The notes under the pieces are model-generated. The model was not told where the DNA came from. It saw only the letters and a program-made list of their open reading frames with translations, and made no database searches. A program made the position numbers and the translations under genes. From NCBI RefSeq assembly GCF_000003815.2, contig NC_049984.1, positions 15,115,048 through 15,179,047 of the forward strand: a stretch of DNA of 64,000 nucleotides, given 5' to 3'. This document shows positions 1 through 64,000 of this stretch, one piece after another. This stretch comes from Branchiostoma floridae (Eukaryota > Chordata > Leptocardii > Amphioxiformes > Branchiostomatidae). Position 1 is the stretch's first letter. Each line of letters opens with the position of its first letter.

Positions 1-1350
1 AAGGTTATAAGTCACATGGGTCCGATAAGAAAGGGAATGCCAGTTTGGAGATCAATCACAGACATTTACTTAGACTTTGAAGGAGCTCCACTGCAGTGGT
101 TCTTAGATCTATATAGAAGTGTATCATACTGAGTCATAGGTTACAGGTCAAATGAGTCTGGCCAGAAAACGGGTTTTCTTCTTAGAAATCAATCGCAAAC
201 ATGTAGTCTACTTAGAGCTTCGACTAGCCCCACTGCATAAATTCTTAGATCTATACAAGTGTGTCAAAGATATCCAAAACGACTATAGGTTACAGATCAA
301 ATGGGTCTGGCCAGAAAAGGGGAGGCCATCTCAGAGATCATTCACAAACATGACGTACTGAGACTTTGGAGAAGCCTCTCTGCAGAGGTTCTTAGATCTA
401 TAGAAGTGTATCATACAAAAAAGTGACTGCTATAGGTTATAGGTCAAATGGGACTGATATGAAAAGAGGATGTCTGCTTTGAGATCAATCACAAAGACGT
501 AGTGAAACTTTGGATGAAAACAACTTATTGTAAGGAATTCTTAGATCTATCAATTTTTCATAGTTATTCAAGAAGACTAAAAAGGACAAAAAGACTTTCG
601 ATGAGCTCCGCTGCATAAATTCTTAGATCTATAAAATGTTTAAAAAATGACTATAGGCTATAGGCGAAAGGGTCTGGTTACAAAAGGGGATGTCTGCTTT
701 GAGATCAATGAATGACAAATATGACGTACGGAGACTTTCCAAAAGTCCCACAATTCTTAACCTATGTAAGTGTATCATAGATGGCCAACATGAATCCCAC
801 TTAAGAAATTCTTAGATCTATAGGAGTGTATCATAGATATCCAAGAAGGCTAAAAAAGGACAAAAAGACTCTCGATGAGCTCCGCTGCATAAATTCTTAG
901 ATCTAAAGAAGTGAATCAAAAATTACTATAGGTTATAGGTCAAATGGTCTACACTGTAGTTACAAAAGGAGATGTCTGCTTTGAGATCAATGGCAAACAT
1001 CACGTACTGAGACTTTTCATAAGCCCCACTGTAGACGTTTTTAATCTATGTAAGTGTATCATAGACATCCAAAATGACAGGCTATAGGTCAAATGGGTCT
1101 GGCTAGAAAAGGGTATGTCTGCATGAGAGATTAATCACAAAAATGTACTTAGAGATTTTGAAGGAGCTCCACTGCAGAAGTTCTCAGATCTATAAAGAGT
1201 ATCTTAGATATCCAAAATGACTTTCGGTTACTGGCTGCATGAGAAGGAATGCAAGCTTAGAGACCACAAAGACTTCGGATGAGGTCCACTACAGGAAGGT
1301 TTCAGATCAAAACGGGTTGACAAGAAAAAGGAATGCCAGCTTAAAAGATC
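1..1350. repeat. degenerate tandem array, ~145-150 bp unit
   Basis: Imperfect copies follow one another from the window edge to about 1350. Landmarks recurring in each copy are TTCTTAGATCTAT, GTGTATCATAG, GGTTATAGGTCAAATGGG and TTTGAGATCAATCACAAA. The TTCTTAGATCTAT landmark falls near 101, 241, 390, 541, 808, 893 and 1182, with shorter truncated units between. Divergence between copies is high, so the array is old. No coding potential survives; short open frames here only reflect the repeat. The array runs off the left edge. Confidence 0.8.
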
Positions 1351-1479
1351 TATCCCAAACTTATACTGAGACGCTAGTTAAGTGTACCGCAGAATGAAAG
1401 ATCCAATATCAGTAGAGTGTACAATAGATATCCATTTACGTAGGGAGGCTGAGAAATGTACTCAGCATGCATTCAACAA

Positions 1480-4250
1480 CACTTTATCTAATATCTGTGC
1501 CTTATTAATGTCTAGAGCATATACCTTTGTACTCTCTGCAATTCAAGCCATCTATCAAGTCCTGAGTCCTAAGATGAACCCAACTGCAAAAGTTGGCTGC
1601 AATTGTAGGCTCTGACCATTTGTGAACTTTGTGACTTTCCAACTGTAAGATTTAGTTTTCTCTGTGGGTTACCAGTAACATCTCATCACCTTCTTCAGGG
1701 CTTAGGGGCTCTTATCTTAAAACTGGAGTCTTACTCTGTTTGACTACATCTATACTTTTTACACCAAACAGATTCTCAAAGGTGTTATCCTTCACTCTTG
1801 CTGTGAACACTCATTACTTACATGTATGTAACCCTGTCTTACATGAAGCACTGGGTATTTGGAAATACTCCAAAGTCTTCGCCGTCTCAAAGCAGCGGGC
1901 AAAGATGGTTAGACCACTGGTGAGGGAAAAGGCTTTGAGGTGATTCACAGGCAAAATATTAATCTCTGTTATTAATCTCTAGAGCATATAGCTTTGTACT
2001 TTGTACTCCCTGCAATTCGAGCAATCTATCAAGTCCTGAGTCCTCAGATGAACCTATTCTAAAAGTTGGCTGCGATTCCTGGCTCTGACCATTTGTGAAC
2101 TTCGTGACTTTCCAACTGTAAGACTTAGTTTTCTCTGTGGGTTACCAGTAACATCTCATCACCTTCTGTAGGACTTAGCAGCTCTTATCCTCAAAATGGA
2201 CTCTTACTCTGTCTGACTACATCAATACTTTTTACACCACACAGATTCCCCATGGACTAATCCTTCACTCTTGCTGTGAACACTCATGACTTACATATAC
2301 AACCCTTTTCTTATGTGTAAAACTGGGTATTTGGAAATACTCCAATGTCTTTGCCTTTTTAAAGCAGCGGGCAAAGGTGGTTAGACCACTGGTGAGGGAA
2401 AAGCTTTGAGGTGATTCACAGGCAAAATATTAATCTCTGTTATTAATCTCCAGAGCATATAGCTTTGTATTCCTGCAATTCAAGCAATCTATCAAGTCCT
2501 GAGTCCTCGGATGAACCCAGTTTCAAAAGTTGGCTGTGATTGTGGGCTCTGACATTTATGAACTTTGCTTTCCAACTACAAGTTTTTTCTGTGGGTTACC
2601 AGTGACATCTGATCCCCTTTTGTAGAACTTAGTTAGCAGCTCTTATTCTCAAAATGGAGTCTTACCCTGTCTCACTACATCAATACGTTTTACACCACAC
2701 AGATACCCAATGGACTAATCCTTCACTCTTGCTGTGAACATTCATTACTTACATATACAACCCTGTCTCTTATGTGTAATACTGGGCACTTGGAAATACT
2801 CCAATGTCTTCGCCTTTTCAAAGCAGTGGGGGAAGGTGGTTAGACCAGGCCACTTGTGAGGGAAAAGGCTTTCAGGTGATTTATAGGCAAAATATCAAAT
2901 CTCTGTTATCAATCTCTAGAGCATATAGTTTGTAATCCTAGCAATTCAAGCATTTAAAAATCTATCAAGTCCTGAGTCCTCAGATGAACCCAACTGCAAA
3001 AGTTGGCTGCGATTGTGGGCTCTGACATTTATGAACTTTGGTTTCCAACTACAAGTTTTCTCTGTGGGTTACAATTGACATCTGATCACCTTCTACAGGA
3101 CTTTGGGGCTCTTATCCTCAAAATGTAGTCTTGTACTGTCTCACCACATCAATACTTTTTACACCACACAGTTTCCCCTGGACTATTCTTTCACTCTTGC
3201 TGTGAACATTCATTACTTACATATACATTTGTACAACCCTGTCTCTTATGTGTAAAACTGGGCACTTGGAAATACTCCAATGTCTTTGCCTTTTCAAAGC
3301 AGCGGGCAAAGGTGGTAAGACCACTGGTGAGGGAAAAGACTTTGAAATGAATTACAGGCAAAATATTAATCTCTGTTATTAATCTCTAGAGCATATACGG
3401 TAGCTTTGTACACCCTGCAATTTAAGCAATGTATCAAGTCCGTAACCCAGTTGCAAAAGTTTGGCTCTGACATTTGTAACCTTTGCTTTCCAACTGTAAA
3501 TTTCCTCTGTGGGTTACTGGTGACATCTCATCACCTTCTGTAGGACTTAGGGGCTCTTATCTTAAAAATGGAGTCTTGCACTGTCTTAAAACATTAATAC
3601 TTTTGACACCACACAGATTCCCCATGGACTTATCCTTCACTCTTGCTGTGAACACTCATTACTTACAATGTACAACCCTGTCTGACATGCAGAACTGGGC
3701 ATTTGGAAATACTCCAATGTCTTCGCCTGTGGTTAGACCACTGGTGAGGGAAAAGACTTTGAGATGAATTACAGGCAAAATATTAATCTCTGTTATTAAT
3801 CTCTAGAGCATACAGCTTTGTACTCCCTGCAATTCAAGCAATGTATTAAGTCCCAAGGCCTCAGATGAACCCAACTGCAAAAGTTAGCTGCGATTGTTGG
3901 CTTTGACATTTGTAACCTTTGCTTTCCAACTGTAAATTTCTTCTGTGGGTTACCAGCGACATCTGATCCCATTCTGCAGGACTTAACAGCTCTTATTCTC
4001 AAAATGTAGTCTTACCCTGTCTCACTACATCAATAAGTTTTACACCACACAGATACCCAATGGACTAATCCTTCACTCTTGCTGTAAACACTCAATACTT
4101 ACATTTACAGGTTGACTACAACCCTGGCTTACGTGCAAAACTGGGCATCGGGAAATACTTCAAAGTCTTTACCTTCTCGAAGAAGCGGGGAAAAGTGGTT
4201 AGACCACTGGTGAGGGAAAAGGCTTTGAGATGATTTACTGGCAAAATAGA
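1480..4250. repeat. satellite-like tandem array, ~468 bp unit, about 6 copies
   Basis: The landmark AGAGCAT begins at 1514, 1981, 2452, 2918, 3388 and 3805, giving unit lengths of 467, 471, 466, 470 and 417 bp. Each unit also holds CTGTGGGTTACCAGTGACAT, TTTACACCACACAGAT and GGTTAGACCACTGGTGAGGG in the same order. Copies look roughly 85-90% alike by eye, with small indels. No gene is seen. It directly follows the unrelated ~145 bp array, so the first 4.3 kb is a compound satellite block. Confidence 0.9.
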
Positions 4251-4374
4251 TGGTGATTGAGTCCCGAAGGTGTCTGTTATTTTTCTTGTGCAGAAGAATA
4301 GGATTAGGAACAGGCTTTTGGCTAGGCATGCGTCATGGCTTCATCTGGACACACTTTTCTTTAAAATAACAAGG

Positions 4375-4670
4375 AATTGGATGCACTAGATGCCCTTACA
4401 GTGGGGAGCAGATCCTCTGACAAGATGAAATTCTGATTGACCAGGGATGCCACTAGGTCTGTAGATGCTACTCTGACCCCTTCCACAGTAATTTTTCCCC
4501 TAAGGATAACTCAGAATGCACCATTTTAACTTAGAATTCTCAAAAACTCTGCACCATGGAAGGTGGATGCCCCCAGACCCCCCCCCCCCCCCTACAATAG
4601 TCACCCACCACGACTCACCAAGAAATTTGGACTCCCTATTATAAAATCCTAGCTAGAAGCCTGATTAGGA
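4375..4670 (+). repeat. interspersed repeat R1, copy 1
   Basis: This segment shares ACTCTGCACCATGGAAGG, CCTCTGACAAG, TTCTGATTGACCAGGGATG and the end motif CTAGCTAGAAGCCTGA with copies at 8115-8289 and, inverted, 19375-19600. It contains a run of about 19 C (4574-4592) where the other copies have a few, a likely slippage site. Class unknown; no terminal inverted repeat is clear. Confidence 0.6.
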
Positions 4671-5289
4671 AAGAAACCATTTGAATGATGGCTTGCTGTT
4701 TGGATTCTTCTGTTGGGGGACTGCTGTCGTATATCACGCATGTGTACTAGACGCATTTGTTTATTTCTTGGGATGATTGCTATGACAGCATGCTGTTTGA
4801 ATATTATATCCGGTTGAAGACTATCAAAAATATGAAATTTAGGGGTGATCTTTGAATTATAACATGTCTGTTCCAGATGCTTGAATATTGTCATAAACTT
4901 ATTATAATAGATCAAAACTTGGTTATGATAGCTCAAAACTTGGTTACCCTCGTCACATTATCCTATAGACAATAGAGCATACCTACATTGAAGCTCCAAC
5001 AACATTCACAGACAAAGCACATGGAAAATTACCTGTAGAAAAACCAACCATGAATTCAGAATTTCTTCAAAATATGCCAATGAATATCACAAAAATACTT
5101 GTAAGCTACATCATTGGTCTTGTGTCTTGTCCAAAAAAAAAATGGCTGAAAAAGTGTGTGTGTTCCTTACTCCCTATACTAATACACCCATGCATTATCA
5201 TTTCTTAAAGGGGAACAACTCGCTTCAACAGGCGTTACGTACCAAGAAGGGCAAGCATGGGGGCCACTAGTCAAATTACATTGGTCCAA

Positions 5290-5470
5290 AAGGTAATTGG
5301 TGAAGTCCCTAACCAAAACTATGTACTCATTCCCACCTCAGTGAAGTGAGGAAAGTCAGGTTAAGTGCCAACAGCACAAGATCGGCCACCGTGGCATATC
5401 TACGGATTTGAACCCAGGACCTCTGGGTCATGGACCAAACACTCTGCCAAACGATCCCACTATTTCTTTG
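5290..5470 (-). mobile_element. tRNA-derived SINE (family S1)
   Basis: Read on the minus strand, the head has tRNA-like promoter boxes: GGCAGAGTGTTTGG (A-box-like) and GGGTTCAAATCC (B box). The body reads GATCTTGTGC, then GACTTTCCTCACTTCACT, then GAATGAGTA. The same order occurs at 56545-56835 on the plus strand. The cloverleaf is not intact, so this is a SINE head, not a tRNA gene. Confidence 0.7.
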
Positions 5471-6049
5471 TCTACCTGAGATGGAAATTTTGTTTGATTT
5501 TTTTATTCATAATGAACGCCTCAAAAGAAAATCACACCTGCTTCAGGAGTTGACTTCCCCTTTAACCATTATTTGATAGAGCTATTCTGTAGCAAAACCA
5601 CTTTGTCCCTGCCATCAAATGAATGCATGACAGGGTGCTGGGTTCTGCACTATCATGTCTTCCTGTCAAAGACCCAACAGGTTATCTAATAACACTCCTG
5701 CCAGGGTGAACACAGGAAGTGACAGTCTTACATAAATGGTGTCTATGTTTAGTTCCCATGGCTACATAACAAACAAGCCCTGAGAGGAATTTCTAATTTA
5801 CGGAATGATATTTCTGATATTTCTTTTGAAATGTTTATCATTTTGTAAATGTGAGCCGTTGGGTAAAATGAATTTAGTTTTGTTTCTGTGTTTTTATGAA
5901 TCTAATTCTTAGATAAAAATTTAGCGATGCATGTTAAGTTGTCTAGATCTTTTTTTTTTCCTGTGTGATCTGTAAAAGGTTGAACACATGCAATTTTTGT
6001 ACCTGAAAAGCTATTGCTGACAATACACAAAATTCTAAAACATTGATAC

Positions 6050-6377
6050 CAGGGTTCTACCCAGTGCTTACGTCCTTTGACAGAATTTTGCTGCCGGGGA
6101 AGGACATAAATTTTGCCCATTCCATCCTCTATGATAGACAAAAATTGGCATGTCAAAATATTAAAACAGATGCCTTTGAACCAAGCCAAGTCTCCAATCA
6201 AAATTTGTCCCCTCACAATGCAGGAAATAGCATTTCAGAGGGTCTAGATTTCAGGGGGAGTTTCCAGGGGGAACATGCTGCCGGACTCCCTAGGATCGGC
6301 GTGCCTTCTGCGCTCGATAGGATTTCCACATTAAAAATCCAGGGGACGGAAATAAATTCAGGCTGGCTAGAACACTG
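6050..6377. mobile_element. hAT-like nonautonomous element, family H1, degraded copy
   Basis: It is homologous to the elements at 28166-28414 and 44965-45304, sharing GGAAATAGCATTTCAGAGGG, TTTTGCCCATTCCATCCTCT and GGGGACGGAAAT. The ends are worn versions of CAGGGTTGTAGCCAG / CTGGCTACAACCCTG. Flanks ATTGATAC and ACTGATAA look like a decayed 8-bp target duplication. It lies 52 bp from SF3B3 exon 23, inside the intron. No coding capacity. Confidence 0.75.
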
Positions 6378-6428
6378 ACTGATAAATACATAACACTGAT
6401 TCATACAGAAATTTAAAACATTAAAGAC

Positions 6429-9400
6429 CTTCTGTGATGCCCCATTGAGAAGTCCTCTATCCCAGAGTGCCTTGTTGCCGGTGGGATCCTCGTCGACCTC
6501 GTCCGTGACCCCTGCTGGCAGCCTCACCATGGACAGGTTCCCAAACTTGTCACCTGAAACACACATACATTCTTTCTAAATAAATACTGTAAATGCAGAA
6601 ATGTTCGCGGTGGATTTATGTTAGCGGTTTTCGCGTTGGCCATCTCACAACGAATTTAAAACCACCGCGAACATTTTTCCAGGGCATTAAGATACTACAG
6701 TGCATGGTGCTACCGCGAAATTAAAACCACCGCGAAAAGTCCATTTTCCCGCTACCGCAAAATTAGATCTCCGCGAACTTAAATGCATTTACAGTACCCA
6801 ATAAATCAATGTTATGGTCAATACTCAGATCTCTTAGGTTATTATGGAAGCTTCACATTTTTATTCTTGTATTTGTAACATAAGAATTAAAGAAGTTAGT
6901 ACTAACTGCTAGGTTTATCTTATTATCACTTTAACATGATGGAAAAAGGAGTCATTCACAGCCATTCCATTGTTGTCTTTCTAATTGCTTTTAGTATCAA
7001 ATCTATTCTGTAATTGCCTTTCTTTGTTGATGAAAAATCACTGAGGAAAAAATCAATGCGTCTGCCGTAATATCTACCCATTGTATTGTTTTCATAACTG
7101 AACATTACCGTCAAAATAGAACACATTGAGCATTCCTCATCTTTGTGCCATAAGCTTTTTCTTTATTGCAATTTTGTAATCTGAGCGATTTTAATAACCT
7201 CGGACATGGCAGAGAGGTAATGATCTACTGTAAATGCAGTTAATTTAGTTTACTTTCGCGGGATTTCCTTTCGCAGGAAAGTTTTCGCTGTGGTTTTAAG
7301 TTCGCAGTAGACTGCAATCTCATACTACAATTGAAAAATGTTCACAGTGTTTTTAAGTTCACGGTGAAGCGGTCATCGAAAAAAACGCGTACATGTAACC
7401 ACCGCGAACATTTCTGCATTTACAGTATTTGAACTCCAAATATTTCCCTCATTAAAACTGTCACCATAGTAAGCACTTGCAGGAAAGCTAAGAGATCACC
7501 ATAGAGACAATCACTCCGTTGCCCTTTTACCGGTAAGTGAAAAGAAATGGTAGGGATTCAACTTTGGCAATTTCAGCTGCTTTGTACTAGATTGCTTTAA
7601 GTTAGCACAACCCATCTCCATGTTATATAAATGGGAACAAATATCATAGATTAGCTACCTCAGGTAACAATCAGTCTTCCATGAAATGAACAAATAAAGC
7701 AAAATTGCTTTCCATTTTACAACCATTCTACTAAGGCAACAAAAATAGAACAAATTACTATACCAGGGTAGTATATAAAATCTCCATGCTCATTACTGAC
7801 AAAATAGGAGAGAATGTTTTTATCATTAGGCCATACCAAATTTATGTGTTGCTTCTCGGATTTTTCAGAAAAAAATTGGACTGACAGGTAAAAAAAAATC
7901 TTTTCAAAATGTCTGGGGCAAAGATATAAGGCTAACATAAAACAAAAAGACAACAGCCTAAGGAGTTTAATTAATGGCACGTTTTATGCAATGAATCCCT
8001 TCCTTTGATTTGTTACTAATGTCTGAATAAAAGGCATCGTTTTTAGACTGAAATTATGTGTATGTGGCTCTAAATTGCAATATTTACAGGTTTGTGATAG
8101 TAAAACCTGTTTTATTTTTTTAATCTCAGGATACCTTAGAATATACCATTTTAACTTAAATTTCTCGAAAACTCTGCACCATGGAAGGTGGATGCCCCGG
8201 ACCCCCTACAATAGTAGTGCCCATATCACTTACCGAGACTCACCAAGAAATTTGGACCCCCTATAATAAGATTCTAGCTAAAAGCCTGACCTGCGGCCAC
8301 AGTGTCATAGTCCAGCTGTGTAGAGCAGGTGATCCAGCGGTAGTTGGTGTCATCAGAGAAGATGATGAGCTGGTTCTCCTGTCGCTTGTACCGGATGAAG
8401 TGGAAGGACTCCTGAACATCGCTCACAAAGATGCGGTGCCCCATGGTGTGGATGGACATGATGAAGTTTGGCACGTGCTGCAGGAAATTTCAAAGTTCAA
8501 CTTACTTGAAATATTGGCAGTGGTTAAAATTTTCCCAGTTTTTGGTGTGACCGCTCCATACCCAATTTATGTCACCATGAATGTGTCAATACTTCTGTAC
8601 TTCAGTATAGAACTGTGAACTTTCAAAACACAGCAAAATATTTCATTTTCCATTTCTACCGAAATGTTAATTTAGAGTACTATACTTGCATGTCATCGAG
8701 TAAGAATCCTAGTACCATATATCATGACACACTTTTCAGATCTACTGAGGTTCCAAGGCTGCAGTTCAACAACATTTACAGCACGAAAAAAACACTGCAT
8801 CATATGGCAATAGAACGTTAATATTGTTTTGAAAAAGATTTGCCAACTTGATAACACCTGCAAGTTCAACAGAAGTGACAAACTGTATCAGGCTCAGGGC
8901 AAGGTGGTACATTTGGATGGTGTGACACTTGGGCAAAAGCACGATGAGGTCAAAATTTGAAAGTTGATAGCCATGTTACTCCTATACTCTATTACACAGG
9001 GATAGTCCTAAAGCTGTAGATTAAGGATAGGATACTCTGTATAATAAGAATACATTCATCTTACGGATTACTACCAACCTTGTTCTCACACTTCCTGAGC
9101 AGCTTCTTCTTGCCGAGGTCGTAGATCCGCAGCAGTCGCCCGATCCCCACCAGTATCCGGCCCTGGAAGGAACTGATGGCTCCTGGGACATCCTCTACTG
9201 GTGTCTGTGGGAACATTATTGTAAAGGTACAAGGCTCAGAACCAGCTTTTGTTATCAATCCTTTTACCTGATTTATGTGACAGGTAAATTTTCAAGACCA
9301 TGCCATACTATAAGGTTTTGACCCACTCACACCAGGAGTGGGTCACACCCACCCCTACTTTTATGTGTGGTAGGTTTTGAAACATGTTTGAGGTGTGGCT

Positions 9401-12400
9401 CTACTAAAACAGGACCTCTGGCTTAGCGTGGCTGGCCTATGCATACGAGAGAACATTGCAAACCAAAGCTTTGTACGCATTTTCATCTGAATTGAGGGCC
9501 AATATTTGTGAGTGCTAAGTTGCTATGGGCAAAACATGCAAATGATTTGAACTCAGAACCGAGATTCTACATTGTTGCATGTAACCAACCTTGACCACAA
9601 AGCCATCTATCTACCTACTACATGAATCACATAATGCCAACAGGTCCCACCTTGTGTATAAGTTCCAGTTTTTCCCCGTTGTTGACGAGCTGGTATGTGT
9701 GGAGGAACCCACCGGAGCAGGTGCGGGGGTTCATGGTCATGTCCTTCGCTGTGCCGACAACAACAAACGTGTCCTCGCCTCTGTTAGCAAACTTGCAGAT
9801 GGCAATACTGGAGAATGAGAGAAACACAGTTTGAGTTTATGATCCAATTTTACACCTTAAATCCGTGCACAATATAAAGTGCTTACCAACAAGCTCACTT
9901 TTGATAAGTCCTCTGATCCTTTTCAACTTGAAATGACCCAAAGTCTACATTTTTGTAATGTCACACATTCAGACAGGAAGTGGACAATACTGTAACAACC
10001 AATGCAATACAACATGAACACAACATCAATGCAACATGAAACAGTAAGATGCATACAAATGTAAAAGAGTAGGGCTAAGAAAAACAAACATCTTCTAAAA
10101 AAACTACATCATTCTATACAGTCATGCATCAAAGCTCACGTTGTTAAGACACAGTAAAGAAAACATACCTGAATGCAGCTTCATTCTGTTCCAGTTGAAT
10201 GAGGTCCAATGTGTTTCCCTACAAAGTAAAACAAAATCAGTCATATATTTGTCTTTGGCTGTAATGGATCTTACATACACTTAATCTAGTGTACTTCCCT
10301 CACAAGTATCTAATAAACCAGTTTTTGAACAAAGAAATCCTTGCAAATTTAGCTTTAAGGGCAAAGATGTATCTTCTTCAAATTCTTAAATGGCTTGTAA
10401 CTCTTTTTCCTGGTTTAAAGTAGCGATTCTTTGTTGCTCTTCAAACTGTACACATTTATTGTCAAGAAGTCCTTGAAATTCCTTTTTCAAAGTACTAAAT
10501 TGATCTTTGAAGTATTTTCATGTCACAGTTGGATAGCCGAGTCAGCTTTTGTGGTGTTTTAAAATTTGCAGTTGAAACAGTTTTGAATTTGCATTGGGGC
10601 AATCATTACAAAAAGTGCCCCAATAAAACAACTGCAAAAGTTTCAAATCTTAGGTACGATCTAGACACAGTTTTTCCTCATATCTGCGAGCTGACAACTT
10701 CTCGCGGACAGCTTTTGTCAGCGTCTAGATGGAACTGCAATATCACCATTAAGATATCGGCAGAATTTCTCCCAAAAGGTCCAGAGCATTCGTACTATAG
10801 CTTAGCAGGGGTCCCCGATAGCTTAGCAGAGGTCCCCAACATCTTCCGCGTGTGTGTAGATGCGTCACAACTTCAAGAGGGCTCATTAGCATATAACGCG
10901 GGCTCATTAGGCTATATAGCTGTTTATGACTGCAAGCGCCACTGGTGTCCCGCGGCCAACGTTCCAGATCCCTCCATACATCTCCACAGATATCGGTAAA
11001 AACTGTGTCTAGATTGGGCCTAAGCTCCTTCCCCTACCTGTATAGGGTTGAGAACCCTGATGACGGATGCCCACATCCCAGGCCCTGCCTTGGGGGAACC
11101 AAACGTGGCCTCCGGCAGGTTCTCGTTAATAAAGGCTGCTGCCATCTCCGCCGCCAGTTCCTTCTCCTCCTCCCCTGCTGCTTCCACCATTTCCTGTGGG
11201 TTTACCGGGAAGAAAGTCTCCGTTTTATCATCTCAACATCAAAGACTGGCGTTTTATTGACAAAAGAAGGCTACTGGTGAAATTGATGGTCAACCTCAAT
11301 TTTTTGGGCTTTTCATGGCTTTGAAATCAATACAGTGGTATCTTTGATATTAACAAGCAGGTTAAAAAGACTATGTACAAACGGGTTTACTGAGAAAGAC
11401 AACTACTAGTACTTGATCATCTCAACATCAAAGACTGGCATTTTATTGACAAAAGAGGGCTAATGGTGAAATTGATGGTCATTCTTAGTTTCTGGCTTTT
11501 CATGGCTTTGTACAAAGCCTTTTGAAATCAATACAGTGGTGTCTTTGATATTAACAAGAAGGTTAAAGAGACTATGTACAAAGAGGTTTACAGAGCTAGA
11601 TAACAAAGTAACCATTTATGTTCAATAACCCTTGGGGCCAGCCCCATTTCTTCCTTTGCAGGCTTTGATATGCAGGTACTTTCCAATATCTACCTAGCCC
11701 AGCTGGAAAAATATAAAGTGTGAATGTTCTAGTTTCTACCGTTACTTGTTCGTCAAATGTTTGAAAGTCGAGCGTTTTCAGTCCCTCGCAGCAATTCTGG
11801 CTTCTTCACAGCACAATGACGACAGTAATTTTACTTTTTACGTCATGTTTTCAGCACCGTGAAAGGTTAATAGCTTTGCTTTGGGCAAGTTGGCAATGTG
11901 AGAAAGCAATATGAAGAACTAGGTCATAAGCTACAGTTCACATGCAGTCAAAAAACAGACTTTTTACGTCAAAGTTTTCAGCACTTTGAAAGGTTAATAG
12001 TTTAGCTTTAGGCAATGTGGAAACCAATGATGACAAAGGAATATGAAAAACTACGTCTTAAGCCATAGTTCAAATGCTGTAAAAAAAAACAGACTTTTAC
12101 GTCATATTTTCAGCACTTTGAAAGGTTAATAGCTTTGCTTTAGGCAATATGGCCACCAATGATGACAAAGGAATATGAGAAACTAGGTCTTAAGCTATAG
12201 TTCACATGCGGTCAAAAACAGAGAAAGAAGAGATATAACTCTTAGGTGTTTCGAGTAGTAATGAAAGTGTGATTCGACTACGACTGGATGTGAAAAATTA
12301 ACTGTAATTAGTAACACATCCCAGATAAATTGGCTATGCCTTACAGAAACTTTTCACATCAGGAATAAGACGTGACCAATTAATATACTATTCACTGTGC

Positions 12401-15400
12401 AATATCTAAAGAGGGACTGCAAAATAATTGGGCTATAACTCATAACTATAATGAGAAAGTGTGACTTCTGCTGTAAGTTTTTTGGACTGAACTGCCCTTA
12501 CCTCAGCCATCTGTTGTTTACGCTGTGCCTTGGTGGCCTCGGTATAGCTGTTGTGGTCTGTCTCGATCATGATGATGTTGTTACTCTGGGTGTCGATCAC
12601 GAACTTACGGGGGGTGTACATCAGGGGGGTGGAGATCTGGTTAAACACAGCTCCCAGTTTCTCTAGGGCCAAAATTCTGAGGGGAAAAACAACAAATTAG
12701 GATTATAGCAGAAAAGTATGCCAGCAATGTTTACTTGATTATATTAAGATTTTGTGGAAAATCACCCAAAATCAGGATCATAGAAAAAGTAGAGTGGAAT
12801 TTGTTATCACCAAGAGTAGGGGCAACCTAATTAAATAGCTTTAAACAACACTTTGAATTTACATAGATTAGGTGTGACAGGATAGGTAACAAAACCACCT
12901 TCTGCTGCCCTGCCCAAGTCGGTATGTTATGCCAAAGGGCAGCTATACTGGCAAATACAGACAAAAGAGTAAATTTGAAGTTTCATTGTATAGGGACATG
13001 GATTAAGTATTAGACTACTTGAATTCTTTTTTTTTTAAAGAATCATCTCCATTTTACTGGCATCATCATCGTATCAATATTTCAGATTATTAGCATAACT
13101 TCTTGGTCAGTCAGTTGAGTGATCATATGGTAAACCGAGACATGAAACATACAAAATACATGATGTAGCAGGGAGTCTTCCACCAGTGGGACTGCACACC
13201 CATGGAGGAATTGGTATTTCCCTGCCCAATCACTCTCCCTTCCAAGAACCAATGCCAGGGGGCTGGGAGTCACCGACCAGCAAGGTAAGAATATAGGAAG
13301 GGTAGTGGTCATTGTGTACTGAAGATGTCACACAGCGTTCATTCTACTATTTAGCTCCCTGAAAAACTAGTCTTCCACTGGTCGTGACAGAGAAGACAGA
13401 CGCTATGTACAGTATTTACTCTCACCTCTCAAATAAACGTACCGGTACGTTTATTTTTTTCCGCCTCAAAATCCACTCGGTACGTCCTTATTTTAGACGG
13501 TACGTTTATTTTTTTTTTCAAATTGAGGCTTTCTTTACTAACCAGGGACCCCAAAAATATTGAAACTTTGGTATTTTCTGCCCATATTTCCGCTGTATTT
13601 TTGCTTAAAATTCACTATTTTTCGGACGAGGCAGCGCGGATTTCCCTGCCGCTAGCGGTATGACCCAAACATCCTAACTAGGGATGCGTACCGGTACGCC
13701 GGATCGGTGCTGGATTTGCAAAAACTTTTCGGTTCATGTCCAAAAATAAGTGATTCGGTACTGCACTCACATATATCCTTTTTGTTTTAGACCATATTTA
13801 ACCTTCCAAAAATCTTGAAATTTGCGCTGAACAAAGACGAAAACATTGCCAAACATCAAGGTCCATAGGCCGAGCTCAAACACATGCTACACACACAGTC
13901 ACTCAGATCCGTAAATTCTCGATCAAAACACAGAAATTAACCACCAACCAAACAAACTAAAAAGTTACCAATACTTTTCCACTATTTTTCACCCGTAGTC
14001 AACTTGTTTTAATGTTCCAGCAACAAAAAAATCCTTCCAAAATAAAGCACAGCGTTCAATCGGCTCGAAAACATCCGCCATGTTGGATTTATCAACTCAC
14101 GCCGAATCTCGCGGTAATGCGCGAGAGAATGAATATTTTCTGCAGTACCGTTATCTTTTAATAGGGGGCAGTGTCTATGACCTCCTTGGTTTCTGCAACA
14201 TTGAAAATAGCACAAGTGGTGAATAAAATATGGTATTCTACTAAGTTGGAATGTTTCTTCAAAATGTTATTTTGTAACAATGATTATAAAATAAAGTTCT
14301 GTTTTTATTTCTTCAATTTTTATTTTCATTCATTTTTTACTTTTATTATAATCTTTGTTGATGTTGTGACACTCAGATAAAGAAAAAAAGTGCAATAACA
14401 TAGGAATTATTCTGTTCATTATTTATACAATTAACTGATATGGTACTCAGGCATAAATGAATAAAAAGAGCCTACCTGCTTATGACTGAAGTAGCATGAG
14501 CACAGTTTACATGTCAATTTTGTATTTTTCCGGGGGGTACTTTTATTCCAGGGGGTACTTTTATTAAATTTTGAAGATTTGTCCGGGGGGTACTTTTATT
14601 CCAGGGGGTACTTCTATTTGAGAGGTGAGAGTACATGTTCATTGTATTGGAGACATTCCCCTAGCTCTTTTGGACAAGCACAATGAACAGTAGACCACAG
14701 CTTAACTTGCCATCCTAAGGACTACAATGCCTTTCTTGTAGCATGGATGTCGGGTGAGCGACACAGCCAAAATCAAACTCAAGACTTCTGGTTCCAGAGG
14801 CAGGGCCACTATCCACCAGACTATGCATGCCACATGACCTATGCACAGTTGTTTACCCTGATACCTTTGATGTGCAAGTTTTACAACAGTTACTGTACTT
14901 TCCAAATCTTCACTTTTTCTGTTCCACCGAATCATTGATATAGACTTTATGTCACTTGAGCAGGGTTCGAACTACACATACTTATCTTGCAATTTGCACA
15001 TAATTTTTGAGATTTGCATGTAAAATTATTCTGAACTTGCAATCTTGCATGTTGAAAATACCTGGCCTATTGGAAAAATACTGAGGAATTAGACCCCCTA
15101 CTCTTAGACAAAAAGACAAATGGATGTGTGTCTTTATTCTTTCTTGTTTTTGCCAGTAACTTTCTCTGGTAACTTTACTAGATGTAATCAAAATTCACCG
15201 ATTCAAGCTAGCGATACTCGTCACCATCGCTGCCTAGTTGTATTTTGCATGTAAATTTTTCAAATTGCACGTAAAATTTTTGCCAACTTGCAATTTTGCA
15301 TGTAACAAAAAAAAAGTATTTCGATCCCTGCTTGAGTCTGCAAGGTACTGTTTGCCCACTCCAAACATATCTGACAGAGAACACCTCCCACCAAACACAA

Positions 15401-18400
15401 AATCAAGTCTCTTCAAACTTGAGAATTTATAGTACTCACCTGAGTGTGTTAGCAGAGATGGCTACGATACCCTCTGGACACTGTTCTGAGGCGAAGCCCG
15501 AGGCGTACTCCAGAGTCTCGTACGACAGGGGGGTCAGGTGGAACCGGTTCTGGTACGTGTAACTCAACCACGACCGACTGGACATGGCCAGAACCTACAA
15601 AACAATAACATCCTTGCCGTTACAAAAAAGTTGAGATATATGGCTGGAACAGCAGTATGGGACTATGACAAACACTTTATTTGCAGGTATACAAGTCTGA
15701 ACCATTTTCCAAATATGAAGGGGAATCGTGAGGATGAAAATGACGGAGTAGGGAGAAGGTAAAAAAAAAGGAAATATTATAAGTTGCCGGTAATTTCATG
15801 TATGGTCTTACTGTAAATGCATTTAAATTCAATGGTATTTTGTGGTACCATAGACTGTAGTCACATACTACAATGGAAAACTGTTAGTGGTGGTTTTATG
15901 TTTGCTGTGAAGTGGCCACTGCAAAAAACGCGAACATAAAACTACTAGGAACATTTCTGCATTTCAGTATTTTCATTTACAAAAAGTCTGCAACTTTTAG
16001 ATTAAACATTTGGAGGTACTGAGGAAGTCTTAGAGATTGTACTTACAGCTTCGTTGCCCTGCATCTTGACTTGGAAGAGTTTGACAGGCCGGGAACCGAG
16101 GTACCGTGTGCGCGTGTCCGACAGGTCTCCTGTTATCTGGTCAAGCACTGTTCTCAGGAGCACACCATTCTACAGGGACATCAGAGTGAAACACATTGAG
16201 TCAGATTCTAATGTTGCAAAGCAATTTACCCCAAATCATAATGCAGAATAACAACAATGAAGAACTTTCATGGAGTTGGCATGAGAAATTTTGCTTAACA
16301 TTTTTGTAGAGATTTTTCTTCCAGTCTATCACAATGTACTCAAAAGTTATATTACATACACCAGACTTAGAGAGAGACTGCTAGCAACTTACAGGCAGGA
16401 ACTACACAAAAGTTTCATAATACATGCAGGGCTCCAGACTAACTTTTTGACCTAGGAGCGTGGCGCTCCTAACTCTTAAAACTTAGGAGCGCCAGCAAAA
16501 AGTTAGGAGCACAAGCTAACGTCTTAAGCCATACAAAGTATTACTCCAGGACCTATAAATCAATGTTTTAAACCTGGAATTAAGTATTTGCATAGATTAT
16601 AACAGAAAAAGCATTGATCCTGTACAAAATGCTTGTTTGAACCTTTATTCATGAATGCTCAAATCAGCCGGCGTGTTGCTTGATTTTTCTAATCGCGGAT
16701 TAGTTCTGCAGCCATTACTACATACATTGTATAAACCCACGTTTAGGTTCAGGTCCAGATAAGAATCCGGAGTTTACTTTTAGGTTCAGGTCCAGACCTA
16801 ATGAGTCCAGACCTTAATCCATGGCATTGAATATTAGGGGTGTTACACAGTAAGGCAGTAACCAAACAAGAAACAAGAAAATACATGAGATCATTTTCAA
16901 GTAATATAACACTGATTTCTTACAATATAATATTTCATGAGTTAATACATACAATCAGGGAAAGTAAATTTATCTTACTGCCAAAGGTTAAACTTGACTG
17001 CTGTTACATATACAACAACAACAAACTAAAGAAGTCTACAAGAAAATCTGCAAACCAACAGAGGAGAAAGTGTAGCCAGGACTGTCAGGTACATCTTGTA
17101 TTTCTTTTGTGTATCTACTTTGTTAAGAATATAGCTGAAAATAGATGCACTAAAAAATTAGAGGTTTACTTGTAGCCTGTAACATCAGTGTTAACTTATA
17201 TAGAAAAATCTGTGTACAAACAGTTCATTATTTCAGTTGAAAAAATATAGCAAAAAAGATGTGTTCGAAGGGCAAATTAAGCGAACTTTTTCCAACAAAC
17301 AACATCCATTTATCAGTCTTTTGAAAATAAAGACTACAACAAAAGTTATATCTCAAGGAACCGTGAAAAAATCGCGACCTCCGTTCAACATTTTCTACGA
17401 ATTCAGTGCCGACACCGAACCGCCCCCCTCCCCAGTTTGTCATCGTCACATTAGCTGTTGTTTTTCCCGCATTCCACCGACAAAAAAGCACAAAAAAACT
17501 CCAAAACAATCCTATACATGTACTTATCACCAAGGACTTTAGGCATTCGATGAGTTTTCGTCAAAGTTACACGCTTTCGAAGCTTTCCTGCGTGATTTTT
17601 CCCGCGAAAACAGCGGGGATATCAGATATTCCACCAATAATGGCGGCCGGGCGAGCTACGTCACGCCGAAATGGCCAATGGGGTGCGACTCTCGCAATTC
17701 GCGAGATGTGAGTTACTGCGAGACTTGCGCGAGATTTGAATTAGAATCAAAATGGCGGCTCGGTGAAAGGCGGAATCGGCAAATTTTGAACTTTGAGCGA
17801 AGTTTTCGGGGGAAAATAAGGGCGTACCAAAGGCGTACATCCAAAAAACAGGGCGTACATTTTGTGCTTTTTTAGCAAAGGCCGTACATTGTACGCCCGT
17901 ACGGATGGCTAGCTAAAAGCCTGCCTGAACCGAAACGTTTTTGCAAGTCCAGAACCGGTCCGGCGTACCGGCAAGCTTTATGTTTTGCTCATTTTTTATT
18001 GGCGCGCCGTGCGACCATCATTTCAAAAATAGGCGCATTATTAAAATTACGGTCGCGATGCGACCAAATCTAGTCGCAGTCACGAGCCCTGACATGTAAC
18101 TTTTCACAATTCTGCTAGATACATGTACAACCACATTACAAAAATGTCTTGTCAGTCTTAAAACCTGTACAGCTTGAGTGTATAATTTTTGGATGCTCAA
18201 TTAGTATATCACTTTAGATCCACTGTTTTTATAAAGTGGTGGTCTTATGGCACATTGTAAAAGAGTTGGCATTAAGAGATATAGGAGAAGAATATGAGCA
18301 GTACAGGCAGAATAAACATAAAGATAAGAAGTGTTAGTGTGCGTGTAGCAGGGAGTCTTCCACCAGTGGGACTGAACACCCATGGAGGAATTGGTATTTC

Positions 18401-21400
18401 CCTGCCCAATCACTCTCCCTTCCAAGAACCAATGCCAGGGGGCCGGGAGTCACCGACCAGCAAGGATAGAGGAAGGGTACTCAAGATACTACAGAGAGCT
18501 TTCAAACTATGACAGTTGTCTTTCATAAATTAGCATTTAAGTTCATCCGTGCTGGAATTTTTCTTCAAAATTCAAGTGACCGATTACCAAGGCCATTTAT
18601 ATCTAGACACACCAATCTTCACTTAACAGAGATGGCCATTGGTAGGAAGTTCCTGGCTGTTTTGACCAATTGACGATGCCATGTATTACGAAAAGAATTT
18701 TTGATTCCTGTATATTTTCTTTAACAGTTACCAACACCAACAGCACAGAGCAGAAATCTTGCTAGATTATAGTAGATGTGCAAAGGAACAGGAAGTTCGA
18801 TGTTGTACGATAAATTGTCACATGTAAAGTAAAGCTGGTTTGCTAAGCTGAAGGGCAGCAACATTCTTCCAGTTTAACAACACAGATACACTTTTACCTG
18901 ATAACAATAGAGGTATGGAAACTGTATCTTGTTGTACTGACCTGTAAGCCAATGTTGAGGAACAGCATAGTGTTCCTGGGCCCGGTGTCGTCGATGCCCT
19001 CTCCCCCTCCCATCTGTAAGATACACAGGGACTCCGGGGTGGCTGGGAGGGCCTGCATACTCAATGGCTGCAGGCAGTCCTGAGGAAAAACAGTAACAGA
19101 CCAGTCACTTCTTCAACTACACTACTGGATGCATCTCTTTGGATGTGTGCACCCCCTAGTGATTCACACGAAAATTGCACAAGGTAATCCCTTCTAAACT
19201 ATGTCCAAAGTATGTGGTGAAATTGTAGCCCATATTCTATCAAAAAACCTTATTAGCAGCATCACTGTAGGGCATGTTGTCTAGAGATGAGCTACTCTGC
19301 CTCTGAGCAACTAAGGTTTAATGCAGGATGTTGTCACTCAGTCAACTGGCATGCACTTCAGAGAGTCGCAGGTCTTAGAAGAAACACCTTAATACAAGTC
19401 TGGGGGCATCCACCTTCCATGGTGCTGAGTTTTTGATGATTTTCAGTTAAAGCAGTGCATTCTAAGGTATCCAAAGAGGCAAAAATACTGTTACAGATGT
19501 CACAGTAGAAGACCACAGATGACCTGGTATCATCCCTGGTCAATCAGAATTTCATGCTTGTCAGAGGATTTTCTCCCCAGTATAGGGCGTCCAGGGGCAT
19601 CAAATTTCTTGTTATTCTAAGAAAGGTGCGTCCAGATGACGCGTTGACGCATGCCTGGCTAATAGCCTGACCTCATTGTTGTACACAGAAGATTAACTAC
19701 AGTCTTTTCAAGTACTGTGATAACTACTTTATACCCGGACTACTATTGGGGACGGGGGTCATGGACAAATACTGTGTTGAGACCTTAAGCTGTGGTTCAC
19801 CTTTCATTGTAATAATTGTAGAAAAGAGCTAGGGGAATTTTCGCAGTACACTGAACCTGTATTTACTGTTACAGAAAACAAAGCATTCGTCTATTCCATG
19901 ACAACCTATGGAAGATTTGTTCTTCAATGAGCTCAACTTATTTGAGGTCACTATCATTTTTCATTATCTTCTTGATCTGAACTATCTACTATGTGTCATA
20001 CTTACTGCAGGGTCGAGGGAGATGATTCTAACGGTGTCATCCGTGAGACCGACAGCTAAGAACCTGCAGCGCTGCTCCCCTACTGGCACGTTAGCCAGCG
20101 CCATACAGATCACTTCTGCTGACATCTCCTTACGTTCTGTGTACTCGTTTAGCTGACCAGTCTGGTGGGGTAAACAACAACAATGGACATGTTAGCCAGC
20201 GCCATGCAGATCACTTCTGCTGACATCTCCTTACGTTCTGTGTACTCGTTTAGCTGACCAGTCTGGTGGAGTAAACAACAACAATGGACATGTTAGCCAG
20301 TGCCATACAGATCACTTCTGCTGACATCTCCTTACGTTCTGTGTACTCATTTAGCTGACCAGTCTGGTGGGGTAAACAACAACAAAAACAACAACAAATC
20401 AATACAGACAGACATCTGTCATGATTTGTTATCTAAAATTTAGATGAATAATGTGACAAATCATTCATGTGACAGTGCAAAGCTAATGTGTTATGACAGT
20501 TATACGGACAGTTTATACTGGTTGAGCAATTTATATTCAGTTGTCAAGAGCCTATTAGGTTCTGGGATTATCCAGAAGTAATGCTACGGTCCCATTATAA
20601 AAAAAAAAAAGGGGCCCCTCCAGGTAGTTTTATATGGCCTCCTTCCATCAATATTGACCATGGTAAAATCCTTATCAATATCAGCCCTTCAGTATGAGAA
20701 TGGCAGTCATTGCCACATAGGGCACATCTGTAAACTGACACAGGTCTGTTGCAAAGTTCTTTTCTCTGGATCCGCTTTTCTTCTGCCATGCGCATCAGTC
20801 TGGTTGCTCTTGATTTAAGCTGCCTGGACAGTGGATCTGTCATTTGCAAGGTCTTCTCAATGCTCCAGGTAGTTTATGGCTTGTTTTTCTGCACTTTTGG
20901 GCGGGACCACTATGTGGCCCCGTATGACACCCTGCCGCTACTAAGCTTGGGGTCCCTGTATTTTTTTCATCTCATAGTTAAAATCAACCTGGGACCCGGC
21001 AACAAATAGATATCCCAACATGAAGGAAAAAATACAGCAAGGTAGTACTTACAGGGTCCATCTCAAAGTACACCAGCTCGCCTCCAGTCAAGGCTATCAC
21101 TACCTGTCTCTGGTTCACTGCACACTTGACGATGGTTTTCTTGCCGGGCGTTCTCCACTCGTTCACACGTTTGTCTGACCTGATGTGGCGGATGCCTTCT
21201 GGGTAAATCTGACAGAAACAGAAAATGATCCCTCTAAGTCTAAGTTCATATTAAAAATGATTTTATAGATAAGACTAAGATTCTCTCAACCTGCTGATAG
21301 TTACCAAAAAAAATAAGGTTGTAGAACTCGCCCCACTATGATGATGGACATATCATACATGACAGGGGGATTTCATTGTTGGAAAAACATCATACTTTTG

Positions 21401-24400
21401 AGATAGTATTCATAGTGATGGCAAACAACTGCAAACTGGGAGAGCAAACATGTCTTGGCAGCGCAAACATGTCTTGGCAGTATAAGAATTATGATGATGA
21501 AACTTGCAATGTTCACACAATCTGTATCTCAATGAGACATAACTGCCACCTACTGATCTCTATGTGTACTGCAACATGATGTGCTACTTTTCCCTTAGAG
21601 AAATAATGCTGACAAAAAATGTATTCTTTGATGGATAGTTACCTGAAGAAGAGCATCTTCACCAATCAGTGAGCAGGACAGCGTGGGAGTGGTACCCAAG
21701 AAGCCTGAATCCGTCACTTCCTCCACGGTCTCTCCGATAGACAGTACCAGGGTGGCGTTCACGAAGGACACCACGATGTACGCGTCAAACTCATCTGTAG
21801 GAACAAAGGGATTTCAATTAACATTGTTGGCATGGCAAGAGATTTGTAAGTGATAGCATTTGCCATCAAGAATTACAGCAGTTAATTAGGACTTTAAAAA
21901 ACTTCTTACAAGCTTCCTATGGTTATCGATTTTCATAATACTGAATACATTCTAGGTATGTATTTTCAATACTGAATACATTCAAAATTTCTACGATTTA
22001 CAACAGTATCTAGGATAATTTCGACAATGCTACTTTAACACTTAGCAATGGCCCTTACAGCTTGTATGTTACTTGGTCACAGTATAACATTTAGTCATTA
22101 CATCAAACAACTAAGTTTCATGAATATCCTAAACTGACAACTGAAGAATCAACAAAAATCAGACTAGCTTTTTATCTGTCTGTCTACCTACACTCCAGTG
22201 GTCAGGGGTCCTATTCCAACAAGTCAGGACCTAGGGGGAAATACATAGGGCTTGGCATTTGTAGGGTGCAACACCCACATACCAGCCAGGGTTGGCACAA
22301 AGTACAGATGGGACAAATATAAAGTTCTGTCATATCATCTACCTTTAATCATTGGCACTCTTCAACCTGATTACAACTCAGATTATTGGATTCATTAGCA
22401 GACAGCTTAACTGAACAAATTACTTATTTTCAGTGCTTTTGAAGAAGGGTACTATAAAAACATCAGCTGTGCTTTGAAAATGTTTTTTTTCCCAGTAGAA
22501 ATTAAATCTTTGATACATGAATGACTAAGAAGTCAATCCTGTAACTTAATAAGCTGAGAAATTTTGATATTTTGTACACCATTAGAAGTTGATACTTGCT
22601 GGCATACACGTCTGTTGATTATAGGCTGCGTAGCAATGTCACCAACTCACCGTCCACATTTTTCTTGACCGTCCACACAGCATTTGGGTTACCGGGCAGT
22701 TCTGACACGGCCATCTCTGACACCTCCAGACCGTGTCTCAGTACCCGGAAGGATGACCGTGGGCCCCTCCCATTGGCCACATACAGCTGCGGTGTGTCCT
22801 CATTGGCCAAATCTGCAATCTGATGGCGACAGGGAGGTTTCAATGAAATAAAGTCAGATAACTTGATCTTTGTTCATTTGTGGATGACATGTTTGAATGT
22901 TGTTTTAGTGTTCTACACTATTATTTAAATTTTTTAAGCTAAAATAATTCAAGTTATGAAAAACTGGTATGGTCCAGAAAAATTCAATGGTTTAGACAAA
23001 TTTGCATGGTTTTCAAATTATACTACTGGACTGATAAGAATTGCTTTACTTGAAAGACAAAAGATACCATGCAAAGCTTTTGCAATAAAAAAGAAACAAG
23101 AATTCCATTTTCTCAAATATATTGTACTATATCATTGAATAATTATTGCCAGTACAAAAAATGCTATCATGAGTAAGAGCTTATTTCAGTAAAAATCAAT
23201 GTGAACATTAAAACTTTCACTAAGCGTTCTTTACAGTGGCCCACCACCACAAATAATCAGAGTAGGCATTTCCAATGTATTACTAAATTGTCTCTACCAT
23301 GAAATAAAACACTGAAAAAGTAAATGAATCTACTGTAATACCTGACAGGACATGATGGGTGAGAGGCTGTCCATCTCGTCCACCAACACCAGGTTCTTGA
23401 GCCCCCTGGGGGTGAACAGGAAGGTGTCCCCCTCCTCCAGGGGCATGGCCGAGCTGAACTCAGGCTCTTCATCATCATCACCCAGGTGTGCAATCTGATA
23501 CAGGTAGCTGCACAGGGAAGAAGGGAGGTTACAAACCCAAAAATGAAATGCCAGCTGTCAATTACCAACCGTATCACTCCAACATCCTGAGTCTGTTCAC
23601 ATTCTAACAGTGCTCCTAAGCTTGAATGCAAGTTCATCTGTGACGGTAGTCAACATTATGTTACAATTTTGAAAACCATATATCCATACACAACATAAAG
23701 CGCCTGACAAGGATCAGAGGACTGATCGAAAGTTATTGGTAAGCACTTTATTTTGTGTAAGGATATATGGTTTTCAAAATTGTCAACATAGTGTTTCTAA
23801 GCTATTATGCTAAAACATAAGCTTATTAAAATTGCAAATAAAATATATAGGCTAGATTATATACATTTCATTAATGCTTCCAACTTGTAAACTTTCATTA
23901 AAAAAACAACTTTGTGCAAAGATTTGTGCAATACTATTACTGAGTATCATATGATATGTGAGATACTGCAAAAAGTCATGATACAGACAGGCTCAAATTA
24001 AAATCAGTGAAGAGTTTTTGTAATTATTATGAGCAAGTGTTATTAGAGATACTGCATCTTTGCTCATCATTGAATATCTGGTATGAAAGTTAACATAAGA
24101 CGATTGATAATATAACAGGTGGAAAACCTTTTAAAACGTTTACTTACTGATTTCCAAATTCTGAAGCTACAAAAAGGAAGCCAGTCTTGAGCACGCACAT
24201 ACTGGTTGCTACTGGGACTGTGTCAAAATACTTCAGCTTTATCTCTGTCACCTACAGGCAAGACAAAAATGACACATTCATGATTATTACTGATGGATGC
24301 TATCAGTATACACACCTGAGTACAATATCATATCATGTCTTATCTTACCTAAGTAATAAGCACTGTACAAGACTTTATCAGATAATACGCCAACACACCA

Positions 24401-27400
24401 ACAGCTTAAAAGAGAGGACTGAAGATTGATTACATATACCATAACAAAGAGATGACAACTGCTATACATTATAAGATAAGAAAGATTATTAGAAAGATGG
24501 CTCAAGATCCTTTGATGATTTATGAGTATGACTATGTCTGTGGAAATAATAATAATAGTTTAGCGTTTTAAGATAGCATCACACATCAGGACTTTCCCAT
24601 AACTTTGCTCCTAACAACTCCCCAAGCAAGGAATGACAGGGGTTTGATTAGCCCAGGTGAGGGTGGTTATTTAGTATTAACTTCCTCTTTAATGTTCGAT
24701 CCCTTACCATATCCTCATCTGTCTCCAGGGTGATCTTGAAGATATCCCCCTGTTCTGTCTGTGCCAGGAAGAAGAACATGGACTTGGTCTTGTGGGTGGC
24801 ACTGCACACGAAGATCATGCCGCGCTCAGGGTCATCAAGGTCATTCTGAGAAGAGAACAAAATGGAGAATCAGAGTAAAACAATAATTTCAGCAAGAATT
24901 AATAGCGTGAAAACAATTCAACAGCTGTGTATACTCTACAGCTTGAATGTGTCTAGTGTAGGAAATATAAATTATAGGATCAATTTATAAATTTTTTGCT
25001 GCTGTCAAACTTAAAGAATATTTGTGGGTGGATTCAGTACTGTGACAAGTGGGGAGGCAGGGAGAAACAAAAAAAGAATTGCAGTGATCATGAACTTTAA
25101 ACCATCACATAAATTTCTGCATTTACAGTATTTCAAAATTTACAGTACATTGTCATGACAACAAAAATTGACCAATGAGAAGAGAGAAAAGAATCCTTAC
25201 TCTTCTTCTGGGGATGGGTGATCTGATGTCAGGCTGGTCTCCAAAGTTCTTGTAGGTGATATAGTTCTCTGAGCAGATCAGGACTCCACTGGGCCCCTCA
25301 CTACCTCCAGGGACTGGTGAATACAACATACACATTAAGGAACAACGTAATACTATTAAATCATATTCAGTATCAAACTCACTGTTAGTGCAGAACTTCT
25401 GAGATGCTAAAAGTATATCTACCATCTTGGTTTTGTTGAAATATTAGATGGGGAAAGAAACTGCTACTGGATCTTAGGGACAGGATTGTAGAAACCCCAG
25501 CCAGAGTTTTGAACAATAATACCGAGGTTACTAGAGGGTACTCTGTATTACAGGACAAGGAGAGCCATGCTTTCATCATGTTGAAAACTAAAACTCACTA
25601 CTTTTCAAGTACAGAACTGGTAGTATGGAAGTGGTGTTTTACTGAAAGTTGTGTTGATTGAAACAGATTTACTTCGACTGACTATGTCTTCTTTGAAAAA
25701 TTAATAATGTCACATATGTCTGTACAGTTTTACTTTGTCGTAAGCTTTTTTATTCCATTGATGTTGATGTACCTGCGATGAGGAAGTTTCCGTGTTCCTC
25801 CAATGGTTCGCTGTACTTCCTAACAACATGGTTCAGCCCAAGGTCAAGTTCGTAGAACGTGAGACACTGTTGTGTGCTCTGGGAAGACTCTCCTGTGGGG
25901 TCATTGTCTGCGTCCTGAGCAAAATAAGAAGAAGAAAAATTTTTTTTTTAAAAAGTATTCCTGTAAATCATTGCATTATTACATGACGCTTTACATTCCT
26001 AAGTAATAGACATCTCCAGATGTTATGGTCGATACTTAACTACAACCTGAGTGTAACTATATTACATTGCACCTGTACCTAATATGTCTACAAACTGTAG
26101 GTACACAGTCCTACCCTGGGATGATGCGGGTTCGTGCCCGTGCAGTTAAGCATTGGGAGCACCTACCCTGTGATTTGTGTCCCCTATGCTGTGATTAAGG
26201 TTCCTATGCTGTGTTTTAAACAGTATAGAGGGCTTTTCTCTTGTTTTGTAACAAAGTTTAAATAAGGTTGGCTTTATTCTATTTAAGTTGGCCCTCAAAA
26301 TGCAGAAAACAGTGTTTCCGAGATTACAGATTTTACAAATGCTGAGGGGGTTCCCTAGCTGTATGTACACAGAAGGCTAAGAGCAGGGATGTATGGAGAA
26401 GACTTGTGCTGGAGACAACCATAGTCCCTGACCCTCCTGTTGAGGATGGGACTAGGTGAGGTGAGGTGAGGGGGAGGATGACCCCAATCCCCCTTATTAC
26501 AATGCTTATGCCTGCACCACTTGCCATGTGGCCTTGAAGTGCTAAGATTCCTCCAATGCTCAGTGTTAAAAATCCTGGACCAGTGGTGAGAACCCTGCAC
26601 GTATAATGTAGGATAATAGAAACTTAGCTTACCTCGTAGTCTATCTCCAGACAAGCGAACATGGGGTTCTCAAAGCCGATGTCCACCCCCACCAGATGGT
26701 AACACAGGGTGTTGGACTTGTGCGCCTCCAGGGGGGAGGAGATGGTCAGTCTGGCCGCAGCATCTCTGTTCAGGATGTACACCAACTTCTGCTTCTCTAC
26801 AGCACCTGTAGGGAGACAAAACATTTTATGCTAAGAGTTTTCACATGCTGTCACACGGATGTCAACATGGAGACTGGTGCAGCTAGTTGTATTTCAGGAA
26901 ATTGTAGCTCAACTATTTAGAGATATGTACAGATGCCTGAGGAGGTAGAGTGTTTGCATGGCATTTGGAAGGTTGTGAGTTCAATGCTCGACCGAGACTT
27001 CAAAAATGGCACATGCTGCTTTCTCTGCTTAGCACTCAGCAATAATGAGGAAGAGTATTGGAGTTAAAACAGACATCGCTACCAGTGGACTAGCCCCCTA
27101 CCGTAGTGGCTTGCACAAATGCGAAGCCCAAGAAACGGAGATGGGCACAACCCCTAAGAATCTGTTACAGATGCATTGGCAACTTCAATTTCAACAGATC
27201 TTCTGTCCCTCAATTTGGCTCCAATAAATGTGTATGGATCAACAAACAGAATACTGTAAAACTTTCTCATAAAATAAGAAAAATTATGCATTGTTATAGG
27301 TGGGCGTCACATAGGCTGAGTCAGAATCTGGTAAAGCATGAAGACTTTCTTCAAGTTTTACATCAGAAAATTGGTAAGACTCATGATCATCATTCTCAGC

Positions 27401-29573
27401 GTTTCAATGTGACCACACATTTTGTCACCAAGTTTCATGGTATTTGATAAGAATAGGTGTAGTACAGTACCATAGGTATCACTTTTTTGCATTGAAGTAC
27501 AGCTAAAATGGCCCAACTACCACTTGAAACGGGAAAAGGTGGACAGGCGGATATCATATTTATAGACAGGATTATTAATGCTTATTATCAATGGAAAAAT
27601 CTAAGGTACTACAAAAAGTCACATTGGCCAGGTGGTCCTTATGTACAGGTGGTCACTTTTAGGATGTACAGGTTTGACTGTACTATTCAAAATATGCCAC
27701 TGACTGATCAATACTAGACAACTTACCAATCATGAGTGCTCTGCCTTTGGGGTCCACAGCTAGGTACTGTCCAGGTACGATTCTCCTGCAACCACTTTTC
27801 CCAAACGTCTCCTGGTGGACCTGAAAACGTAAATCCATGAGCAAAACTGTTACACAAACAATGCAACCTAGCAAGACAGCCTTTTCCTTTACCATTAGAA
27901 TTAGGTAACCTTTTAGGCTACATTTTCACATAGGAGTCACAGTATGGATTGCTTGGCTGAGTCAGTATCTGGTAAAGCAACAAGTTTCTGCATGTTTTAC
28001 ATCAGAAAATAAGTAAAAGTCATCATCCTCAGTATCCAATTGTGACCCTGTTCATTTTTGATTCAAACTTTACTAAAGCTTGGGGTTTTCTTGCAACTTA
28101 TATATATAATTACAACATGATTACATAATTAAAGAACAACAGCTATGTTCAGCAACACTGCAATGCAGGGTTGTAGCCAGCACCCGTCCTTCCGTCCTTT
28201 GAAGGATTTTTGCAGCTGGGGACGGAAAAAAATTTGCCCATTCCATCCTCTATGAGCAAAATTTAACCCTCAAAATGCAGGAAATAGCGTTTCAGAGGGT
28301 CTAGATTTCAATATTTGCCCCCGGACCCCCCTATAGCTAGGAACGGTCCGGGGGCAATTTCAGTCATTCAAAATCGAGGGGACGGAAAATGATTTCTGGC
28401 TGGCTACAACCCTGCTGCAATGTTTGCAAATACTTTTCCTTATAATATTACTATATTGCATTACAGTCTAAGATTATTTTTCTAAACAAGATATCTAAAG
28501 GCATTGCTACTTAGTTGTCAGGGTAACCTATGCTCAAAGTAAGCAAGCAATGTACATCACCTTGTCAAACTTGTTCTTGGCAGGAAGGTATTCAAGGATG
28601 ACAATTCTTCCTGAATCTGTGCCACATACAATGTAGTCTGGAAAAGACCAAGAATATTACAAGTTATCGATATCCTGTCTATATCTCAAATTTATGTGGC
28701 AAATCTATAAAGAACTACATTTCGTTATATTTGCATAACAGTACATTTAATTTAATGTTTCACAGTTTAGGTGCATCATATACATTGACCTGAACCAGTA
28801 CCAACCCATTTTCAAGCATGTATGAGCAAGGGTTTGCCTAAGTACATGCTATATGATCAAGTTTAAGGGCAAAACAACAACTGTTGTACTTTTGTTCTGG
28901 AGGGTGTCACACTGGCTGAGTCAGAATCTGGTAAAGCATGAAGACTTTCTTCAAGTTTTACATCAGAAAATTGGTAAGACTCATGATCATCATTCTCAGC
29001 ATTTCAATCAATGTGACAAGAATATTTTGTAAAATAATCACAGCTAACAATATCTATCCCGTCTATCTATGTCAGAACTGTAAATCAAAACTTTCCTTGT
29101 GGCTTTATTTTCTATTGAAACCTTTAAATTTTCACTGTTGTTTTCAATGTTTATATTCGCAGTTTTTGTGGAGACCTCTAGACTCCACTGCAAATACATG
29201 ACAAGTTGAATATGATTTCTGCTTCAAATATGGCTCAGAAACTTCAGATCTATAGAATTGTTTCAACTGAGGTAATCTCCGTTTCCCTCCTACAGTCATG
29301 CAAGTATGACCTTCTAGAAAGTAGATGAAAGTACACTGTGGACTCACCTTTTGTTCCACCTGTTAATCTAAACGACATCAGCGATCGTATGACGCCGAAA
29401 ATCTCCACCGACAAGAGCGTGTGGATCTTTCCCGTGTTCGGGTCCGGACGCATGAGCTCGAGGATCTTCCCCCGTGACGTGATGATCTCCTGCTGTCGTG
29501 TGCCGGAGAAGTTCCCGTGGATGGCGTGGGTGACGCCCGTGGCACGCTGTAACGTCAGCGCGTACAGAAACAT
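6429..29573 (-). CDS. SF3B3: splicing factor 3b subunit 3 (SF3b130/SAP130), 5' 23 coding exons, C-terminus missing
   Basis: SF3B3 is the triple beta-propeller scaffold of the SF3b complex in U2 snRNP, which recognises the intron branch site in the nucleus. Exons in transcript order: 29348-29573, 28561-28637, 27727-27820, 26633-26805, 25773-25914, 25201-25313, 24708-24845, 24148-24251, 23342-23507, 22651-22819, 21643-21794, 21053-21208, 20006-20161, 18942-19079, 16047-16169, 15440-15594, 12502-12676, 11038-11193, 10169-10218, 9651-9807, 9079-9204, 8291-8477, 6429-6553. All junctions are GT-AG and phase-compatible. They encode 1086 residues collinear with vertebrate SF3B3 from [13 protein letters not shown] to NGASQK. 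The MMS1-like N-terminal propeller region and most of the CPSF-A region are present. About 130 residues, ending in the usual RYAF, should lie beyond the left edge. The start ATG sits in a strong context (CACCACCATG), and an acceptor-like CTACTCCAG just upstream suggests a noncoding first exon. The exon 21 donor is an unusual GTTGGT. Near-invariant blocks such as GEQR, SDVQESF and [14 protein letters not shown] make the call very secure. Confidence 0.97.
6585..6796. mobile_element. TA-flanked MITE, family M1, copy 1
   Basis: The termini are TACTGTAAATGCAGAAATG and CATTTACAGTA in inverted orientation. The interior is rich in CCGCGAA / TTCGCGG blocks. It is one of four copies here (also 7226-7427, 15809-15969, 31710-31894). 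TA at both ends suggests a Tc1/mariner-type TA target. It is noncoding and lies in an SF3B3 intron 31 bp upstream of exon 23's acceptor edge. Confidence 0.85.
7226..7427. mobile_element. TA-flanked MITE, family M1, copy 2
   Basis: The ends TACTGTAAATGCAG and CTGCATTTACAGTA are intact inverted repeats. The interior repeats TTCGCGG and ACCGCGAAC. It is 202 bp long and sits in the same SF3B3 intron as copy 1. Confidence 0.85.
8115..8289 (+). repeat. interspersed repeat R1, copy 2, abutting an SF3B3 splice donor
   Basis: It shares ACTCTGCACCATGGAAGG, ACTCACCAAGAAATTTGG and CTAGCTAAAAGCCTGA with the copy at 4375-4670. Its right end (AAAAGCCTGAC) runs into the exon 22 donor of SF3B3 at 8290. The minus-strand intron therefore begins GTCAGGCTTTTAGC, which is repeat sequence. 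Confidence 0.65.
9298..9425 (-). mobile_element. SINE S1 tail fragment
   Basis: On the minus strand it reads CCACACCTCAAACATG, ACCTACCAC, GTAGGGG and GTGTGAGTGGGTCAAAAC, matching in order the tails at 56750-56835 (+) and 60595-60690 (-). The tRNA-like head is absent. It lies inside an SF3B3 intron. Confidence 0.5.
10651..11022. mobile_element. TA-flanked inverted-repeat element, family M2, copy 1
   Basis: Terminal inverted repeats of about 30 bp: left TAGGTACGATCTAGACACAG, right CTGTGTCTAGATTGGGCCTA. It holds an internal tandem TAGCTTAGCAGGGGTCCCC. The second copy is at 44202-44579 in COG4, in the same plus-strand orientation. The right end stops 15 bp from the exon 18 donor of SF3B3. No transposase. 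Confidence 0.9.
11227..11604. repeat. tandem duplication, ~189 bp unit, two copies
   Basis: ATCATCTCAACATCAAAGAC starts at 11227 and 11416. Both copies continue with TTTTATTGACAAAAGA, GAAATTGATGGTCA, AATCAATACAGTGGT and GACTATGTACAAA. The second copy has a small internal insertion. It is intronic in SF3B3. Confidence 0.85.
11826..12225. repeat. tandem repeat, ~130 bp unit, three copies
   Basis: TTTTACGTCA followed by GTTTTCAGCAC and GAAAGGTTAATAG recurs near 11834, 11963 and 12097. Each is followed by TTTAGGCAATRTGG, GGAATATGARAAACTA and ATAGTTCACATGC. It is intronic, directly beyond the 189 bp duplication, making this SF3B3 intron rich in local tandem structure. Confidence 0.8.
12780..12970 (+). 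mobile_element. decayed 3' end of the CR1-like LINE family
   Basis: GGAATTTGTTATCACCAAG, GTAGGGGCA, TTAGGTGTGAC, CTGCTGCC, GTGTTATGCC-like and GGCAAATACAGACA match, in order, the 3' coding end and tail of the LINE at 63206-63411. The copy is truncated and frame-broken. It shows the LINE family also seeded SF3B3 introns. Confidence 0.7.
13164..13285. repeat. interspersed repeat R2, copy 1
   Basis: Nearly identical over about 120 bp to 18344-18465, from GTAGCAGGGAGTCTTCCACC to GTCACCGACCAGCAAGG, with about two mismatches. Both lie in SF3B3 introns in the same orientation. High identity implies recent duplication or an active family. Class unknown. Confidence 0.85.
13417..14633. mobile_element. 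1.2 kb TA-flanked nonautonomous DNA transposon, family M3
   Basis: The left end TACTCTCACCTCTCAAATAA and right end TATTTGAGAGGTGAGAGTA are inverted repeats bounded by TA. Subterminal blocks are iterated: TACGTTTATTTTTT at left and GGGGGGTACTTTTATT at right. No transposase frame exists. The middle holds a segment with CCGGTACGCC and AAACTTTTCGGTTC that reappears inverted near 17925-17970. Confidence 0.85.
14961..15330. mobile_element. hAT-like MITE, family H2
   Basis: The ends are CAGGGTTCGAACTAC and GTATTTCGATCCCTG. Flanks carry the direct repeat CTTGAG (14955-14960 and 15331-15336). The interior repeats TTGCATGTAAAATTTT-like blocks. About 370 bp, intronic in SF3B3, related at its termini to the elements at 39895 and 51458. 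Confidence 0.8.
15809..15969. mobile_element. TA-flanked MITE, family M1, copy 3
   Basis: It starts TACTGTAAATGCATTTAA and ends TTTCTGCATTTCAGTA. It is shorter than the other copies and has lost most CG-rich blocks, consistent with CpG decay. Intronic in SF3B3. Confidence 0.8.
16437..18091. mobile_element. hAT-like 1.65 kb nonautonomous element with 5-bp target duplication
   Basis: The left end CAGGGCTCCAGACTAAC and right end AGTCGCAGTCACGAGCCCTG are inverted at the outer bases. The direct repeat ACATG flanks it (16432-16436 and 18092-18096). Iterated TTAGGAGCGC blocks lie at the left. The right third (about 17560-17960) is unusually CG-rich with GTACGCCC repeats and probably includes a nested older element. 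Several short frames exist but none resembles a transposase. Confidence 0.75.
16628..16676. mobile_element. LINE-like 3' end fragment (family L3), nested
   Basis: TTGTTTGAACCTTTATTC followed by GCTCAAATCAGCCGGC matches longer copies at 46735-46930 and 50905-51080. Here it is inside the 16437-18091 element. Confidence 0.5.
18344..18465. repeat. interspersed repeat R2, copy 2
   Basis: Same sequence as 13164-13285 apart from about two substitutions, in the same orientation and in an SF3B3 intron. Confidence 0.85.
19375..19600 (-). repeat. interspersed repeat R1, copy 3 (inverted)
   Basis: The reverse complement contains CCTCTGACAAG, TTCTGATTGACCAGGGATG, AGAATGCAC and CACCATGGAAGGTGGATGCC in the order seen at 4375-4600. 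It lacks the poly-C expansion of copy 1. Confidence 0.6.
20090..20392 (-). repeat. 101-bp tandem triplication covering an SF3B3 acceptor and 24 codons
   Basis: Units start at 20090, 20191 and 20292, exactly 101 bp apart. Each holds 72 bp of exon 13 (24 codons, beginning [11 protein letters not shown]) plus 29 bp of the upstream intron with a complete CCCCACCAG or CTCCACCAG acceptor. Only the unit at 20090-20161 joins the rest of exon 13 (to 20006). The three exon-part differences between copies (TGT/TGC, GCG/GCA, AAC/AAT) are all synonymous. The most distal copy has the longest T-rich tract before its acceptor. Confidence 0.95.
20640..20850 (-). mobile_element. degraded LINE ORF2 C-terminus with C2H2-like motif
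   Basis: The minus-strand frame has a basic stretch ([19 protein letters not shown]) followed by [14 protein letters not shown]. This resembles the CxxCGRxCxSRIGLxSHxR finger that ends many non-LTR retrotransposon proteins. The histidine part is frame-damaged. Intronic in SF3B3. Confidence 0.5.
23664..23782. mobile_element. near-palindromic MITE, ~120 bp
   Basis: The left arm CAATTTTGAAAACCATATAT and the right arm ATATATGGTTTTCAAAATTG are perfect inverted repeats at the ends. Pairing continues inward through CACAACATAAAG / CTTTATTTTGTG. CAACAT lies next to both ends. A decayed relative lies near 9850-9935. Intronic in SF3B3. Confidence 0.85.
26926..27130 (+). mobile_element. tRNA-derived SINE, second family (S2)
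   Basis: A-box-like GGTAGAGTGTTTGCATGG is followed by B-box-like GTGAGTTCAATGC, then a body with CTTAGCACTCAGCAAT, GACATCGCTACCAGTGG and TAGTGGCTTGCACAAATG. The head does not fold as a full tRNA. Intronic in SF3B3. Confidence 0.6.
27300..29016. repeat. three dispersed ~110 bp repeats in SF3B3 introns 1-3
   Basis: GGCTGAGTCAGAATCTGG followed by TAAAGCATGAAGACTTTC, TTTTACATCAGAAAATTGG and ATGATCATCATTCTCAGC occurs at about 27300-27416 and 28903-29016. A more diverged copy lies at about 27955-28050. All are in the same orientation, in three consecutive introns. Confidence 0.75.
28166..28414. mobile_element. hAT-like MITE, family H1, intact copy
   Basis: The ends CAGGGTTGTAGCCAG and CTGGCTACAACCCTG are perfect 15-bp inverted repeats. 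An exact 8-bp duplication CTGCAATG flanks it (28158-28165, 28415-28422), as expected for hAT transposition. The interior has GGGGACGGAAAA twice and no coding frame. Length 249 bp; SF3B3 intron 2. Confidence 0.95.
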
Positions 29574-30612
29574 GGTGGTGACCTAGACCTGGAGTAGGAT
29601 GAACGCAACAAAATTCTGTACCTCAGTCAGATACTCAAAACACTTGAATATCTACAGTGCTAGTATGTCTTTCTGCATGCATCCAACTTTGTGTTCATCA
29701 ACTGTGCTGGCACGAAAAATAAGAATTTATTTTTATGTGACGATTTCAGCATAAGCTTTAGTACATAATTTGTCCTAGAATCAAATATTTTATACCTAGG
29801 GTTTGTGATGCGTTTGCGTAGACCTATAAGCATTCTGCTTTCTACTTCTAACTGTCTTCGGCTACAAGTGTGTGATACAGTAAACTACCGCCCCCCTCCC
29901 ACACTAGCGACAAACTTTCAGTTTCACTCAGCAATCGCTTTTTCTTTCGCGGATCAAATTATGATGCAACAGTGCACAAAACAATGTAGATTCTATGAAC
30001 CAATTCATACTGCAGTGATCGAAATAATGTAAAATTTATCAGGCTGTGAAATAGAGCTCCCTACCCTTCAGTGACGTACGTACAACGTTAGCGTTGCATG
30101 CTCACAAATCGAGTCAGTCATTCAGATCACACACGAGCATAAAGTGTCGATTTTCGCTAGAACTAGCTGATTTGCTTAACCAAAACTATAACATGTATGT
30201 TCTATGTATACTTTGCTTCAGCATTAAAAACTTGATTACGACGTGAGATGAAGAAATGACGATGATGCAAGCGGATTACAAACCAACCTTTCTTGCAAGA
30301 TTCTATCCCAAACAATGGCTCCCCTCCCCACGCTCGACACACAGACAGGGTAGGGGCGTATATGGGGGAAACGAGGGCCGCCTTTAAAAGTTTGACTTTT
30401 TATTTAAATCTATCAGAAATTGACGAGATAACAGAATAAGGCATGGCAAAAGGTAGATAAGATGAAATCTATATTATTCTCTGGTTCAATTTAGCATAAT
30501 TTACTTTACAAGGTACAATATTATGTTTATTTTATTGGGCCGGACAACATAAAGATCACTGTAAAACCACCGCCGATCCTCAAAACAACCCACAGTTCCC
30601 CTGGGATCCAAG
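29574..30612. promoter_or_regulatory. candidate bidirectional promoter between SF3B3 and COG4
   Basis: The two start codons are 1039 bp apart and point away from each other. The interval contains the acceptor-like CTACTCCAG next to the SF3B3 ATG (so the SF3B3 first exon is probably noncoding and lies nearer COG4), a GTGACGTACGTA CRE-like motif near 30071, and GC-richer sequence toward COG4. No TATA box is evident near 30600. Exact start sites cannot be set from sequence alone. Confidence 0.65.
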
Positions 30613-45472
<14,860 letters not shown>

Positions 45473-45688
45473 TATTTGTACAAGAATTAAAATTAAAGTC
45501 TTTCTCAGAGATTCTTGTTGTTACAGCAATATTACATTTGTATCTTACAGGAAAATAATTTATGAAGTCAGTTGTAAGAGATTTGTTATGACTGCAAAAA
45601 TATAAGCATTGATAGAGATGTTTTAGATATCTGTAAAAGCACTCCAACTTCCATATGTATGATAAAAGCTTATTTTAGTTGAATGTTG

Positions 45689-45694
45689 AATAAA
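45689..45694 (+). terminator. COG4 polyadenylation signal
   Basis: AATAAA lies 217 bp after the COG4 stop codon, the first canonical signal in the 3' region. Confidence 0.65.
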
Positions 45695-47504
45695 CCTGTA
45701 TTGGGAACAAGCTGCTTAAATACATCTCATAGTCAAATATTACGACTATTATATCTTGTATGCCAAATATCAGTTTATCAACCGGACGGTTTTTGAAAAA
45801 CTTTCATCAATTAGATATTTCTTACACTTGGACAATTTATTTTGAGTCAAATTGCATAATCTGTTATTCTCTGACAATCCAAAGTGTCTGTCAATTTATG
45901 AAATAACTGTCACATAGCTATCATCAGTCTGAGTCCCTCGGTTACCGATGTAATTTTGGTGTGGGGTTGTACCCTTGGGGTGCTAATGGTTAACATTAAG
46001 GTTGCCCTAGAATAACTCCATGTATAATGTTATGCCAAAAGAGACATAAAGAACTTGCATCATGTTTATTAAATTGTAATGTGTTATGCATTGTAAAAGA
46101 TGAACTTGCAGAAAAGCACTATTTCATATGCTGTAAGCAAGTATTGTTCATAACAGTCTTATTGCAGAAGTTACTCTCTTTAACAGATATCTGAATTGAT
46201 GTGTATATATAATGTACTTCATTCAGAGATGTATATATGAATTGTAAAGAGGATATATCAAAGAACAGAGTGTATTGTGATAAATGTCTCTTACTTTCCT
46301 TTCAGTATGATCAGCATGATAGGTAAACAGTGTTGTAGATTAGTTCTTTGCACACAAAATACCCATTGCCTACCAATGTTTCGCTGGTCATACCCACTAC
46401 TTACATTGGAAGCATGAAAATAAGCAGTATACATTACTTCTGTGAATGGCTTCATCAGGTTGGCAGGTCACTGTATTAAGGTCCTTTGTACACAAAATAC
46501 CAATTTCCTTCTCCTAACCTCCTTAGGGCTATACTGACTGGTTTTAGTTTCCACTGGTGTTAGGAAGGTAGCTGAAAGACTACTACATGTATATGTATAA
46601 CATTGGTAGGCAGCTGGTATTTATGTATTAAGAACTGTAATACTAGCGATTGACCAACCTAATGACCAACCAATACTTCTGTAAATGCTTTCATTACGTT
46701 GAGTAATCACTGGGATTTACCAACCTAATTAAAGTTTGTTTGTTTTTGTTTGAACCTTTATCCATGAAAGCTCAAATCAGCCCACAGGCCGCTTTTCACT
46801 TAGGTCATGAGAGAAGAGATAAGGATATAGACAAAATATATATAACAGAGGTACAGTTTACATTATTTAAAGTCCTAAAAGGTCTTTACACATATTTAAC
46901 ACGTACTTGATACAAAGTATTCATAGAAGTTTTGTATGCAGCTTATTTTCTTCTTCCAATTGCAATCAGTACGGTATGAGTTTTTTTAACAGTGGGTATG
47001 AAGTAAGGCGGAGGGGGTGGGGGATGCATATTTTCAGTTAGATGAGGGCATACTTTGTTTAGGTTGTAACCTTTTGTACCTGTTTTCTTATAGCCTATAC
47101 ACATTCAAGGAGTCAACTTCGATCTCCTTCCTCGGTCTATATAATGTACATATGTACATCACTTTGCTTCACATTGTACCCGTCAGAATTGTTGTGCAAA
47201 AACCTTGACTTGACCTCTGTTTGGAGGGGTTGGGGTAATGAATCTAATAAGTGTTTTGAACACCTTGCAAATTATGTTAACATATGGATAGAAAATTACA
47301 TGAAAGTCTAGTGCAAGTCCTATGAATATGCATACAATTTTGACAGTGTATGACAAGAGTGAACGAGAATGCAGTTATCATATTTTTACAATAAATAGGC
47401 ATTTGATATTTTACACCAGATTCAACATGCAAAAGAGGAACTATTGAATTCTTAGCCAATTCAGATTCCATATGTACACAATATAAGTTACCCTGTATGG
47501 CCGC
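45695..47504. other. intergenic between COG4 and the ANKUB1-like gene (tail to tail)
   Basis: AT-rich. It holds a worn local duplication around 46340-46640 (ACACAAAATACC and TACTTCTGTRAATG recur) and a LINE-like 3' fragment at 46735-46930. The two flanking genes converge here. No gene is seen. Confidence 0.6.
46735..46930 (-). mobile_element. LINE-like 3' end fragment (family L3)
   Basis: GTTTGTTTGTTTTTGTTTGA followed by ACCTTTATCCATGAAAGC, GCTCAAATCAGCCC, GGTCATGAGAGA and AACAGAGGTACAG matches 50905-51080 in order. The simple (GTTT)n edge looks like the complement of a (CAAA)n-type retroelement tail, hence the minus assignment. Confidence 0.55.
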
Positions 47505-50500
47505 TCAAGTCCTTGCTGCTGCCATTAAAAATCGGCGTCTCTCCATCTCCAAGCGCTTCTTTTCTTCGTTCAAGTTTTCCTGAGCCTTTCTAACGAGCCA
47601 CAGTTCGAAAGACCTCTGACTTTTTCTCTTTCGCTCCTCGTCATTCGCTCTCTCCTGCCGCTCTTGCTGCGCCATGGCCACAAACTCCACAATTCTGTCC
47701 TGCTCTTTCTGTTCCCTCCAGTTTCTGAAGGTAACTCCACGTTTCATGTTCCTGAAGCGACGCTCGCTTTCCTTACTTTGTGCCTTTCGACTCTCTGCCT
47801 CGAATTTTTCGTACTCTTTCTGATTCTCTTCTGCCTTGTGCTTCAGCCATTCGCGAAAGTTCTTGTCAACAATGCCTTTTCTTTGTTCGCGGGCTTTCTT
47901 TTCAAGCTCAGCCTTGTTGGCTTCTAGAAGCCTGTTTGTTAACGTTTCCTCTTGTAGCTTTCTGGCTAGCCACTCTTCGTAGGAAAGACCGCCGGTGAAA
48001 ATTTTCTTCCGTACGGTCTTATCGTCTTCAATGGTGTCGAATCGTGAATCAGGAGTAGGAAAAGCTCCCTGTTCAGCTTTTTGACGCAGCCACTCTTCAT
48101 GGGACATTCCATCAATGATTTTTGGACGTTCGATAGGTTCGTTGGAGCCGCTAGACTGCGGCGATTTTGCGCTTGATTCTCTTTCTTTCTTAGCCTTCTG
48201 TCTCTTAGCTTTTAACCATTGCTCAAATGCGTTTTGGTTTTCCTTGGTGTCACCGCTAGCCGGCTCTGAGGACTGGTCCGTAACATCTTCGCGTATCTCC
48301 TGGTCTTTCGTTCTCAGCCATCTTTGATAGGCCTCCACGTTCCGCCTTCTCCTTTCTTCATTCGCCGGTCTCTCCCGTCGCCCCTGTTTTTGGCGAGTCT
48401 TCATCAGAATCCACGACTCCAGCGTCTTGGCTCGCGGGAGCACGCCCGAAGCAGGCTTGCTTGGGAGAAACAGCTTGTCGTCCGCTGAGAGAGAACGCTG
48501 GCGAACTTGACGCTTTGGGGCGTTCTCTCGGCAGTCATTTCTCTCAGTTTGCGTTTCATTTTGAGCAACCATCAGAGTAGGTTTCTCTACATCCCATTTC
48601 ACGCCATTGATCTGAAGTTTGGGGACGTCGTCGGTGGTGGTTTCAGCATCAGGATCTGTCTGTGGTGCTGAAAAACCTTCGTCTGAACACTGCGTCCCTT
48701 TTGTGTTGGAACCAGGCCGATCTTCTGAGATGTTGTCAACGTCGACCTGGTACTCCCTCTGTTTCACAAAGTTTGACGTTGCCTCTTCAGTTGGTTTGTC
48801 GACGTTTGTATCTTCATCGTCGTCAACAGTTTCTGTCTTGTCCATAGTGTCCCTCCCACTGTCTTCACTGTTGATGCTATCGGGTTTATGGTTTGCGTCG
48901 GGAGGCTTCGCGATGTCGGGGATGTCGTCGTCGTCACCAATGGCGGCGTCAACAGCTTCATCGTCGCTACAGAGAGAAGGCGGCGGCACGGAGTGACACC
49001 TCGTGATAGGGCGCTCGTCGTACTCCATCTCAGGCATCATGACGTGAAGCTGCTTCGCACCTACGGAGAACGTTTCCGGGTACACGAAGTGTCTACTGGG
49101 CGCTCGCTGCGGGCTGCTTGGCTTCTTCGTCTCGTTGCGTATTCTACACCTCGAACAGCGCGAGCTATCCCCGGTACGCAGTCTTCTGAGCTGTTGCTGT
49201 GGTTTCTGCCTGGCTACAAGATCCGTGTCGTCTGGTGGTACAGGTGTAGAGGGCTGAGACAGGGACACGACGTGGATCAACCGCTCGATGTCCTCGTCAT
49301 CAACGTTGAAGTCGTCCTGAGGGTCGTAGTTCTCGACCGGAGTGTACGACGCGTGTGTCTGACAGTGCTTGTGGTACAACGAGGAGGTCGACCTGCTTGC
49401 GCTGTTTGTGGACTTCCTCTTACCGTCCTCGCTGCCGGCGCTCACCCGAGGGGAGTGGAGGGTAGACGTTCGGCAAACATCGGGGAACGACTTGTCTCCG
49501 AGGAGCGCCGTGCCGGGACGAATGCGCCCGTACCGGACACCCTTCACAGGCGCGCTCATGCTCGGTAGCTGGACGCTCTTCTGCGGTGCTTGGTGCGGTG
49601 GTGCGTGGCTGTTTGACCAGACATTGGCGCTCCCTATGTGATGTGCCTGCAGAGGAGATGGTCTAAACACCCTTCGTACGACGTGCCGGGGTTTCTCACC
49701 TTGTACGTGAATGAAGCCCAATGTGCTGCTTGAAGCCGAGCCTGAGTTAGTATCTAGTCCACTCGATCCATGACTTGCCGTGTCTACGTCTGTGATGGTC
49801 TTAGCCGCTCGCAGGTTCCACTGGTGCAGCCACAGCCTCCGCTCGCACTCCCGCCGGCCGAACTGCCCAGACAGCTCCAGCGGCGTTTTGCCGTACATGT
49901 CCCGCGCGCCCACGTCGACGCCCTGGTCGAGAAGAGCGTTTAACACGTCCAGGTGTCCCTGTGCCGCGGCGGCGTGCAGAGGCGTCCGGCCCGAAGGCGT
50001 TCTACCCACTGGGTCCGCACCTGTACAAAACAGACACATAAAACATTATGGTCTCTGGTATATTGGGACAGTAAAGCATTCCGTTTAAAAGAAATACACA
50101 AAACGTTTGTGCCCTGGGAAATCACAATAAGTTGCCATGGGTACATGGTCCGTGACGTAAAGGTAACTCTAAACAGCGTTTCGAAAAGACAAAATACTCC
50201 AGACTTGATTCAACAGACCGGTGCCACGCAATGCATAGTGCACTCATCATCCATCTTGTCCTTATTATGTATGATCGTTGATTTGTTGATGAAAGATATT
50301 TGATGTGGATCTTGCATTAAAAAGCTGGGTAATCGATATATCTTTAGAAAACTGGACAAAATACGCTTAGGGTATTAACGTATGTAACACTCTAAATGTT
50401 CACTAAACGTGTGCTGACGACCTTGTCAGGATTTCTGTTGACTCGTAATTACATTTATGGTGGGAGGCTGCCGCTGAATGCCGGGCTAGTTTCTGTAACC

Positions 50501-53500
50501 TAATCAAAGCATAATGCCATGGCACCGGGTGTAGGTAAACAGTCTTTTTTTTGTTGTCGCTTCAAAGGCAGAACAATCCGTTGTTTACTGTAAACAGTTC
50601 TTATCGAGAATGGATAACCTCACAGGAGAGATTGGGTAGTTGATGGAAGCTAGCCCCCTTTAATTGTGACCTGATACGGAAGATGGGGCCATGTCAATGT
50701 GCAGCGTATTCAGACACTGATCTAGATAGAAACGCAATGCCCGACTGCTGACACTCACGGTCCCATTTGCACCGGTGCCCGTCAGGGATGCAGCCCCGGC
50801 CGGGCTCCGAAGAATTTGTCCCGGTGGACTGTTGGATACCTCGGGGTACCTCTCGGTGTTTTCACGAGTAGGTCAATGCGTCAATTTGTTGCCGGGTCAC
50901 GGGTTGATTTTGTTTTTTGTTTGTTTGTTTGAGCCTTTATTTTTTCATGAGAAGCTCAAATCGGCCAGCATTCATTGAGGTCATGAGAGAGGTAAGGGTC
51001 AGATAAAATATAACAGAGATACAGTACAGAGGCCTAATAAATCTATCAACATATATCACTACACATTTATGGTACAAAAGATGTAGTAGGGCGAAAGGTT
51101 TTCGCGGTCATAGTCCGTGTCCGTTCGTTTAACTCCGAGTTAAAAAATCCAGGGTCCAGACCGTGCCCTAAAATAGCCCGGTAGCTGAAGAGTTCCGAAG
51201 TCCCATGTCCGTTAACTACCCAGAAGGCTCATTTTCCAACGGGACCGTTATGCCAAGGTCAGATTTCCAAAACAGGGTCGGTAAGAAATAAAAGTGTATT
51301 TAAGAAATATACGCATATTATCATCATGAGTCATTCATTTCTTTTAAATTTCATGTGCTTTGCTGTTTTTCGGAAATCTGGGAATATAGAAGGTCAACTT
51401 CGATAATGGGCCTCCTAGCGGCCTAGAAACCACCAGTTTTATATCTCGTTAGATTGCAGGGCTAGAAATACCACCTGCATATGCAGGTTAGTGTGGGTAA
51501 AATTGGAGCTGTGCAGGTATTTCTAGTGTCTACCTGCACCTAACATGCACTGGTCCATGTACTGGGTTTTATACATAAATGTCATATGATGTAGGTGTAT
51601 GTGGATTGTTATTAGCTGCATTGAATATTGTCACCTATAAATTATAAAAAGAATAGCAATGGTTCCTGAACAATTTTAGCATGATCCATACTTCCAAAAT
51701 TGAGAAGGTGTAGGTAAAATTTGTCTGGTGCAGGTAATTTTCATTGTTACCTGCACCAGTGCAGGTATGCAGAAAAAAGTATTTCAAGCCCTGGATTGTG
51801 AGATTGTACGTGCGGCGTGAGAACTTTCTCCCAACGTCAGGTGTTTATTCCCTGGCTCTGTTCCGCTGAGTCACAACACAATGTTACAAGCGCATTGATT
51901 GGTGGTGACCTGGAAAGTCGATAGCCGAGTGAGTGAAAGTTGAGCTACGAAACGAACAGTTACGTTTCCCTTTCTAACCTAAACAGTTTCCTTTAACGTG
52001 CACTCGTCTGCATCCAGCGGGAGAAAGTGTGGCATGGTGCTAGCAACCGTCGCGAAGGAAAACGCACGTCATAGAAAATCGATTAATTGAGAGTTGCGAC
52101 ATACCAAGACTTGTACAGGCGACAAAGACTGGGTATGTCTTGTGAAGTTAACAAGGTCGCGGAACTGGCGATACAAAAGGAGCTCAAATAAACGAGTACA
52201 CTTCGCTTGACTACGGGAGTTCTAAATGTCACATTGATGGCTTTTGCTGAATAAGGGGTCAAACGACTTTTGGTTCATTACCTTGGACCTTTCTACCGAA
52301 CAATCACGCTATAGTGAGTGATACTCAGTTGCCATGGTACTGTGTGTTTATATATATAGGGCGTCGTGCGATGCGTGCACTGATGGCACTCGCCAATGTC
52401 GTTTCATCATAGAAACATACTCAAGTACCCTGTTTTACCGTAGATCTCACGAAAATGTCAAATTGAGTGTTTTGTGTCAATGTAGTGAGGGACAAATAGA
52501 ACACTGTGAAAACTGACCTATCATTTTAAGAGCACGGCGACTCAAAAGTACATATCCCACAACTCATATTCAAATCCTTCTTCTACCATCTCAAACAATT
52601 ATCTGTCATGTATAGCCGCGCAAAAAAACAAAACATATACAAGATACATTTTACAATGATAGTTCCTCTCCGCTTAAAATCCAGAAGTCGCCCATGCTGG
52701 GCAATAGTACTGTTTGTTGGCTGCATTTGTCCAGTGTCATGATACCCTGGTGTTTACCAAACAAGTCAAACACTGCACTGACACAGCCAGAGGTTGCATG
52801 GGCTTCTAGGATTAAGTAAATGTACCCCTGTCTTTTTTTGTGTCAGGGAGTCTCGATTAAAAGTGAGGTCATACCATCTCTCGGTTTTAACGTTAGACTT
52901 CTGGACATTTGGAAACTTTTGTATATTATTCAGTTTCTTAATATCAACCCGAAAAGAGAAACGAGAGGGTTGCTGACACGACGCTTTTATTTTTCTGGCG
53001 TAAATTTGATGCCAGACTTATTTAGAATTTTTGAATATGAATCCAGGTATGTTATACGTATTTTACAAACGTAGAGCTGTGTTGGTAAAAATAAGTCTTA
53101 ATATCTAAATTAAATTATATGATGATGATGATGATTTAAATTAAAGGGTGAATCAAAGCAAAAACGAAAAAGGTCAAAGTATGTGAGTATAGTGTAGCTT
53201 TTCGGTTAAGCAAACGCATGGATTTGCCGTTCTTAACGTATATGGTACAAGAATTCTAGACATTTTGGCAGCAGAGGGAAAAGAAATTTAAGAAATTGTC
53301 CAGGAAAACATAACACTTACCGATGGAGAGTAGAACCTTACACAGTACGTAATGTCCTCTGTGGCAGGCCAGGAAAAGGGAAACGAAGGCTCTCTTGGCC
53401 ACAATATTGTGCATGGCGACCGCTTCCCCCTCGCTGAAGTTAGCCTCACTAATGAGTTGTACACCTCCGCTGTAATACGTGTCGTCAATGTTCCCGTTCC

Positions 53501-53831
53501 ATGTGGAGTAGAACAGCCCGTTCCAACTCGTGAAGAGCTGCATACGTAACGTAGCGCCGTTCATGATGCTCATTCCTATTCTCAGCTCGTTCTCGTCCTC
53601 CAAGTCTACATCATTTGTGTAGTGTAGGGTGTAGATCTGGCTGGGAATGCCCGTAACGATCTCGATTCTGGCCTTCAGGTCGTACACGGAGATGCCCGGC
53701 GGGAGGTTGCGGAAGCCCGCGACGTCTTCGTTGGGAAGGCGGACGAAGACGCTGTAGAGCTCCGACGAACTGTCGCGCGACGTCCCGGCACTAGACGTTT
53801 GCGACTGCAGCCTGCCTTCCATCTTGTCCAT
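47505..53831 (-). CDS. ANKUB1: ubiquitin-like and ankyrin-repeat protein (ANKUB1-like) with C-terminal WLxxK repeats
   Basis: Two coding exons, 53321-53831 and 47505-50020, join with a split glycine codon (G|GT) at a GTAAGT donor and TTTTGTACAG acceptor, giving 1008 residues. The ATG at 53831 is preceded in frame by a TAA 12 bp upstream, so it is the first usable start. Residues about 26-99 form a ubiquitin-like fold (PPGISVYDLKARIEIVTGIP...GATLRMQLF) followed by SWNGLFYSTWNG, resembling the second Ubl region of vertebrate ANKUB1. Ankyrin units follow at about 146-171, 181-207 and 209-235; one repeat spans the splice junction. Residues about 250-690 are low-complexity, acidic and Ser-rich. 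From about 700 to the end is a charged helical region with eight motifs of the form (F/Y)xxWLxxK, a pattern I know from CCDC181, a microtubule-associated sperm/cilium protein. Function is inferred only: possibly cytoskeletal or ciliary. The second exon is unusually long and GC-rich compared with its surroundings. Confidence 0.75.
50131..50144. promoter_or_regulatory. near-consensus RFX X-box
   Basis: GTTGCCATGGGTAC resembles the X-box GTTGCCATGGNAAC bound by RFX factors at ciliary genes. It lies about 110 bp inside the intron of the ANKUB1-like gene; a second match (GTTGCCATGGTACT) is at 52328-52341. Position in an intron, not upstream, lowers confidence. Confidence 0.3.
50905..51080 (-). mobile_element. 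LINE-like 3' end fragment (family L3)
   Basis: GTTTTTTGTTTGTTTGTTTG, then GCCTTTATTTTTTCATGA, AGCTCAAATCGGCC, GGTCATGAGAGAGGTAAG and AACAGAGATACAG. Same order as the 46735 copy. Intronic in the ANKUB1-like gene. Confidence 0.55.
51458..51793. mobile_element. hAT-like MITE, family H3, copy 2, 5-bp target duplication
   Basis: The ends CAGGGCTAGAAATAC and GTATTTCAAGCCCTG are flanked by GATTG on both sides. It is about 90% alike by eye to 39895-40238. It lies in the ANKUB1-like intron. Confidence 0.9.
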
Positions 53832-54800
53832 CCTCTGTGTTGTTTAAGGTCAACCTTTACCGTTTAAATGTCCTAGAACTGGGCATCGTCGGCTAAAGTT
53901 GCCTTTCCGTATTCTTCCGCTTGTCCTAGCTTACATGTAGCACTTCAGTATAGCAGAACTGCAGCTCGTGACCGTCAGCGACAAGTCTTCACGCTGGCTC
54001 CATAAGGTTGAAACTGTCGAGGATAAACGGTAAGCAGTGGAGCGGAGAGTTGGCGATTCTTTACGGTGAAACGTGAGCGCGGTTGTAACTACTTTCGTGG
54101 CAGCCCAGGCGTGTAGGGCTGAGAAAACACGCAGGGGACGTGCGATCGCCAACCGCCTGACGTTACCACTGGGAACCCGGGGTCGGTTCTGGAACACGAG
54201 TGTTTGCACAGTCATTTATCAAGAGAAACAGAGACCTTTCACCGCACTCTAACGTTTGCTGTTGCATACGACTACGTGAACCAAAGTCTTAGTCTCCAGA
54301 CGGCTTCATGTTGAATGACGTTCCGTCTTGACACCACACATCGTACCAAAGCAGGTGTCACCGCATTCTCCGCTCCCAATTGGGCTTATAAAACTTATAT
54401 ACCACTCTCGTACTGGTACCCGCAGGTGTCAAAAGGAATGAGCCGGGCGGGCTGAACCAACACCACGTCCGGTGTAAAGAATAGCAGGAGTCTTTGTGCC
54501 CGGCGCTGTTTGTGTATTTACGTGTGCCTTGTTAACCTCGCGTTCGGTGGATGGCTTACCTTGTGCGGCTATTTATTCTCCGGCCTCGCGGCATAGGTGA
54601 GTGGGCAGGTGAGGTTACAGGTGAGGGGTTTGCGTTCCTCCTCAGGTGAACTGGAACCGAGACGGAATTACAGGTGACACCTTACCCCGCACGGCTTAAT
54701 CAAACCAGCACGACATGTAATCCGGCTTCTTGTAAACAACCCTCGTGTCGCGACTAGCAAGGTCGCCTGGAAGAACGGGCCAACACGAGTCAATAGAAGG
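53832..54800 (-). promoter_or_regulatory. upstream region of the ANKUB1-like gene with CAGGTG cluster
   Basis: GC-richer than the surroundings, with no TATA box seen. CAGGTG E-boxes occur at 54355, 54423, 54606, 54618, 54643 and 54671, four of them within 71 bp. CAGGTG is the core bound by Snail/ZEB and E-protein factors. The first exon and start site of the gene are not visible from sequence. Confidence 0.4.
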
Positions 54801-54802
54801 AA

Positions 54803-55112
54803 CGGTTCAGAATGGTTAAGAACGGCTTAGAATGGTTTATAATGTTATAGAACTGTTTAGAATGATTTAGAACGGTTTATAATGGTTTAGAACGGTTTAA
54901 AATCGTTTAGAACGTCTTAGAACTGTTAATAATGGTTTTGAATGGTTTAGAACGGTTTAGAATTGTTTAGAACGGTTTAGAAAAGTGTAGAATTGTTTAG
55001 AACTGTTTAGAATGGTTTAGAACGGTTTAGAATGGTTTAGAACGGTTTAGAATGGTTTAGAGCGATTTAGTATGGTTTAGAATGGTTTAGAACGGTTCAG
55101 AACGGTTTAAAA
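54803..55112. repeat. 10-bp tandem minisatellite, about 30 units
   Basis: Units are GGTTTAGAAC or GGTTTAGAAT. In the best-preserved part (about 54945-55070) C and T types alternate, giving a 20-bp higher-order unit. Edges decay into single-base variants. The repeat matches the helical pitch of DNA, so the same face carries the same bases along about 300 bp. Confidence 0.9.
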
Positions 55113-57384
55113 CTAGGCACGGTATAGAACGTGGACAATCTAAAACTAGGCACGGATTAAAATTCAAGCTCACGATATGTCAAAGTTTGCGATATGTCCC
55201 ATTATTTCACTACAGTTTCTCGGCAATTAGGGAACAGCAGGTGTCTTGCTATAGGCTGCCTTGAGTGTAAACCGGACGCGAATCTGTAGTCTACTACAGT
55301 AGTAGCACTCAGGGAAAGAGCATTGGTTTTACAGATAAAAATAGTGAATGAATGACCCCATATTACCCCAAATAGAACGCTCGTTCTGTTTGAATTACGT
55401 CATATCGGTCATGGTTGTTGCATTCGAAGTGTAGTCTACTACAGTTTCTGTTTACACCCGGTTCGAAGTCTCATAGAACTTACGCTGTAGCGCACTTAAT
55501 TAATAGTAAATTATACTACTAGTATGTAGAATGTGTAATATTTATGATAAAAACATGTCGTTTCGTTATATCGACAATGAATTCCCTCACGTAAGAGATA
55601 TGGGTAGCGCTGCAAAAATCTATATTCCTGATAATATTTGATATACCAATAATAGCTAAACCCGTATATAATACTAAAGTGGTACATTTCACCATGGAAA
55701 AGCGAGAAGAAGCTTAACCTACTTGGTAACGTTAGCTATAGAATACGATAATTGTGCCAAAATGTGTATGCAGTATATGTAAAAATGTCTTTGCTGTGAC
55801 CTACGGTCAGCAAAGGTATGCTAAAATGATATCTACATTCATTATTGTATTAGCATTACCATTCCAGAATATCAAAATATTATGTTTCTGCCTTATCTAG
55901 GCTTCGGGTATCTGACACAAAGAACGTGTGCTTGTGAGAAAACTTCAAACTATAGATGGTGGTGATTTCAATGCCTATACAAATGTTTTCATCTTCTTCT
56001 AGTGTTAGATTTCGATGCATGTGATGGAAATGACGGAATGAGTTTAATACTTGGATCCATTCAGGTGCAATAATTGGTAATTAATATCTGGTACGTTGGA
56101 CTGTACCTAAATGATTTTTATAGATTGGATTATTGATTCAGTCGGTGATACATCGCAGCTACCTCTACACAGTAGAAGATGCTGAATTGTGCATTTTAGA
56201 CACTGTACTTCATATGTAAAATCTAGCTCTAAAAATACAGTTACAAGAAATCTTATTATAGGAATAAAGCAAAAAGAAACAAAACAACTTGTTATTCAAA
56301 GTATAAATAAAGACTGTAACAGTGGATTAAGAGATATGGGAGATGTTTTCAGGTATATGTATTTAAAAGGTGAGTGAAGTATGGGATGGGGCTGTTTTTA
56401 TAGCGGTTAGTTATATACCATAACCGGTACACAGTAGCTGTACACATCCCTAACTGTTGATTAGGTCAAGTGAAGTACAAACAAACTTACCTCTGCCTGG
56501 GAGATGATACGTTGGACTTGCGATGCTTCATGTCCAAACTGTGCGGGATCTTGAGACGTAATAGCAGGATGTTTGACCTAGAGGTCCTGGGTTCGAATCT
56601 CTCGCTTGTTGATATGCTTCCGATCTTGTGCCCTTTGGAAAGGCGCTGGACACGACTTTCCTCACTTCAATCAGGTGAAAATGAGTAGCTACTGCTGTCC
56701 CTTTGATAGGGTCTTAAATGGAGGTCCCGAGTTTGATTCGAGCAACACTTCATACACGTCAAAGAACCCACCACACTTCTCGAAAACAGTAGGTGTCCTT
56801 CCCGATGTGAGTGGATCAAACTTTACAGGTTGGTTTTCCGCGGCCGGTTGACATTTTGAAAATTTGACAGTACACCTGCTATGTTAATCCGTCAAATAAA
56901 GTGATCAGTTTTCCTAATACGTTTTCTGTTGTCTCGTTCTAAGACCTGAGACAGCACATTACTTATACGCTCCTCCTTGAAGCCTTGAAGTGTCTCAATG
57001 TCATTCCTTTGACTAGTGTGGGAAATGTCAATTAAAAATAACTGAAATTGATCAGTTTTCGTATCCTGCTGTCTCGTTCCATTTCACTGTTCTAAGACAG
57101 CAAATAAGTTAAGCTCCTACTTGAAGTATTCAAGTGTCGCAATGTCCATCGTGTGATATATCTCAATAAATAAATGAATAAATGAAATTTATCAGTTTTT
57201 GTATTCTACTGTCTCGCTTCACTGTTCTAAGACAGCGAATCAATTTAAGTTCCCTCTTGCACTGTCTGTCTCAGTGTCAATCCTTCCACTTCTGTAGCAA
57301 ATCTTAATGAATAACTAAAATTGATCAGTTTTTCTATTCCACATTCTGCTATCTCGATTAATACAGCAACTTACTTCACGTTCC
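55113..57384. other. intergenic upstream of the ANKUB1-like gene and downstream of the GPCR
   Basis: AT-rich. 55160-56540 shows no gene. The right part holds an S1 SINE (56545-56835) and a tandem array (56895-57400) that reaches the GPCR stop codon. Confidence 0.6.
56545..56835 (+). mobile_element. SINE S1, most complete copy
   Basis: The tRNA-like head has CCTAGAGGTCCTGGGTTCGA (B box GGTTCGAATCT) and a weak A box. The body has GATCTTGTGCCCTTTGGAAA, GACTTTCCTCACTTCAATC and TTAAATGGAGGTCCCGAGTT. The tail has AAAGAACCCACCACACTTC, GAAAACAGTAGGTGTCC and TTCCCGATGTGAGTGGATC. No clear target duplication. Confidence 0.75.
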
Positions 57385-57405
57385 CTATTGCAGTGTCGTA
57401 TCATC
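56895..57405. repeat. tandem repeat, ~133-147 bp unit, four copies, reaching the GPCR 3' end
   Basis: TGATCAGTTTT starts units at about 56903, 57050, 57190 and 57323. Each continues with a GTCTCGTT-like block, TTCTAAGACAGC, TTAAGTTCC-type sequence and a CAGTGTC / AAGTGTC block. The last unit overlaps the end of the GPCR frame, so its final codons are repeat-derived. Confidence 0.75.
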
Positions 57406-58827
57406 ACCGGTCATTGTTGCACTGGCTTGTACTTCTGAACCGATCTGCCATGCTATCTTCGGACGCGAAGGTGGTGTCTTCAAGGCGAACTGGTCCGTTG
57501 TGTGCCCTACTGTTGTCTCATCGGTCTTGGTGTCCAACATTGGTGATGTAGGGCCGTCTGGCGATTCTGGATACAAGTGCAGTTGTCCTGGAAGGGTTTC
57601 GGTCATATCCTCTACAGAACGTGGTTTTGGTTCAGCATGTACCTCTGCACGTACTGATAGCTGGTATGGTCGCTCGGAAGTGGTCTTACGGCCGCGATGG
57701 TCTGTACAAGGCGCTAGTCCCGGGCCCATGTCTGCCTGTGTTGTCTGCTTTTGTGCTTGGTCGAAAGGTATGTCTGCAGAGGCTTGAGCTTGCGTTGGTT
57801 CTGTGGTTGGCGCGCCTTGCTCAGGACCGGCGATAGCGGCCATCTCCATGTCACGATGCCGCTGTGCCGGTACCGCAGGTGGGGTGTTGGTGGGCAGTCC
57901 ACACAGCTCCCTACAGGCTCGACGGAACTCTCGGAGCCGAAAGCTGTAGACGATGGGGTTGGCCATGGACGACACCGTCAGGAACATGAGGATGCTGACA
58001 TGATCCGCGATCATCATGGCATATTGTGACCTCTGGTCCTTACTGATCACAGCTCGTGCCATAGCCGTCTGGAAAATGGCAGTGGTTAGACATATTGTCC
58101 AAGCAGTAGCGTGCGGCATCATCATTTTGAATGCCTTGGTCTGGAAGATCCACAAGTCCCGGTTCTCATCCCTTTCTTGCTGTCTCTTGGCTTCCTTGAA
58201 GACGCGATAGTAGAGCGTTGGGATGAAGACAGCGGCGAGTAAGACGACAAGGAAGTTAATGTTCCTAAAAATGGCTTACAAGGAGACACTGTTGGCAGGG
58301 TCAATCTCACACGGCAGGCCTTTCTTGGGCAGTCCGCTGAACGCCAGAGGCCCAAGTCCAAAGAGCAGAGAGTATGTCCTTGTAGCAAAGATGCCCACAA
58401 TCACACGTTTTGTGGTGACTTTGTCATGGTAGTGTAGGGGATCACACACAAAGTAGTACAGATCCAAACCCATCATCAGGTACGTACCGGCCATAGATGT
58501 CAGACACGGGGGCGCGACCAGCATTCTAGCCGAGCACCAGAGATGATCCCCGCCGACATCTTGCTGGAAAAGCGCGTAGATACGGAATGGAATCAAGCAA
58601 CCCGTAAAGATGATGTCGTCTACCGCTAGATTACAGCGAAGGTAATTACCTGGCCGCTGTAGATATTCTTTCTTCCAAACCAAGAAAATGAGAAGCAGAC
58701 TGCACCCTACCGACAATACCAGGCTGATGATGAGGTATGTTGTCTGAAGATCGCGAGATGTTGAGCCGAGAGATAAAATATGTTTCGGATCATCTTTTTC
58801 TGACGGATCATCGGTTTCTTCCTCCAT
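57385..58827 (-). pseudogene. rhodopsin-like GPCR, single exon, one in-frame stop in TM5
   Basis: One frame runs from ATG at 58827 to TAG at 57385-57387 and is interrupted only by TAA at 58276-58278 after codon 183. The receptor features continue in the same frame after it. Seen: TM1 (about 29-51), TM2 with LAVDD (67-71), W97-C98 before TM3 and C173 in the second loop (the expected disulfide pair), TM3 ending DLYYFVCDPLHY where the DRY arginine is Leu (122-124), TM4, TM5 split by the stop, TM6 without the CWxP motif, and TM7 with NPIVY followed by a basic helix 8 (RLREFRRACREL). A long Thr/Pro/Gln-rich tail follows. The ligand is unknown; amphioxus has many such lineage-specific receptors. 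Either a pseudogene, a nonsense allele, an assembly error or a readthrough product. The absence of other lesions argues that loss, if real, is recent. Confidence 0.8.
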
Positions 58828-59900
58828 ATTGCTAGCAAAATAGCACGAAAATACGCCGCGTAAACTTGTTAAGAGTGTGCTCCTGTATTGTCAACTGAAC
58901 AGGCAAACGAGGCAGCAGAAGAAGTACTGGCTAATAAAGACAGCCAAATTATTCAGGGATTGACGCGTGATGTATTGGCGAGAAAAAAAAATGTTGTTGA
59001 CGACCTTTGTGTATGAAACTCTCTCTGACGTGGAGGATACTATGCGGGCGATTTTTACATTAAGTTCTTAATCACCGATCCTTTGTATCTACAGCCTCCG
59101 GTGTCGATTTTCGCCCAGAGATTCCACAAATGTGATCCGAGCTCTTGTTGTCACACACAAAGAAAGAAATTTGTAATAACCGCTATGATATTTCAATGAT
59201 AACTTCGTTTTCATCAAGAAGAGGTCAGTGACTTCAACATCTATTAACAAATTCTTGTTATTCACTTCTGACGTGAAGTGGAGAATGCACCTACCAATGA
59301 AAGAAATCTGAAAGGTATAGACATAAAGTTTTCCATCAACAATAGTTTGATTATACTATAGAAAGTAAGTTTTATGCAGACTCCAAATCTAATGCACATG
59401 GTGGGCACTGAAACAAGCTGGGAAAAATAAAAAAATAAAAGCATGCCAACATCATCAAATTAAGAGACCATGAACATATAAAGTGATAAAACAATATAAG
59501 TAAATGACACCGGTTCAAATATTGTATCCTTCAGCAGAGTAGATTTGGCATTTCTCTGGTTAAGAACCTCTACAGAAATCCACCATATCTGCAAAACGGC
59601 AGCTTTTTTAATGAATTAAAAGTCATTGACTGCCAAGAAAGCGTGGCTTCACAACTGTCTTGGTCCAACAAAAACAAAACGGTTTTGCAGCCTGTACGAT
59701 GTGGAAGTGTTTGTTGCCGAGTGTTTTCCAGCCTCAACTCGATGTCAGTGACTCAGCGCTCATGCAGCTGAACAAAAGTCAATTCACTAGGCAAAACGTC
59801 TATTGCGTATCGTGTATAGATCTAGACCGGCAGTAGCATTGCCTCTTTCTTCACTAAATTCATGCTAATATAGTTTACCAGCACAGAGTGCTCCGAAGAT

Positions 59901-60071
59901 AATCTCCAAGCAGATCCTACAATGGCATAAGATAGTACCAAAATGGCCAAGTAGTGTAGTCAGCCAAGAGGTGTACATTTCCCCGGTAGCAAAACACACT
60001 CCTCAGCCGGCTTCGCATCTCTGCCAGCTTTTGATGCTATCTTATGCTACCGTAGGATCTGCTTGGAGATT
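59901..60071. mobile_element. 171-bp inverted-repeat MITE, family M6
   Basis: The left end AATCTCCAAGCAGATCCTAC and the right end GTAGGATCTGCTTGGAGATT are perfect inverted repeats, extended inward by GGCATAAGATAG / CTATCTTATGC. CTCCGAA lies outside both ends (59891-59897, 60073-60079), a likely target duplication. Confidence 0.9.
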
Positions 60072-60494
60072 ACTCCGAAAACACAATCTTGCCGACTGGA
60101 AAAAAAAAGAACACAAGAGCAATGCGCAGGTATGTACAAATGCATACTTACTATTGCTACTTTAAGGCATACTGGATTTTTTCCATTCTGGGTGTGTTTG
60201 CCAGAGGGTTACAAATTTCTTCGTTTTTTTTAGATCAGTCGAAAATCAATGAGCTGATGTTATCCATAAGATTTACTTGCTGCGGCCTGATAATATGGCA
60301 GATGCAACAACCGCTATACACATGGAATATAATGGCAATCATTTCCACCGTATTGATAACGAGCCTGGCATATTTTTGCCTCCCCAAACTATGTGCACCT
60401 GTTTACTAGACGGTTAATTGGGAATTTGCAAACAATTTTGAAATCGTGTATGTGATTACATTGGTGTACATTCAATGTATTATGATAGATATCA

Positions 60495-60540
60495 TATTAA
60501 TGAATTACATTAATGATATCATTAATGTAATTCATTAATA
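60495..60540. repeat. 46-bp perfect palindrome
   Basis: A perfect inverted repeat without spacer, centred on GATATC at 60515-60520, with arms made of ATTAATG and GAATTACATTAATG. It could form a 23-bp cruciform arm. No element boundaries or target duplications are evident. Confidence 0.95.
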
Positions 60541-60594
60541 TTATGCAGGTTGATAGATCTTTTTCTACAGACTTAATGCTATTAATATAGTGGT

Positions 60595-60690
60595 TTTATC
60601 CACTCACATCGGGAAGGTCCCCTACTGTTTTCGAAGTGGTGGGTTCTTTTACGTGTCTGGGGTGTGGCTCTTCCGATATCGTGATAAATT
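60595..60690 (-). mobile_element. SINE S1 tail fragment
   Basis: On the minus strand: AGAGCCACACCCCAGACACG, AAAAGAACCCACCACTTC, GAAAACAGTAGGGGACC and TTCCCGATGTGAGTGGAT, matching the tail at 56750-56835. Confidence 0.6.
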
Positions 60691-60899
60691 GTAGCTTCAC
60701 TTTTGAGAAACTCTATGTCGATGGTACGTCCACTAGTACGTAAAACATGAAAATGTACTTTTGCTCTCCATGATATGTCACTCTAGATCTTGGACAGGAG
60801 TGGCATGCCCTCTAGCGTTTGCTTTGTGAACTGGACCATGTTGTCCAATTATTATATATCCACACTGACCCTCCAATCTATCATTCCCTCTACAAATTT

Positions 60900-61459
60900 T
60901 TAACCCTATTCAGACCGGGGGGGGGGGGGCTTTTGAGGCCCGCGCTACATTTTGTAACTTCGATGTCCTATAACGCCAGAACGGCTTACGCTAGAGCCAC
61001 CACATTTAGTGAGTTTTCCTAAAATATTGTTGGCAACAATTTTACGAAGTTTGACAAATTTTCCATTTTTTCTTGTTGCCATGGCAACCGTTTGTTGACA
61101 GGCAGTTTTGCCAAAAATCACTATTTTTGGTTCTAACAATGTATTTTTCACATTTATTTGCTATATTACTGCGATTTTGTTACATAAATAAAATATTATA
61201 TTATTCAACATATCTTTCATAATTATATATGCATAAATTATGCTAATTTGATGACGTCATCAGCCCAAAATCCAAGATGGTGGACCGAATGGCCAGATCA
61301 AGAATAACAAGCTAATTATCTCTTAAAATTTGTAACTACCTGGTATTTTTTAATCAAAAACCATCTAAATGAATGAATTTAGTCTATTTCCCTCAAAAGC
61401 CCCCCCCCCCCCCCCCCGGTCCAGGGATGACCAAAAAAGCCCGGTCTGAATAGGGTTAA
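60900..61459. mobile_element. piggyBac-like MITE with TTAA target duplication
   Basis: TTAA flanks both ends (60900-60903, 61456-61459). The termini are CCCTATTCAGACCGGG and CCCGGTCTGAATAGGG, perfect inverts starting CCC as in piggyBac elements. Poly-G (left) and poly-C (right) runs followed by CTTTTGAGG / CCTCAAAAG extend the inverted repeat. The interior has a perfect X-box GTTGCCATGGCAAC (61075-61088). No transposase. Confidence 0.9.
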
Positions 61460-61942
61460 GAGTCGGTTTTTGTTGTTCCTAACAGATTTCAGAAAAAAAT
61501 TGCCCTTCAAATATGCCGAAAAAAGCTCAACACACTGAAAGAATAACACTGTACCAATCGTCTTATTTCAGCTTCAGCAAAGCATACAGTTGATTACTTG
61601 ACTTGTCATTACATTCCCCACAAAATTACATTCTTCACAAAATTGGTCTGGGTATCGGGCTATCTATTGAAAAACAAGAGCCCGTAGGACACAAACCTCC
61701 GCCAAGAAGTTGTAGTGTTTGCGGTATGGGCAAAAGTGTGTTATACACAAGCAGATAAGTTTCTTTGAAATATGTATACATAATTTGTTTCCTTTTGCAA
61801 CAAGGTCCATACCCGAAGAGCTATGTACCACTGAAAAATTATACAGATGAGAGCTTTATAATAATGTCCCTGCCCCAAGAGCCATGTAACACTGAAAAAT
61901 AAACAAATGAGAGCTGACAAAATTAAAAGAAAAAAATGTTAC
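61460..61942. other. region without clear gene; short local duplication
   Basis: Contains a 60-bp direct duplication at about 61800-61915 (GAAGAGCTATGTACCACTGA and AAGAGCCATGTAACACTGA, each followed by AAAATWAWACARATGAGAGCT). If the candidate minus-strand gene to the right is real, this is its intron. Confidence 0.5.
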
Positions 61943-63760
61943 CTGTGATTGGAGAGTAGTCAACCATCCCCCGACAGCGAGAGCTTGTAATGTGTAAGCA
62001 GGGAGGTTAAAATCAAGCTCCTTGGTGTAAGACACGCTGTCCATTATGGAGGTGAGAGGTGTTTAATGCTTGGAATCACATTACAGATGAGGTAACGGAC
62101 TATACTAACGGACTACCAGCATGGTTTCAGAGCAAAGCGATCAACAGAAACACAGCTTATTTTAACAGTCCACGACATAGCTGGGGCACTGAACAATAAA
62201 AGACAGGTGGATCTAGCAATACTTGATTTCACTAAAGCCTTCGACAAAGTCCCACATAGCAGACTCATAACAAAACTGGAGTACTATGGAATTCAAGGTT
62301 CTACATTAAACTGGTTAAGGGCTTTCCTGACGAATAGAGAGCAAACGGTAGTGGTAGAAGGGAAGGCCTCAGCTCCAGTTAAAGTAGCATCGGGAGTTCC
62401 ACAAGGGACTGTTCTGGGACCATTGCTCTTCCTCTTGTACATAAACGACTTGCCAGACCATCTCGATTCAAGTGTGAGGTTATTCGCCGATGATTGTCTG
62501 TTATACATAGAGGTATCTGCAAAGAATGACTCACAACTTCTTCAGAAAGATCTGAACACCCTGGAAGAATGGCAAAGGAAATGGCTTATGCAGTTCAATC
62601 CTGATAAGTGCTATATCATGCACATAACGAACAAACGCACGCCAAATGTGTCCCCTTACCAGTTTTGTGGTCAGACGTTAGTAACCACAAAAAGCCACCC
62701 ATACCTAGGTGTTACGTTAACAACTGGGCTGAAGTGGGGTGTCCATGTTAACAAAATAACAACCAAGGCTAAACAGACATTGGGAGTGATCAAACGTAAC
62801 TTGTGGGCATGCCCAGCCAGCGTAAAATCACTTGCATACACGTCACTGGTAAGACCTAACCTTGAATATGCTGCAACAGTATGGGATCCGTATACAAAGA
62901 AAGACAAAGATAAACTTGAAAGGGTACAGAACCAAGCTGCCCGATTCTGTACAAACAACTACAACAGGGATGCTAGTGTTACCAAAATGAAAACAGATCT
63001 ACAGTGGACATCACTTGAAGACAGAAGGAAAATGTCCAGACTTTGCATGATGTACAAAATGACCAATAAGCTGGTGGACGTACCGACTGATAAGTATCTA
63101 ATACCAGCTCAAAAAAGAACAAGAAACAGCCATGACTTCAAGTACCAGAGTTTCCAAGCTAGGATTGATGTGTTCAAAAATTCGTATTTTCCCAGAACTA
63201 TCGTAGATTGGAATTTGTTATCACCAAGTACAGTAGGGGCATCTTCTCTGAATAGTTTTAAAGAACGCTTGCAGTTAGATGTGCAAAAGTTAGGTGTGAC
63301 GGATCGTTCAGTGTAATATAACCAGCTGCTGCCGCGCCGCGTGCCTGCGAAGCTGGTGTGTTACGCCGAATGGCGGTTATACCGGCTATATAGATACAGA
63401 TACAGATACAGAGGTGTCGGTCTGTAATGATACAGTTCCTCAAAATACGGCTACGGTACCCCAAATCGCCATGTTTTATTGGGATCTCAATTACTATCAA
63501 CATAACTAAAATTTCAAAAAAAATCTATCAGAAAGGTCTTGAGTTATAGGTGCAAGCACATAAATCGAGAAAAAAAAACAGTACCCCTGATGGAAGTCAC
63601 TGAGCGCCTTGAAGAAAGTAATAACAACAGCTATCTCGTCGGTCGCATTCTTTGTCAGTGCTCCAAATGCATAAAAACATAACACCAGTCTGTTTGATAA
63701 ATGCAGTGAACATACTAACGTCACTGCAGTCGGTGGTGCAACGCTTGTTTGATATAGAGA
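61943..63760 (-). CDS. candidate two exons of an unidentified minus-strand gene, second exon split by a LINE
   Basis: Exon A, about 63585-63760, is open in one frame: it contains VTLVCSLHLSNRLVLCFYAF then GALTKNATDEIAVVITFFKA and LSDFHQ. It has an acceptor-like GGACACAG and a weak donor (GG|GTACTG). Exon B has acceptor ATCATTACAG (63422) and donor CACAG|GTAACA (61942). It begins at 63421, is interrupted after about 12 bp by the LINE 62064-63409, and continues from 62063 to 61943 (MDSVSYTKELDFNLPAYTLQ then ALAVGGWLTTLQSQ). With the LINE removed and one target copy kept, exon B is open, and its phase fits exon A (GG + A = Gly). I recognise no family. The weak donor and short length keep confidence low. 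Confidence 0.4.
62064..63409 (+). mobile_element. 5'-truncated CR1-like non-LTR retrotransposon with target-site duplication
   Basis: It is flanked by AGAGGTGT at 62056-62063 and 63410-63417, an exact 8-bp target duplication. It encodes the second half of a reverse transcriptase and ends in a short (ATACAG)n tail (63392-63411), the simple-repeat 3' end expected for CR1/L2-type elements. The 5' truncation is typical of incomplete reverse transcription. A decayed copy of the same family lies at 12780-12970. Confidence 0.92.
62096..63316 (+). CDS. reverse transcriptase fragment (CR1-like LINE ORF2)
   Basis: The frame is open from 62096 to a TAA at 63314-63316. It begins inside the RT domain with LTDYQHGFRAKRSTETQL, then LDFTKAFDKVPH (motif A), SGVPQGTVLGPLLF (motif B) and FADD (62483-62494; the catalytic YADD/FADD of motif C). 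It ends with the conserved YFPRTIVDWNLLS block. No endonuclease domain remains, and the region just before 62096 is out of frame. It cannot be an autonomous copy; no stop codons inside mean the insertion is young. Confidence 0.93.
   Translation, partial: RTILTDYQHGFRAKRSTETQLILTVHDIAGALNNKRQVDLAILDFTKAFDKVPHSRLITKLEYYGIQGSTLNWLRAFLTNREQTVVVEGKASAPVKVASGVPQGTVLGPLLFLLYINDLPDHLDSSVRLFADDCLLYIEVSAKNDSQLLQKDLNTLEEWQRKWLMQFNPDKCYIMHITNKRTPNVSPYQFCGQTLVTTKSHPYLGVTLTTGLKWGVHVNKITTKAKQTLGVIKRNLWACPASVKSLAYTSLVRPNLEYAATVWDPYTKKDKDKLERVQNQAARFCTNNYNRDASVTKMKTDLQWTSLEDRRKMSRLCMMYKMTNKLVDVPTDKYLIPAQKRTRNSHDFKYQSFQARIDVFKNSYFPRTIVDWNLLSPSTVGASSLNSFKERLQLDVQKLGVTDRSV
63418..63584. other. short interval, candidate intron of the minus-strand gene
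   Basis: AT-rich, bounded on the minus strand by GTACTG and ATCATTACAG. It has a pyrimidine tract (TTTTTTTTGAAATTTTAG) but no other feature. Confidence 0.3.
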
Positions 63761-63875
63761 ACTGTGTCCTTAGAACAGAAGAAAATATCTGAGAATCAAG
63801 TGCGCTGCTGCCGGTAAGTGACAAACAGTTTATCTGATGCAAGGTTTGCGTACAGAGAAAGGGGATGTCTGTAAA

Positions 63876-64000
63876 ATGTGGCGACGAAGTAGAACAATAG
63901 CCATATTGTTCTTGTTTCTCTTGTCAGTAGCCTGCGAGGCTACCTATACAAATGCCTCGCGTTTTCCTCAGTGTAAGAAAGCTGATTGGCGAGATTGTGT
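63876..64000 (+). CDS. start of a secreted or membrane protein gene, runs off the right edge
   Basis: ATG at 63876 opens a frame of 41 codons to the window end: MWRRSRTIAILFLFLLSVAC, then EATYTNASRFPQCKKADWRDC. It has the charge-hydrophobic-polar layout of a signal peptide, with likely cleavage near CEA, followed by a Cys-containing N-terminus and an N-glycosylation site (NAS). An ATG 12 bp upstream (63864) opens a different frame that stops after 11 codons, a possible short upstream ORF. Family unknown; only the first residues are visible. Confidence 0.55.
   Translation, partial: MWRRSRTIAILFLFLLSVACEATYTNASRFPQCKKADWRDC

Follow-up and report, generated by a model that had tools for sequence, protein, structure and literature searches.

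In the Branchiostoma floridae genome, the acceptor of exon 13 of SF3B3 is present three times in tandem, raising the question of whether the extra acceptors form an evolved switch or are the tolerated product of a young duplication. We analyzed a 64-kb stretch of DNA (the window) in which SF3B3 lies on the minus strand, its identity coming from a match of the exon body to PDB chains annotated as Splicing factor 3B subunit 3. The 51-aa exon 13 query aligned over its full length with these chains (E 1e-22), corresponding to residues 571-621 of 5o9z_w. Using tblastn with an approximate human protein query as a guide, we built a GT-AG exon model in which 22 coding exons run from 29573 down to 8291 and translate without any stop, and the next exon begins at 6553. 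Skipping of exon 13 would keep the frame, with the loss of 52 residues.

A match to the C-terminal part of SF3B3 lies at least ~3.3 kb left of the window start (L025:6475-6711), indicating that the gene extends past the window; this match has stops at its start, so that its exon limits are tentative. Between the last SF3B3 exon in the window and this outside match there is a tandem array with a period of 473 bp (1502-4248; 6 copies, 80% matches by TRF). Two plus-strand ORFs within SF3B3 introns (13123-13296 and 18285-18512) have in common a near-identical peptide stretch of at least 10 residues, which suggests that both derive from the same dispersed repeat.

The exon 13 array was delimited by TRF at 20090-20385, with a period of 101 bp, 2.9 copies, 96% matches and a score of 564. 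Each unit carries a full acceptor, CAG/ACTGG (cut at the slash), followed by the first 72 bp of exon 13, as a preliminary description of this locus had stated, and the acceptors, designated C (20363), B (20262) and A (20161), are spaced exactly 101 bp apart. The same description took the units to be exact copies, which they are not, as copy C differs from copy B at 4 of 101 positions. It also read 29 bp between the exon-like parts as former intron: 22 of these match the intron above acceptor C, but the other seven, ATGTCCA, do not and are filler. The duplicated segment is thus 94 bp long (22 bp of intron end with its acceptor and 72 bp of exon start), with 7 bp of filler added. Because the filler is identical at both internal junctions, we infer that a first duplication with its filler was re-amplified as a 101-bp unit. 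The copies lie head to tail across a genuine splice site, as predicted by homology, and the array is something other than chance sequence. Coordinates of these and other features are collected in Table 1.

Table 1. Features of the SF3B3 exon 13 region, in window positions; a slash marks a splice cut.
Feature	Position	Strand	Basis
Coding exon 12, donor CCT/GTAAGT	21053..21208	-	gene model
Intron 12	21052..20162	-	gene model
Coding exon 13, 156 bp, phase 0-0	20006..20161	-	gene model and PDB match
Copy A, first 72 bp of exon 13, acceptor A at 20161	20090-20161	-	TRF, gene model
Copy B, acceptor B at 20262	20162..20262	-	TRF, acceptor strings
Copy B, exon-like 72 bp	20191-20262	-	
Copy B, intron-like 29 bp ending in acceptor A	20162-20190	-	
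Copy C, acceptor C at 20363, original intron retained upstream	20263..20363	-	TRF, acceptor strings
Copy C, exon-like 72 bp	20292-20363	-	
Copy C, intron-like 29 bp ending in acceptor B	20263-20291	-	
Original intron end, 22 bp, the duplicated intron part	20364..20385	-	TRF limit, string comparison
TAA ending the frame after acceptor C	20250..20252	-	translation; position from strings
TAA ending the frame after acceptor B	20149..20151	-	translation; position from strings
GGCTAAC, branch-like (branch A at 20192), 31 nt upstream of acceptor A	20191..20197	-	crude branch scan
GGCTAAC, branch-like (branch A at 20293), 31 nt upstream of acceptor B	20292..20298	-	crude branch scan
TATTGAT, top branch candidate for acceptor C (branch A at 20399), original intron, in predicted hairpin	20398..20404	-	
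Cryptic donor AAC/GTAAGG of copy C, exonic side ending at 20336	20330..20338	-	donor score
Predicted intron hairpin, 9 + 6 bp, -16.3 kcal/mol, immediately upstream of the T-rich tract of C	20393..20430	-	folding
Predicted long imperfect hairpin, acceptor C paired with B, A outside	20235..20389	-	folding

Over the 72 coding bases, copies A and B differ at one position, A and C at two, and B and C at three. As previously noted, all three of these differences are synonymous; each is a third-position transition. Two occur in C only, both being CpG changes if A is the ancestor, and the third occurs in B only. The fourth difference falls within the tract of acceptor B, so that when each acceptor is counted together with its own tract, A has no private changes and B and C have two each. 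Under five simple mutation models with A as the ancestor, differences that are synonymous throughout would arise with a chance of 0.010-0.028. Most likely, the coding differences are old allelic variants of a single-copy exon that were joined by unequal exchange; another reading is that the copies are translated. A coding divergence of 1-3 per 72 is within the range of lancelet allelic diversity when compared with the SNP rate of 4.39% given for the Chinese lancelet (PMC4284660).

A search of the genome (513,431,437 bases in 431 contigs) returned one array locus, and no second SF3B3 exon 13 locus was found by DNA among the best-scoring candidates. Likewise, the best candidates from a protein search with exon 13 held just three matches, which are copies A, B and C. 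Origin of the 101-bp unit from a dispersed repeat was considered and rejected, as BLAST against the window returned the array and otherwise weak matches of 12-25 bp. To place the array among others in the genome, we surveyed 20 sampled 10-kb stretches, comprising 182,075 non-N bases and 17,925 N, with one stretch all N. Four non-overlapping arrays with a period of 40-500 and at least 90% matches were found, or ~22 per Mb, two of the four being 51-bp arrays in a single stretch (L020). Narrowing the period to 60-300 left two arrays (~11 per Mb), and the window itself holds one such array in 64 kb. At ~22 high-identity arrays per Mb, the supply of duplications is ample, and some should cross acceptors by chance. 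Elsewhere in the window, TRF also reported a 10-bp minisatellite, GAACGGTTTA, with 31 copies and 75% matches (54800-55113).

The consequences of using each acceptor were followed by translating possible splice paths. We followed eight paths, one to each acceptor and five through the cryptic donors of copy B or C, all with intron 12 spliced and the donor of copy A unused, together with exon 13 skipping. The reading frame stayed open in one of the eight, the path using acceptor A alone, and all seven others end in a premature stop, bearing out the earlier statement that A is the sole frame-keeping acceptor among the three. The 13-residue tail and stop quoted for both upstream acceptors hold for C; the product of B begins TGQ before reaching its stop, and its 13-residue tail is a different one. 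In-frame use of the extra copies was also rejected, since the two non-A paths that change the length by a multiple of three (129 nt) both run into a stop, as do all five paths that use the cryptic donors of B or C. A stop upstream of later introns leads to nonsense-mediated decay (NMD) by the usual rule. In the gene model the premature stops fall upstream of later introns, so NMD of these products is predicted. From the exon start, both wrong frames reach TAA within about ten codons, indicating that such stops need no selection.

Splice signals in the copies were scored with an acceptor matrix built from the other acceptors of SF3B3, the real ones being scored leave-one-out. Acceptors A, B and C scored 9.05, 9.38 and 9.05, within the 0.0 to 15.0 of real SF3B3 acceptors, and the longest T-rich tract belongs to copy C with the most distal acceptor, in agreement with the preliminary description. 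A crude branch scan, with assumed and not fitted weights, placed the same heptamer, GGCTAAC, above acceptors A and B, with no AG in between. This heptamer was formerly coding sequence for Ala-Asn, suggesting that copied acceptors bring their own candidate branch site from the former exon. The cryptic donor AAC/GTAAGG of copy C recurs in copies B and A, where the last exonic bases are 20235 and 20134. Its score of 5.95 compares with 2.2-11.4 for the 22 real SF3B3 donors, and it is not rare, as 71 of 1,472 GT sites in SF3B3 score at least 5.95. Donor, branch-like site and acceptor are thus all present inside the copies, as consensus matches.

Predicted RNA folding gave a further possible account of how the copies might be handled. 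The junction CCAG/ACTGG is a near-palindrome, which means that two copies can pair together, and acceptors C and B may by such pairing hide each other and leave A open. In the full fold, the tract and acceptor of C pair with the region of B while A is left outside. The 20235-20389 fold has a z of -2.41 (4/200 shuffles as good) and the 20000-20430 fold a z of -1.91 (3/100 shuffles as good). The C-B pairing was kept at both temperatures tried (25 and 37 C), for three sets of flanks and for pair spans of 150, 250 and unlimited, and limiting the span to 100 nt abolished the masking pattern. At a span of 150 nt, the branch A of acceptor A is itself mostly paired. When 23 regions lying 75 to 15 nt upstream of acceptors were ranked by stability, the region of C came first, with those of B and A next. 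The hairpin at 20393-20430 covers TATTGAT, the best branch candidate of C, and is one of 12 places in SF3B3 with a 40-nt fold of equal or greater stability.

Varying the number of copies in silico gave a mean AG openness of 0.68 for one copy, at most 0.01 for both of two copies, 0.00, 0.01 and 0.67 for three, and 0.00 for all of four. Five copies gave 0.00, 0.01, 0.25, 0.17 and 0.25 and did not follow an odd-even rule. When the folded segment took in 150 nt upstream and 200 nt downstream of A, leaving out acceptor C, A itself was closed (0.01). Closure does not mean disuse, since 4 of 20 other real SF3B3 acceptors are also folded shut (<0.05). When the triplication was imposed on other SF3B3 exons, the masking pattern appeared in 0 of 19, with 12676 pairing its second and third copies; this control excluded 20161, whose upstream region already holds copies B and C, and 10218, whose 50-bp exon is too short. 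Among codon-shuffled versions of exon 13, the pattern appeared in 1/100, and the first two acceptors were hidden in 15/100.

Three identical units gave openness values of 0.29, 0.09 and 0.30 with no clear winner, and C-B pairing was unchanged (0.62-0.66) after each single reversion of a copy difference. Reverting both C changes weakened it to 0.53, and reverting all four left C-B (0.29) and B-A (0.28) pairing equal. Selection for A as the open acceptor is unsupported: when identical copies were given four random transitions, A was the open one in 36/300 and C in 45/300, which gives A no special standing. The controls of these modeled folds are mixed, and self-masking by paired acceptors, a hypothesis only, seems to us very unlikely. 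If true, it would mean that the duplication neutralizes its own poison sites, with their use dependent on copy number.

The preliminary description had raised the idea of autoregulation, in which the level of SF3B3 or SF3b would shift splicing between the productive acceptor A and the decayed products of B and C in a negative feedback. The stops in all seven non-A paths, the synonymous nature of the copy differences and the non-productive splicing known for rodent Sf3b3 (PMC5062968) would fit such a scheme, but the rodent event is of a different kind (a cassette exon), the three acceptors score alike, and stops in both wrong frames would arise without selection. The proposal is not supported by these results, and we regard it as distinctly unlikely. 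Gain of an intron in progress, with a cryptic donor in C or B joining a later acceptor to remove 73-nt mini-introns, would draw on a donor that is present in all copies at a score inside the real range, on the branch-like site and acceptor downstream of it, and on the similar anatomy of a potato RNA-dependent RNA polymerase (RdRp) gene (PMC4974935). The stop in every enumerated path through the B or C donors and the many equally strong GT sites in SF3B3 count against this outcome, which is very unlikely.

An assembly artefact would leave one true copy, with the rest produced from merged diverged haplotypes or by repeat handling. An array of ~300 bp would fit in one Sanger read of usual length, the copies differ at four positions, and both internal junctions have the same filler; the last two points weaken this rival of the earlier description in part. 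The B. floridae assembly described in PMC7269912 was made from ~tenfold Sanger reads and HaploMerger2, and if the present assembly is that one, two diverged haplotypes were merged in it. The single locus says little on this matter, as a haplotype-merged assembly would also give one locus. Overall, an artefact is unlikely.

The neutral duplication that had been offered as a rival to autoregulation fits best. We favor, with a probability of about 0.7, a recent and near-neutral duplication over the exon 13 boundary, in which A is the productive acceptor, B and C are leaky poison sites, and the array is probably polymorphic. In this sequence of events, a tandem duplication would have crossed the boundary between intron 12 and exon 13 and been followed by one further amplification. 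In the sequence as it stands, copy C follows on the original intron end, and the exon body bears a copied acceptor, A. In carriers, the spliceosome would use acceptor A with the formerly coding GGCTAAC as its branch site, and part of the transcripts would be mis-spliced to C or B or through cryptic donors and cleared by NMD. The array would have no evolved regulatory role, being tolerated and probably still polymorphic. The single genomic locus, the ~22 like arrays per Mb and the precedent in potato (PMC4974935) count in favor of this account, as do the open frame of the A path alone, the lack of private changes in copy A, the filler common to both internal junctions and a coding divergence within the allelic range.

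Two considerations stand against a young, near-neutral duplication. Copy C adjoins the original intron and lies nearest the donor, so that scanning would favor C, in which case a homozygous carrier would make mostly decayed message. In addition, all-synonymous differences are not predicted for a drifting non-coding copy unless they predate the duplication. Taken together, the array is real as assembled sequence, and a young, tolerated duplication is more likely than an evolved switch. It appears to be a recent example, from an animal, of a whole acceptor copied by duplication, located in the single SF3B3 gene found in the genome, the gene for a core subunit of SF3b. Carriers, if the array is real in the population, would offer a natural test of which of several near-identical acceptors with unlike branch sites the spliceosome picks, and of the way in which cells tolerate poison sites in a gene of their own splicing machinery.

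Among the papers searched, none contained Branchiostoma together with SF3B3, and comparison was made with related systems in other organisms. In the same gene of the mouse, a cassette exon of Sf3b3 containing a premature termination codon is included more in differentiated smooth muscle, and cycloheximide raises its inclusion in rat PAC1 cells, as described in PMC5062968. The rodent non-productive isoform is linked there to NMD, and is made with a cassette exon, whereas the lancelet gene has competing copied acceptors. Near intron pairs in Drosophila are reported to arise by tandem duplication with exonic proto-splice sites (PMC2891723). As in SF3B3, tandem duplication supplies the new splice sites, although in Drosophila the duplicated coding segment carries a proto-splice site, while in SF3B3 a real acceptor was copied.

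The closest likeness is in anatomy, to the potato RdRp gene PGSC0003DMG402000361, where an intron was gained by tandem duplication over an intron-exon boundary, with an activated GTAAG donor, an inherited acceptor and RNA reads for the new intron (PMC4974935). In the account given there, as in lancelet SF3B3, the duplication spans a 3' splice site and copies an intron end with an exon start, the former exon holds a cryptic GTAAG donor, and the acceptor and pyrimidine tract are inherited. The potato gene has two copies and a new intron seen in RNA reads, whereas SF3B3 has three copies in the assembled DNA, and none of the paths enumerated through its extra copies keeps the frame. The putative branch site of the potato intron comes from the parental intron, while the branch-like sites above acceptors A and B of SF3B3 come from the former exon.
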